DNA of 53,111 bases from Deltaproteobacteria bacterium. GTDB taxonomy: Bacteria > Desulfobacterota > Syntrophobacteria > BM002. Under the pieces are notes generated by a model, which ran no database searches, was not told the DNA's origin, and saw only the letters and a program-made list of their open reading frames with translations. Of the stretch, positions 1-53,111 are shown one piece after another (the first letter of the stretch is position 1; each line of letters starts with the position of its first letter). The translations under genes and the position numbers were made by a program. Where the stretch lies: the NCBI GenBank assembly GCA_019309045.1, contig JAFDGZ010000013.1, positions 1 through 53,111 of the forward strand, written 5' to 3'.

Positions 1-1622
1 CGCAGCAACTTGCCGGTCGGCGTCCTCGGCAGAGATTCGACGTATTCAATTGCTCGAGGCAGCTTGTAGATGGCAATGTGCTGCTTCAAGAACTCTTTGA
101 GCTCTTCAAAGAAGGCATCGCTTCCCTCGTGGCCTGGCTTGAGCACCACAAAGGCTTTGGTAATCTGACCCTTTTCCGGGTCCGGGATGCCCACTACGCC
201 AGCATCAGCTACTGCTGGATGCTTGCAGATGGCCTCTTCAACCTCTGCAGGCCCGATGCGGTAGCCAGAGCTCTTTATCATGTCGTCTTCGCGGGAGACG
301 AAGAAGATGTTGCCGTCTTCTCGCATGTAAACTGCGTCCCCCATCTGATTCCAGCCGTTCTTTACACCCTTGCGTTGTGAGTTGAGCAGACGCTCGTTGT
401 CCACATAGGGCTTCCAGTAGAGGCTGCCCGAGGGACCCTTGAGAATCATGCTGCCGATATCATTAGGTTTGCAGTCGTTCCAGTCGGCGTCGACCACCCG
501 CACCAGTACTCCAGGCAGGGCCTTGCCGATGGAATTGGGAACCGGCTCCGGGTTCATGGTGTTGGAAGTGACCAGATGGAGCATCTCAGTGCCGCCGAGA
601 CCTTCCCAGATGGGCTGGCCGGTCAACTTTTGCCAGGCCTCCAGGGTCTCGGCTCCCAGGGCGTCGCCTCCCGAAGTGTAGAGGCGCACAGAACTGGTAT
701 CGTAGTTCTTGAAGTCAGGAAATTTCATCAGAGCCCTGTACGCTGTGGGCAGGCCGGTGAGAATGGTAATCTTGTGCTTCTGGATAAGATCCAACATGTC
801 CGGAGGCGAGAATTTCGGAATGAGGGAAATGGCCGCGCCGCCCACGAACGGGATCAAAGCGAAGGTGCCGAAGCCGGCAGCAAATGAGACCGGGGCAGCT
901 CCGCCGAGCACGTCGCCGGGCTCCATCTTGTAGACATACTTGTTTACCATCTTGGCTTCGATAATGGCCGGCCGGACAAAATGGACACATCCTTTGGGCA
1001 TGCCGGTGGTTCCCGAGGTGTAGAGGATGACGCCGATGTCGCCGGCATCGAGCATGGTGGCTTCGAGTTCTGCAGAGCCGGCTTCGAGCATCTCTTCAAA
1101 GACCAGGTTGCCGGCAGACTTGACTTCGTCCGGACTGCCGCCGATGACAATGACCTTGGTGCCGTATTCGAAGTTCGGCTTGGCGTCTTCAACGGGTGCC
1201 ATGAGGGGCGCGTTGACGATGAAATACTTCATTTCGGCGTTGTTTGCCACAAAGGCAACTTCTTCGCCTGACCAGAGTGGTGAAGTGGGCACGGGAATGG
1301 CACCGATTTTCTTGATGGCGAAGATGGCCACGATGGCCTGGGGCGAGTTCACCAGTCTGATGCCGACTCTGTCTTGGGGTTCTACTCCCACTTCTTTGAG
1401 GGCATTGCCGAACTTGTTCACCTGCTGCTGCAGCTGGGCAAAGGTGATGGACTTGTCCATAAACTTGACGGCAACATTGTCACCCCTTCCTTCTCGTACA
1501 TGCCGATCGAGGAGAAAATCGGCAAGGTTCAGCTCAGTTGGAGTATCCGCAAACTCCTCCGGAACAATGTACTCAGGCCACATATCTTTTGGCGGTAGGT
1601 AGTTCTCTGGTATTTTGCCCAT
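1..1622 (-). CDS. AMP-forming acyl/aryl-CoA ligase, 3' end cut by window edge
   Basis: This is an ANL-superfamily enzyme that would activate a carboxylic acid with ATP and CoA, through an acyl-adenylate, in the cytoplasm. About 540 codons are present. The phosphate-binding loop YTSGTTGMPKGC is at residues 201-212, an acceptor motif GLGGTEM lies mid-protein, and the catalytic-lysine motif LPRTPTGKLL falls at the window edge, so only a few residues are missing. The start is ATG at 1622, with GGGAGG about 9 bases upstream. The N-terminus and overall pattern resemble benzoate- and 2-aminobenzoate-CoA ligases, but the exact substrate cannot be read from the sequence; a short- or medium-chain fatty acid is also possible. 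A CBS-ACT gene lies upstream on the same strand. Confidence 0.9.
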   Translation of the reverse strand, partial: MGKIPENYLPPKDMWPEYIVPEEFADTPTELNLADFLLDRHVREGRGDNVAVKFMDKSITFAQLQQQVNKFGNALKEVGVEPQDRVGIRLVNSPQAIVAIFAIKKIGAIPVPTSPLWSGEEVAFVANNAEMKYFIVNAPLMAPVEDAKPNFEYGTKVIVIGGSPDEVKSAGNLVFEEMLEAGSAELEATMLDAGDIGVILYTSGTTGMPKGCVHFVRPAIIEAKMVNKYVYKMEPGDVLGGAAPVSFAAGFGTFALIPFVGGAAISLIPKFSPPDMLDLIQKHKITILTGLPTAYRALMKFPDFKNYDTSSVRLYTSGGDALGAETLEAWQKLTGQPIWEGLGGTEMLHLVTSNTMNPEPVPNSIGKALPGVLVRVVDADWNDCKPNDIGSMILKGPSGSLYWKPYVDNERLLNSQRKGVKNGWNQMGDAVYMREDGNIFFVSREDDMIKSSGYRIGPAEVEEAICKHPAVADAGVVGIPDPEKGQITKAFVVLKPGHEGSDAFFEELKEFLKQHIAIYKLPRAIEYVESLPRTPTGKLL

Positions 1623-1667
1623 AACATAATCCTCCCTTGACACGCATGTCATTCATTTGCATTACCC

Positions 1668-1683
1668 AGCAAGCATGATACCC
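1668..1683 (-). promoter_or_regulatory. Possible sigma-54 promoter of the acyl-CoA ligase
   Basis: On the minus strand the sequence reads GGGTAT-N5-TTGCT. The -12 half is perfect. The -24 half keeps only the invariant GG, at the correct spacing from GC. It would start a short leader of about 34 bases carrying the ribosome binding site. The -24 match is weak, so this is tentative. Confidence 0.35.
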
Positions 1684-1932
1684 ACCCAGGCCAGCTCCTG
1701 TCTCTCAACTCTGCCTGAGACATTGGGGACCCGGGCAGCAACAGAACAGTCACCTCCTTTCAAGGGATTTTGGCTGGGTTCGATTGTCACACATCCTCAG
1801 CCGTGCTGGTTAATGAGACCCACAACAAAGCCGCTCCATTCTGGCGGGAGCAGCAGAATCCTATTAGTAAAACCTGTCATCTCAGCAGCGTTATGGTCGG
1901 AGTCGGCGTTTCCCTCCGTGGGCGGCACCTTT
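1684..1932. other. Non-coding gap between CBS-ACT gene and CoA ligase
   Basis: The whole gap runs from 1623 to 1932. Besides the ligase ribosome binding site and a weak sigma-54-like element, I see no convincing reading frame, hairpin-plus-T-tract terminator or repeat here. Confidence 0.5.
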
Positions 1933-2538
1933 CTAAGGAGTTGCCGACACCACCCTGTGTCCCTCGGCCTCCAGGGCCTCCTTGAGTCGGTCGATATCAC
2001 ATTTCTGCAAACGAAACGAGTAGATTCTCTCAGTGGGCTCCTCGCGGAGAATACCCACACTGATGATTTCGCCGTCGTGCTCTCTTATTATGCGAGAGAC
2101 TTCCTGAAATTCCACCCGGCAGTCCGTTACCAACACATCGATGCGCGAGCTCGAGCGCAATACTCCCATGATGTCTATGAACGCCCTGAGTATATCCACT
2201 ACAGTGAGGACGCCAACGAGTTTGCCGTCCTCCAGCACAGGCATGCCGCCGATCTTGTGTTCAGTGATGAGAAGTGCCGCCTTTTCGAGGACTTCAGAGG
2301 CTGATACAGTAATGGGGTTGGAAATCATTACATCGCCAATACTCAATTCTTCGATCATGGAGGGTATGAGGACTCCCCGGAGATCTCCGTCAGTCACCCA
2401 GCCAACCAGAGTGTCCTCCCTGTTCACCACTGGCAGGTGTCTGACCGAGTGAGTCTTCATGAGGGTGATCGCCTCCTGAATCGAAGCTTCCGGAGAAATG
2501 GTGACGGGATTTCTTGACATCCGTCTTGATACCAGCAT
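1933..2538 (-). CDS. CBS-pair and ACT-domain protein (AcuB-like)
   Basis: A 201-residue cytoplasmic protein with two CBS motifs, roughly residues 5-60 (MSRNPVTI...) and 70-125 (VMISNPITV...). These are followed by a C-terminal ACT-like segment, roughly 135-195. CBS pairs usually bind adenine nucleotides and ACT domains small ligands such as amino acids, so a sensory role is expected. The architecture matches AcuB-like proteins. It lies just upstream of an acyl-CoA ligase on the same strand, and acu genes in Bacillus are linked to acyl-CoA synthetase control. A link to the neighbouring ligase is therefore plausible but inferred. The start is ATG at 2538, preceded by GAGG at a suitable distance. 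Confidence 0.85.
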   Translation of the reverse strand: MLVSRRMSRNPVTISPEASIQEAITLMKTHSVRHLPVVNREDTLVGWVTDGDLRGVLIPSMIEELSIGDVMISNPITVSASEVLEKAALLITEHKIGGMPVLEDGKLVGVLTVVDILRAFIDIMGVLRSSSRIDVLVTDCRVEFQEVSRIIREHDGEIISVGILREEPTERIYSFRLQKCDIDRLKEALEAEGHRVVSATP

Positions 2539-2936
2539 GAATCAATACCTCATAATACTTTAAGCAGGCGAACAAGGAATACGACAGACTCGACGTCTGT
2601 GACCGAGTCCGGCACACCTGTCCAAAATAGCTACATTTGCCGGTCTAGAGAGTCAACACAGATACCCATAGAGACAGTGCCTGAAGTGCCAATCCGTAAC
2701 ACCCTTTTCTATGGCAAAATGTCCACATCATCTGCGAGTCGACTCACTCATGTGGAATAGAAGATAAAAGTCCGAAAACTCGGCAGGTAGGATATGGAAC
2801 ACCGTTGAATCGGTCGTTCAACTCTGCTGTGATTCCATGGACCTCCGTCGTAATTGTGAGCTGACTATAGGATATTGGTGCCGAAAATGCAAGGGAAAAA
2901 GGCTTGCCGGGGAAGTTGGCGGGCTGCAGCCGTATC

Positions 2937-2964
2937 TTGACATTTCCCTTGCAGTTGCTATACT
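2937..2964 (+). promoter_or_regulatory. Sigma-70 promoter of pyrG
   Basis: TTGACA (2937-2942) and TATACT (2959-2964) are separated by 16 bases, close to consensus. Transcription would begin near 2971, about 60 bases before the pyrG start and immediately ahead of a GC-rich hairpin. Confidence 0.8.
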
Positions 2965-2978
2965 GAAAATCAATTTGA

Positions 2979-4697
<1,719 letters not shown>

Positions 4698-4735
4698 AAA
4701 TGCAGGCCCTGACAATTGACCCCAAGAGACGGTAG

Positions 4736-5560
4736 ATGCACACCATACAGCTCCCCCAGTGTTCTCTAGGCGGTGGTGATCTGTTTTTCATTGCCGGGCC
4801 GTGCGTCATCGAGAGCGCCGCTGCCACCCTGACCGCTGCCGCCACTGTAAAGAAGGTGGCCGACGAGTATGGGCTGCCAGCAATATTCAAGAGTTCTTAC
4901 GATAAGGCCAACCGCACTTCCCACACCTCCTATCGAGGACCTGGTCTGCAGGAAGGTTTGCAGGTGCTGCAGGAGGTTCGGCAGCAGTATGGCCTGCCAG
5001 TGACTGCAGATGTCCACGGCGTAGAGGAGGTGGCAGCGGCAGCTGAAGTGCTCGACATTATCCAGATTCCTGCCTTTCTCTGTCGGCAGACGGATCTGCT
5101 GCTGGAGGCGGCAGCAACAGGCAAGCCTGTCAACGTCAAGAAGGGCCAATTTCTTTCTGCCACAGACATGGCCCATGTGGCTGCCAAGATACAGGCGCGG
5201 GGCAATCAGCAGATTATCCTTACAGAACGGGGAACCACCTTCGGCTACCACAATCTGGTAGTCGACATGCGTTCCCTGCAAATTATGCGGCAATACGGCC
5301 TGGTTGTCTTCGATGCCACCCACAGTGTCCAGCTTCCCGGCGGCGCCGGGCAGTGCTCCTCAGGTGAGCGCGGTTTTGTCGGCACCCTGGCGCGAGCTGC
5401 GGTTGCCGCCGGAGTGGACGGCATCTTCCTGGAAATTCATGAGAATCCTGATTGTGCACTCTGTGATGGCCCCAACTCCATTGGCTTCGACGAACTGGAG
5501 CGCCTTCTGGGTGTGTTGTTGAAGATTCATCGGGCAGTAAAGTGGCAGGATAGTCCATGA
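4736..5560 (+). CDS. kdsA: 3-deoxy-8-phosphooctulonate synthase
   Basis: Condenses arabinose-5-phosphate with phosphoenolpyruvate to give Kdo-8-phosphate, the first committed step of the inner-core LPS sugar Kdo. The 274-residue TIM-barrel protein carries the family signatures FFIAGPCVIES near the N-terminus, FKSSYDKANRTS, the NVKKGQF segment and FDATHSVQLPGG. The stop overlaps the kdsC start by 4 bases (ATGA), indicating translational coupling. An arabinose-5-phosphate isomerase gene (kdsD), often found nearby, is not in this window. Confidence 0.97.
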   Translation: MHTIQLPQCSLGGGDLFFIAGPCVIESAAATLTAAATVKKVADEYGLPAIFKSSYDKANRTSHTSYRGPGLQEGLQVLQEVRQQYGLPVTADVHGVEEVAAAAEVLDIIQIPAFLCRQTDLLLEAAATGKPVNVKKGQFLSATDMAHVAAKIQARGNQQIILTERGTTFGYHNLVVDMRSLQIMRQYGLVVFDATHSVQLPGGAGQCSSGERGFVGTLARAAVAAGVDGIFLEIHENPDCALCDGPNSIGFDELERLLGVLLKIHRAVKWQDSP

Positions 5561-6111
5561 AGTACCTGGTAGGTGAGCAGGAGGTGGCAGCAAGAGCAGC
5601 CAGAGTGAGGCTGCTGTTGCTCGATGTGGACGGGGTGCTCACAGATGGCACTCTTTTCATCCACCACGACGGTCGGGAGAGCAAGATGTTTCACGCCCAT
5701 GACGGCCTGGCCATCAGGCTGCTGCAGGAGGGCGGCATCGAAGTGGGCATTCTCAGCGGCAGACGCTCTGAGGTGGTGGCCAGCAGGGCAGAGGAATTGG
5801 GAATTCGCCTGGTGGCCCAGGGCACCCTCTACAAGACTGCCGCCTATGAGGAGATGCTCCAGCGGTGCGGACTGCTCGAGGCAGAGGTGGCCTATGTGGG
5901 AGATGACCTGGTGGACGTGCCCGTACTGAAAAGGGTGGGACTGGCCGTGGCAGTGGCCAACGCCGCCCCCGAAGTAATCTCGTGCTGTCATCTGCTGACG
6001 AGCCGCCCTGGTGGCCGGGGCGCGGTGCGTCAAGTGGCGGAACTTCTCCTCAGGGCCCAGGATCTCTGGCAGCGCGTCACAGCTCCCTTCCTTGGGCAAA
6101 GTCCTGGCTAG
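5557..6111 (+). CDS. kdsC: Kdo-8-phosphate phosphatase
   Basis: A HAD-superfamily phosphatase that releases Kdo from Kdo-8-phosphate. The 184 residues fit the compact KrsC/KdsC type without a cap domain. Motif I is LLLLDVDGVLTDG, with the nucleophilic aspartate and second aspartate. Motif II is GILSGR, and the motif IV aspartates are in YVGDDLVDVPVL. It is translationally coupled to kdsA. A 350-base gap with its own promoter separates it from the LPS transport genes, whereas in E. coli kdsC sits directly before lptC. Confidence 0.95.
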   Translation: MKYLVGEQEVAARAARVRLLLLDVDGVLTDGTLFIHHDGRESKMFHAHDGLAIRLLQEGGIEVGILSGRRSEVVASRAEELGIRLVAQGTLYKTAAYEEMLQRCGLLEAEVAYVGDDLVDVPVLKRVGLAVAVANAAPEVISCCHLLTSRPGGRGAVRQVAELLLRAQDLWQRVTAPFLGQSPG

Positions 6112-6462
6112 ACATACGAATCGAGGCCTGCCGTTGCAGCGAGCGGCGGTTCTGCACAGGGTCAGCTGGTTGGCTTGCTGGCCTGGCGGTGCAGGTGCGC
6201 TCCGGGGTGATTGCTGCTGGCTGCAGCAGTGAAGCAGCAAGGCTCCGGCGCCGCCGTGAACTAGACAGGCAGCAGAATAAAAGTGAACTTGGTGGTCAAC
6301 CTTATGAAATTGTTCTCCTATTGAGCTATTTGTCGAAGAAATCGGACTTTACAGGCTCCCAACAGCATGATATATGAAAAATATCTCCCGTTGAGCGAGA
6401 GACATGTGCATGAAAGTTGCATAAACTGGGAGACATCCTCTTGGTGAGAGTGGGTTGATTGC
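6112..6462. other. Intergenic region between kdsC and lptC
   Basis: About 350 bases. The left two thirds hold only GC-rich sequence with GCTGC-type short repeats and no family-like reading frame. The right third is AT-rich and carries the lptC promoter described separately. No kdsD gene or RNA gene is seen. Confidence 0.55.
6348..6376 (+). promoter_or_regulatory. Sigma-70 promoter for the lptC-rpoN operon
   Basis: TTTACA (6348-6353) and TATATG (6371-6376) are spaced by 17 bases in an AT-rich patch. This would give a leader of about 80 bases before lptC. Confidence 0.65.
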
Positions 6463-7056
6463 ATGCAGCAGCAAAAGTGGCGGCAACTGCGCAGCTTCCG
6501 GTGGTTTATTGGACTTGCCATGATCCTTGTGGCTGGGGTGGTAGTTGTGACAATGGAGTCAGGCACCGGCAAAAGCCCCGAGGATCTGCTTGCCGCGAAC
6601 CCCGCCCCGGACGACAAGGCGAATGTGACCCTCGATCAGCTAGACTTTTCCGATGTGAGCGAAGGAAAAGCCAGTTGGACCCTGAAGGCCTCCCAGGCTC
6701 GCTACTACAAGGAGCAGCAAGTGACGGCCTTCACCAACGTGCAGGCGGTCTTCTACATGAAGGACGGCAGCAGGGTGGAATTGCGGGGTGATGAAGGAAC
6801 CCTGCACAATGACACCAGGGATGTGGAAATAAAGGGCGAAGTGAGAGTAAAGGTTGGCGACCAGTATCGTCTGACCACGGAGCGGCTTTTTTATTCCAAC
6901 AAGGAGCGCTCTATTACCACTCCTGATCCAGTAGTCATAGAGGGACAGGGAATTTTCGTCAGAGGCAGGGGCATGATATTGGCTCTCGACAGCCACAGCC
7001 TCAGGATAATGAACCAGGTCGAGGCCCGCATGCAGGCTCCATCGCTGACTCTGTAA
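6463..7056 (+). CDS. lptC: LPS export protein LptC
   Basis: A 197-residue inner-membrane protein with one N-terminal transmembrane segment (about residues 13-31, FRWFIGLAMILVAGVVVV) and a periplasmic beta-jellyroll. LptC passes LPS from the LptBFG transporter to LptA. The sequence from about residue 54 shows the alternating pattern of the LptC/OstA fold (GKASWTLKASQARYY ... ELRGDEGTLHN). Its place directly before lptA and lptB supports the call. Sequence conservation in this family is low, so context carries weight. Confidence 0.88.
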   Translation: MQQQKWRQLRSFRWFIGLAMILVAGVVVVTMESGTGKSPEDLLAANPAPDDKANVTLDQLDFSDVSEGKASWTLKASQARYYKEQQVTAFTNVQAVFYMKDGSRVELRGDEGTLHNDTRDVEIKGEVRVKVGDQYRLTTERLFYSNKERSITTPDPVVIEGQGIFVRGRGMILALDSHSLRIMNQVEARMQAPSLTL

Positions 7057-7095
7057 AGTTACTGGCCGAGAGGACGTCTCGCCGGGGGAGCAAAT

Positions 7096-7710
7096 GTGGA
7101 GGTGAGCACCGCAGGGAAGAGAAATTGCTGCCGCCTCGTTTTGGCCCTGGTGCTCACAGGACTTTCCCTGAGTGGCGTGCTTGCCGGCTCCGGCAGTACT
7201 GCTCTTGCCAAGGCCGCAGCCCGAGAGCAGAGCACGATCCACATTACCAGTGACCACCTGGAGGCCCGGCAGAAAGAGCAGCAGGTGATCTTTTCGGGTA
7301 ATGTGGTTGCCAGTGAGAAAGATTTGACAATCCAGGGTGACCGGCTGACAATCTACTATGAAGCGCCCGAGACAGCAAAAGGCAAGCAAGCGCTCGTTGG
7401 CCAGGTTGAGCGGATCGTGGTGCAGGGCAATGTAAGGATCTCTCAGGGAAACCGTGTTGCCACGGGCGAACAGGCAGTTTATTATCATAGCGGCAACAAG
7501 ATCGTCCTGACCGGGGAGCCGCGCTTGCAGCAGGACAAGGATTTCGTTCAGGGAGAACGCATTACCCTTTTCCTCGACAGTAAAAGAACCGTTGTGGAAG
7601 GAGGAGAGAACAAACCTGTTGAAGCAACAATACATAGACTCCTCAAGAGCGGCACTTTCGGTAGCAGCCCAGGCGGCAAAAAGAGCCGCAGCCGCGACAA
7701 TGAAGGATAG
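7096..7710 (+). CDS. lptA: Periplasmic LPS transport protein LptA
   Basis: A 204-residue protein with an N-terminal signal peptide (hydrophobic LVLALVLTGLSLSGVLAG, cleavage probably near ALA-KA) and an OstA-like repeat domain (ITSDHLEARQKEQQVIFSGNV ... VRISQGNRVATGEQAVYY). LptA forms the periplasmic bridge carrying LPS to the outer membrane. The start is GTG at 7096, because the nearby ATG at 7094 runs into a stop; GGGGGAG lies just upstream. The end overlaps lptB by 11 bases. The C-terminus is a basic tail (KKSRSRDNEG). Confidence 0.92.
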   Translation: MEVSTAGKRNCCRLVLALVLTGLSLSGVLAGSGSTALAKAAAREQSTIHITSDHLEARQKEQQVIFSGNVVASEKDLTIQGDRLTIYYEAPETAKGKQALVGQVERIVVQGNVRISQGNRVATGEQAVYYHSGNKIVLTGEPRLQQDKDFVQGERITLFLDSKRTVVEGGENKPVEATIHRLLKSGTFGSSPGGKKSRSRDNEG

Positions 7711-8425
7711 CCTGGTGGCCCAGGACCTGGTGAAGAGTTTTCACCGCCGCCGGGTGGTAAACGGGATCAACCTGACGGTGCAGCAGGGTGAAATTGTCGG
7801 GCTGCTCGGACCGAATGGTGCCGGCAAGACCACCACTTTCTACATGATGGTGGGCCTGATTGCACCTGACAGCGGCAAGGTGCTGCTCAATGGTCAGGAG
7901 ATAACCAGACAACCAATGTACCTCAGGGCGCGGTGGGGTGTCACCTACCTGCCGCAGGAGCCGTCGATATTCCGCAAACTCACGGTTCGAGACAACCTAA
8001 TGGCCATTCTGGAGACCATGAACCTTACAAGGCAGGAGAGAAACCAGAGGCTGGAACAACTGCTCGATGAGTTGAATGTGGCGCATCTTGCTCGCAATCG
8101 AGGCGATTCCCTCTCCGGAGGTGAACGGCGGCGGGTGGAAATTACCCGGGCTCTGGTGACCTGCCCGACCTTTTTGCTCATGGACGAACCTTTTGCTGGC
8201 ATTGATCCGCTGTCAGTGGTAGACCTGCAGAAAGTCATTTCTCGGCTGAAAGACAAGAGCATTGGCTTGCTCATATCGGATCATAATGTGAGGGAGACCT
8301 TGAAGGTGTGTGATCGGGCCTACATCCTGCATCAGGGAACGATTCTGGAGGAAGGTGATGCAGAACAGATAGCCTCGAGCCCGGTTGCCCGACGTTTCTA
8401 TCTGGGTGACGAATTCAGTCTATAG
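7700..8425 (+). CDS. lptB: LPS export ABC transporter ATP-binding protein
   Basis: The ATPase that powers LPS extraction from the inner membrane with LptF and LptG, which are not in this window. The 241 residues carry Walker A GPNGAGKTTT (about 38-47), the Q-loop in YLPQEPSIF, the signature LSGGERRR, Walker B FLLMDEPFAGIDP and the switch histidine in ISDHNV. The ATG at 7700 is inside the lptA end, which suggests coupling; an upstream in-frame extension lacks family similarity. rpoN follows after 14 bases. Confidence 0.97.
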   Translation: MKDSLVAQDLVKSFHRRRVVNGINLTVQQGEIVGLLGPNGAGKTTTFYMMVGLIAPDSGKVLLNGQEITRQPMYLRARWGVTYLPQEPSIFRKLTVRDNLMAILETMNLTRQERNQRLEQLLDELNVAHLARNRGDSLSGGERRRVEITRALVTCPTFLLMDEPFAGIDPLSVVDLQKVISRLKDKSIGLLISDHNVRETLKVCDRAYILHQGTILEEGDAEQIASSPVARRFYLGDEFSL

Positions 8426-8439
8426 AGAACTTTGGAGCC

Positions 8440-9912
8440 ATGGCAATCGAACTGAGACAGCAGCTCAAACTGGCACAGCAATTGATCATGACGCCGCAAT
8501 TGCAGCAGGCCATCAAGCTTCTGCAACTGTCACGCCTGGAACTGTTGGAGACCATCACCGAAGAACTCGAGAGCAATCCACTTCTAGAAGAGGTGCAGGA
8601 GGGACCGCCCGAGCAGGAAAGTGCCGCCTATGAAAGCAAGCAGGCCAAGAAGGATGAGCCCGTCTCAGAGGTCACTATTGAAGAGAAGCCCAGGGAGGAT
8701 TTCGACTGGGAGGCCTATCTGGGGGAATACAGCACCAGCCCCCGCACCTCGAGAGAATACGAGTACGCCCCAGAATTGCCGGCGCTCGAGAGCCGTCTCA
8801 CCAAGAAGCCCTCATTGGATGCGCACCTTCGCTGGCAGCTCCATCTTTCCCGCCTGAATGATGAACAGAAAGAGGTGGGAGACCTCATTATCGGCAACCT
8901 GGACAGGGACGGCTATCTCAAGGCTGAAGTGGAAGAGATTGCTGCCATGTGCGGCAGCAGCGTGCCCTTTGTGGAGGAGGTCCTGCAGTTCATCCAGCAG
9001 GAGTTCGACCCTCCGGGTGTGGCAGCCAGAGATCTGCAAGAGTGTCTACTTATCCAGGCCAATAATTTGCAGCTTGAAGATGACCTGGTGGTTACCATCA
9101 TCAAGGAGCACCTGCGGAATCTGGAGTGCAAGAACTACCAGGCCATTGTCAAGGCCACGGGCCGGAGTCCCGAAGAGATTCAAGCGGCCATCGAGATCAT
9201 CACCCAGCTGGAACCCAAGCCGGGTCAGGCATTCAACGAGGAAGAGATCCAGTACATCAGCCCTGACATCTATGTCTTCAAGGTGGACGACGACTTTGTC
9301 ATTGTCCTGAACGAAGACGGCTTGCCCAAGCTGAGGGTCAACCCCTTTTATCGCGACGCTTTGAGCAAGGACGGCATGGTCTCCGAGACAACCAGGGACT
9401 ATATTCAGAATAAACTGCGCTCGGCAGCCTGGCTGATAAAAAGTATTCATCAGAGGCAGCGCACCATCTACCGGGTGGCAGAGAGCCTGGTGAAGTTCCA
9501 GCGAGAGTTTTTCGAGAAAGGCATTGCCCACCTCAAGCCACTGGTGCTGCGCGATGTGGCTGAAGATCTCGAAATGCACGAGTCCACCATAAGTCGAGTA
9601 ACCACCAACAAATACATGCATACCCCCCAGGGGGTGTTCGAACTCAAGTACTTTTTCAATTCTTCCATAAGCAGTCTCACGGGCGGCTCCGTGGCCTCTG
9701 AAAGCGTCAAAGAGCGCATAAGACAGATTGTCCAGAACGAGGATCCACGCAAGCCTTACAGTGACAAGGCCATAGTGGAAATATTGCGGCGGGAAAACAT
9801 TGATATTGCCCGCCGAACCGTGGCCAAGTACCGTGAATTGCTTGGTATTTTACCGTCAAATCTCCGCAAGCAGCCGGTGTGGGGGCCGAGCAAGCGCAAG
9901 AAACGTACTTGA
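8440..9912 (+). CDS. rpoN: RNA polymerase sigma-54 factor
   Basis: Directs RNA polymerase to -24/-12 promoters and needs AAA+ activators. The 490 residues start with the glutamine-rich region I (LRQQLKLAQQLIMTPQLQQAI), followed by an acidic linker (about 60-100), the core-binding domain and the DNA-binding region. The RpoN box ARRTVAKYRELLGI is near residue 470. Placement after lptB and before hpf is the common proteobacterial order. The same window has two near-consensus sigma-54 promoters (before glnA and amtB) and a NifA-like activator, so its targets here can be named with some confidence. Confidence 0.98.
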   Translation: MAIELRQQLKLAQQLIMTPQLQQAIKLLQLSRLELLETITEELESNPLLEEVQEGPPEQESAAYESKQAKKDEPVSEVTIEEKPREDFDWEAYLGEYSTSPRTSREYEYAPELPALESRLTKKPSLDAHLRWQLHLSRLNDEQKEVGDLIIGNLDRDGYLKAEVEEIAAMCGSSVPFVEEVLQFIQQEFDPPGVAARDLQECLLIQANNLQLEDDLVVTIIKEHLRNLECKNYQAIVKATGRSPEEIQAAIEIITQLEPKPGQAFNEEEIQYISPDIYVFKVDDDFVIVLNEDGLPKLRVNPFYRDALSKDGMVSETTRDYIQNKLRSAAWLIKSIHQRQRTIYRVAESLVKFQREFFEKGIAHLKPLVLRDVAEDLEMHESTISRVTTNKYMHTPQGVFELKYFFNSSISSLTGGSVASESVKERIRQIVQNEDPRKPYSDKAIVEILRRENIDIARRTVAKYRELLGILPSNLRKQPVWGPSKRKKRT

Positions 9913-10016
9913 GTGGTCTGAAGAGTGCCCGACAATGGGCGGCGTCTTGTTTCAGACAACTCTGCCGGGAACGGCAGCCAATCACTATGAGGTGGTAGAT
10001 TAGCGGGAGGGAGCAG

Positions 10017-10559
10017 ATGCAGGTTTCAGTTACTTTCAGGAAGATTGATGCATCGGAGACACTCCGTAACTATGCTGAAGAGAAGCTTTACCGCATTAAA
10101 AAATACGTCGAAGATCCCATAGAGGCGCATGTGGTTCTTTCGGTGGAAAAGTTTCGCCATGTTGCTGAGGTAACGATCAATGCCAACGGTATCAGGATAA
10201 AGGGCGCCCAGCAAACCGAGGATATGTATTCCGCTATAGACATGGCTGTTGACAAGCTGGAGTCACAGATCAAGAAATACAGGGAGAGGCTCAAACAGCA
10301 CAAGGGAGACGGTGGGGCCAGATCCCAGGTATTTACTCTGACCGCCGGTGGAGAGGAGGGATTCGAAGAGGACCAGGGTCCACAGATCATCAAGACCGAA
10401 CAGGTGTATGCCAAACCAATGGACCTGGACGAGGCTGTCATGCAGATGGAACTGGCAGAGGGAGAATTTTTGGTCTTTACCAATAGCAGGACAAAGCATA
10501 TAAACGTTCTTTACCGCCGTAAAGACGGCAATTATGGTCTCATCGAACCGGTGGTGTAG
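10017..10559 (+). CDS. hpf: Ribosome hibernation promoting factor, long form
   Basis: Binds the 30S decoding region to inactivate ribosomes in slow growth. At 180 residues it is the long form. The N-terminal S30AE domain (about 1-105, MQVSVTFRKIDASETLRNYAEEKL) joins by a linker to a C-terminal dimerisation domain (about 125-180, KPMDLDEAVMQMELAEGEFLVFTNS ... VLYRRKDGNYGLIEP). The long form usually makes 100S dimers without a separate RMF. A strong GGGAGG ribosome binding site precedes the ATG. Confidence 0.95.
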   Translation: MQVSVTFRKIDASETLRNYAEEKLYRIKKYVEDPIEAHVVLSVEKFRHVAEVTINANGIRIKGAQQTEDMYSAIDMAVDKLESQIKKYRERLKQHKGDGGARSQVFTLTAGGEEGFEEDQGPQIIKTEQVYAKPMDLDEAVMQMELAEGEFLVFTNSRTKHINVLYRRKDGNYGLIEPVV

Positions 10560-10745
10560 AGCGTCTAGCAAGCGGTTCCGGGGTGCGACCCTTATCTGGC
10601 CGCTGCCAATGCTTAGAGTAGCTAGCAACCCGGGCAGGCATCAGGCAATGTGAGGGCGCTGGCTGGACAAGGCAAGAGTTGCTGTTGTGAATACGGTTGT
10701 GGTCTGGGACAATAGAATCCACAAATAGCGGGGTAGCTAGGCTCA

Positions 10746-11207
10746 GTGAAGATATTGGATATCCTCCACAAAGAAAGCATCATTCCTGAACTGCGCGCTC
10801 AGAATAAAAAGGAGGTGCTGGAAGAACTGACAACGGCGCTCCTGCGCCACAAGCAGAGTCTCGACAAGGATGCCCTGGTGGAGGTACTGCTGGAAAGAGA
10901 GAAGCTCGGCAGTACTGGAATCGGCGATGGCATTGCCATCCCGCACGGAAAAGTCTCGGATCTCGATGAACTGCTGCTGTCATTCGGGCGCAGTGTCCAG
11001 GGTGTAGATTTTGATTCCATGGACGGCAGACCGACCCATTTATTCTTCCTGCTGGTGGCGCCTGAGAACTCAGCCGGGGTTCACCTGCGGGCACTGGCCA
11101 AGATCTCGCGCCTGCTCAAGAGTGCCCATTTCCGCAAACGACTCATGGATGCCAGCACTACCGAGGAGATCTTTCATATCATCCAGGAAGAGGACAAAGA
11201 ATTCTGA
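10746..11207 (+). CDS. ptsN: PTS IIA-like nitrogen regulatory protein PtsN
   Basis: The EIIA(Ntr)-type phosphoacceptor, normally phosphorylated by EI(Ntr) through NPr/HPr and signalling nitrogen, carbon or potassium status. The 153 residues cover one PTS EIIA type-2 domain. The phosphorylatable histidine is in GIAIPHGK, near residue 66. The start is GTG at 10746 with a weak upstream AGG. No EI or HPr gene is present in the window, so its phosphate donor is not visible here. Confidence 0.93.
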   Translation: MKILDILHKESIIPELRAQNKKEVLEELTTALLRHKQSLDKDALVEVLLEREKLGSTGIGDGIAIPHGKVSDLDELLLSFGRSVQGVDFDSMDGRPTHLFFLLVAPENSAGVHLRALAKISRLLKSAHFRKRLMDASTTEEIFHIIQEEDKEF

Positions 11208-11414
11208 CCAGCCCCTGCTTCCTCTTGATCCAGATATTTGTCATAATTGTCATAAATTGATGCGGCATCGGCGCGGGGAACACTTCGCTGCCCAGCCGCA
11301 GCTCTGGACCTGCCGTTGCTGCTGTAATTCCTGGCCAGGATTGGCTGGCAGGTCCTGCAGCCGGTAGGTGTCTGTCCAATATATTGGGGCAACGCTTCTA
11401 CAGCCAGGGGATGG

Positions 11415-12335
11415 GTGGCTGTGAACTTCAGGGACCTGGTGAGTATAGAGGGAGTGCGGCTGGCGGTGGCAGCAAGTGAGCGCCTCCTGGATACAGTCAT
11501 TCTGTCGCCTCACCTCCACGGGTTGGCCAGCCTGCAGGGGCCGCGGTTGCCTATGCCCCAGAGGGGGCTGGTTTTTGTTCTCGAGGACAGCGATCTGGAA
11601 GAGCTCTGGGCAGCCGAGCCGCTGCTGGCGAGATTCAACGCCCTGCTGCCGGCTGTGGTCCTCCTGGAGGCGGCTGGCGGGGCTGTGCAAAGGGTGCAGC
11701 AAGAGTGTTCTTCTGCAGATCTGCTGGTGTGCACCGCCAGCGAACCCCTGAAGGTTGTGGCGGCGAGGCTGGCGCAGAGGCTCTTTGCTGCTGGGCGTCG
11801 GTTGGTGTCGATCCACGCTGTTATGCTGCGGCTGCAGGGCAGGGGAGTTGTCATTCTGGGCAGCAGCGGCAGCGGCAAGACGGATGTGGCCCTGGAACTG
11901 ATCAGCAGGGGGCATCAGCTTGTTGCTGACGATGGTGTGGAGATATATTGTCCCTGTCCAGGAAGTGTCTGGGGCAGGTCGCCGCTGCCCGAGGGTGGCA
12001 ATAGATTGGCAGTGTATGGTATTGGTATTATCGCAGCAGACCAGCTCTACGGGGAAAATGCGGTGGCTGCCGAGGCCCCCATCTGCCTGGCAGTGGATCT
12101 GGTGGATAATGAGACCTACAGAGATCCTCTCGAAGAACAGGGGCAGTTATTCTATCTCATGGGGGTAGGCGTACCATATGTGGCCCTGAATCCTGCCAGA
12201 TCTGCCAATCTGGCGACGCTGGTGGAGCTCGCCATGAGAGTGCGGGGCAGAGAATTCCGGCGTAGTGGTGAGCTGGCCGGGCAACACTCCGAAGTGTCCG
12301 GTGTTGGGGACAGCCGCAGAGGGAGTGGTCAGTGA
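11415..12335 (+). CDS. hprK: HPr kinase/phosphorylase-like protein
   Basis: In its family it phosphorylates and dephosphorylates HPr on a serine. The 306 residues have a variable N-terminal domain (about 1-130) and a C-terminal P-loop domain: Walker A GSSGSGKT (about 154-161) and LELISRGHQLVADDGVEI, which carries the conserved aspartates. The region matching the usual HprK signature reads AVYGIGIIAADQLYG, which departs from the common RGLGI pattern. The tail (about 285-306) is Gly/Ser-rich and not conserved. The start is GTG at 11415, or possibly GTG at 11421. The stop overlaps the rapZ start. Its HPr substrate is not encoded in this window. Confidence 0.85.
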   Translation: MAVNFRDLVSIEGVRLAVAASERLLDTVILSPHLHGLASLQGPRLPMPQRGLVFVLEDSDLEELWAAEPLLARFNALLPAVVLLEAAGGAVQRVQQECSSADLLVCTASEPLKVVAARLAQRLFAAGRRLVSIHAVMLRLQGRGVVILGSSGSGKTDVALELISRGHQLVADDGVEIYCPCPGSVWGRSPLPEGGNRLAVYGIGIIAADQLYGENAVAAEAPICLAVDLVDNETYRDPLEEQGQLFYLMGVGVPYVALNPARSANLATLVELAMRVRGREFRRSGELAGQHSEVSGVGDSRRGSGQ

Positions 12336-13228
12336 GACAGGCAGGTGGTGGACAGCCAGGCAATTCAGGACTGATTGTCATTGTCACCGGACTTTCTGGC
12401 TCGGGCAAGAGCACAGCCATAAAAGCGTTCGAGGATCTGGGCTTCTTTTGTGTGGACAATCTTCCTGTGCTGCTGCTGCCTGATTTTCTGGCCCTGCGCC
12501 AGCAGGGTTCTGAAGATTTGCGCTATATTGCTCTCGGTATGGATATCCGCGAGCGGCGTTTTCTCGAGAGCTATCCACAGATATTCAGCGAACTCTATCA
12601 GAAGGGAGCACACCTGGAGATTCTCTTCCTGGAGGCATCGAACGAGGTGCTGCAGCGCCGCTTCAGTCAAACTCGACGGAGGCATCCCCTGGCTGGCATA
12701 GACACGGTGCTCGAAGGAATAGAGGCCGAGCGTCGCCTTCTTCTGGATCTGAAGCGCATGGCTACCAGGGTGCTGGACACTTCCAACACCAGTGTGCACG
12801 AGTTGAAGCGGCTGGTGTCAAGGCTGTACAGTTTTCGTCCAGATCTAGAAGGCTTGCATGTCCACCTGCTCTCTTTTGGCTTCAAATATGGGGTGCCGCC
12901 TGAAGCAGACATTGTTATGGACGTGAGATTCCTGCCTAACCCATTCTTTGTGGACGATCTCAGGGATCTCGACGGCACCGGACAGCCAGTGATCGAATTC
13001 GTCTGCAGCAGGGAGAAGTCGCAGGTTTTCTTGCAGCGCTTCACCGATCTGCTCTTCTACCTTCTGCCGCACTACCAGGAAGAAGGGAAAAACTATCTTA
13101 CCATTGCCATCGGCTGTACCGGCGGCAAACACCGTTCTGTGGTGATCGCCGGGGAGCTGGCACAGCGTCTGGCAGCCGAGGGCTACAAGGTGGACGTCAA
13201 TCACCGAGATATGAAGGTGGAATTATAG
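12332..13228 (+). CDS. rapZ: RapZ-family nucleotide-binding protein
   Basis: In E. coli RapZ guides RNase E to the small RNA GlmZ and so controls amino-sugar synthesis; outside the enterics its role is less clear. The 298 residues have the Walker A GLSGSGKST (about 20-28), the VDNLP segment after it, and the C-terminal region with FKYGVPPEADIVMDVRFLPNPF and the phosphate-binding GCTGGKHRSV. The start is a GTG inside the hprK stop (GTGA), giving a 4-base overlap and translational coupling. Confidence 0.95.
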   Translation: MRQAGGGQPGNSGLIVIVTGLSGSGKSTAIKAFEDLGFFCVDNLPVLLLPDFLALRQQGSEDLRYIALGMDIRERRFLESYPQIFSELYQKGAHLEILFLEASNEVLQRRFSQTRRRHPLAGIDTVLEGIEAERRLLLDLKRMATRVLDTSNTSVHELKRLVSRLYSFRPDLEGLHVHLLSFGFKYGVPPEADIVMDVRFLPNPFFVDDLRDLDGTGQPVIEFVCSREKSQVFLQRFTDLLFYLLPHYQEEGKNYLTIAIGCTGGKHRSVVIAGELAQRLAAEGYKVDVNHRDMKVEL

Positions 13229-13315
13229 CTTGTCTCGGGAGGTTGTATCTGGCAAAGCCGGCTGACACCGGCATACGGCAAAAATCTGCCACTTACTGAA
13301 GCAAGGAGATAATTC

Positions 13316-13726
13316 ATGGTGGGACTGCTCGTGGTGACGCATCGAGATCTGGCCCAAGAGCTCATTGCCACTGCTGAACTCATTGTGGGAGAGATCGACA
13401 ACTGTGTGGGGCTCTCTGTACAGCCCGATGTGCCGGTAGACGACCTGCGCCGTCAGATGCACCAGGCAATCGACCAGGTAAACAGCGGTGACGGCGTGAT
13501 TGTGCTCACGGACATGTTCGGGGGGACTCCCAGCAACTTGAGCCTGAGTTTTTTGAATCAGCAGGGCATAGAAGTGGTCACTGGAGTGAATCTGCCCATG
13601 CTCATCAAGCTGGCCACCGCCCGCCAGGATTCGGAGGTGGGTGAACTGGCCAAACTCATAAAGGATTATGGCCGGCGAAGCATTTCCCTTGCCAGCGAAA
13701 TCCTGGAAGGCGGCCCAGAATCATGA
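13316..13726 (+). CDS. PTS mannose-type IIA domain protein
   Basis: A single-domain EIIA(Man) protein of 136 residues. The phosphorylatable histidine is His9 in LLVVTHRDLA, and the second family motif is TDMFGGTPSNL near residue 62. A good ribosome binding site (AAGGAG) precedes the ATG. In related bacteria this gene is often followed by EIIB/C/D, HPr and EI genes; here it is followed instead by rimI and a dikinase-like gene. That makes a sugar-transport role unlikely and a regulatory one more likely (inference). Confidence 0.92.
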   Translation: MVGLLVVTHRDLAQELIATAELIVGEIDNCVGLSVQPDVPVDDLRRQMHQAIDQVNSGDGVIVLTDMFGGTPSNLSLSFLNQQGIEVVTGVNLPMLIKLATARQDSEVGELAKLIKDYGRRSISLASEILEGGPES

Positions 13727-13838
13727 GTCAACTGCAGGCAGGGCCGGACAGGCGAGATATGGCCAGGTCAGCAGCGACAGGCTGCCAGCAAGGCACTGCT
13801 CTGTTCTCCGGGCGCACTCAACAGCGACACCTGTTTCC

Positions 13839-14366
13839 ATGAAGCAAGACTGCAGCTATTCACAGCTTACCTTCAGAGCAATGCATCCCATGGACCTCCC
13901 CGAGGTCTTGGCCATAGAGAGGACGAGTTATGTCAATCCCTGGACAGCGGAGCTCTTTCTGGCCGAAATGGCCAAGAGTCATGCGGGACAGCGAGTGGCC
14001 AGGCTTGCCACAGGGCTAGAGGCAGGCACCATTGTCGGCTATATCTGCTACTGGCTGGTGGTGCCCGAGATAGAAATTGTCAACCTGGCGGTGCACGCTG
14101 CTCACCGAGGATGCGGCCGCGGCCGAAAACTTCTGCTGCATGCTCTCGGTTTGGCATATAATAAAGGTGTCAGACTGGCGACGCTGGAGGTCCGCCGAGG
14201 CAATGAAGCAGCCCGTTTTCTCTATGAGAGGCTGGGCTTCCGAACAGTGGCCGAACGCGCCAATTACTATGCCGAGTATGGGGATGCAGCCCTGATCCTG
14301 CAGCTGCAGATGGATCATAGGTGGTGGCACAGATGGCAGCAGAATTGTTCACTTCCGAGGCGCTGA
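13839..14366 (+). CDS. rimI: Ribosomal-protein-alanine N-acetyltransferase, RimI-like
   Basis: A GNAT-fold acetyltransferase of 175 residues. The pattern fits RimI, which acetylates the N-terminus of ribosomal protein S18: TFRAMHPMDLPEVLAIE at the start, NPWTAELF, the acetyl-CoA binding loop HRGCGRGRKLL, and LEVRRGNEAARFLYERLGF. I chose the ATG at 13839, because the frame is open further upstream but that part overlaps the EIIA gene and has no family similarity. The C-terminal 20 residues (HRWWHRWQQNCSLPRR) overlap the next gene and are probably poorly conserved. Confidence 0.88.
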   Translation: MKQDCSYSQLTFRAMHPMDLPEVLAIERTSYVNPWTAELFLAEMAKSHAGQRVARLATGLEAGTIVGYICYWLVVPEIEIVNLAVHAAHRGCGRGRKLLLHALGLAYNKGVRLATLEVRRGNEAARFLYERLGFRTVAERANYYAEYGDAALILQLQMDHRWWHRWQQNCSLPRR

Positions 14367-17300
14367 GAATCAACCTGCAGAAAACCAGGGTGCGGGTGGA
14401 CATCGAGCCGCGCTACCAGATCCTGGCCGAGGTGGTGCGTCAGTATGCCGGCATCGAACAGCAGACGCGAAAGATGCTGCTGGAGTTGAGCCATCCCTAT
14501 AGAAATTGGGCCTATGTGGTGCAGGAGGCGCGCCGCTACGGCCTGAAGAACTTCGGCATTTACCTGAGCCATGCCAGAGGCGCCACAGTATTCTCCCTGC
14601 TGGCAGATATTTTTCTAGAGGCCATAAACAGCTGCCGCGACCGTCAGACCCAGGTGCAGGCGGCAGACAATCTCATCGTCCTGGTGGAGCGTCTGGCGGC
14701 AGACGGCACAGGCCGGGTGCAGCAGTACGGCGGCGTCCTGCAGCAGGTGCTGGCCAACATGGCTGCTTTGCCGGCTGACAGCTTTTTCCTGGTAGCCAGC
14801 AGCTATTACTCCCTGAAAAAGATCGGCAGGCATCTACTGGAAGACTGGCGTGGGGTCATGGACCTGGACAGCTATTGCAGGCTGGTTAGCAGAGCCCTGG
14901 GCACCGCCTATGAGTACTGGCTGGAGCAGGAGGACCCTCAGAAGTGGTTCGCCGACCAGGCTGACCAGTGGTGGGATCAGCAGGAGCATGGCCCCCCACT
15001 TGCCCCTGTTTCTCACCAGCGGCTGCAAATTCTCAGACGACAATTGCAGGAGATTGAAAGCAGCGGAACTGCGGTCGCCAGAACAGAGCGCCTCCTTGAA
15101 CTGCCAGACTACATGGACATTGTGCGCTATTATGAAAGGCTGCCCTCTCTGCTCGGCAGTGACCGACCGTTTCCCAAAGTGCTCATACTCTACAAGATCA
15201 TCGAGAACAGAGGACTGGAAGTCATTCATGAAGACAGCCTGCGGCAGATCAACTACTCCCTGGCCCAGATCATCCAGCAGCAGCCTCTCCAGGTGCTCAG
15301 CGCCTTTCTAGAGCGCACCTTCTCGGTACTGCAAACAAGCAAGAAACTCCATCCTGAGCGGGCCCTCACCTGCATAGCCACCATTGGCAAGGAGGTGTTC
15401 AAGACAGGAAATCGTCGTCTCATCGACCAGTTCCTGGGGCTCACCATCTCTGCTGGCTTCGAGTTTCCCGGCAGCTATGCGGTAAGCGTTGACTGGCAGC
15501 TGTTGACCAATCCTGTCCATATTCACAATATCCGGGTGTGGCTGGAAATCATTGCCCATGATCCCAGGCAGGCGCCCCGGCTGCTCTCCGCCCTGCTGGT
15601 AAATCTTGCCCTGGGAGGAGTCTGTATTCGGGACACTGATATTTTCCAGAGGGATGTGAGCAAGCTTCTCAACAGCCGGATAGAGCCGGTGTACAACCTG
15701 GTAAAGCAGCTCGCCCGGGTGTTTCCAGTGTATTTCAATGAAATTGGTGCTGAGGGCAGGCTGCGCGAAGTTTCCACGGAAATCGACGAACTCTGCCGCC
15801 GGAAGGATCCCCTTATCCACTTCTTGCGCAAATTGAGTCACGTGGAGAGCAGTAACACCATTGTCGATTTCATGAACGCCATTGCTCTCTACTGGTTGTC
15901 CAAAGATCCCGAAGCAGTGCGCCATTTTGTGCCCGTGGAGATTTACCAGCAGCTTCAGCCGCAGGGACCCTATATTGACGAGGCGCACCTTGTCTTGCGC
16001 CGGCTGTTCGAGGCACACGGGCTGCAGCAGCCCAGAGATCTCCTCAAATTGGACCTGGAGCGATTGGCAACTCACCTGGAGCGCATTGCCGGGGCCTCGG
16101 CCCGCGAAAAGAAGCGAGTTGCTCTCTTTGTGGAGTTCTACCATCTTCTGGCCCAGAAGTATCAGAGCGGAATTCAGGATGTGGTCAGCGAACTGCAAAG
16201 AGCACAGCAGCTGGGCATGCCGGCTGCTGCAGAGCTGATCCAGCGGTTGAACTCTGCAGAGAGCTCTCAGCAGTTGCTTGCCCTGCTCGACTACCTGGAA
16301 AAGCTGAAAGAGATTATTCTCTCCGAGAAGCAGACGAGCGGTTTTGCCAACATCTATCGCAAGCGCCACATTGCAGTGGATATACCCTCTCTGTACGGCA
16401 CCTACCATGAAAGAAAGTTTGATGCCCTGGGGCTTAGCTTCCGTCTAGAAAACGTGGCCAATACTCTCTTTACCGAGAGGATGGCTGCCATGAACCTGCG
16501 CTTTGTTACCCGGGCAACCTTTTTTCAGATCAGCAAGTTCATCAAGCTTCTCATTCGGGCCCTGGAGCTGGAGGGTATCAACTGTCGTCCTTTGAAAAAG
16601 CAGCTGGCGCTTCTCGACAAGGCCCTGGAAATCAGACGTTTCAGTTATTCCCAATATCTCGATATTTTCCGCGGCTTTTCCCTGGCTATTAAACAGATTA
16701 TTGCTACCTACTATCAGCACCCGCATCAGGACAACCTCAACCTGGTGCTGCAGAGTCTGACTGCCAACCAGCTGGTGCCCCGCTATCGACTTGGCAGTGA
16801 CAGCGAGAGCCAGGGAGACTTTATCCACAAGGTCTCGGAGGCCTTGCTGCGGGACCTGGTAGCCCGTACATTCGGTCTGCAGTGTTTTGATAATCTCATC
16901 AGCAGGGTCATCAATACCTTGAACAAGCAGAGGGTATCTTTGGACACGCAGCGGTTGGATCTTCTCATGAGTTACGATCCTGAGAAGGCCCTGTGCTCCA
17001 TTGTCAAACCCAACAAGCTCACCTACGATCTCATTCATCTGGGCAGCAAGGGCTATAATCTGGTGGTGCTGGCCGAATACGGCATTCCGGTTCCCGAAGG
17101 CTTCATCGTCACCACGGAGATCTACCGCTGCTTCGAGGTGCTGCAGGCATTTCCGCCCGCCTTCCAGGATTTTCTCCAGCGGGTCGCCGAGCACATCAGC
17201 TCCCTGGAGGCGGCCACGGGCTGCTGCTTCGGCCGGGCTGCCAGACCTCTGCTGCTATCGGTGCGCAGCGGTGCCGCCGTGTCCATGCCCGGTATGATGA

Positions 17301-18511
17301 ACACTTTCCTCAATGTGGGCATCAATGAGGAAATCGTCGAAGGCCTCATCCAGGAGACCGGTGAATGGTGGTTCGCCTGGGACAGTTATCGACGCTTCCT
17401 GCAATCGTGGGGCATGGCCTTTGGCATGGATCGAGACGAGTTCGACACCATCATGAACGACTACAAACAGCGGTACGGCCGCGAGTTGAAGCGGCAGTTC
17501 AGCCGCAGGGAGATTCGAGAGGTTGCCAGGGCCTATCGGGGCGCTCTGCAGCACAGGGGTGTTGCCCTGACGGACGATCCCCACGAGCAGCTGCGAACCG
17601 CCATTGTCCAGGTAATGAAGTCCTGGCAGAGCCCCAAGGCCAGGACCTATCGTGAAATCATGGGCATCTCGGACAACTGGGGCACTGCCGTTACTGTACA
17701 GGCAATGGTCTACGGAAATCTGGACACGAATTCCGGGGCGGGCGTCGCCTTTACCCACAATCCAAGAAAAATGGACGACCGGCTGCATCTCTGGGGGGAC
17801 TTCACGCTCGGCAACCAGGGAGAAGACGTGGTGGCCGGCCTGGTCAAGACGCTGCCCCTGTCTGAAGAGCAGAAGGTCGCTGAAGGACGCAGCGAAGAGA
17901 TCTGCCTGGAGAGCCGCTTTCCAGAGATTTACAGCCGGCTGCAGGAGCTGGCTGAGCGGTTGATTGCCGAACATGGCTGGGGTCCGCAAGAAATCGAGTT
18001 TACTTTTCAGGGAGGCGGCGGCAATGGCCTGTTTGTCCTGCAGTCAAGAGATATGCACAGACCGACCTCGCGGCGCTACTGCATCTTTTCCAAGGCTGCC
18101 CGGCTGGAGGAAGCCTATCTCAGCAGCGGCATCGGGGTCAGCGGCGGCGCTCTCAGCGGCAGGGCTGTGTTCAACCTGGGCGAGATCGAACGCTATCGGC
18201 AGGAGGCGCCCGGCGAGCCGTTGATCCTCGTCAGGGCGGATACCGTGCCTGACGACATCAAGGAGATATCTGCGGCAGACGGCATCCTCAGCGCCCGGGG
18301 CGGCGCCACTTCCCATGCGGCCATTGTTGCCTATCGTCTGGGCAAGACCTGTGTGGTTGGCTGCGATCAGCTGCGGGTGTGGGAGAATGAATCTCGCTGC
18401 CTGTTGCGGCAGCATGAAATTAGAGCGGGAGACCCGCTGAGCATCGACGGCCGCAGCGGCGCCATTTATCTGGGTAGACAGCCCACAGAGACCGTGGAAT
18501 TGTGGCAGTGA
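14333..18511 (+). CDS. Large dikinase-like protein: ATP-grasp and phosphohistidine domains, no PEP/pyruvate barrel
   Basis: A protein of about 1392 residues. The first 890 residues are helical and unrecognised. Then comes a PPDK-type ATP-grasp domain (about 890-1230: LGSKGYNLVVLAEYGIPVPEGF, SVRSGAAVSMPGMMNTFLNVG, QAMVYGNLDTNSGAGVAFTHNP). A swivelling phosphohistidine domain follows (about 1250-1385) with the catalytic histidine in GGATSHAAIVAYRLGK and the typical ADTVPDDIKEISAADGIL. The protein ends there, so the C-terminal TIM barrel of pyruvate phosphate dikinase is absent. Like rifampin phosphotransferase or glucan water dikinase, it may move phosphate from ATP through histidine to an acceptor bound by another domain (inference). 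The ATG at 14333 overlaps rimI; a GTG at 14321 is an alternative. It directly follows PTS-type genes. Confidence 0.85.
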   Translation: MAAELFTSEALRINLQKTRVRVDIEPRYQILAEVVRQYAGIEQQTRKMLLELSHPYRNWAYVVQEARRYGLKNFGIYLSHARGATVFSLLADIFLEAINSCRDRQTQVQAADNLIVLVERLAADGTGRVQQYGGVLQQVLANMAALPADSFFLVASSYYSLKKIGRHLLEDWRGVMDLDSYCRLVSRALGTAYEYWLEQEDPQKWFADQADQWWDQQEHGPPLAPVSHQRLQILRRQLQEIESSGTAVARTERLLELPDYMDIVRYYERLPSLLGSDRPFPKVLILYKIIENRGLEVIHEDSLRQINYSLAQIIQQQPLQVLSAFLERTFSVLQTSKKLHPERALTCIATIGKEVFKTGNRRLIDQFLGLTISAGFEFPGSYAVSVDWQLLTNPVHIHNIRVWLEIIAHDPRQAPRLLSALLVNLALGGVCIRDTDIFQRDVSKLLNSRIEPVYNLVKQLARVFPVYFNEIGAEGRLREVSTEIDELCRRKDPLIHFLRKLSHVESSNTIVDFMNAIALYWLSKDPEAVRHFVPVEIYQQLQPQGPYIDEAHLVLRRLFEAHGLQQPRDLLKLDLERLATHLERIAGASAREKKRVALFVEFYHLLAQKYQSGIQDVVSELQRAQQLGMPAAAELIQRLNSAESSQQLLALLDYLEKLKEIILSEKQTSGFANIYRKRHIAVDIPSLYGTYHERKFDALGLSFRLENVANTLFTERMAAMNLRFVTRATFFQISKFIKLLIRALELEGINCRPLKKQLALLDKALEIRRFSYSQYLDIFRGFSLAIKQIIATYYQHPHQDNLNLVLQSLTANQLVPRYRLGSDSESQGDFIHKVSEALLRDLVARTFGLQCFDNLISRVINTLNKQRVSLDTQRLDLLMSYDPEKALCSIVKPNKLTYDLIHLGSKGYNLVVLAEYGIPVPEGFIVTTEIYRCFEVLQAFPPAFQDFLQRVAEHISSLEAATGCCFGRAARPLLLSVRSGAAVSMPGMMNTFLNVGINEEIVEGLIQETGEWWFAWDSYRRFLQSWGMAFGMDRDEFDTIMNDYKQRYGRELKRQFSRREIREVARAYRGALQHRGVALTDDPHEQLRTAIVQVMKSWQSPKARTYREIMGISDNWGTAVTVQAMVYGNLDTNSGAGVAFTHNPRKMDDRLHLWGDFTLGNQGEDVVAGLVKTLPLSEEQKVAEGRSEEICLESRFPEIYSRLQELAERLIAEHGWGPQEIEFTFQGGGGNGLFVLQSRDMHRPTSRRYCIFSKAARLEEAYLSSGIGVSGGALSGRAVFNLGEIERYRQEAPGEPLILVRADTVPDDIKEISAADGILSARGGATSHAAIVAYRLGKTCVVGCDQLRVWENESRCLLRQHEIRAGDPLSIDGRSGAIYLGRQPTETVELWQ

Positions 18512-18674
18512 GCGCCTGCCGGGTTTGTGGACAGACAGGCTCTGACATGCGTGGCAGTCAAGGCCTGCTGCAGGTGGTGCCGGTTGTGGCTGCGGCTCGT
18601 CTGCTGCCGGGCAGGCCCCGGGCTCTGTGCCGGCGGAGGCTGCCGGTGACACCGTTTACTGCTCGTTTTGGGGA

Positions 18675-18703
18675 TTTACATTTTCGGGCAGTTGGGCTAA
18701 GCT
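18675..18703 (+). promoter_or_regulatory. Candidate sigma-70 promoter upstream of GAPDH-like gene
   Basis: TTTACA (18675-18680) and TAAGCT (18698-18703) are spaced by 17 bases. A transcript from here would start near 18710, just before a hairpin and an intrinsic terminator. Confidence 0.45.
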
Positions 18704-18714
18704 AACAGTCAGTA

Positions 18715-18729
18715 GCCTCGTCACGAGGC
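18715..18729 (+). promoter_or_regulatory. Leader hairpin
   Basis: GCCTCG-TCA-CGAGGC forms a 6-bp stem with a 3-base loop, between the candidate promoter and the terminator. With the terminator it may form an attenuator for the glycolytic genes. Confidence 0.45.
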
Positions 18730-18754
18730 AGCGGGCTGAAGCCATTTTCGAGGG

Positions 18755-18775
18755 GAGCCGGGCGGGCTCTTTTTT
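18755..18775 (+). terminator. Intrinsic terminator before GAPDH-like gene
   Basis: GAGCC-N5-GGCTC is followed by six T. It lies 245 bases after the dikinase-like gene and 60 bases before the GAPDH-like gene. It could end the upstream operon or attenuate the downstream one. Confidence 0.65.
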
Positions 18776-18835
18776 CATCTTTCTTCCTATTTTTCATCAG
18801 GCAGCAGAAAAACGTCACCTTGCTAGGGGTTGTCT

Positions 18836-20101
18836 ATGAACGGTGCCAGCACACATGACGGCAAAGGTTCTCATGTCAAACTGGGAATCAACGGCCTGGG
18901 GCGCATTGGCAAGCTGAGCCTGTGGCATCAGGTGGAGCGAGGCTACTTTGCCGAAATCGTGGTGAACACAGGACGGCCTGCAGGCCGCAGTCTGGAAGAC
19001 ATAGCCCTTTTCATAGAAAAGGATTCTACCTACGGCAGTCTGCACCACTATCTCTATGGCTGCCGGGCCAGGCGTGTTATCGAGCAGCTGGATGAGAGCA
19101 GCGGCCGCATGCTCATCAACGGCATCCCGGTGACCGTGCTGCGCCAGCATCGAAATCCTCGCCATCTCGACTGGCGGCAGCATGGAGTGGAGCTGGTGCT
19201 CGATGCCACTGGCAAGTTTCGAGATCCAACTCTGCCAGCCGAGCACGAGGGCGGCTCAGCGCGGGGGCATCTTGCTGCCGGCGCCAAGAAGGTGGTCATT
19301 TCTGCGCCATTCAAAATAAGCGAAGCGGCTGGCAGCCTGCCGGATGATGCAGTCACCACCATTGCCGGCATCAATGACACGGACTATGATCCCCAACGGC
19401 ATGTGATCGTCTCGCATGCCTCCTGCACCACCACCTGTCTGGCCTACATGCTGAAGCCTCTCATCGACAGCTTCGGTGTGGACCGCATTCTGTCGGTTTC
19501 CATGGCCACGGTGCACGCCAGTACTGGCAGCCAGCAGGTTCTCGACCACCTGCCCAAGGCGGGTGCCAAAGATTTGCGGAGAAACAGGAGCATCTTCAAC
19601 AATATCATCCTGACGTCTACCGGGGCAGCGCAGGCCCTGGCGCAAGTTCTGCCCGAGATGAGGAAGATCCCCTTTATCGCTGAATCCGTCCGCATACCGA
19701 TCAATACTGGCTCCCTCATCATTCTGGTGGTCAATTTTCAAGAAATGCCAGACCGGCCATATGTGGACAGAGAGCAGATAAACAGGGTTTACCGCGAACA
19801 CGCTGCTCTTGATCCCAGGGGTTATTTGCGCTACACGGAAGAGCAGAACGTTTCCAGCGATATTATTGGCCTCCAGGGAGTGGCTGCCACCATAGAGGGT
19901 CACGAGACGCACACTCGCACTGCGGCTGTGGCCATAGACCTCTCGCGGGCTCTACCCGGCGACATGGTGCAGAGACTGCCCGAGACCACTCTGGAGATAC
20001 CCATTACCAAAGCGGTCATCTATGGCTGGTATGACAATGAATTGGGCTCCTATAGCTCCATGCTGGCTGACAGATTGATCAGCATGGCTGAGCTGCTTTG
20101 A
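18836..20101 (+). CDS. Divergent GAPDH-family paralogue
   Basis: A 421-residue member of the glyceraldehyde-3-phosphate dehydrogenase family, about 85 residues longer than the canonical gap encoded next door. The NAD-binding start is LGINGLGRIGKLSLW. The catalytic cysteine is in SHASCTTTCLAYMLKP, where the near-invariant SCTTN has threonine for asparagine. The histidine is in MATVHAST, and the C-terminal GWYDNELGSYSSM is conserved. An insertion lies in the N-terminal half (YLYGCRARRVIEQLDESS). Cysteine and histidine suggest an active aldehyde dehydrogenase on a phosphorylated aldehyde, but the substrate may differ. The ATG at 18836 has AGGGG seven bases upstream; an in-frame TTG at 18830 is less likely. 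Confidence 0.85.
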   Translation: MNGASTHDGKGSHVKLGINGLGRIGKLSLWHQVERGYFAEIVVNTGRPAGRSLEDIALFIEKDSTYGSLHHYLYGCRARRVIEQLDESSGRMLINGIPVTVLRQHRNPRHLDWRQHGVELVLDATGKFRDPTLPAEHEGGSARGHLAAGAKKVVISAPFKISEAAGSLPDDAVTTIAGINDTDYDPQRHVIVSHASCTTTCLAYMLKPLIDSFGVDRILSVSMATVHASTGSQQVLDHLPKAGAKDLRRNRSIFNNIILTSTGAAQALAQVLPEMRKIPFIAESVRIPINTGSLIILVVNFQEMPDRPYVDREQINRVYREHAALDPRGYLRYTEEQNVSSDIIGLQGVAATIEGHETHTRTAAVAIDLSRALPGDMVQRLPETTLEIPITKAVIYGWYDNELGSYSSMLADRLISMAELL

Positions 20102-20200
20102 GTTGCGGCTGCTGGGGGTGCTGGCAGTAATTGTTCACAGGTAACGGCAGAGTCGACAAACAATGTACATATGAGCGCTTGATCATGGGGAGGAAAAGCA

Positions 20201-21208
20201 ATGGCTGTTAAAGTTGGTATCAATGGTTTCGGTAGAATTGGTCGTACTGCGATGAAAATTGCCGCCCGGGAACCCGGGCGGGTGGAAGTGATGGGCGTCA
20301 ATGACCTGGGAACCCCGGAGGAGCTGGCCCACCTGCTGCGCTACGACTCATCACACGGGCGCTTCGACATTCCCGTGGAGGTCAGAGACGGCAATCTGGT
20401 GGTGGGCGGCAAAGAGATTCGCTGCACTCAGATCCCCCAGCCCGAGAATCTCCCCTGGAAGGAGCTTGGCGTGGAGGTGGTTCTGGAGTGCACTGGACGC
20501 TATCGCGACAAAGAATCCTGCATGGCCCATCTGCAGGCAGGGGCTCGCAAGGTGATCATCAGTGCCCCGGCGAAAAACGTCGATGCCACCTTTGTGCTGG
20601 GGGTGAACGAGGAAGACTATGATCCCAGGAATCATACGGTGGTCTCAAATGCCTCCTGTACCACCAATTGTCTGGCTCCAGTGGCCAAAGTACTGCACGA
20701 CACCTTCAACATTGAACATGGCTTGATGACCACCATCCACTCCTACACCATGGACCAGAGGCTGCTGGACACCCTGCACAAGGACTGGCGCCGGGCGCGG
20801 GCTGCAGCCCTTTCCATGGTCCCCACCACCACTGGTGCTGCTGTGGCAGTGTCGCTGGTGATACCCGAGCTCAAAGGCAAGCTGGACGGCATGGCCATTC
20901 GGGTGCCTACTCCCAATGTGTCCCTGGTCGACCTGGTGGTGCGGGTAAGCCGCGAGGTTACGGTGGCTGAGGTGAACGGCGCCATGGAGGAGGCTGCCAA
21001 CGGCCGCTTGCAGGGAATCCTGGGCTACAATACTGAACCGCTGGTATCTGTCGACTTCAACACCAGTTCTTATTCTTCCATTGTGGACGCCCCTCTGACC
21101 AATGTGATCGACGGCAGAATGGTGAAGGTGTTGAGCTGGTACGACAACGAGTTTGGCTACGCCAACCGCCTGGTGGATCTGGCCCACTACATTGGTGAAC
21201 GACTGTAA
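20201..21208 (+). CDS. gap: Glyceraldehyde-3-phosphate dehydrogenase
   Basis: The canonical glycolytic/gluconeogenic enzyme of 335 residues, oxidising glyceraldehyde-3-phosphate with NAD(P) and phosphate. The Rossmann motif is VGINGFGRIGR at residues 4-14, the active site SNASCTTNCLAP is near 150, the catalytic histidine is in TTIHSYT, and SWYDNEFGYANR is near the C-terminus. A strong GGGGAGG ribosome binding site precedes the ATG. It is followed by pgk and tpiA on the same strand, giving the lower-glycolysis order gap-pgk-tpiA. Confidence 0.98.
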   Translation: MAVKVGINGFGRIGRTAMKIAAREPGRVEVMGVNDLGTPEELAHLLRYDSSHGRFDIPVEVRDGNLVVGGKEIRCTQIPQPENLPWKELGVEVVLECTGRYRDKESCMAHLQAGARKVIISAPAKNVDATFVLGVNEEDYDPRNHTVVSNASCTTNCLAPVAKVLHDTFNIEHGLMTTIHSYTMDQRLLDTLHKDWRRARAAALSMVPTTTGAAVAVSLVIPELKGKLDGMAIRVPTPNVSLVDLVVRVSREVTVAEVNGAMEEAANGRLQGILGYNTEPLVSVDFNTSSYSSIVDAPLTNVIDGRMVKVLSWYDNEFGYANRLVDLAHYIGERL

Positions 21209-21361
21209 AAGGTGTTGCTGCCCTCCCAGGGAACGGCAGCGCCAGAAAGGGCAGCAATATTCAACGAAGAGATGGGTTTGCAGGCACTCTGACGTTAGGC
21301 GGCTCTCCGCAGCCGCCAGATTGGCCTGTACCGCAGCACAACTAGCATGAGGGAGACCTCC

Positions 21362-22552
21362 ATGAATATTCGCAGCATTGATGAGATGCCGCTTGCTGGC
21401 AAGAGGGTGTTCATGCGCGTTGATTTCAACGTCCCTTTGAGCGCCGACGGCAAGGTGGCCGACGATCACAGGCTGCAGGCCGCCCTGCCGAGCATCCGCT
21501 ACAGTCTGGAGCAGGGCGCCCGTCTGGTGCTGGCCTCTCATATGGGCAGACCCAGGGGCAAGAAAGTGGCTGAGTTAAGTCTAGCTCCAGCCTGCCAGCA
21601 GTTGGACAAGCTCCTGGGGCAGCCGGTAAAGCTGGCCCCTGACTGCATCGGCGCCGAGGTGGAGCAGCTGGTCTCTTCCCTGGCTGGAGGAGAGGTTCTT
21701 CTGCTGGAGAACCTCCGCTTTCATCCTGGTGAAGAAGCCAATGATCCCCAGTTTGCCCGCTCTCTCGCCAGGTTGGCGGATGTCTATGTAAATGACGCCT
21801 TTGCAGTGAGCCACCGAGCCCACGCCTCCACAGTGGGCATCACCGAGTTCGTTTCGTCCTGCGGCGCTGGCTTTCTTCTGAAAAAGGAGCTGGAGTACTT
21901 TGAGCGCACCATGGAGAATCCCCAGAGACCCGTGGCAGCGGTCCTCGGTGGGGCAAAGGTATCCACCAAGCTTCCTGTGCTCAGACGGTTCGCCGAGCGA
22001 GTGGACCGCCTGATCATCGGCGGCGCTCTGGCCAACACCTTTCTCAAATCTCAGGGTGCTGATCTGGGTGACTCCCGGGTGGAGACCCAGCTGCTGGCGG
22101 AGGCCGAGCAGGTGCTGCACCTGGCGCGCCAGCGAGGAGTGCAGGTTTATCTGCCGGTTGACTTTGTCATTGCCCGGGAGCTGACTGCCGGCACAGCTAC
22201 CAGAGTGGTGCCTGCGGCTCAGGTGCCGCCTGGCTGGTCCGCCTTCGATGTGGGGCCCGAGAGTCGCAAACTCTTTCAGGAAGCTCTGGCAGGGGCGAGG
22301 ACCATCATCTGGAACGGACCCCTGGGTGCCTTTGAAACAGCGGGATTCGAGGGCGGCACCATGGCCATGGCCGCCAGTGTGGCGGCAAGCGATGCGGTCA
22401 GTGTGGTGGGCGGCGGCGATACAGATCTTGCCCTCCACATGGCGGGATTGGTGCAAGAGGTCTCCTACGTGTCCACCGGAGGCGGCGCTTTCCTGGAGCT
22501 TTTTCAGGGCAAGGTGCTGCCGGGCGTGGCAGCCCTGGAAAGCTGCAGGTAA
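21362..22552 (+). CDS. pgk: Phosphoglycerate kinase
   Basis: Transfers phosphate between 1,3-bisphosphoglycerate and ADP. The 396 residues are typical for bacteria. Substrate-binding motifs are RVDFNVPL near the N-terminus and [11 protein letters not shown]. The nucleotide-binding region includes [23 protein letters not shown] and [12 protein letters not shown] prefer the ATG at 21362, with AGGGAG about 8 bases before it, over the in-frame ATG at 21347, which has no good site. Confidence 0.98.
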
Positions 22553-22673
22553 ACGACACTCGAGTGGTGGCAGAGGAAACAGCAGGAGCAGGCCTCCTGC
22601 CGCTCCGCACTCAGACAAGGCGAGAAACAGCTGAACGGCTTTTGGCCAACCGCCGAGATGAAAGGAGAAGGAT

Positions 22674-23438
22674 ATGTCGCCTCGTACACCTTTGCTGGCC
22701 GGAAACTGGAAGATGCATTTTACTGTGGCAGAAGCATTGACGCTGGTGCGGGAACTCGAAGACGGCCTGCAGAAGTTGGACGACCGCCAGGTGGTGGTGG
22801 CGCCGCCCTATACAGCCCTGGCCGAGGTGTCTCGGGTGCTGGCGGGCAGCCCCATTGAAGTGGCCGCCCAGAACTGCCACTGGGAGAGCCAGGGCGCCTA
22901 CACCGGAGAAGTTTCGGTCGGCATGCTGGCGGATGTGGGCTGCCGCTATGTGATCGTTGGCCATTCGGAGCGGCGCCAGTATTTCGCAGAAACTGATGAA
23001 AGCGTCAATCTCAAGGTCAAGGCCGTTATCGAGGGAGGCCTGACAGCCATTGTCTGTGTTGGCGAAACCCTGGCCGAGCGCCAGGCCGGCAATACCCTGA
23101 AAGTCCTGGAGAGGCAGCTGCTGGGAGCCTTTGCAGGCCTCAGCGAACAGCATGAGTTCAGTCGGCTGGTGCTTGCCTATGAACCAGTGTGGGCTATTGG
23201 CACCGGCCAGACGGCCACCACAGAACAGGCCCAGGAAGCGCATGCCTTCCTTCGCGGCAAGCTGGCAGAGCGCTTCAACAAAAATGTTGCAAACGAGATC
23301 CGTATATTGTATGGTGGCAGCGTCAAACCCGAGAATGTGGATGCGCTGATGGCGCAGCCTGACATCGACGGCGCTCTGGTTGGCGGAGCGAGCCTGCAGG
23401 CGGCCTCCTTCAGGCGCATTGTTGCCTTTGAGACCTAG
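22674..23438 (+). CDS. tpiA: Triosephosphate isomerase
   Basis: Interconverts dihydroxyacetone phosphate and glyceraldehyde-3-phosphate. It is a 254-residue TIM barrel. LLAGNWKMH carries the catalytic lysine near residue 14, IVGHSERR the catalytic histidine, VLAYEPVWAIGTG the catalytic glutamate, and ILYGGSVKPENV the phosphate-binding loop. A GGAGAAGG ribosome binding site precedes the ATG. secG follows after 50 bases. Confidence 0.98.
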   Translation: MSPRTPLLAGNWKMHFTVAEALTLVRELEDGLQKLDDRQVVVAPPYTALAEVSRVLAGSPIEVAAQNCHWESQGAYTGEVSVGMLADVGCRYVIVGHSERRQYFAETDESVNLKVKAVIEGGLTAIVCVGETLAERQAGNTLKVLERQLLGAFAGLSEQHEFSRLVLAYEPVWAIGTGQTATTEQAQEAHAFLRGKLAERFNKNVANEIRILYGGSVKPENVDALMAQPDIDGALVGGASLQAASFRRIVAFET

Positions 23439-23488
23439 GCGGCTGCTGCTGCCAGAGATGCTTTTTTTGAGAGGAGAAGAACGATTTC

Positions 23489-23866
23489 ATGCAGACCATA
23501 CTGGTAATAGTGCATGTGCTTATAAGTATTGCACTCATCATAGTTGTTTTGCTGCAAACTGGTAAAGGCGCCGACATCGGCGCAGTATTCGGCGGCTCCT
23601 CGCAGACGCTGTTCGGCTCCAGCGGAGGCAGTACTTTTTTCAGTAAACTCACCACCATAGTGGCAATCATTTTTATGCTCAGCTCACTCACCCTGGCCTA
23701 TCGCTCTCACCAGTATGGTGGGGAGTCGGTGATGAGCAACGTCAAGCCTGCGGCCACGGCGCCCGCCAGTACAGAGGGGCAGGCCGAACCTGCCAAGGCG
23801 GCAGCTCCTGCAGCCCCGGAGGCAGCAAAGAGCAGCCCGCCTGCCGCAGAAAAGGCGGCCAAGTAA
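23489..23866 (+). CDS. secG: Protein translocase subunit SecG
   Basis: The small inner-membrane subunit of SecYEG that stimulates preprotein export. The 125 residues have two transmembrane segments (about 3-22 and 50-68) around the conserved loop LLQTGKGADIGAVFGG and GSSGGSTFFSKLT. The tail from about residue 85 is a long Ala/Pro/Glu-rich low-complexity stretch, common in SecG of this group. The tpiA-secG-tRNA(Leu) order is widespread in proteobacteria. Confidence 0.95.
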   Translation: MQTILVIVHVLISIALIIVVLLQTGKGADIGAVFGGSSQTLFGSSGGSTFFSKLTTIVAIIFMLSSLTLAYRSHQYGGESVMSNVKPAATAPASTEGQAEPAKAAAPAAPEAAKSSPPAAEKAAK

Positions 23867-23872
23867 GCATGT

Positions 23873-23958
23873 GCCGAAGTGGTGGAATCTGGTAGACACG
23901 CCATCTTGAGGGGGTGGTGGGGAGACCCGTGCCGGTTCGAGTCCGGCCTTCGGCACCA
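23873..23958 (+). tRNA. tRNA-Leu (anticodon GAG)
   Basis: The acceptor stem GCCGAAG pairs with CTTCGGC, followed by discriminator A and an encoded CCA. The anticodon stem CCATC/GGTGG encloses the loop TTGAGGG, placing GAG at positions 34-36. A long variable arm and the T-arm GCCGG-TTCGAGT-CCGGC are present, as expected for a class II leucine tRNA. Confidence 0.96.
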
Positions 23959-23969
23959 CTAAGAATAGA

Positions 23970-23995
23970 AAGCCACCGGAAAGGTGGCTTTTTTA
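23970..23995 (+). terminator. Intrinsic terminator after tRNA-Leu
   Basis: AAGCCACC-N5-GGTGGCTT is followed by a run of T. It ends the secG-tRNA transcript and overlaps the stop codon of the convergent PIN toxin gene. Confidence 0.85.
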
Positions 23996-24433
23996 TTGGC
24001 TCATGATAAAGGGATTTTTTATGGTCAGGCCATTGATGACCTGGCCGTCCTGGAGGTCTTCCGATAAGAGGACTGCGGCGCCGCCTGCGATTGCTGCTGC
24101 AATAATCATGGAATCCCAGAAAGAGTATTGAAATTTTATAGAGATTTCTATTGCTTCAATGATAGAGTCGCCAGTATTGACCACCACCTGCCACTTTAGA
24201 AAATCTTGCACGATTTCCCTGGCCTGTTGCGCATCCATTGGTTTAGGTATTTTCTGCACCACGTTCACAAAGAATTCCTGGAGAACCTGCGTGCTGATCA
24301 TGCCGAAACCTGAATTCCAGAGGCCAGCCAGAATATCTCGGGCAGCTTCGCGTTTCCTGTCTGCGCTTAAATCGTAGGCGTAGATTATGATGTTCGTGTC
24401 GATAAAGGTTTTATTCTCTAGCATGGAGTTCAT
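23993..24433 (-). CDS. PIN-domain toxin (VapC-like)
   Basis: A 146-residue PIN-domain protein, in most relatives a metal-dependent RNase toxin. Acidic catalytic residues are seen in FIDTNIIIYAYD (about 11-22), in the central LQEFFVNVV, in FWDSMIIAAA and in LLSEDLQDG. It is encoded right after, and overlapping, a small antitoxin gene on the minus strand. The start may be the ATG at 24433 or the ATG at 24424. The gene is AT-richer than its surroundings and ends inside the terminator of the tRNA-Leu, consistent with arrival at a tRNA locus. Confidence 0.85.
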   Translation of the reverse strand: MNSMLENKTFIDTNIIIYAYDLSADRKREAARDILAGLWNSGFGMISTQVLQEFFVNVVQKIPKPMDAQQAREIVQDFLKWQVVVNTGDSIIEAIEISIKFQYSFWDSMIIAAAIAGGAAVLLSEDLQDGQVINGLTIKNPFIMSQ

Positions 24434-24656
24434 CCCGGCTTGTTTGCACCTGCCCCCCAGTTCCTAAATCCAACCCTTTTTCAAGAAGCCTCAATTGCCT
24501 TATCCTCGCCTTATTGTAAGCAGTCTGCTCTCTCACCTTCTGTTCCAATGATTCTCTCAGGAGTTGGCTGAGTGATTTGTCCTGACGGGCAGCAATAATC
24601 TTGGCCTGCTTCAGCAGGTGTTTAGGGATGGACAATGTTACGTTTTGCTTCTCCAT
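24411..24656 (-). CDS. Antitoxin, ribbon-helix-helix type
   Basis: An 81-residue protein starting MEKQNVTLSIPKHLLKQAKIIAARQDKSLSQLL, the beta-strand-helix-helix pattern of small RHH antitoxins that bind DNA and neutralise a PIN toxin. The C-terminal half (about 45-81) is charged and probably wraps the toxin. It overlaps the toxin start. I chose the ATG at 24656, because the 15 codons upstream in frame are not RHH-like. A short inverted repeat in the promoter is a likely operator. Confidence 0.75.
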   Translation of the reverse strand: MEKQNVTLSIPKHLLKQAKIIAARQDKSLSQLLRESLEQKVREQTAYNKARIRQLRLLEKGLDLGTGGQVQTSRDELHARE

Positions 24657-24690
24657 AGGTTCCAGGCTCCTCGGCTGGTTACACGTAAAT

Positions 24691-24720
24691 ATGTGTATCA
24701 CATTTTTATGTGCAAGTCAA
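24691..24720 (-). promoter_or_regulatory. Promoter and candidate operator of the PIN toxin-antitoxin module
   Basis: On the minus strand TTGACT (24720-24715) and TACACA (24697-24692) are 17 bases apart. The spacer holds the inverted repeat CACAT-N4-ATGTG (24699-24712), well placed for antitoxin autoregulation. Confidence 0.5.
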
Positions 24721-24869
24721 TCCAGATCAGTCAATGGGGAATTTGATCAAGATTTTCTCTTGTTACACCTCAGAAACAAGGCCTGCCTGTGGAGTAGTTG
24801 AACCATTGAAGCAGCTGGGTTGCCACATCCTCTAGCGTCATGCCTGCGGCCGCTAATGGGGCCACAACA

Positions 24870-25514
24870 TCACTTCTCACCTTTGTTTTGCCTTCCATAA
24901 ACACACAACCCCTTTATGGGACAACGGCGGCACTGGGGGCTGATTGGCCTGCAGATGTTCTGGCCGTGTTTCACCATGAGTTCGTTGTAGATCATGATGT
25001 AGCGGGGCGGCACTATTTTCCACAATTCCTGCTCGCTTTGCTCTGCCGTATCGGTGTCGATGAGGCCGATGCGGTTGGCTATCCTGTGCACATGGGTGTC
25101 CACGGGCAGAGCCGGCTTTCTGAAGCCGTACACCATGACGCAGCCTGCCGTCTTCCTCCCCACCCCCGGCAGGGCGGTAAGTTCGGCAAAGGTAGTGGGA
25201 GTCCTGCCGCCATGCTCTTCGACGATTATCCGGCTGATGAGGCGGATGCGCTCTGCTTTGGTTCTGTAATAGTTTACCGGTCTGATGAGTCGGGCTACCT
25301 CTGCCAGAGGAGCTCCAGCCAGGGTTTCAGCCGAAGGGTAGCGGCCGAACAGGGCCCTTGCTGCCTCGTCTGTCTTCTCGTCGCGGGTTCTCTGGGAGAG
25401 CACCGTCCCTATGAGCACCTGAAAAGGTGTCTGCCGCGTGTGCCAGTTCCAGGGTTTGCTGCCGTAGGTCTCCAGAAGGAGCTGCAGGATTTTTTCTGTT
25501 TGCCGGCGTCTCAT
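24870..25514 (-). CDS. nth: Endonuclease III
   Basis: A base-excision-repair DNA glycosylase/AP lyase that removes oxidised pyrimidines. The 214-residue product matches the usual size. The helix-hairpin-helix with the catalytic lysine is LPGVGRKTAGC, and the catalytic aspartate is in VDTHVHRIANR. The C-terminal cluster CRPISPQCRRCPIKGLC has the C-X6-C-X2-C-X5-C spacing of the 4Fe-4S site. I chose the ATG at 25514, one base after the upstream stop; a TTG at 25556 would add 14 residues and overlap that gene. It is the last gene of the glnE transcript. Confidence 0.95.
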   Translation of the reverse strand: MRRRQTEKILQLLLETYGSKPWNWHTRQTPFQVLIGTVLSQRTRDEKTDEAARALFGRYPSAETLAGAPLAEVARLIRPVNYYRTKAERIRLISRIIVEEHGGRTPTTFAELTALPGVGRKTAGCVMVYGFRKPALPVDTHVHRIANRIGLIDTDTAEQSEQELWKIVPPRYIMIYNELMVKHGQNICRPISPQCRRCPIKGLCVYGRQNKGEK

Positions 25515-25515
25515 C

Positions 25516-26253
25516 TCAGCTGGAAGCTTGTTGGGTGATGTGGACGAAGTTTTCAAAAATGACCTGGAACTGTGCCGCCATGATCACTTCCTGTTTTGCC
25601 GCATCTTCGAGCACCCGGCTGTGATCAACTGCCGGAGGCTGGGCCAGCCAGTGGCGGTCTCCCTGCAGCCAGGCCGCAGCATCCACCCTGGAGCCGGCGT
25701 GGTTGTCAAACTGCATGCCAATGATGTGCGGCCGCCCCTGCACCGAGATGGCCTCCACATGGCATTCCTCCGAATTTACCAGGACTTGCACCTGCTCCGG
25801 TGTGGGAGGCAGCACAGCCTGGGCATGCCATTTGAAGAGAGGGAAGCGGTCAGGCAGATTGTCGAAAAGGGGGTGGGCCCGGCCTGCCTCGGTGAGCTGT
25901 CCTTCAATAAAGCCGATGCTGCGGCATTTGTTCGGCCCCACGCGGCAGCCGAGCACCTGGGCCAGCAATTGATGGCCGAGACAAAAGCCAAGATAGGCTT
26001 TGTCTTCTGACAGCACCTGACGGATCGCCTCTTTTTCGGCCCGCAGGAAGGGATAGCGCTCCTCCTCGTCCACGTTGGGGCTGCCTCCCAGGATTATGAG
26101 GCCGGCATAAGGGGCGAGCGCAGGCAGGGGTTGCCGCCAGAGCCGGCACACCTCCAGATCCACCTGGCACCTGGCAGCGGCGCTGATGAGGTGCTTTCCC
26201 GGCCCCTCCCAGGCCATGTGCTGGCATACTAGAAAGCGGTTGGCGGCTGGCAT
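25516..26253 (-). CDS. Class I glutamine amidotransferase-like protein with altered histidine motif
   Basis: A 245-residue stand-alone GATase-type protein resembling the glutaminase part of GMP synthase. The nucleophile cysteine lies in LGFCLGHQLLA, near residue 92. Where active enzymes have QFHPE or QFHLE, this one reads GMQFDNHAG, so the catalytic histidine-glutamate pair is not in its usual position. It may be inactive on glutamine, use another geometry, or only bind a ligand. It begins directly after the glnE stop with a strong AAGGAGGAG ribosome binding site inside glnE, so it is probably co-translated with glnE. Confidence 0.8.
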   Translation of the reverse strand: MPAANRFLVCQHMAWEGPGKHLISAAARCQVDLEVCRLWRQPLPALAPYAGLIILGGSPNVDEEERYPFLRAEKEAIRQVLSEDKAYLGFCLGHQLLAQVLGCRVGPNKCRSIGFIEGQLTEAGRAHPLFDNLPDRFPLFKWHAQAVLPPTPEQVQVLVNSEECHVEAISVQGRPHIIGMQFDNHAGSRVDAAAWLQGDRHWLAQPPAVDHSRVLEDAAKQEVIMAAQFQVIFENFVHITQQASS

Positions 26254-29200
26254 CTACTCTCCTCCTTTTCCTTCAACAAGCAGGGTGGCGTAATGGCTTC
26301 GCACGCGGCTCTGGCAGGCTTCCAGCTCTGCCAGCAGGGTGGCCGCTGTGGCATCCATGCCGAGAACTCTCCTGGCCAGGGCGGTCAATTCAGCCTCATC
26401 CCTGGGCAGCATGTGTATCTGTCGGTCTTCGAGGATCTGCAGGCAGTGCTCCACACGGCGCAGAAAGAGATAGTCCTGGCGCAGCTCCGCGGCAGCTCTC
26501 TCAGGGAGCAGCTGGTGCTGCTGCAAAACCGCCAGCGCCTTGAGGGTGTTGCCCTCGATGAGCTGGGGAAAGTCCGGCGCGTGCACGAGCTGCAAACCCT
26601 GAACCAGAAATTCCACGTCGCGCAGACCTCCCACGCCACTCTTCACATCTGTTCCCCCGGAAAGGATGGTTTTCCTGGCGGCTGCCGAGCGCATCTTCTC
26701 GATGGACTCGACAATATCTCGCGCTCGACGGCGCTGCCGCAGTATGGGCTGCAGCTGCTCGAGGAAGCGCTCGCCGATTTGCAGATTTCCCGCCACCGGG
26801 CGGATTTTCAAGGCGGCCTGGATTTCCCACAGGGAGGCGCTCTGCCGATAGTAGTCCACAAGTGCTGCCAGAGACTGGGCCAGCTCACCGGCGCGCCCGT
26901 AGGGGCGCAACCGCAGGTCCACCCTGTAGGCATAGCCTTCTTCCGTGTGCCTGGAAAGATCCAGGGCTGTCCGCTCTACGATCCAGGTAAAGAGGTATTT
27001 CAGCACTGCGGGCTCCAGGCCCAGTTCTGCAGCCACACTTTCAGGGACATCAAAGATTCCCAGCAGATCGATGTCGGAGCTGTAGTTGAGTTCATTGCCT
27101 CCCAGCTTGCCAAAGGCGACAAAGCAGAAATGGTCTGCCAGGACTGCCAGGTCCGCGCCTGTCTTCTTCTCGGGCTCAGGCGTGGCCCAGATCCTCTGCA
27201 GAACCGCCTCGGTAACTGCCTCGGCCAGGGTGGAAAGTTCTGCGGTAACATCCTCTACGGCTGTGCCCAGATACATGTCGCGGGTGCCAATGCGCAGAAT
27301 TTCCCGCCGGCGGAAGCGGCGCAGGTGGTTGAGCCAGGCTGCGTGTGTACTGTGGCTGCGGCCTGCTTCTTCGAGTTCCTCTTGCAGGTCCTGCCGTTTT
27401 CTCATGTGGTGGAGGTTTTCCGGGATGATAATCCAGTCGAGAAAGCCGGGATTTCTAATCAGGGTGTCGGCCAGAAACTGACTGCCGGCTAAGATGGTCA
27501 GCAGAATCTCCAGCCTCATGGGCTGGGAGAGAAGCAGATTGTAGTGAAATTCGGGGCTGGGAAGGGCCAGGATGTAGCGTTCCCAGTTGTTCAGGGCCAT
27601 GTCGGCATCCGGCGTTCTCTGCAAAACGTCCGTGGCCAGCAGGGCGAGCTTGGCAAAAATATCTCGCCGAGAGCCACTGCCAGCCAGACTGCGAAGATTC
27701 AGGTAGGCCCGCCGCCAGTTCTTGAAGCCCGCTGAGGTGAGCACCGCGCGCTGCAGCGGCTCTGGAGTGTCGGCAGAGAGGATCAGATCCGCAACCGAGC
27801 CGGTGGCAGGCGCCGGCAGCGCCTCGCGGCCAAAGAAGTGCTCGGCAAAAGCACGCACCGCGGCCATGTGCGCTTCCAGATCCAGGTAGAGCTGCTGGGC
27901 AGGCTCCAGGGCGGCGCCGCGGCGATACCCCATGCGGTTGGCGAGAGCAGCACACTCCACCGAGTCCTGCGCCGGCAGGAACAGGTCCCGAGCCGAGCCT
28001 CGCAGCATGCGCAGGCAGTTGATCAATTGGCGCAGGAAATCGTAGGCGCTGAGCAGTCTGTCTCCTTCTTCTGCAGTGAGCACGCCGGTATCAGTGAGGG
28101 CTAGCAGGGCCTGGCGCAACAGGGGGGTTCTGAGCTGAGGCAAATCCTTGCCGTGGATCACCTGCAGGATTTGCACATTGTATTCCAGGTCTACCAGACC
28201 TCCGGGGCTGAATTTGGCGTTCAGTCTGCCGCCGGCAGTCTTCTCCTCGAACTGTTTCTTTCTGAGCTGCCGCAGCTCCTGCAGGTCAATGTTTGCCGAA
28301 GCATAGACAAATTCATCTCGCAGTCGTTCAATCTGGGCGCCGAACTGGGCGTCGCCGCCGATGCAGCGAAGCCGAACGAGCGCTAGGCGCTCGTAAGAGT
28401 GGCTCGTGCTGCCAGGGCCATAATAGCGGCAAAAGTTCTCCAGGCTGCAGGCCAGGGGCCCGGCACTGCCGTGCGGCCGCAGCCTGAGATCCACGTGAAA
28501 GATGCCCTCTCTCTTGGCCCGGATGAACTGGGCCGTCTGCTTGACCAGCAGTTCAAAGAATTCTGAATTGGCAATGGATTTCTGGCCGTCCGTCCAGCCG
28601 TTGTCACTGTAGACCACAAGAAATTCAATGTCAGAGGCGTAGCCCAGTGAAGCCCCGCCGAGTTTGCCCAGGCCGAGGATGGCAAATTTGGCCTCCAGGC
28701 CGGCGGCGCTGCGAGGGGCCCCGTAGCGGGCCCGCAGGTGCTCATAAGAGAGGCTGGCAGCGGTGCTCACCACCTGTTCCGCCAGCACCGTGAGCCTCCT
28801 GGAGAGTTCGTGAAAGTCGACCTGGGCATTGAGAATGTGGTCCAGATCGATGAGGAAGATCTCTCTGTCCTTGAAATCGTTCAATCTCTGAGTCTGCTCT
28901 GCCACGGTAGCCGCGTCTCCAAGGGCCTCCTGCAGGCGTGCGGGCAGAGTCTCCAGAGGTTCACTGAAGCGTCGGCCCTCCACAATGGGGCCGAGCATTG
29001 GCACCAGGGTTTCATAGTGCAGCCGAATGAAGTCCTCCCAGAGATAATCGCTGGTGCCCAGCAGCCGGGCCAGATCCTGCAAGGTGTGCGGGTTGGAGAG
29101 CAGCGCCAGCCATTCCTGCGGGTCATGGCGTCTGGCCACGTCTTTGACCAGGTTTTCGAAGCGGCACAGGGCGGCATAAGGATCCGGCGCCCTGCTCAGG

Positions 29201-30066
29201 AAATAGGTAAACTGCTTGGTCAGCAATACGGAAAATTTTATCTGGTTGACATGCTCGGGATTCTCCAGCTTGCGGCCGCTGGCATCCACTATGTCGATCT
29301 CGTCTTCGATGCGGCCGCTGATTGTTCGGATGCGCACGTGTTCAATGGATACGCCGTGCAAAGAGAGGGCTGTGCTGAGAGAATAGAGGAAGGCGGGAGT
29401 GTCCTCCGAGTAGATGAGCAGTCTGGTGCAGTCAGTAGCACTGTTGTCAACTCTGATCTGTACCGGGTAGAGAACCGGTTGTTCAGCTGTCTGGTACTGG
29501 GCCAACCGTTTTACCACCATTTCGTTGACCCGGTGTCTCGCTTCCAGGGCAGAGTTGCTGTCGCCGCTCTCGAGCAGCCTGACAATGTCAGACAACTTTT
29601 TTTCCACCTCGGCAGCCCAGCTTTCCAGGGTCAGCGAGGTGGCCACTGTGCCGGCGAAGCGGTCGATGATCCTTCTTCTCTTGTCGAAGGGGACCCTGGC
29701 CAGGCGCGGCTGCCGCCGCCGTCTTGGATCAGCCCGCTGCGGTTGACGGAGGTGCTGGTAGGTAAAGACGTCCCCGGAGTCGATGTTGAAGCCCATGGCA
29801 GCCAGCACTCCAGTAATGAGAGAAAAAAGGCCAGGGTAGTCGAAGCCGATTACCGTACATTCCACCAGGTTGTTCTCTGTCTCGCTTACCAGGACTTCGA
29901 GCAGGTGTTCCGGGCGCAGCCGCGATATGGCCCTCAGGTGGGCCGCAATGTGGCTGCGGCTGAAGGTCTCGAAATAGCGGGGATTGAGCCGAGAAAAGTG
30001 CTCCTGCACCAGAGTCGGCTCCAGCTCGGGACAATCTTTTTTAACTTCTTCCAGAGTTGGCTGCAA
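26254..30066 (-). CDS. glnE: Glutamine synthetase adenylyltransferase GlnE with N-terminal ACT-like domains
   Basis: A 1270-residue relative of the bifunctional enzyme that adds AMP to, and removes it from, GlnA; E. coli GlnE has about 950 residues. Residues about 65-145 and 200-285 resemble ACT domains (IGFDYPGLFSLITGVLAAMGFNI; SEDTPAFLYSLSTALSLHGVSIEHV). Two nucleotidyltransferase cores follow at about 460-490 (LGKLGGASLGYASDIEF) and 981-1006 (FGKLGGNELNYSSDIDL). From the motifs, the first core looks like the E. coli C-terminal adenylyltransferase and the second like the N-terminal AMP-removing half. The start is TTG at 30066, supported by GGGAGGG seven bases upstream. It has its own promoter, downstream of a terminator after glnA. 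Confidence 0.92.
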   Translation of the reverse strand: MQPTLEEVKKDCPELEPTLVQEHFSRLNPRYFETFSRSHIAAHLRAISRLRPEHLLEVLVSETENNLVECTVIGFDYPGLFSLITGVLAAMGFNIDSGDVFTYQHLRQPQRADPRRRRQPRLARVPFDKRRRIIDRFAGTVATSLTLESWAAEVEKKLSDIVRLLESGDSNSALEARHRVNEMVVKRLAQYQTAEQPVLYPVQIRVDNSATDCTRLLIYSEDTPAFLYSLSTALSLHGVSIEHVRIRTISGRIEDEIDIVDASGRKLENPEHVNQIKFSVLLTKQFTYFLSRAPDPYAALCRFENLVKDVARRHDPQEWLALLSNPHTLQDLARLLGTSDYLWEDFIRLHYETLVPMLGPIVEGRRFSEPLETLPARLQEALGDAATVAEQTQRLNDFKDREIFLIDLDHILNAQVDFHELSRRLTVLAEQVVSTAASLSYEHLRARYGAPRSAAGLEAKFAILGLGKLGGASLGYASDIEFLVVYSDNGWTDGQKSIANSEFFELLVKQTAQFIRAKREGIFHVDLRLRPHGSAGPLACSLENFCRYYGPGSTSHSYERLALVRLRCIGGDAQFGAQIERLRDEFVYASANIDLQELRQLRKKQFEEKTAGGRLNAKFSPGGLVDLEYNVQILQVIHGKDLPQLRTPLLRQALLALTDTGVLTAEEGDRLLSAYDFLRQLINCLRMLRGSARDLFLPAQDSVECAALANRMGYRRGAALEPAQQLYLDLEAHMAAVRAFAEHFFGREALPAPATGSVADLILSADTPEPLQRAVLTSAGFKNWRRAYLNLRSLAGSGSRRDIFAKLALLATDVLQRTPDADMALNNWERYILALPSPEFHYNLLLSQPMRLEILLTILAGSQFLADTLIRNPGFLDWIIIPENLHHMRKRQDLQEELEEAGRSHSTHAAWLNHLRRFRRREILRIGTRDMYLGTAVEDVTAELSTLAEAVTEAVLQRIWATPEPEKKTGADLAVLADHFCFVAFGKLGGNELNYSSDIDLLGIFDVPESVAAELGLEPAVLKYLFTWIVERTALDLSRHTEEGYAYRVDLRLRPYGRAGELAQSLAALVDYYRQSASLWEIQAALKIRPVAGNLQIGERFLEQLQPILRQRRRARDIVESIEKMRSAAARKTILSGGTDVKSGVGGLRDVEFLVQGLQLVHAPDFPQLIEGNTLKALAVLQQHQLLPERAAAELRQDYLFLRRVEHCLQILEDRQIHMLPRDEAELTALARRVLGMDATAATLLAELEACQSRVRSHYATLLVEGKGGE

Positions 30067-30107
30067 AAGAACCCTCCCTACAGGCAGCTTGTCAGCGGCT
30101 TGCCGCT

Positions 30108-30136
30108 ATTGTAGCGCTTCGGCTTGCTGCTGACAA
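30108..30136 (-). promoter_or_regulatory. Sigma-70 promoter of glnE
   Basis: On the minus strand TTGTCA (30136-30131) and TACAAT (30113-30108) are separated by exactly 17 bases. It lies between the glnA terminator and the glnE start. Confidence 0.7.
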
Positions 30137-30161
30137 ACTGCTCTCTTTGCAGGGAAAAAGA

Positions 30162-30181
30162 AAAGGGCCCGCAGGCCCTTT
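30162..30181 (-). terminator. Intrinsic terminator after glnA
   Basis: AAAGGGCC-CGCA-GGCCCTTT is a perfect 8-bp stem. On the minus strand it is followed by TCTTTTTC. It lies 18 bases after the glnA stop and insulates glnE at least partly from the sigma-54-driven glnA transcript. Confidence 0.85.
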
Positions 30182-30199
30182 CCTGAACCGCAGCGGCAG

Positions 30200-31624
30200 C
30201 TAGATGTCGTAATACATGGCGAACTCCCAGGGATGGGGACGCAGATCCAGTGCCTGCACCTCGTTTTCCATCTTGTAGGCAATCCAGGTGTCGATCACGT
30301 CGGCAGTGAAGACATCCCCCTTGAGCAGATAGTCGTGGTCTGCTTCGAGAGCCTCGAGGGCCTCGCGCAAAGAGCCGGGGGTCTGGGGCACTTTGGCAAG
30401 CTCCTCGGGGGGCAGATCATAGATGTCCTTGTCTAGGGGTTCCCCGGGGTGGATCTTGTTCTGGATGCCGTCGATGGCAGCCATCAACATGGCTGAGAAG
30501 GCCAGATACGGATTGCAGCTGGGATCTGGACAGCGAAACTCCACTCTCTTGGCCTTGGCAGAGGGAGAATACATGGGAATGCGCACTGCGGCGCTGCGGT
30601 TGCGGCTGGAGTAGGCCAGGTTCACCGGGGCCTCGAAGCCCGGCACCAGCCTCTTGTAGCTGTTGGTGGTGGGGCTGGTAAAGGCCAGCAGGGAAGGCGT
30701 ATGCTTCAACAGACCACCGATTACATAGAGAGCCGTGTCAGAGAGGCCGGCATAGCCGTCGCCGGCAAAGAGATTCTGGTTGTCTTTCCACAGAGAAACG
30801 TGCACGTGCATGCCGGTGCCATTGTCGTTGAACAGGGGCTTGGGCATGAAGGTGACGGTTTTGTTGTACTTTCTGGCAGTGTTCTTGATCACGTATTTGT
30901 ACTTCAGCAGGTTGTCAGCCATCTCCACCAGTGGACCGAAGCGCATGTCTATTTCGGCCTGGCCAGCAGTGGCTACCTCGTGGTGCTGGGCTTCCACCTG
31001 GATGCCGATGTTTTCCAGGGTCAGGAGCATTTCACTGCGGATATCCTGCAGACTGTCAGTAGGAGGCACCGGGAAGTAGCCTTCTTTGTAGCGGGGCTTG
31101 TAGCCGAGGTTGGGGTTTTCGATTCGTCCTGAGTTCCACCTGCCTTCCACGGAGTCGATGTGATAGTAGCCCTCGTGCTCATTCTGGTCGAAGCGGATGT
31201 CGTCGAAAATGAAAAATTCTGCTTCAGGGCCGAAATAGGCGGTGTCAGCGATGCCTGTGCCCTTCAGGTATTTTACTGCCTTGCGGGCAATATTGCGGGG
31301 GTCGCGGGTGTAGTCTTCGCCAGTGATGGGATCACAGATGTTGCAGATGAGCACCAGGGTTTTGGCAGCAAAGAACGGGTCGATGAAAGCGGTCTCGGGC
31401 ACGGGTTTGACCAGCATGTCAGATTCATTGATGGCCTGCCAGCCCCTGATGCTGGAGCCGTCGAAGCCGAGCCCTGCTTCAAAAGTGTCCACCTCGATCT
31501 CCCTGGGCGGCACCGAGAAATGCTGCCACAGTCCGGGAAAGTCCATGAAACGCAGATCTACAATCTCGATCTTTTCTTTTTCCATCAGGGCCAGGACATC
31601 CTGGGGTGTCTGGGGTCTAGTCAT
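30200..31624 (-). CDS. glnA: Glutamine synthetase type I, adenylylatable form
   Basis: Makes glutamine from glutamate, ammonia and ATP; the dodecameric GSI-beta type. The 474 residues include [10 protein letters not shown] near residue 52, [19 protein letters not shown], and the ATP/glutamate-binding [10 protein letters not shown]. The adenylylation tyrosine is present in [11 protein letters not shown] near residue 405. It is therefore the natural target of the GlnE encoded next to it. The ATG at 31624 has AGGAGGAG nine bases upstream. Expression is probably driven by sigma-54: a near-perfect -24/-12 element lies about 130 bases upstream, with a long inverted repeat beyond it. Confidence 0.98.
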
Positions 31625-31756
31625 TTCTTGATCTCCTCCTTTTTGCTGATTTTATGCAGGTAATTGCCGGGCCTCTCCTGGATCGCTCTTTACGGTGCAG
31701 GGAGCGGCACAGTAGCTGTTTTGCTTTCGTCTACAACCGCATGTTGCCCTGTTTCC

Positions 31757-31771
31757 GCAAGAGCTGTGCCA
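31757..31771 (-). promoter_or_regulatory. Sigma-54 promoter of glnA
   Basis: The minus strand reads TGGCAC-N5-TTGC, matching the -24/-12 consensus at all key positions with correct spacing. Initiation would be near 31745, giving a leader of about 120 bases. Confidence 0.9.
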
Positions 31772-31801
31772 GCTGGCCCGGCCTGGCCGAATTGATTTAA
31801 C

Positions 31802-31831
31802 TGTTTGTAATTCAACAGGTTATGAATTACA
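31802..31831. promoter_or_regulatory. Inverted-repeat activator site upstream of glnA
   Basis: Two overlapping symmetric elements lie 30-60 bases behind the sigma-54 promoter. TGT-N10-ACA (31802-31817) is the classic NifA half-site arrangement, with extended arms CTGTT/AACAG. TGTAATTC-N10-GAATTACA (31806-31831) has perfect 8-base arms. They are good candidates for binding the NifA-like activator encoded at 37.4-38.9 kb, or another regulator. Confidence 0.6.
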
Positions 31832-31879
31832 CCCCTAGATAAAAAAAGACATTTTTGTAAAAAATGATGCTTATAAGTA

Positions 31880-31889
31880 ACAATTTTGT
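31880..31889 (-). promoter_or_regulatory. Shared 10-mer ACAAAATTGT (glnA upstream copy)
   Basis: The minus strand carries ACAAAATTGT. The same 10-mer is found upstream of amtB and of the nifA-like gene. Its arms ACAA/TTGT make it a possible protein site. The function is unknown. Confidence 0.35.
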
Positions 31890-31972
31890 AGTATCATTTG
31901 CAGCCAGCCAGAGTGTTCGCCATATTGCCGCCACATGTGCGAAAAGATGCGCTCCTGGCAGGGATGCAATTG

Positions 31973-34624
31973 TCAGGCGGGTTTGTCGCGCAACACCGCG
32001 GCTATGGTCCGCTTGATGCGCGCCACCTGTTCCGGGCTGTCCACTTTCTGACCCAGTAGATCACGCACGTAGAAGATGTCCACAACCTGGTCCACCTTGG
32101 TGGCAATCTTGGCAACCCAGATATCCAGTTCCAGGCGGGATATGGTGGAGGTGATCTTGTAGAGCAGACCAGGGAAGTCGTGAGTGTACACTTCAATGAT
32201 GGTGAAGAAATCCGAGGAGGTATTGTCAACCACAATTTCATCGGCGCGAACCGTAGTTTTGCTGAGGGCGTATCTGCAGGTGCGCATCTTGTCCCGCAGG
32301 GCAGCATCGAGGTCGAGCTCTTGCTGCAGCACAGAGAACAGGTTGTCCCTGACTCTGTCCCAGGCTTCCTCCTCGTGCAGACTGTCCGGCGGCGCTGTGA
32401 CCTCGAAGATATCCAGAGCGATCTGATTGCGCCAGGTGTAGATCTGGGCGCTCAATATGTTGAGGTTGTTGAGGGTCAGCACCCCCGAGATCTTGGCGAA
32501 CAGTCCAGGATGATCTTTGGCGCAGAAGACCAGAGTACGGTATCTTCTGTTCAGCGGCGGCTGAACTTCCAGGACAAAGGGCAGGTTGCCGAGCCTTTCA
32601 TAAAGAGCGATGTGCCGCAGGATCTCAGTGGCGGGTACGGCCAGCAGGTACCGGGGAGACATCTGCTCGAAAAGCTGGGCAACCTGCTGCCTCGTTGCAG
32701 TTTTGCTGCGCTGCAGCACCTGCCGTTGTTTGGCTGCCACTACTTTGACGGAGCTCGGGCTTGCCAGCTCGCCGCCAGAGATGATGTGGCGGAGCTTGAA
32801 GAACAGTTCTTTCAGCAGCACAGCTATCCAGTCGTTCCAGGCTTTTGGTCCGGTCGCCATGCAGTCAGCCACGGTGAGGAGATAGAGCATTCTGAGATGT
32901 TCAAGATCGGCAACTGTGCGGGCGCACTGCACAATGACCTTCTCATCGTTGAGATCGCGCTGCGTGGCAGTCCTGACCAGCAGAAGATGGTACTGCACCA
33001 GAAAAGAGATGGTTTCGATGTCCTCCCTGGCAAAACCCATGCGGCTGAACACGGTTCGAACCATGGCTGCGCCGCGGCTGGCATGATCTTTTCCCTGGGC
33101 TCCCTTGCCCACATCGTGGAAGAGGGCTGCCCAGAGGAGAAGCTCTGGCTTTTCTACTTCGTCAATCAGCTGGGTGCAGAGGAGATCCTCGGTGTCATCA
33201 CTGTTGCTGCCGAACCGTTTGACGGTCTGCACCGTTCGCAGCGAGTGCTTGTCTACCGGATACAGGTGATACTCATCATACTGAATACGGTTGATCAACG
33301 GCCGCAGTTCTGGAATCAGGGTGGGCAGCAAGCCGGTAGTGAACAGGTCGTCCAGGACGTCTACCTGCTCACCGGGTGCCATGAGCAAGCGGCGCAGCAT
33401 GTGTACGGTCTGGGGTGAGGATCTGAAGTTATCGTCAATCAAATAGAGGAATTCCTGCACCAGTCGTTTTGCCTCCATGCTGAGCGGCAGCTGAAATCTG
33501 GAGCTTCTTTCAAAAATTCGCAGCAGAAGCTGAGGCCTGGATGGAATGTTCTCGGGCGCTGCAAAGGTCAGGGTGTTGCTCTGCCGCAGCCACTCGATGC
33601 CGCTGCCTCTGAGCCGCCGTCTAATTCCTGCCAGACGCACCTTGCGTTTCGGCGGCACTGCTTTGTCCAAGAAGCTGAGATGCAGTTGCTTCACACACTC
33701 CATGTGGCCGTGCAGGATGCCGAGAAAGCGCTCCACTGGCCTCTGTCCCCGGTGTTCCTCGAATCCCATGGATTCAGCCAGGGGAATCTGATAGTCGAAA
33801 TAGAGTTGATCGCATCTTCTGCCAGTAATGTAGTGCAGCCAGTTGCGCACCGTCCAGATGAAGGAGAGAGCCTCGCCCAGGGCCAGGTACTCGGAATGGG
33901 AAAGGTGCCCCTGGTATTCCAGGTCCCGTGGCTGCTGCAGGTCATATTTCGCCCAGCCTAGCCAGAGCATGGTGTGATAGTCCCGGAGACCGCCCACGCC
34001 CTCCTTGAGATTGGGCTCCAGCAAGTAGGTGGAGTCCCCGTAGCGGAGGTGGCGCTGCAGGTTGCTCCGGGCAAGCCAGCGCACCAGAGCGTCGCGGTTG
34101 CGGCCCAGTAGCCTGGTTCGCAGACCTTGTCTGAGATCGGAATATAGAGAAGAGATGCCGCAAAGGAAGCGGGCGTCGATCAGGGCCGTGAGCACCTCCA
34201 GATCCTCTGCTGCCAGGCTGAGACATTCCTTCAGGGAGCGGCTGGCATGGCCAACCTCCAGACCCAGGTCCCAGAGGGGATAGAGGATTTCCTGGACGAG
34301 ATCCTTTGCTTCCGGAGGCACCTTCCTGTGGAACAGCAGCAAGACGTCCACGTCCGAATGGAGACATTGCTCCCGGCGGCCGTAACCTCCAAGGGCGACA
34401 ATGGCATAGGGATTCCTGTCGATCTGCATGCGAGGGCCTATGGCACTGGAGGCAAACCTGTCGCGAAAGTAGTCGTCCAGAATCTCTGCATGGCGGCGCA
34501 GCAGGGCAGTGCCGTTGCTGCGGCCGAGATCCTGCAGCAGCTCCTGCTTCTGGCGGTTGAGATTCAGGATAGCTGATCCTGTCTGCTGTTTATGGATGGC
34601 TGTGCTCTTCATGAGAAGTGACAA
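31973..34624 (-). CDS. glnD: PII uridylyltransferase/uridylyl-removing enzyme
   Basis: Senses glutamine and uridylylates or deuridylylates PII. The 883 residues show a nucleotidyltransferase domain with ALGGYGRREQCLHSDVDVLLLF (about 77-98). An HD hydrolase domain with ALFHDVGKGAQGKDHASRGA lies near the middle. Two C-terminal ACT domains follow (about 690-765, FCAKDHPGLFAKISGVL; about 805-880, VYTHDFPGLLYKITSTI). It follows glnK by 7 bases. The start is either TTG at 34624 or ATG at 34612; neither has a strong ribosome binding site, consistent with coupling to glnK. Confidence 0.96.
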   Translation of the reverse strand: MSLLMKSTAIHKQQTGSAILNLNRQKQELLQDLGRSNGTALLRRHAEILDDYFRDRFASSAIGPRMQIDRNPYAIVALGGYGRREQCLHSDVDVLLLFHRKVPPEAKDLVQEILYPLWDLGLEVGHASRSLKECLSLAAEDLEVLTALIDARFLCGISSLYSDLRQGLRTRLLGRNRDALVRWLARSNLQRHLRYGDSTYLLEPNLKEGVGGLRDYHTMLWLGWAKYDLQQPRDLEYQGHLSHSEYLALGEALSFIWTVRNWLHYITGRRCDQLYFDYQIPLAESMGFEEHRGQRPVERFLGILHGHMECVKQLHLSFLDKAVPPKRKVRLAGIRRRLRGSGIEWLRQSNTLTFAAPENIPSRPQLLLRIFERSSRFQLPLSMEAKRLVQEFLYLIDDNFRSSPQTVHMLRRLLMAPGEQVDVLDDLFTTGLLPTLIPELRPLINRIQYDEYHLYPVDKHSLRTVQTVKRFGSNSDDTEDLLCTQLIDEVEKPELLLWAALFHDVGKGAQGKDHASRGAAMVRTVFSRMGFAREDIETISFLVQYHLLLVRTATQRDLNDEKVIVQCARTVADLEHLRMLYLLTVADCMATGPKAWNDWIAVLLKELFFKLRHIISGGELASPSSVKVVAAKQRQVLQRSKTATRQQVAQLFEQMSPRYLLAVPATEILRHIALYERLGNLPFVLEVQPPLNRRYRTLVFCAKDHPGLFAKISGVLTLNNLNILSAQIYTWRNQIALDIFEVTAPPDSLHEEEAWDRVRDNLFSVLQQELDLDAALRDKMRTCRYALSKTTVRADEIVVDNTSSDFFTIIEVYTHDFPGLLYKITSTISRLELDIWVAKIATKVDQVVDIFYVRDLLGQKVDSPEQVARIKRTIAAVLRDKPA

Positions 34625-34631
34625 ATTATCT

Positions 34632-36208
<1,577 letters not shown>

Positions 36209-36275
36209 CTCCTGTCTCCTTCTCGGGGAAGCTGTTAGTGAACAGAGGCCCGACGCTCGTTTCTGCAGGGGCTGA

Positions 36276-36290
36276 GCAATGGTTGTGCCA
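36276..36290 (-). promoter_or_regulatory. Sigma-54 promoter of amtB-glnK-glnD
   Basis: The minus strand reads TGGCAC-N5-TTGC, identical at all conserved positions to the glnA promoter. Transcription would start near 36264, about 56 bases before the amtB ATG. This also argues against the longer amtB start. Confidence 0.9.
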
Positions 36291-36369
36291 TGGTCGTCAT
36301 CCATATTGAATAGGTAGTAAATACAGCCAGATGCAGGAAATGGTCAGCCAGGAGTCACAGGTGAAAGTT

Positions 36370-36379
36370 ACAAAATTGT
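36370..36379 (+). promoter_or_regulatory. Shared 10-mer ACAAAATTGT (amtB upstream copy)
   Basis: ACAAAATTGT is flanked by T and A, giving the symmetric TACAA-AA-TTGTA. It lies about 80 bases behind the amtB -24 element. The same 10-mer occurs upstream of glnA and of the nifA-like gene. Confidence 0.35.
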
Positions 36380-36384
36380 AGGAA

Positions 36385-36428
36385 GATTATCAATCATCAG
36401 CCATCGGTTATCAGTTGTCGGTTATCAG
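36385..36428. repeat. Heptameric repeat cluster A (GTTATCR orientation)
   Basis: Short degenerate 7-base units of the type GTTATCA/GTTATCG/GTTGTCG. It lies left of mazEF and in opposite orientation to cluster B on the right. The region between amtB and mazE otherwise shows no gene. Confidence 0.75.
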
Positions 36429-36514
36429 GGTAGGGTAGAGCGCTTCGCACTATCTTTACTCTATGCGCTGTGCCCCATGGCTGGCGCCAGGTACAGGGAC
36501 AACCTTGCTTGCTG

Positions 36515-36543
36515 TTGACATACATATCATTTATACATATAAT
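36515..36543 (+). promoter_or_regulatory. Consensus sigma-70 promoter of mazEF
   Basis: TTGACA-N17-TATAAT is a perfect match to consensus. The direct repeat ACATAT occurs twice within it (36522 and 36535). This may be the antitoxin operator and would explain why such a strong promoter needs repression. Confidence 0.9.
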
Positions 36544-36582
36544 TTGGAAACTAATTAGGTCATACCAGAAGGAGGCTAAATC

Positions 36583-36843
36583 ATGGCGACTCAGAAAATC
36601 GCTATTACAGTCCCTCCACATTTTCTTGAGAGGCTGGATATGTGGGCCAAAAGAGCAGGCAAACCTCGAAGTCGGTTTGTTGTTGAACAGATGGAAAAAA
36701 GGCTCCAGGAGCTTGAAGACGAATACGTCACCGAATTGTATAATCGGGCTTATGGAGACAATGAGTCTGCAAAGGAAAACAGCGAACTCGCAGAGGAGAT
36801 GCTCTCGCTCAGTCCAGTACCGCATATGGAGGAAAAATGGTAA
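36583..36843 (+). CDS. MazE-like antitoxin, ribbon-helix-helix
   Basis: An 86-residue protein starting MATQKIAITVPPHFLERLDMWAKRAGKPRSRFVVEQM, a clear RHH DNA-binding pattern. It is followed by an acidic C-terminal half (about 45-86) suited to binding the MazF-type toxin encoded next. An excellent AGGAGG site precedes the ATG. The stop overlaps the toxin ATG by 7 bases. It probably represses its own consensus promoter. Confidence 0.88.
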   Translation: MATQKIAITVPPHFLERLDMWAKRAGKPRSRFVVEQMEKRLQELEDEYVTELYNRAYGDNESAKENSELAEEMLSLSPVPHMEEKW

Positions 36844-37196
36844 TTTCCCAGGGTGACATCTGGTGGGCCAGCCTTTCACTACCGCAGGGGTCTGAACCCG
36901 GGCTCAGCAGGCCAGTGGTTGTAGTTCAGCGAAATGCGATCAACAGGAGCAAGTTCCAGACTATCCTGGCTGTGCCCTTGACCAGACAGACGAAACACGC
37001 AAACATTCCTGGCAATGTTTTGTTGAGAAAGGGCATGGGAGGAGTTCCAAAAACCAGTCTGGCAAGGTGCACCCATGTTATGGTGATTGACAAGTCACGT
37101 CTTGTTGAAAAAATAGGAACTTTGCCAGGGCGAAAAATCGAGGAGATCATTCAAGAGATAATCTGGGTTTTGGGCGGCCCCAGAGCGGACAGATAA
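36837..37196 (+). CDS. MazF/PemK-family toxin
   Basis: A 119-residue member of the MazF/PemK endoribonuclease family. Signs are the N-terminal GDIWWASL, the RPVVVVQRN segment with the conserved arginine, the ILAVPLT strand, and SLARCTHVMVIDKSRL. Relatives cleave mRNA or tRNA at short sequences to halt growth. It is translated from within the antitoxin stop. The module is more AT-rich than the flanking genes and lies between inverted heptamer-repeat clusters. Confidence 0.9.
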   Translation: MVISQGDIWWASLSLPQGSEPGLSRPVVVVQRNAINRSKFQTILAVPLTRQTKHANIPGNVLLRKGMGGVPKTSLARCTHVMVIDKSRLVEKIGTLPGRKIEEIIQEIIWVLGGPRADR

Positions 37197-37275
37197 CCGT
37201 TCCGGCTAGGGTCACGCCTAAGAAGCCCGTATCGTTAGATGGTCAGGGCAACGTCTCATGATTCGGCGAAAGACA

Positions 37276-37371
37276 CAACCAACAACCAACAACCAACAAC
37301 TGATAACCGATAACTGATAACCGATAACTGATAACTAATAACTGATAACTGATAACCAACAACCACCAACC
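37276..37371. repeat. Heptameric repeat cluster B (GATAAC orientation)
   Basis: About 13 tandem 7-base units: CAACCAA-type at the edges and GATAACC/GATAACT in the middle. It ends four bases before the stop of the minus-strand nifA-like gene. It is in opposite orientation to cluster A. Confidence 0.9.
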
Positions 37372-37374
37372 GCC

Positions 37375-38937
37375 TCACCTGTACTGCCGATAGTCGACGC
37401 CGTACTTCCTGGCCTTGTAGCCGAACTTCCTCTGGGTGATCTGCAGCAGGTCGGCTGCTTTGGCCATGTTGCCCCTGGTGTTTTTCAGGGCGTCGATAAT
37501 CATCTCTCGCTCCACCTCGGCCACTGCCTCTTCGAGGCCCCGACTCGGCAGGGTGTCTGACTTTTCACCCGTCTGCAGGGTGGGGGGCAGATGATAGCTT
37601 CTGATCACGCCGCCTTCGCAGAGGAGCACGGCCCGTTCGATGCAATTCTCCAGTTCTCTCACGTTGCCGGGCCAGTGATACTGCATGAGCATGTCGATTG
37701 CCGGCGTGGAGAATCTCCTGATATCCTTGTGGTTCTCTTCGGCATACTTTTCCAGGAAATGGTCGGCCAGCAGGAGGATGTCGGTCTTTCGCGCCCGCAG
37801 CGGCGGCAGGTAGATGGGAAAGACGTTCAGACGATAGTAGAGGTCTCCTCTGAAAGATCCCTCTGCCACAGCCTCCTCGAGATTCCTGTTGGTGGCAGCA
37901 ATGACGCGCACATCGGTCTTGATGGTCCGGGTTCCCCCCACCCTTTCGAACTCTTTCTCCTGGAGCACGCGCAGCAGGTTCACCTGCAGGTCCGTGCTCA
38001 GCGAGCCGATCTCGTCAAGAAAGATGGTGCCCTTGTTGGCCAGTTCGAATTTTCCCCGTTTTTGTCTGATGGCGCCGGTGAAGGCGCCTCTTTCATGGCC
38101 GAAGAGCTCGCTTTCTATAAGGGTTGACGGCAGGGCAGCGCAGTTGACCTTGATAAAGGGCTGTTTGGCCCTCTTGCTGTTGTAGTGGATGGCGTTGGCT
38201 ACCAGCTCCTTGCCTGTGCCGCTCTCACCGCGGAGAAGCACAGTGGCATTGCTGCGGCACACCTGCGAGATCATCTGGAAGACTTCCCGCATCTTGTTGC
38301 TGTTGCCCACAATATTGGTGATGCTGTGTTTGTCAGCCAACAGCTGATGCAGCCGCTGGTTTTCCTCCCGCAAAGCCTCCTTCTCCATCTGCAGGGTTTC
38401 CAGATTGATGACCCGCTGTGCGAGCATGGTAGAGACCACCGAGAGCAGCCGTTGCCCGGCCTTGAGGTCGAAGGAGGCATTGTAGGGAAGATCCACACTG
38501 AGAGCCCCCACTACCTGCTGGCCTTTCTTGATGGGTACACAGATAAATGACAGCTCCTGGTCAGGGGCTCGCCGGCTGGCGGTGCGGTTGAGAAAGAGAG
38601 GCTCCTCACTAATCTTGGGCACGACAATGGCTTTTCCTTGCTGGATGACCCTGCCGGTGATTCCTTCGCCGGGCTTGTAGCGGCCGCGCTGTATGGCCTT
38701 CCTGGAGAGGCCGTGCGCCACCTCGATGCGTATTTCATCGCGCAGACGGTTGAGAATGGTGATGGTGCCGCGCGTCATGCCCATTGATTGCGACAGGATG
38801 TGCAGCACCGCATAGAGAGACTTGCGCAGATCCATGGTGGCGTTCAGGGCCTCGGCGATCTCGTAGAGGGCGGTTATTTTCTCGATCTTTTTCACGTCAG
38901 TCTCTTTTCCCTGGCATACATAACACTCTGGCAACAT
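37375..38937 (-). CDS. NifA-like sigma-54-dependent activator (GAF-AAA+-Fis)
   Basis: A 520-residue bacterial enhancer-binding protein. A GAF domain covers about 25-175 (SMGMTRGTITIL, as in NifA). The AAA+ domain covers about 205-440, with Walker A GESGTGKE (237-244), the sigma-54-contacting GAFTGA (284-289), FLDEIG and RGDLYYRL. A C-terminal Fis-type helix-turn-helix lies at about 485-515 and ends RKFGYKARKYGVDYRQYR. The architecture matches NifA, but no nif structural genes are in the window, so a general nitrogen role is equally possible. It is the best candidate activator for the two sigma-54 promoters nearby. The start may be the ATG at 38937 or the GTG at 38895, which has the better ribosome binding site. 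Confidence 0.92.
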   Translation of the reverse strand: MLPECYVCQGKETDVKKIEKITALYEIAEALNATMDLRKSLYAVLHILSQSMGMTRGTITILNRLRDEIRIEVAHGLSRKAIQRGRYKPGEGITGRVIQQGKAIVVPKISEEPLFLNRTASRRAPDQELSFICVPIKKGQQVVGALSVDLPYNASFDLKAGQRLLSVVSTMLAQRVINLETLQMEKEALREENQRLHQLLADKHSITNIVGNSNKMREVFQMISQVCRSNATVLLRGESGTGKELVANAIHYNSKRAKQPFIKVNCAALPSTLIESELFGHERGAFTGAIRQKRGKFELANKGTIFLDEIGSLSTDLQVNLLRVLQEKEFERVGGTRTIKTDVRVIAATNRNLEEAVAEGSFRGDLYYRLNVFPIYLPPLRARKTDILLLADHFLEKYAEENHKDIRRFSTPAIDMLMQYHWPGNVRELENCIERAVLLCEGGVIRSYHLPPTLQTGEKSDTLPSRGLEEAVAEVEREMIIDALKNTRGNMAKAADLLQITQRKFGYKARKYGVDYRQYR

Positions 38938-38942
38938 TTATC

Positions 38943-38952
38943 ACAAAATTGT
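38943..38952 (+). promoter_or_regulatory. Shared 10-mer ACAAAATTGT (nifA-like upstream copy)
   Basis: It lies just upstream of the nifA-like start in an AT-rich stretch. It is identical to the copies upstream of amtB and glnA. Confidence 0.35.
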
Positions 38953-39109
38953 CATTTTTAAAACTTGATTCTCTGGCGGGACCTTCGGTGTTTCTCCTTT
39001 GAATCTGGAGCACCCTGGGCGGCTCGGGCTGGGGATGGCTGGAGATGTTTCCTCTAGAGTCTGGCTGCTAGTCCGGGGTGTCACTCTGGCCAGTCATGGA
39101 CAACAATAC

Positions 39110-39160
39110 GGGAAAAAAGAAAAGCACCGCAGATCTTTCACTAACTGACCTTGCGGTGCT
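39110..39160 (-). terminator. Intrinsic terminator after pilQ
   Basis: The arms AGCACCGCA and TGCGGTGCT (39123-39131 and 39152-39160) form a 9-bp stem. On the minus strand they are followed by TTTTCTTTTTT. It ends the pilM-pilQ transcript about 40 bases after pilQ. Confidence 0.85.
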
Positions 39161-39199
39161 TGCTGTTTACAGTGATGTAGTGAGGCAGCCGAAGGAGGT

Positions 39200-41971
39200 C
39201 TACCTGGCAGCCTCAGTGCTGAACCTGTCGCCCCTGACAATGGTGGGGCTCAGGAAGATCAGCAACTCGGTCTTGTTGTCGCTGACCAGACGGCTCTTGA
39301 ACAACCAGCTCAGCCCTGGAATCTTGGCCAGGAAAGGCACCCTGTCTTCAGTCCAGGATCTGTCCTGCTTGACAATGCCGCCGATCACCACAGTGTTGCC
39401 GCTGCCCACCATGAGTTCGGTGGTTGCCTCCCGGGTGTTGATGGCGGGCACGCCGTTAACTGTCCTGCTGAAGTCGGCAAAGTCGTTTTTGGCCTTGACC
39501 TCCATGCGAACCTGGTCATCCGGGGTAATGTGCGGCGTAACGTCGAGAGACAGGGTTGCAGCCACAAAAGCTGTGGAGATGCCGTCCTCACTCTGTTGTG
39601 GATACGGTATCTGTTCACCCTGTTGGATGCTCGCCTTCACATTGTCGAGAGTAAAAATGCGCGGACTGGAGATGAGCCGCACCTCGCCCTCAGACTCGAG
39701 GGCAGAGAGTCTCAGATCCAGTTCGAACAGGTTGGTACCCATTCTGGTAAAATTGACTCCCAGGGTGCCTATCGATGCCACCGGTGCACTCACCGCCGCA
39801 TCGATTACCTGCGGTGCTCCAAGCCTGTTGGTCAGACTGTTGATGGTGTAGCTGGCGTTCCAGTCGATTCCCAGGTCTCGACTGAAGTTGGTGGAGGCCT
39901 CTACTATTCTGGACTCGATCATGACTTGCGGTGTTGGCCGGTCCAGCTGAGCAATGAGGTCCCTGGCGTTTTCAATGCGCTTGGGATAGTCGCTGTAAAT
40001 GATCAGGTTGGTTCTCTCGTCAACCGAGATGCGGCCCTCTTCACTTCTGATCTTGTCGATCTGACCGGCTACATCCTCAGCTGAAGCGTAGTTGACCTGG
40101 AGATATTCAGTGGTGATTTCGCCCAGATCTCTTGCTGCGGCGAGCCTTTCCTGTTCCGCTTTAATGGCGGCTACTTTGGCTTCGCGCTGCTTCTTGATCT
40201 TCTCCGAGGTGGCCACCAGGATGACGTTGCCTTCGGCCACCTTGTCGAGGCCGTTGATTTTCAGCACCAGGTCGAGCACCTGATCCCAGGGCACTCTCTC
40301 CACTTTAAGAGTAACCTTTCCCTTGACGCTGGGATCGATTACCATATTCTTGCCGGTGACGTCAGCAAGCAGCCTGAGAACATTGGCCACATCCACGTCT
40401 TGCAGATCAAGAGATATCTTCTCGCCGGTATATTTCTTGTCCAGGCTTCGAACCTGGACCACCGGGGGGCTGCCCTGGGCAGCCGGGGCTGCCGGCGGTG
40501 CTGTCTTCTGGATCTCCATCCTTCCAGCGGCGACGGCCGAAGGTGCCGCAGCTTTCTTTGGCGTCTCCGCCGCAGGAGCAGCAGCTGCTGGAGTTCGCGC
40601 TTCCACCACAGTCACTGGTTTTCCCAGTTTGATTGGCGCTGGCGGCGGCACAGCCGAAGGAGCAAAATCCAGGTAAATTTCCTTGCCCGGAAGTGAGAGT
40701 TGATAGGGCACCATTTCGCGCAAACGCACATCGAGAGCCACCATGTTGGGCTTGTCGGCTACTGGGCGGGGATTGATGAGGTTGACAGCGCTGGCGAACT
40801 GGCCGGTATCGATATAGCGCTGCAGGTAGTCGGGCAACACCGAATCTGGCAGAACCAGAGAGAGGCTCTTGTCACTGGTTACCTGGATTACCGGACTGAC
40901 CACGCGGTCGGCCCGCACACTGAGGCGCGATGTGCCGGAGTCGAGCAGCCGGAAATCAATGGACTCTATACGTGCAGGTTTTGCCACAGCAACTGCTGGC
41001 TTTGCTGCCTCGGGCTGCTGGGCAGTGGCGGCCATTGCTCGGGAAGCAAAGCCCGGCCCTGGTTCAAAGGTGACCACCAGCCGGTCGTCAGCAGGGGTAA
41101 TGGAGTAGGGTACGCCGGCAGCAGGCACCAGGTCGAAGACTACCCGGGCCTTGTCAGGGTAATTGCCGAGTCTGATCTTGTTGACCAGGGGGCTGTCAAC
41201 CGGCAGAGAATTCCTCCCCACTGCCGCCTTGATTCCCTTGAGATCCAGCACCAGCCGCGGCGGCTTCAGCAGAGGAAAGCTGGTATAGGCCGGCAGCCTG
41301 CCGTCTGCCACCAGATATACCTTGACGGTCTGGCCCTCGGTGAAAGGTTTTACGGCCACGATCTTGCTGGCCTCGCCCAGGGGTGCGCTGGTCTGTACAG
41401 CTGGCGGAGGGGCAGCCTCTTGCTGGGCAGTGCTTTCCGCCACAGCCGGCTCAGGTGGATAGACCTCCACCTCTGGTTGGGCCTCAGCTGCCGCAGCTTC
41501 CAGGGCGAAGCTGACCCTTATTTCATTGTCGTACTGGACAATGTCATAAGGAATTTCCTTCTTCAACCCCACCTCCACCCGCGTCATCGGCAGGGGATCC
41601 TGGTTCAATACTGTTGGCTTGATGGAGCTGACGACTTCGTTGTCCACAACAGGCAGCGGAGAGGCAATATTGCCCAGCGTGGTGGCCGGCAGATCAATAA
41701 TGAGCCGGGGAGGATCCAGGGCCTTGAAGGCGGTGTAGGACAGGGCAGCCGAACCAACGAGCACCATGTCAAGCGTGGTATCGGTACGGTCCAGGCGAAT
41801 GTCCTCGAGTTCCATAGGGGTGACCGCAGCCGCAACAGGTTTCTCCACCCCCTCTTTGGCAGCAGGCTGCGTATGCGATGGGGTGGCGCAGCTTTGGGCA
41901 CAGAGCACAAGGGCCAGCAACCCTATGCAGATGAAGCTCCCTCGCTTCAGGTAATCTGGAGCATGCATCAT
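39200..41971 (-). CDS. pilQ: Type IV pilus secretin PilQ
   Basis: Forms the outer-membrane ring through which the type IV pilus passes. The 923 residues begin with a signal peptide (about 12-32). AMIN domains follow (about 55-135, 205-290, 345-440) that bind peptidoglycan, then a Pro/Ala-rich linker. The N0/STN domain (ISLDLQDVDVANVLRLLADVTGKNM) is near 530. The N1 and secretin domains run to the end: VMIESRIVEAS, SSPRIFTLDNVKASIQQGEQIPY, GIVKQDRSWTEDRVPFLAKIPGLSWLFKSR. The ATG at 41971 has GGAGGAG upstream. It follows pilO directly, without the usual pilP between them. Confidence 0.96.
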   Translation of the reverse strand: MMHAPDYLKRGSFICIGLLALVLCAQSCATPSHTQPAAKEGVEKPVAAAVTPMELEDIRLDRTDTTLDMVLVGSAALSYTAFKALDPPRLIIDLPATTLGNIASPLPVVDNEVVSSIKPTVLNQDPLPMTRVEVGLKKEIPYDIVQYDNEIRVSFALEAAAAEAQPEVEVYPPEPAVAESTAQQEAAPPPAVQTSAPLGEASKIVAVKPFTEGQTVKVYLVADGRLPAYTSFPLLKPPRLVLDLKGIKAAVGRNSLPVDSPLVNKIRLGNYPDKARVVFDLVPAAGVPYSITPADDRLVVTFEPGPGFASRAMAATAQQPEAAKPAVAVAKPARIESIDFRLLDSGTSRLSVRADRVVSPVIQVTSDKSLSLVLPDSVLPDYLQRYIDTGQFASAVNLINPRPVADKPNMVALDVRLREMVPYQLSLPGKEIYLDFAPSAVPPPAPIKLGKPVTVVEARTPAAAAPAAETPKKAAAPSAVAAGRMEIQKTAPPAAPAAQGSPPVVQVRSLDKKYTGEKISLDLQDVDVANVLRLLADVTGKNMVIDPSVKGKVTLKVERVPWDQVLDLVLKINGLDKVAEGNVILVATSEKIKKQREAKVAAIKAEQERLAAARDLGEITTEYLQVNYASAEDVAGQIDKIRSEEGRISVDERTNLIIYSDYPKRIENARDLIAQLDRPTPQVMIESRIVEASTNFSRDLGIDWNASYTINSLTNRLGAPQVIDAAVSAPVASIGTLGVNFTRMGTNLFELDLRLSALESEGEVRLISSPRIFTLDNVKASIQQGEQIPYPQQSEDGISTAFVAATLSLDVTPHITPDDQVRMEVKAKNDFADFSRTVNGVPAINTREATTELMVGSGNTVVIGGIVKQDRSWTEDRVPFLAKIPGLSWLFKSRLVSDNKTELLIFLSPTIVRGDRFSTEAAR

Positions 41972-42153
41972 GCCTCTCCTCCTTCCACTGGGCTCGTTTC
42001 GGTCACGTTGTTCATTTCCTCATGCCGGGCTCGCCAGAGACTGACGCTCTGTTTTGCCTCGCCCCTTCTGAGGTTGTGGTAGCGTCCACCTTGGCCGCAC
42101 CAATGTCTCTGTTTGTCGACCACTCGGGCTGGCGTCTCTCCGCCCGAGAAAAA

Positions 42154-42813
42154 TCACCTTCTCTTTTTCTTTCTCTTGGAGCCTTTTTTCTTCTTCTCCG
42201 GTGGCTTTTCCACAAACTTGTAAGTCACCGCAGTGCAGTCAGTCTTGAGGATGACTTCATCGCCCTGCCTTTTCAGCAAGGTCATCTTCATGTCGCTGAC
42301 ATTGACTATTCTGTTCAATCTGCTCATGCGATCAAGGAAGGTGGCAACATTGTGATAGGGGCCGGATACCTGCAGTTTCAAGGGAATCTCCGCATAGAAA
42401 TTCTTGGCCACTTCCTTTTGCGGTTTGAAGAGCAGGAACTCCAGGCCGGCCTGCGCTCCCAGGCTGGAGATGCTTGTCAGCAGGCCAGGGATCTCGTCCT
42501 TGTTGGGCAGCAGCTGCAGAGCTTTCTTGAATTTTGCCTCTGTTTCTTTGTACTCTTTCTTGAATTTGCGCAGGTTCTTTTCCACCTGCCGCAGTTTTGC
42601 CAGCTGGCTCTGGGCTCTTGACAGGTCATTTCTGAGCGTTTCGAGTTGATTCTTCTGGGGCAGGTAGAAAAGCCAGACAAACCCCGCGAACAAAAGGAGC
42701 AGCACAAGCACACAGATGAGCACCTTTTGCAGCCTGGTCAGTTTTGCCAGTCTGCTCCAGGGTAAGCTGGGGAGTTTCACGCTGCCTAGGCCCTTTTTCG
42801 CATCTACAGCCAT
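42154..42813 (-). CDS. pilO: Type IV pilus inner-membrane protein PilO
   Basis: Forms the PilN-PilO heterodimer of the alignment complex. The 219 residues have one transmembrane helix (about 29-48, VLICVLVLLLLFAGFVWLFY), a periplasmic coiled coil (about 50-110) and an alpha/beta domain. The C-terminus is a strongly basic tail (KKPPEKKKKGSKRKKKRR), unusual for PilO. I chose the ATG at 42813 with AGGA nine bases upstream; the ATG at 42822 would add three residues. Confidence 0.9.
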   Translation of the reverse strand: MAVDAKKGLGSVKLPSLPWSRLAKLTRLQKVLICVLVLLLLFAGFVWLFYLPQKNQLETLRNDLSRAQSQLAKLRQVEKNLRKFKKEYKETEAKFKKALQLLPNKDEIPGLLTSISSLGAQAGLEFLLFKPQKEVAKNFYAEIPLKLQVSGPYHNVATFLDRMSRLNRIVNVSDMKMTLLKRQGDEVILKTDCTAVTYKFVEKPPEKKKKGSKRKKKRR

Positions 42814-42845
42814 GAGCTCCATTCCTTGTCCCGCATCTGTTTACT

Positions 42846-43463
42846 TCATGAAGCGCGGGCTGAAAGGTTAGTTGCCGTTTTCATCTTGTCCTGTTTCGGC
42901 GTCTCCTTTTTCTTGGGAGGCACCACCTTGCAGGTTAGCTGGAACTCCTTGAGCTTGTATCCTTCGATCACGGTCTGCTTGGATTGCTTCAACACCACCT
43001 TGTTGGCATCAATTATCGGTGACCTGGCCAGGGCCTCCATGAACTGGGCGATGGTCTCGTTGCCGCGGGCTATGCCCTCCACAGTCAGGTTGCTGCCTTT
43101 CTGCTCCAGCTTGCGTATCCACATCTTGTCAGAGGGCACCAGCGAGGCGAGCTGATCGAGCACCCGCGGCACCAGATCTCGATTGGCCTCCAGGTTCCTG
43201 ATGATTTGCAGCTTTTGCAGGAGTATCTTTTTTCTCTTTTCCAGGGCCCGCAGTTCCTTCTGCCGGGTCTGATGTCTCTTGATTTCTCGCTCCAGTCTGT
43301 TTTTCTCCTGAGTCATGCGAGTGATCTCATTGCTGCGATCTATGTGCACAAAGGCCATCACAGCGACACAGAAGAGAAGCAGCAAGAAAAAGACCGAGAC
43401 TTCCTTGCGGACGACTTCCTCAACCTTACGTCGGCGTACAGGTAATAGATTGATCCTGATCAT
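42846..43463 (-). CDS. pilN: Type IV pilus assembly protein PilN
   Basis: An inner-membrane partner of PilM and PilO. The 205 residues start with the conserved MIRINLLPVRRRK, the cytoplasmic peptide that docks into PilM. A transmembrane helix follows (about 23-43), then a coiled coil (about 46-85) and a periplasmic ferredoxin-like domain. The start overlaps the pilM stop by 4 bases. The C-terminal 30 residues are lysine-rich. Confidence 0.94.
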   Translation of the reverse strand: MIRINLLPVRRRKVEEVVRKEVSVFFLLLLFCVAVMAFVHIDRSNEITRMTQEKNRLEREIKRHQTRQKELRALEKRKKILLQKLQIIRNLEANRDLVPRVLDQLASLVPSDKMWIRKLEQKGSNLTVEGIARGNETIAQFMEALARSPIIDANKVVLKQSKQTVIEGYKLKEFQLTCKVVPPKKKETPKQDKMKTATNLSARAS

Positions 43464-44515
43464 TTGTCACCTACCCGTCGGAGTGCAAGGCCTACGGCAA
43501 CCGCAAACTGGGGAGCCACATAGTCTATGTATTCGGGATCAAAAGTCTTTTGATCTATTTCAATGCTGTGTAGAGGGCTGAAGTGAGCCACCGGGATGTT
43601 GGTGTCCTTGCTGAGGAGGCTGTCCAGTCCGGGGAGCCTGGACGAGCCGCCGCTCAGAAAGATCTTGTTGATCACCTCATCCGGGTAGGTGGCATAGAAA
43701 AAGTCGATTGCTCGCTTCACTTCAGTAGACCAGCTGGTTGCTGCGGAGACGAACATGGCCTCCAGGTCCTGCAAGGGCACTTTTTCTGTGGAGTGTCCCA
43801 GCTTGACCTTTTCAGCCTCCTCATATTCCATGCCGAAGCGCTCCTGGATATCCTGGGTGATCTGGTAGCCGCCGATGGAAGCGTCGCGATTAAACATGGA
43901 AACGCCGTTTTTCAGGACGTTGATGTTCATCTTGCTGGCGCCGATGTCCACCAGGGCCACGCCGCCGCTTTCAGCAGTGGGATAGTTGGCCTCGAAGGCA
44001 TTTTCCAGGGCAAAAAAGTCCACATCCACCACTTGCGGCGTGAGGCCTGCCTGTTTGAGCAGGTTGGCATAATCCTCGATGACCTCTTTCTTGGCAGCCA
44101 CCAGCATTACTTCCATGCGATCCTCTTTTTCAGGAGAAGACCCCAGGATCTGGAAGTCGATATTGACGTCCTCCACATTGAATGGAATGTACTGTTCTGC
44201 CTCCACCTGGATGTTCTCCAGCAGCTCTTCTTCTGTCATCTGGGGCAGATCAATCTTCTTTATAATGACAGAGTAGCCGGAAATGGAGATCGCCACATTT
44301 TTCTCCTTCACCTTGAGGTGGCGGAGCAGCTTCTTGATGGCTGTCTGGACTGCCTCGTGGTCTTTGACGGAGCCATCCACGATGACGTTGGGTGGCAGCA
44401 GGCTCATTCCCAGGTGTTTGAGCCGGTGGGCGCCTTTGGCAGGCACCAGATGCACGATCTTGACGGCATGCGAGCCGATGTCAAGACCAATGAGCGAGTC
44501 TTTTTTCCCGAACAT
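43460..44515 (-). CDS. pilM: Type IV pilus assembly ATPase-like protein PilM
   Basis: A cytoplasmic actin/FtsA-like protein that binds the PilN N-terminus. The 351 residues begin MFGKKDSLIGLDIGSHAVKIV, an actin-fold phosphate-1 loop. VALVDIGASKMNINVLKNG is the phosphate-2 loop, and IFLSGGSSRLPGL is the adenosine-binding loop. It is the first gene of pilM-N-O-Q and has a GAAGAGG ribosome binding site. Confidence 0.96.
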   Translation of the reverse strand: MFGKKDSLIGLDIGSHAVKIVHLVPAKGAHRLKHLGMSLLPPNVIVDGSVKDHEAVQTAIKKLLRHLKVKEKNVAISISGYSVIIKKIDLPQMTEEELLENIQVEAEQYIPFNVEDVNIDFQILGSSPEKEDRMEVMLVAAKKEVIEDYANLLKQAGLTPQVVDVDFFALENAFEANYPTAESGGVALVDIGASKMNINVLKNGVSMFNRDASIGGYQITQDIQERFGMEYEEAEKVKLGHSTEKVPLQDLEAMFVSAATSWSTEVKRAIDFFYATYPDEVINKIFLSGGSSRLPGLDSLLSKDTNIPVAHFSPLHSIEIDQKTFDPEYIDYVAPQFAVAVGLALRRVGDK

Positions 44516-45115
44516 GGCCTCTTCTCTGTAATGGGTAAGCGCCGGGTCTGAACAAAGGGTATATGAAAATTTTTGTCATACTATCGATATATATCTAGAA
44601 TGTCAAACCTTTTTCTCGATGGCCGGAGAGATTTTAGGGGGCAGCAGAGAGCCATGCTCTCTCCTCGCCAGTGCCTGCCCACAGCGGCAACGTCTCCCTG
44701 TTTTTCTGGCTGCCCTCGTCCTTTCCTCCAGCAGCTGCAGCTGGGCAATTTTCCATAGTCACTCTGTTTTCGCCAGAATAAAGCAAAAATCAGGCCAATC
44801 GTGTGGCTGCCGCAGCTCGAGCACCCTGCAGCCAGCGGCTGGCTGAGCTCAGAGCAGCAGAGGGTTTGCAGTTGTCAGACAGTCAGCAGAGAAAGCTGCT
44901 CAGGCTGGAGCAGCAGCAGTGGAGAAGGCATTTGACCTGTCTGAGTCCGCAGGCCCGGACAGCAATGGTTGACGCTTGGGAGTTGCTATTTAGAAAATTC
45001 GTGCTAGACTCGAACCGTTTCGAGCCGCGCTCTGGAGGCAAGCCAATTATCAGGTCCCGTGCTCAGGGCTCAGTTGATATGCAACAGGTGGTTGTGTGAA
45101 AGGAACTAGTTTGAC
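44516..45115. other. Divergent region between pilM and lepB
   Basis: About 600 bases. The left end is AT-rich and probably holds the pilM promoter, which I could not fix precisely. A 98-codon frame (GTG at 44803 to 45099, plus strand) encodes a helical, Gln/Arg/Leu-rich sequence. It has no recognisable family, a poor start, and overlaps a candidate lepB promoter, so I do not call it a gene. Confidence 0.4.
44983..45010 (+). promoter_or_regulatory. Candidate sigma-70 promoter of lepB
   Basis: TTGCTA (44983-44988) and TAGACT (45005-45010) have a 16-base spacer, giving a leader of about 100 bases. Confidence 0.4.
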
Positions 45116-45781
45116 ATGGCTGGCACAGTAAAACATCGCAAGGAAGCCGTGGACACCGAACCACTGTCAGGAACGAAGATAAAGAAGAAAAGCACCGCCC
45201 GCGAATACTTCGAAGCGATTGTCATTGCCATTCTCCTGGCGCTGTTTATCAGGACCTTTGTGGTGCAGGCCTTCAAGATCCCTTCCGGCTCCATGAAGCC
45301 CACCCTGCTGGTGGGAGATCACATTCTGGTGAACAAGTTCATCTATGGAGTGAAGCTGCCCTTTACCGACAAGACCCTCATCAAGGTACGCCTGCCCGAG
45401 CGGGGAGACGTGATTGTCTTCAAATACCCCCGGGATCCCAGCAAGGACTATATTAAAAGGGTAATTGGTTTGCCGGGAGATCAGGTGCAGCTCGTCAACA
45501 ACAAGCTGTATCTCAATGGCAAGCCAGTGCCTGATCCGCATGCCTTTTACGGGAATTCACCATACAGCGGCAGCGGTCTGCTGCGAAATTTCGGACCCGT
45601 GGTGGTGCCTGCCGGCCATCTCTTTGTCATGGGGGATAATCGGAACGAGAGCGCTGACAGTCGGGTATGGGGCTTTGTCCCCATGTCGTACGTCAGGGGC
45701 AAGGCCTTTCTCATATACTGGTCCTGGGATCATGATCATTTCGGGGTGCGCTGGCGCCGTATGGGTGATATTATTCACTAG
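45116..45781 (+). CDS. lepB: Signal peptidase I
   Basis: Cleaves signal peptides from exported proteins at the outer face of the inner membrane. The 221 residues have a single transmembrane helix (about 32-50). The catalytic serine is in FKIPSGSMKPTLLVGD (about 58-73), the catalytic lysine in YIKRVIGLPGDQV, and the late family motifs in FVMGDNRNESADSRVWG. AAGGA lies upstream of the ATG. Confidence 0.97.
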   Translation: MAGTVKHRKEAVDTEPLSGTKIKKKSTAREYFEAIVIAILLALFIRTFVVQAFKIPSGSMKPTLLVGDHILVNKFIYGVKLPFTDKTLIKVRLPERGDVIVFKYPRDPSKDYIKRVIGLPGDQVQLVNNKLYLNGKPVPDPHAFYGNSPYSGSGLLRNFGPVVVPAGHLFVMGDNRNESADSRVWGFVPMSYVRGKAFLIYWSWDHDHFGVRWRRMGDIIH

Positions 45782-45864
45782 GGTGTAGCTTTTCGTGCTG
45801 CCCAGCAGGATTAATGTGCACATTGTTACCCTCTGGCAGGCAGCCAGGGCAGTGAATGTGAATT

Positions 45865-46557
45865 ATGGACAGCAGTTCTTTCGAGGAAACCATTGAGGCC
45901 CTCACCCTGATCAGCAGGGCCATCACCTCCGATCAATACATTGAAGACATCCTGCGCCTCATTGTCATAGTCACTGCCAAGGTGATGAACTCCGAGGTCT
46001 GCTCCCTGTGGCTCCTGGACGAAAAGTCCAAGAGGCTCACCATTCGCGCCACCCAGAGCATTGACAGCGACTACATCAAGGAGCGCTCCCTGAAGCTCGG
46101 CGAGGGAGTGGTGGGTTTTGTGGCGAAGTCCAATCAACCCTACGAGGTGCTGAATGTGCTCCGGGAGCCCAGGTTCAAGGAAAAAGAGCTGGCCAGGAAA
46201 ATGGGGTTGGTCTCGATGCTGAGTGTGCCCATGAGTGTAAAGAATAGAGTCGTGGGTGTGATCAACTGTTACACTTCAGAAGAGCACGAATTCAGCGACA
46301 CTGAAAAAAACCTCTTCACTACTGTGGCAAATCAAGCGGCTGTGGCCATTGTCAACACCGAGCTCATGGTAAAGACCAAGGTGATCCAGGAGGAGCTCGA
46401 GTCCCGCAAATTGATCGAGAGGGCAAAAGAGGTGCTTATGCGCAGGCGGAACCTGAACGGTCGAGAGGCGTACCGCTGGATCCAGAAGCGCAGCATGGAC
46501 TCGCGCAAATCAATGCGCGATGTGGCGGAAGCTATCCTCTTGTCTGAAGGCTTCTAG
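45865..46557 (+). CDS. GAF-ANTAR RNA-binding antiterminator
   Basis: A 230-residue regulator. A GAF sensor domain covers about 20-165 (EVCSLWLLDEKSKRLTIRATQS ... GEGVVGFVAKSNQPYEV). A helical linker leads to a C-terminal ANTAR domain at about 172-228 (LESRKLIERAKEVLMRRRNLNGREAYRWIQKRSMDSRKSMRDVAEAILL). ANTAR domains bind paired RNA hairpins with six-base loops and prevent termination. The next gene has a leader with two terminator-like hairpins, so control in cis is likely. The ligand sensed by the GAF domain is unknown. Confidence 0.93.
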   Translation: MDSSSFEETIEALTLISRAITSDQYIEDILRLIVIVTAKVMNSEVCSLWLLDEKSKRLTIRATQSIDSDYIKERSLKLGEGVVGFVAKSNQPYEVLNVLREPRFKEKELARKMGLVSMLSVPMSVKNRVVGVINCYTSEEHEFSDTEKNLFTTVANQAAVAIVNTELMVKTKVIQEELESRKLIERAKEVLMRRRNLNGREAYRWIQKRSMDSRKSMRDVAEAILLSEGF

Positions 46558-46620
46558 CGCCACTTTTCACTCATGCCCATTTCAAAACAGTTCAGCGGCC
46601 CCCACCTTCCCAAAAAATTC

Positions 46621-46649
46621 TTGACTTCGTGGACTAATGCAAGTTAATA
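46621..46649 (+). promoter_or_regulatory. Promoter of the glutamate-synthase-like gene leader
   Basis: TTGACT (46621-46626) and TTAATA (46644-46649) are 17 bases apart, 65 bases after the ANTAR gene. Transcription would start near 46656, placing both leader hairpins in the RNA. Confidence 0.65.
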
Positions 46650-46678
46650 AAGAGATGAACATCATGTGAGAGTAAATT

Positions 46679-46702
46679 CCGCATAATGGTGTGCGGTTTT
46701 TT
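46679..46702 (+). terminator. Leader hairpin 1 with ANTAR-type hexaloop and T-tract
   Basis: CCGCAT-AATGGT-GTGCGG is followed by six T. It is a stem of 5 bp plus a closing U-G pair, and the six-base loop has A at position 1 and G at position 4, the reported ANTAR recognition pattern. It also looks like an intrinsic terminator. Confidence 0.7.
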
Positions 46703-46710
46703 GCTTCGAC

Positions 46711-46764
46711 AAAGGCGTCCGTTGCAAGGGTGATCCTCTGTGCACGTGACGCCTTTCGGTTTTT
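46711..46764 (+). terminator. Leader hairpin 2, second terminator
   Basis: AAAGGCGTC (46711-46719) pairs with GACGCCTTT (46748-46756), followed by CGGTTTTT. An inner TGCA/TGCA helix can also form. It is a strong intrinsic terminator candidate about 70 bases before the start codon. Confidence 0.75.
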
Positions 46765-46834
46765 ATGAACACCTGAGACTTTTGTTTAGGGTAAGCGCTA
46801 GCTTATCTAGAATTGGGAAAGGGGGAATACCAGT

Positions 46835-48424
46835 ATGAATCTTCAACGGCCAAATGCGAATGACGCTACCAAAACATTCAACAGATCCAAATCGGTTGTA
46901 CCCATGTCCGGCCTATGTTCACGTTGTGTTGATGGTTGTCGAGGGAACTGCGAGGTCTTCAAGGCGGCCTTCCGAGGCCGCGAAGTCATCTACCCTGGTC
47001 CGTTCGGTAAGGTAACGGCGGGAGCGGACAAGGACTATCCCATCGATTACTCACATCTCAACATCCAGGGATACGCGATGGGTGCCCGTGGCATGCCTGA
47101 AGGAGTTGTTGCCGGCCCGGACACCGCAACCTTTCCTTCGGTGAGTACAGAAACGGAGTACGGCTGGAACAGCAAAGTGAAAATAATGGTGCCTGTATTT
47201 ACTGGCGCCTTAGGCTCTACAGAGATAGCCCGCAGGAACTGGGAACATTTTGCCGTGGGAGCGGCCATTAGCGGCATTACACTCATTTGCGGTGAGAACG
47301 TCTGCGGCATCGATCCCGAGCTGGAACTGGGCAAACATGGTCGGGTAACCAGTGCTCCCGATATGGACCGCCGTATTGAACAGTACCGCCGCTACCATCA
47401 GGGTTATGGTGAAATGCTTGTCCAGTTGAACGTCGAGGATACTAGACTCGGCGTTGCCGAGTACATAATAGACAAGCACGGCCTAGACAACGTAGAGCTC
47501 AAGTGGGGTCAAGGTGCAAAGTGCATTGGCGGCGAGATCAAAGTCGACAACCTGGAAAGAGCGCAGGAGCTGCAAAGACGTGGCTACATTGTAACTCCAG
47601 ACCCTTCTTTGCCAGCCAGTCAGCTAGCCTTTGCCAGTGGAGCAATCAAGGAGTTCGAGCGCCACAGTCGACTCGGGTTCCTCACAGAGGAAGGCTTTTA
47701 CGCTGAGGTCGAACGACTCAGAAATCTTGGTTTCAAGCGCATTACTCTCAAGACAGGAGCCTACGCATTGCGAGAGTTGGCTATGGCTATAAAGTGGGGT
47801 TCCAAGGCCCAGATAGATTTGGTCACCATTGATGGAGCACCAGGAGGCACGGGAATGTCACCATGGCGCATGATGGAAGAGTGGGGCATCCCAAGTTTAT
47901 ATATTCACTCTATGGCCTACAAGTTCAGCAAGATCTTGCAGGACAGGGGCGAGAGAGTTCCTGATTTGGCATTTGCAGGTGGATTTTCCAGTGAAGATGG
48001 AATATTCAAGGCGCTCGCCCTGGGTGCGCCATTCGTGAAAGCGGTTTGTATGGGCCGGGCCTTGATGATTCCTGGTATGGTGGGTAAAAATATCTCCAAG
48101 TGGATGAAGAATGAACTTCCCAAAACAGTGAGTCAATTTGGCACTACCCCGGAAGAGATTTTCATATGCTGGGAGCAGGTCAGTGATATCGTGGGAAAGG
48201 ATGAAATGAAGAACATCCCACTGGGGGCTGTAGGTATTTTCAGTTACATCGACAAGCTCAGAGTTGGCCTCCAGCAGATGATGGCTGGCGCCCGTTGTTT
48301 CTCGGTGCCAGCCATTTCCCGAAACGAGCTCATGTCGCTCACTGAAGAGTGCGCCAAGGTTACTGGTATTCCATACCTTACCGAGTGCTATCTAGAGGAA
48401 GCCATGGAAATTTTGAATGGCTGA
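46835..48424 (+). CDS. Stand-alone glutamate-synthase-type FMN protein
   Basis: A 529-residue protein resembling the FMN-binding synthase domain of glutamate synthase, in the archaeal-type stand-alone form. It lacks the glutaminase domain and the NADPH subunit. Near the N-terminus is a cysteine cluster, SGLCSRCVDGCRGNCEVF (about 25-42), which may hold an iron-sulfur centre. The barrel motifs include LVTIDGAPGGTGMSPWRMMEEWG and DLAFAGGFSSEDGIFKALALGAPFVKAVCMGRALM. It probably makes glutamate from 2-oxoglutarate and ammonia or glutamine with partner proteins. A GGGGGAA site precedes the ATG. The leader hairpins suggest ANTAR-dependent antitermination. Confidence 0.9.
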   Translation: MNLQRPNANDATKTFNRSKSVVPMSGLCSRCVDGCRGNCEVFKAAFRGREVIYPGPFGKVTAGADKDYPIDYSHLNIQGYAMGARGMPEGVVAGPDTATFPSVSTETEYGWNSKVKIMVPVFTGALGSTEIARRNWEHFAVGAAISGITLICGENVCGIDPELELGKHGRVTSAPDMDRRIEQYRRYHQGYGEMLVQLNVEDTRLGVAEYIIDKHGLDNVELKWGQGAKCIGGEIKVDNLERAQELQRRGYIVTPDPSLPASQLAFASGAIKEFERHSRLGFLTEEGFYAEVERLRNLGFKRITLKTGAYALRELAMAIKWGSKAQIDLVTIDGAPGGTGMSPWRMMEEWGIPSLYIHSMAYKFSKILQDRGERVPDLAFAGGFSSEDGIFKALALGAPFVKAVCMGRALMIPGMVGKNISKWMKNELPKTVSQFGTTPEEIFICWEQVSDIVGKDEMKNIPLGAVGIFSYIDKLRVGLQQMMAGARCFSVPAISRNELMSLTEECAKVTGIPYLTECYLEEAMEILNG

Positions 48425-48447
48425 CAAAGCCCTTGTTGCATGCAGGT

Positions 48448-48475
48448 AGAGACCCAGCGTAGCCAGGTCTCTTTT
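48448..48475 (+). terminator. Intrinsic terminator after the glutamate-synthase-like gene
   Basis: AGAGACC-N11-GGTCTCT is followed by TTT, 24 bases after the stop codon. Confidence 0.75.
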
Positions 48476-48684
48476 GGGGACGGAGTTTTATAGCGGTTCT
48501 TGAGCTACCGACTATTGGTTGTCGCCTCAGAACTTGACAGAAGCGATTTTCTAGCCACGATCCAGTGAAATGGCCCATTTTCCGATTATCTTTGTCGAGG
48601 ATAGATTTCAACCGTGCTGCCAATCGGAACAAGTCGGATCTATTGGGTCGAGGCTAAAGAGCTTTTCCTTACGGAGAAGGCAGT

Positions 48685-48918
48685 CTTAACACGTTGCCGT
48701 TACCCCTTCACCTCCAGGGCCACGGCCATGGTTACGATGCCGGTTTCGTCTGTGGGTTACGTCATTCGGCGAATCCTGGAACCGTTGCCGCGAACCCTTG
48801 CCGATACCGGCTTCGTGACCGTTGCCCTCGACGTCTTCACCAGCAAGCAATAGGCACAGGCCATATAAACACGTTGCGATAGCCGTCTGCCGATACGGAC
48901 TTCGCAGCCGTGGCCCTG
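48685..48918. repeat. Degenerate intergenic repeat
   Basis: Related segments recur here. GCCGATACCGGCTTCG (48802) and GCCGATACGGACTTCG (48888) are each followed by a CCGT(T/G)GCCCT segment. AACACGTTGC occurs near 48689 and 48868. They look like diverged copies of a roughly 80-base unit. No gene is seen in the whole gap 48425-48987. Confidence 0.5.
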
Positions 48919-48930
48919 AGACGACAACTC

Positions 48931-48987
48931 AATACCCGACACCCGACACCTGATAACTGATAACCGACAACCGATAACCAATAACCC
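48931..48987. repeat. Heptameric repeat cluster C (GATAAC orientation)
   Basis: About eight 7-base units of ACCCGAC, GATAACT and GATAACC type. It ends immediately at the stop of the minus-strand KamA-like gene, as cluster B does at the nifA-like gene. Confidence 0.85.
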
Positions 48988-50061
48988 CTACTCCGGAATA
49001 TTCGGCAGGGTGGTTATCTCGCCCTTGTAGTTCTTCAGGGTATATTCCTTCTCATTCTTGTCCACAATGTAGTAGTCGGGCATCAGCGGAATCTTGCCGA
49101 TGTTGGTCGCTATGACGTACATGGGCTGGGCCAGACCCGTGGTGTGGCCGCGGATGGCGTCTCGGATGAGCTCTGCCCCCTTCTCCACCGGCGTGCGGAA
49201 GTGGTCGATTCCCGGGGCAGGCTCACAGTAGAAGACATAGTATGGTCTGATCCTGACCGCCAGCAGCTTCTGGTGCAGCTTCCTGAAGGTGTCCACGTCG
49301 TCATTTATGCCTTTCAGCAACACTGCCTGGTTGCCCACATTGACCCCGCAGGAGAGGAGATCAAAGACTGCCCTGGCGGTCTCCTCGGTGAGTTCCTTGG
49401 GGTGGTTGCACTGGGTGTTCACCCAGATCGGCACCTTGTGGTAGACGCCGAGCACTTTCTTGAGGCCGTCAGTGATCCGCTGCGGCAGCACAATGGGCGT
49501 GCGGGTGCCGAAGCGAATCATCTCGATGTGGGGTATCTCGCGCAGTTTGCGAATAATGTACTCGATCTTTTCGTCCGAGAGCACAAAAGGGTCGCCGCCA
49601 GTGACGAGCACGTCGCGAATTTCCTGGTGCTCCCGGATCCACTGCAGGCCCTCCTCCACATCCATGCGGAGCTTGAGATCGCGGTCCACCACCAGTTCCT
49701 TGCGAAAGCAATGCCTGCAGTAATTGGCGCACATATCTGTAATGGTGAAGGCAATGCGATCGTAGTACTGCCGGGCAATGCTGTCGGGCCTCACCTCGTC
49801 GGTGGCACGGTTTTCCTTCCAGATCAAGTAGTTGGGAATGCCATAGCGATTTTCTTTCTCTTTCACGGAAGGCACCACCTGCTTTCTGATGGGGCAGTTC
49901 GGGTCGTGGCGATCCATCAGGGAGGCAAAGTATGGTGTGGTACCCCACTTGGTATTCAGGGTGGTGATGCCCTCTTCCTCCTCGGGTGAAACGTTGATGT
50001 ATTGCTTGAGCTTTTCAAGGGTGTTTACACTTTCCTGCAGCTGGACGATCCACTCTTCCAT
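48988..50061 (-). CDS. KamA-family radical SAM aminomutase
   Basis: A 357-residue relative of lysine 2,3-aminomutase, which moves an amino group from alpha to beta carbon using PLP, SAM and a 4Fe-4S cluster. The cluster motif CANYCRHCF (CX3CX2C) is near residue 111, GGDPF follows, and the PLP lysine is probably the one in NIGKIPLMPDY. It is shorter than the clostridial enzyme (about 416 residues), lacking part of the C-terminus. Around the aspartates said to bind lysine there, it reads YCEPAPGIDHF and VIATNIGK, so the substrate may not be lysine. A glutamine-synthetase-like gene lies 167 bases upstream on the same strand. Confidence 0.88.
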   Translation of the reverse strand: MEEWIVQLQESVNTLEKLKQYINVSPEEEEGITTLNTKWGTTPYFASLMDRHDPNCPIRKQVVPSVKEKENRYGIPNYLIWKENRATDEVRPDSIARQYYDRIAFTITDMCANYCRHCFRKELVVDRDLKLRMDVEEGLQWIREHQEIRDVLVTGGDPFVLSDEKIEYIIRKLREIPHIEMIRFGTRTPIVLPQRITDGLKKVLGVYHKVPIWVNTQCNHPKELTEETARAVFDLLSCGVNVGNQAVLLKGINDDVDTFRKLHQKLLAVRIRPYYVFYCEPAPGIDHFRTPVEKGAELIRDAIRGHTTGLAQPMYVIATNIGKIPLMPDYYIVDKNEKEYTLKNYKGEITTLPNIPE

Positions 50062-50228
50062 TTCCTGTTACTCCTCTGGGGCGGCAGTCTCTTTCTTGCC
50101 GCTGTCAGGGTCCGCAAAGATGGCCGACAATACACCGGGCATCCAGACAGAGTAAGAGCTGCTCTCTTCTTTCTGATGCCTGTGGCCTGTCTGCCGTGCC
50201 CTGGTGGTGTTCGGCGCTCCGGACCAGT

Positions 50229-51539
50229 TCATATGTGCAAGTACTTCTGGTGTTCTCTGGGAGTCACATGGGTTCGGTGCTCTTCCCAGTCAGCTATTTT
50301 CAGGCCTAGATAGTTGTTGTAGATGCGCTCTCCCAGTATTTCTTTCAGCAGTCGGCTCCTTTCCGCCTCCACCAGGGCTTCGTACATTGACCTGGGCAGA
50401 TAGCGTCTGTCCCACACCCGGTACTTTCTTCTCTTTTTGTAGGTGCTGCCAATGTCAGGTTCACCGCAGTCGAGGCCCTCCTTTATGCCCTGCAGCCCCA
50501 TGCTGATCAGCGTGGCAAACTGCAGGTAGACATTGCCGGTGGGATCAGGATTTCTCAGCTCGATTCTGGTGCTCTGTGGGTTGCTGGTGTAAGGTACCCG
50601 CACCATCGAACTCCTGTTTTTCAAGCCCCAGCCCCTCACCACAGGGGCCTCTCTTTCCAGGACATAGGCTTTGTAGGAATTGAAGGTCGAGGCCATAATA
50701 ATAGAGGTCTCCCTGGCATATTTCAATATGCCGCCGATGAATTGTCGGGCGAATGGAGTCAGGTTGTGTACTGCCTCGGGGTCGTAGAACCGATTGTTGC
50801 CCTGCAGATCCATCACAGAGAGATGGATGTGGAAGGCGTTTCTGTTCTGGCCGTCAAAGGGTTTGGGCATCAGGGTAGCGTGCAGGCCGTACTCTGCCGC
50901 CACTTTGTGCATCACATAATTGAAGAGCACGGTTCTGTCAGCCACTGTCAGAGGGTCGCCGCACTCCAGATTTATCTCGTGCTGCGAAGCAGTGACTTCA
51001 TGGTGCGCCTTCTCGAACTGAATGCCGCAGTCGGCCAGCACCTCGATGATCCGCTTCCTGACTATCTCGCCCTTGTCGTGGGGATCGGCATGGAAATAGC
51101 CGGCGCTGTCCGAGTGAATGTCTTCATGGAATTCGTTGCCCTTCAACAGGAAGAACTCGTGCTCCGGACCCACCAGGAATTTGCAGCCATAGTCGGCTTC
51201 AGCTCTGCTGAGAACATTTTCCAGTACAGCTCGGGCGTCCGACTTTGAACGCTCCCCCTGTGCATTGATGATCTTTCCAATAAAAAAGGCCAGGTTTTCC
51301 TGGCTGAAGCTGATTACCTTGAAGCTTTCCGGCAGCGGCACCAGGAGGCGGTCGCTGTCGTCCACCGTGGTAATGCCCGCAATGGAGCTGCCGTCGAAGC
51401 CTATGCCGTGCTGCAGGATGCCTTCGATGTTGGCCGGATTTATTGGCAAGCTTCTGGGTCTGCCATTGAGATCCGTGAAGAAGATCTTGGTAGAGTCTAC
51501 CTTCTTGAGCTTTTCTCTGATTTGCTTTACCGTTGACAT
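50229..51539 (-). CDS. Second glutamine synthetase, type I without adenylylation site
   Basis: A 436-residue GlnA-family enzyme. It has the beta-grasp start (KIFFTDLNGRPRSLPI), GFDGSSIAG, GPEHEFFLLKGNEF, the HHEVTASQHEINL segment, FHIHLSV and NRSSMVRVPYTSNPQSTRIELRNPD. The tail after that differs from the glnA product at 30.2 kb and lacks the YDLPPEE adenylylation site, so GlnE would not control it. It resembles GSI-alpha or GlnA-like enzymes that may use other amino acids. I chose the ATG at 51539; the frame is open upstream, but the added 44 residues are not GS-like. It is divergent from an RpiR-type regulator. Confidence 0.92.
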   Translation of the reverse strand: MSTVKQIREKLKKVDSTKIFFTDLNGRPRSLPINPANIEGILQHGIGFDGSSIAGITTVDDSDRLLVPLPESFKVISFSQENLAFFIGKIINAQGERSKSDARAVLENVLSRAEADYGCKFLVGPEHEFFLLKGNEFHEDIHSDSAGYFHADPHDKGEIVRKRIIEVLADCGIQFEKAHHEVTASQHEINLECGDPLTVADRTVLFNYVMHKVAAEYGLHATLMPKPFDGQNRNAFHIHLSVMDLQGNNRFYDPEAVHNLTPFARQFIGGILKYARETSIIMASTFNSYKAYVLEREAPVVRGWGLKNRSSMVRVPYTSNPQSTRIELRNPDPTGNVYLQFATLISMGLQGIKEGLDCGEPDIGSTYKKRRKYRVWDRRYLPRSMYEALVEAERSRLLKEILGERIYNNYLGLKIADWEEHRTHVTPREHQKYLHI

Positions 51540-51686
51540 TTTAACTGTGGGCTCCTTTCCTGTTGAAATTGTCTTTGCGGGAGCGCAGCTTTCTGCCGCA
51601 CCTCGTCGAGAGCGCTGCTCCAGGTGCTGGTTTTTGCTGGCTTCGGCCAGCCTGTCCTGGACAACCTGCACCCCCTCATTTTCAGT

Positions 51687-51715
51687 TTGACGGGAATACT
51701 AGTAAATTGTTATGT
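51687..51715 (+). promoter_or_regulatory. Sigma-70 promoter of the RpiR-family gene
   Basis: TTGACG (51687-51692) and TTATGT (51710-51715) are 17 bases apart, about 40 bases before the start codon. The surrounding AT-rich stretch between the divergent genes probably holds the operator. Confidence 0.6.
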
Positions 51716-51753
51716 AAAAATGCAACAAAATTTTTTTATGAAGGATTTTTTTC

Positions 51754-52701
51754 ATGCCATTCCAGGAACTGCTTGTGGAAAATCGCGTTCGACTCACTCC
51801 TTCCCAGAGACGGATCATGCAGTACATCATGAACCACTACGAGGAGGCCATCTTCCTCACTGCTTCTGAACTCGCTCGCAGAGTGGAGGTGAGCGAGGCC
51901 ACAGTGGTGAGATTGGCGCAGGCACTGGGGTTTGACGGCTATCCCGGCATGCAGAAAAAATTCCGCCAGGCTCTGCAGGACAGGCTGTCCACGGTAACCC
52001 GGCTGGAACAGACCGTAGACAGGGCAGGACACGAGGGAGATGTGGTGCTGCGAGTCCTGCAGGAGGACATCCAGAATCTCTCCCACACCCTGAGGGATAT
52101 CTCCATCGAAATCTTTGCCCAGGCAGTGGCAGACCTGCAGGCTGCCAGGAGGATTTTTGTGGTTGGGCTGCGGGGGGCCCATGCGCCGGCCCTGACCCTG
52201 GCCACCTATCTTCGCTTTCTCGGCAAGCAGGCCCAGCTCCTGATGCCGGGCCATGGAGAATTGTGGGATCTTCTCCAGGGATTGACGGCAGCGGATCTGG
52301 TGCTGGGCATCAGTTTTCCCCGCTACACCCGGCTCACCCTGGAGATTGTAGAGTATGCCTGGTCGCAGGGAGCCCGGGTGGGGGTAATCACGGATTCGCC
52401 ACTGTCGCCCCTGGCCCGCCACGCCAACTGGGTGCTTACAGCGCACTGCGGGCTGGACTCCTTTATCGAATCCTTCACTGCTGCCACCAGCCTGGTAAAT
52501 GCGCTGCTCACGGCGATGAGTGTGCAGGACCCCGACAGAACGCTGCATATTTTACGAGAGCGCGAGGCTCTCTGGGAGGAGAAAAGAGTCTACACCACCA
52601 ATCCCGGGCAGCGCAAGGTGCGGCTGGCGGCTGCGCCTTCGGCTGCCTCGGGTTATCAGTTCTCAGGTTTCAAAAACCAATTCGTAGGAGAGGCTCTATA
52701 G
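51754..52701 (+). CDS. RpiR/MurR-family transcriptional regulator
   Basis: A 315-residue regulator. An N-terminal HTH-6 domain covers about 5-80 (RLTPSQRRIMQYIMNHYEEAIFLTASELARRVEVSEATVVRLAQALGFDGYPGMQK). A SIS domain follows at about 125-255 (IFVVGLRGAHAPALTLATYLRFLG ... LGISFPRYTRLTLEIVEYAWSQGARVGVITD). SIS domains in this family bind phosphosugars. The C-terminal 40 residues are unconserved and partly derived from a heptamer-like sequence. Its divergent position makes it the likely regulator of the neighbouring glutamine-synthetase-like gene and perhaps of the KamA-like gene. Confidence 0.93.
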   Translation: MPFQELLVENRVRLTPSQRRIMQYIMNHYEEAIFLTASELARRVEVSEATVVRLAQALGFDGYPGMQKKFRQALQDRLSTVTRLEQTVDRAGHEGDVVLRVLQEDIQNLSHTLRDISIEIFAQAVADLQAARRIFVVGLRGAHAPALTLATYLRFLGKQAQLLMPGHGELWDLLQGLTAADLVLGISFPRYTRLTLEIVEYAWSQGARVGVITDSPLSPLARHANWVLTAHCGLDSFIESFTAATSLVNALLTAMSVQDPDRTLHILREREALWEEKRVYTTNPGQRKVRLAAAPSAASGYQFSGFKNQFVGEAL

Positions 52702-52707
52702 CCACGA

Positions 52708-52727
52708 CCTGATAGATCAGGCCTTTT
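52708..52727 (+). terminator. Weak intrinsic terminator after the RpiR-family gene
   Basis: CCTGA-TAGA-TCAGG is followed by CCTTTT. The stem is only 5-6 bp and the T-run is short. Confidence 0.45.
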
Positions 52728-52812
52728 CCGCTTTGAAGGCTAGGAGGCTTCCGGCTTCGCCTGCGGCTTCCGGCTACGTCAAACTTCGCCGTGACAAGAG
52801 GAGGCTGGGTCG

Positions 52813-52829
52813 GGTTATCAGTTATCGGC
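52813..52829. repeat. Heptameric repeat cluster D, first part (GTTATC orientation)
   Basis: GGTTATCAGTTATCGGC contains two 7-base units. The same family recurs at 52971-52993 (GTTATCAGGTATTGGTTGTCGG). Orientation is opposite to cluster C on the other side of the KamA-GlnA-RpiR block. Confidence 0.7.
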
Positions 52830-52855
52830 AGGTATCACGGCAATATGTTGGTAGC

Positions 52856-52873
52856 CGCAGGCTTTAGCCTGCG
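52856..52873. repeat. Perfect 18-bp palindrome
   Basis: CGCAGGCT-TT-AGCCTGCG is a perfect inverted repeat in non-coding DNA, preceded by GGTAGC. It resembles the short intergenic palindromes found in many copies in some genomes. There is no T-tract, so it is not a normal terminator. Confidence 0.7.
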
Positions 52874-52970
52874 TTGTCCTGTGTTGATATCTATTTCTGC
52901 GCCCTGGGCCTTCTACCGTTGCGAGGGCATTGGGCTCAGGGCGCAAGGCGCAGGGCAAAAAGCTGTGAGG

Positions 52971-52993
52971 GTTATCAGGTATTGGTTGTCGGC
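52971..52993. repeat. Heptameric repeat cluster D, second part
   Basis: GTTATCA, GGTATTG and GTTGTCG units in the same orientation as at 52813-52829. Confidence 0.6.
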
Positions 52994-53111
52994 ATAGGGG
53001 ACAGCGGTTGGTGCGGCCACTGCCCTGTGTCTTCAATCAGGGCCTCGGGCATCAACCGCTAACTCGGTGCAAGCGCCAGCCTGCTGGATGCGGCCTCGTG
53101 AAAAGAATATT

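Follow-up and report, generated by a model that had tools for sequence, protein, structure and literature searches.

A giant barrel-less dikinase and a modified glyceraldehyde-3-phosphate dehydrogenase that occur together in two bacterial phyla

Dikinases that lack the PEP/pyruvate barrel have hitherto been associated with antibiotics, with glucans, with aromatics and with the methylcitrate cycle. RPH and HpeHI carry out the ATP-dependent phosphorylation of a non-pyruvate small-molecule acceptor, and the acceptor domain of RPH had no structural homologue when it was solved (PMC4844700, PMC12167813). VadK (Rv1127c) of Mycobacterium tuberculosis is a barrel-less derivative of PPDK; it is reported to phosphorylate itself, to interact with methylcitrate synthase/dehydratase and to modulate the flux through the methylcitrate cycle (PMC13400623). 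The protein examined here belongs to this known kind (RPH, HpeHI, VadK) by its catalytic half. It is encoded in a deltaproteobacterial stretch of DNA of 53,111 nucleotides (the window; Table 1), and it represents a large dikinase family with an uncharacterised putative acceptor domain, found strictly together with a modified GAPDH that we call GapX. No description of this pair or of the acceptor domain was found in the open-access literature searched.

Table 1. Positions of the dikinase, its domains and the neighbouring genes in the window
Feature	Position	Strand	Remarks
rapZ	12332-13228		between hprK and EIIA-Man
RimI-like GNAT acetyltransferase	13668..14366	+	between EIIA-Man and dikinase; 3' end overlaps dikinase start
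Giant barrel-less dikinase, 1392 aa	14333..18511	+	start ATG 14333 or GTG 14321
N-terminal region, residues 1-898	14333..17026	+	AlphaFold2: almost all-helical, one beta-hairpin at residues ~671-692
Conserved core of N-terminal region, residues 360-853	15410..16891	+	alignments A3/A4
PPDK-type ATP-grasp domain, residues 903-1243	17039..18061	+	catalytic residues intact
Swivelling phosphohistidine domain, residues 1252-1386	18086..18490	+	phospho-acceptor H1328 = 18314-18316
gapX, GAPDH-like protein of 423 aa containing insertions	18830..20101	+	retains catalytic Cys (at 19424-19426) and His (at 19514-19516)
gapA, ordinary class I GAPDH	20201..21208	+	TIGR01534 441.8 bits, above cut-off
pgk, phosphoglycerate kinase	21347..22552	+	
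tpiA, triose-phosphate isomerase	22674..23438	+	
secG	23489-23866		after tpiA

The dikinase reading frame is open throughout, and its similarity to PPDK runs from about residue 903 to 1386 (phmmer, 6.7e-82 to 1kbl). An earlier reading of the window from its letters (the sequence-only reading) had placed a PPDK-type ATP-grasp and a GGATSHAA phosphohistidine domain at the C-terminus with no PEP/pyruvate barrel after them, and both points hold. The last ~490 residues comprise these two domains, with Pfam matches to PPDK_N (1.6e-31) and to the PEP-utilizers mobile domain (5.3e-19); in Foldseek comparisons, the ATP-grasp matches 1kbl (E 8.4e-31) and the His domain matches 2fm4, the PPDK phosphoryl carrier domain (TMt 0.81). 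GGATSHAA occupies residues 1323-1330 (window 18299-18322). No barrel domain was matched in Pfam, and the protein ends 64 residues past H1328 and therefore lacks the PEP/pyruvate barrel; its score against TIGR01828 is 393 bits (cut-off 843). K906, R978, E1222, Q1237, R1239 and H1328 are the equivalents of PPDK K22, R92, E323, Q335, R337 and H455, residues with known roles in PPDK, and they show no variation in any relative covering these positions. Their invariance indicates an intact ATP site and an intact phospho-His site, and the alignment thus answers the concern that ATP-grasp catalytic residues might have been lost. The dikinase is also far closer to PPDK than to PEP synthase (phmmer), which makes Pi its presumed co-substrate.

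Relatives of the dikinase, ~1360-1420 aa in length, always carry the same fusion of N-terminal region and dikinase, and the family numbers more than 500 loci in the species-level genome collection. Virus-borne copies were not found among viral contigs, and PADLOC gave no match that would place the protein in a defence system. The missing PEP/pyruvate domain could in principle mark a degenerate PPDK or an inactive fusion relic, but this is the least credible of the explanations considered: the ATP-site residues and H1328 do not vary in any covering relative, the protein is conserved over its full length across two phyla, and the genome has other genes that provide for PEP synthesis, one of them a 942-aa PPDK-like ORF.

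The ~890 residues in front of the catalytic half had been described as unrecognised, and this description stands, as residues 1-890 have no Pfam match (including Pfam searches on 25 members) and no PDB sequence-profile match, nor does the PDB sequence profile relate the region to the acceptor domains of RPH/HpeHI. AlphaFold2 models of residues 2-896 (pLDDT 87, pTM 0.80) and 205-1392 (pLDDT 87, pTM 0.73) agree on an N-terminal domain that is almost wholly helical, with a beta-hairpin near 671-692. For this region, Foldseek searches of the PDB with the two models returned generic helical repeats only (TM <0.2), so that neither structure prediction nor profile search matched a known fold or family. 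The core of the region is nevertheless highly conserved in an alignment of 73 relatives. A set of polar residues (H396, D434, Q439, E470, R478, D485, D492, R499, K500, H503, K609, Y610, K677, R678, H679, Y691, E693, K695, R704, D777, R840 and D853) is invariant in 10 aligned sequences that span the GapX-linked and the divergent subfamily (second phylum). This set may mark a site that binds an anionic acceptor or acts on it catalytically.

The gene order in the window is rpoN, hpf, ptsN, hprK, rapZ, EIIA-Man, rimI-like, dikinase, gapX, gapA, pgk, tpiA and secG. The dikinase gene had been said to follow ptsN, hprK and EIIA(Man) directly, which is incorrect, as the RimI-like gene intervenes and rapZ separates hprK from EIIA-Man. 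The HprK-like kinase (11415-12335, between ptsN and rapZ) scores 107 bits against an HPr kinase cut-off of 240, and no homologue of it was found in any other locus examined. The PTS cluster had also been taken as incomplete; the genes for HPr and EI are present in the genome, together, on another contig. Pfam matches to the Enzyme I features, PF05524 (HPr-binding N-terminal domain) and the PEP barrel, were absent from the dikinase.

The sequence-only reading had proposed that the dikinase is an ATP-driven entry into the PTS phosphorelay, phosphorylating PtsN, EIIA-Man or HPr, and the presence of ptsN, rapZ and EIIA-Man near the dikinase in the window and in approximately one quarter to one third of the relatives agrees with it. 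Linkage of the homologues to ptsN/hprK, expected to be constant, is however not conserved: among loci with at least 5.5 kb of upstream sequence, 31/116 contain ptsN and 33/116 contain EIIA-Man, and PTS genes are thus missing from most of them. The closest relatives (L042-L045, 57-59% identical) carry GapX and no rpoN or PTS genes in the stretch covered, where L042 and L045 could show the upstream genes and the short contigs L043 and L044 could not. EI is absent in 17 of 80 dikinase-bearing genomes and HPr is also absent in 16 of these 17; in at least 11 of the 17, EI, HPr and PTS_EIIA_2 are all absent. Loci L179-L181, from genomes of ~1.6-1.8 Mb (G082, G148 and G174) in which EI, HPr and PTS_EIIA_2 are all absent, keep hpf-rapZ-rimI-dikinase-gapX (with rpoN too in L180 and L181) and have no ptsN or EIIA-Man. 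The dikinase family is therefore not dependent on PTS proteins. With GapX, and no PTS protein, tracking the dikinase perfectly, the PTS proposal becomes highly improbable; it is ruled out for the family as a whole, and may apply as a lineage-specific side role. What stands of the earlier proposal is that the N-terminal region binds an acceptor, which is plausible for a large uncharacterised region; a PTS protein as that acceptor does not stand.

Of the 297 genomes in the window's phylum, 89 were matched by A3, the profile of the dikinase N-terminal region. A6, the profile of GapX, gave an identical list of 89 at a cut-off of E <= 1e-130, which could hide weaker GapX-like proteins (the weakest best match was 1.5e-194 or 8e-194). 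In a second phylum, to which L067 belongs (record title Nitrospirae), 15 of 148 genomes gave strong A3 matches, and A6 matched the same 15 (cut-off E <= 1e-60, all matches <1e-198). Within the GapX-linked subfamily, 104 genomes are thus concordant and none in either phylum is discordant (dikinase without GapX or the reverse), although gene presence tends to follow families and the genomes are not independent events. In at least 15 genomes the two genes are widely separated or sit on separate contigs (e.g., the single-contig genomes G068 and G231), so that linkage alone does not explain the match. We consider an obligate functional partnership of dikinase and GapX very probable. Genomes G002-G005, G008 and G009, of the same family as the window's genome, gave no full-length dikinase match, several of them being incomplete; near relatives have the dikinase.

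GapX lies within 1.5 kb downstream of the dikinase in 103 of 129 loci. The pairs comprise 77 that are co-directional, most with gaps of less than 60 nt and some with a 4-nt overlap (L062, L179 and L180), and 28 that are convergent, an arrangement that points to function. The gap in the window is 318 nt (18512-18829), compared with <60 nt in most relatives, and it contains a terminator-like hairpin (18750-18774); it has no Rfam match to an RNA element, and its folding is not unusual (z 0.28). Glycolytic/gluconeogenic genes are also neighbours of the dikinase at some of the loci, with gapA nearby in 31/133, pgk in 24/110 and tpiA in 24/110 loci. A mirror-tree comparison of dikinase and GapX was uninformative, since the correlation of their distance matrices (r 0.81) was no higher than with control genes, which correlate equally strongly.

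A divergent subfamily (L201-L206; six further genomes of the second phylum, that of G342), with open frames of 1136-1513 aa and its own N-terminal extension, keeps the ATP-grasp, the His domain and the invariant core of the N-terminal region, and the A6 profile search found no GapX in its six genomes. The dikinase fold can therefore work without GapX. This subfamily would suit a small-molecule dikinase of an unrelated pathway, similar to RPH/HpeHI, whose product is used by many enzymes and whose tie to GapX stems from shared environment or vertical inheritance. The family-wise distribution, by which the 104 concordant genomes are not independent, and a dikinase-GapX distance correlation no higher than that of the controls are likewise compatible with such a pathway. 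We nevertheless consider it improbable, because not one discordant genome was found in two phyla even where the genes are unlinked, and because adjacency is kept in both the co-directional and the convergent orientation.

GapX aligns end to end with GAPDH, its ~90 extra residues being accommodated as insertions, and scores below the curated cut-off of NCBIfam TIGR01534 (GAPDH-I; 312 bits vs 367). Among 33 sequences, Cys185 and His215 (A6 numbering), the equivalents of the catalytic Cys149 and His176 of GAPDH, are invariant together with the phosphate-site equivalents; the Thr179-like and Arg231-like phosphate contacts and a C-terminal WYDNE motif are kept. Asp32 in GAPDH favours NAD. In GapX this position holds another residue, with an invariant Gly-Arg after it, a pattern suggestive of NADP as the cofactor. 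A search for PF02800 (GAPDH C-terminal domain) in 80 dikinase-bearing genomes showed that most also have an ordinary GAPDH, and that GapX is the sole such protein in G082, G117 and G260, which are near-complete (completeness figure given: 100%). In G148, a sister genome in the same genus, an ordinary GAPDH adjoins the dikinase. In the three genomes with GapX as sole GAPDH homologue, GapX would perform the triose-phosphate step, unless GAPDH is bypassed there. The dikinase is intact in G082 and G260 and split by a frame change or stop in G117, which makes G117 the weaker case of a sole GAPDH. Split dikinase ORFs were seen at G117:C1:683961-685584 and G327:C9:33297-34932, with GapX intact in both genomes. 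In G148, a sister genome in the same genus, an ordinary GAPDH adjoins the dikinase.

Our leading interpretation, held tentatively, is that dikinase and GapX form a two-protein enzymatic system of triose-phosphate metabolism: an acceptor in the N-terminal domain of the dikinase is phosphorylated by this enzyme, and GapX uses the product. Phosphate would be taken from ATP by the ATP-grasp, with Pi as the probable co-substrate by analogy with PPDK, and loaded on H1328, from where the swivelling His domain would deliver it to an acceptor held by the helical domain that would have replaced the PEP/pyruvate barrel. The simplest product for GapX would be a phosphorylated C3 compound, at the step that links 3-phosphoglycerate, 1,3-bisphosphoglycerate and glyceraldehyde-3-phosphate, with the flux towards gluconeogenesis. 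We infer the acceptor site in the N-terminal domain, the small-molecule nature and the identity of the acceptor, and the use of Pi. PGK-GAPDH and aspartokinase-ASADH are known couples of a kinase with a dehydrogenase, and a relay from dikinase to GapX would resemble them. Against the enzyme pair, the fold matches of the N-terminal region assign no substrate, most genomes keep an ordinary GAPDH, and the six genomes of the divergent subfamily have a dikinase and no GapX; with gapA and pgk in the window, the pair there is an addition, not a replacement.

Co-occurrence does not separate successive enzymes from an enzyme and its regulator, and the main rival to the enzymatic interpretation is accordingly a VadK-like regulation of GapX. 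The dikinase would then be a regulatory histidine kinase that adjusts triose-phosphate flux by binding GapX or phosphorylating it, with H1328 autophosphorylation responding to ATP, AMP, Pi or PPi and the N-terminal domain acting as the GapX-docking and sensing part. The perfect co-occurrence with a single enzyme favours such a kinase, a mostly helical region could serve as a protein-binding scaffold, and VadK offers the precedent of a barrel-less PPDK derivative that tunes flux (PMC13400623). VadK, however, has no such N-terminal domain, and a conserved domain of ~890 residues is large for docking. The polar invariants, moreover, are kept in the GapX-free subfamily, so that the set is not simply a GapX interface; a site for ligand binding or catalysis accounts for it better than a scaffold that only docks GapX. 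This conservation tilts the balance to the enzymatic interpretation and does not settle it; regulation of GapX is possible, though less likely.

The enzymatic interpretation has a more specific and doubtful form, namely a new route that is coupled to ATP/pyrophosphate and joins 3-phosphoglycerate with glyceraldehyde-3-phosphate, in which the dikinase would convert ATP + Pi + 3-phosphoglycerate to AMP + PPi + 1,3-bisphosphoglycerate and GapX would reduce the latter. If true, the ATP/PPi route run backwards would regenerate ATP from AMP and PPi, the waste products that sulfate activation and acyl-CoA synthetases leave in these anaerobes. The hosts are sulfate reducers and syntrophs, from two phyla of mostly anaerobic bacteria, and the pair would add a novel enzymatic step, or else a novel point of control, to the best-conserved part of their sugar metabolism. 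Since the partner GapX is known, purified preparations of the two proteins would allow a direct test of what the dikinase does.

Compared with the described systems, the dikinase shares with PPDK (1kbl, TIGR01828) the ATP-grasp and swivelling phosphohistidine domains at ~33% identity, with intact catalytic residues, and differs in the missing C-terminal PEP/pyruvate barrel, in the ~890-residue helical domain in front and in having GapX as partner. RPH and HpeHI likewise combine an ATP-grasp and a swivelling His domain with a separate acceptor domain (putative in the dikinase) for a non-pyruvate acceptor, but their similarity is weaker (Foldseek E 4e-5 to 6e-4) and their domain order is different, the putative acceptor domain coming first in the dikinase. 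VadK has the same barrel-less PPDK ATP-grasp and His domain and is also tied to metabolic enzymes, as the dikinase is through its co-occurrence with GapX; it is however a protein of ~50 kDa without a large N-terminal domain, whereas the dikinase has ~890 extra residues that are always fused in the relatives found. The reported partners of VadK are methylcitrate synthase and dehydratase and its hosts mycobacteria, whereas the partner of the dikinase is a GAPDH paralogue and its hosts are lineages labelled Deltaproteobacteria/Desulfobacterota and Nitrospirae. GapX, in turn, resembles class I GAPDH (TIGR01534) in its end-to-end alignment and in its catalytic Cys, His and phosphate-site residues, and departs from it in its sub-cut-off score, its inserted residues and the replacement of Asp32.
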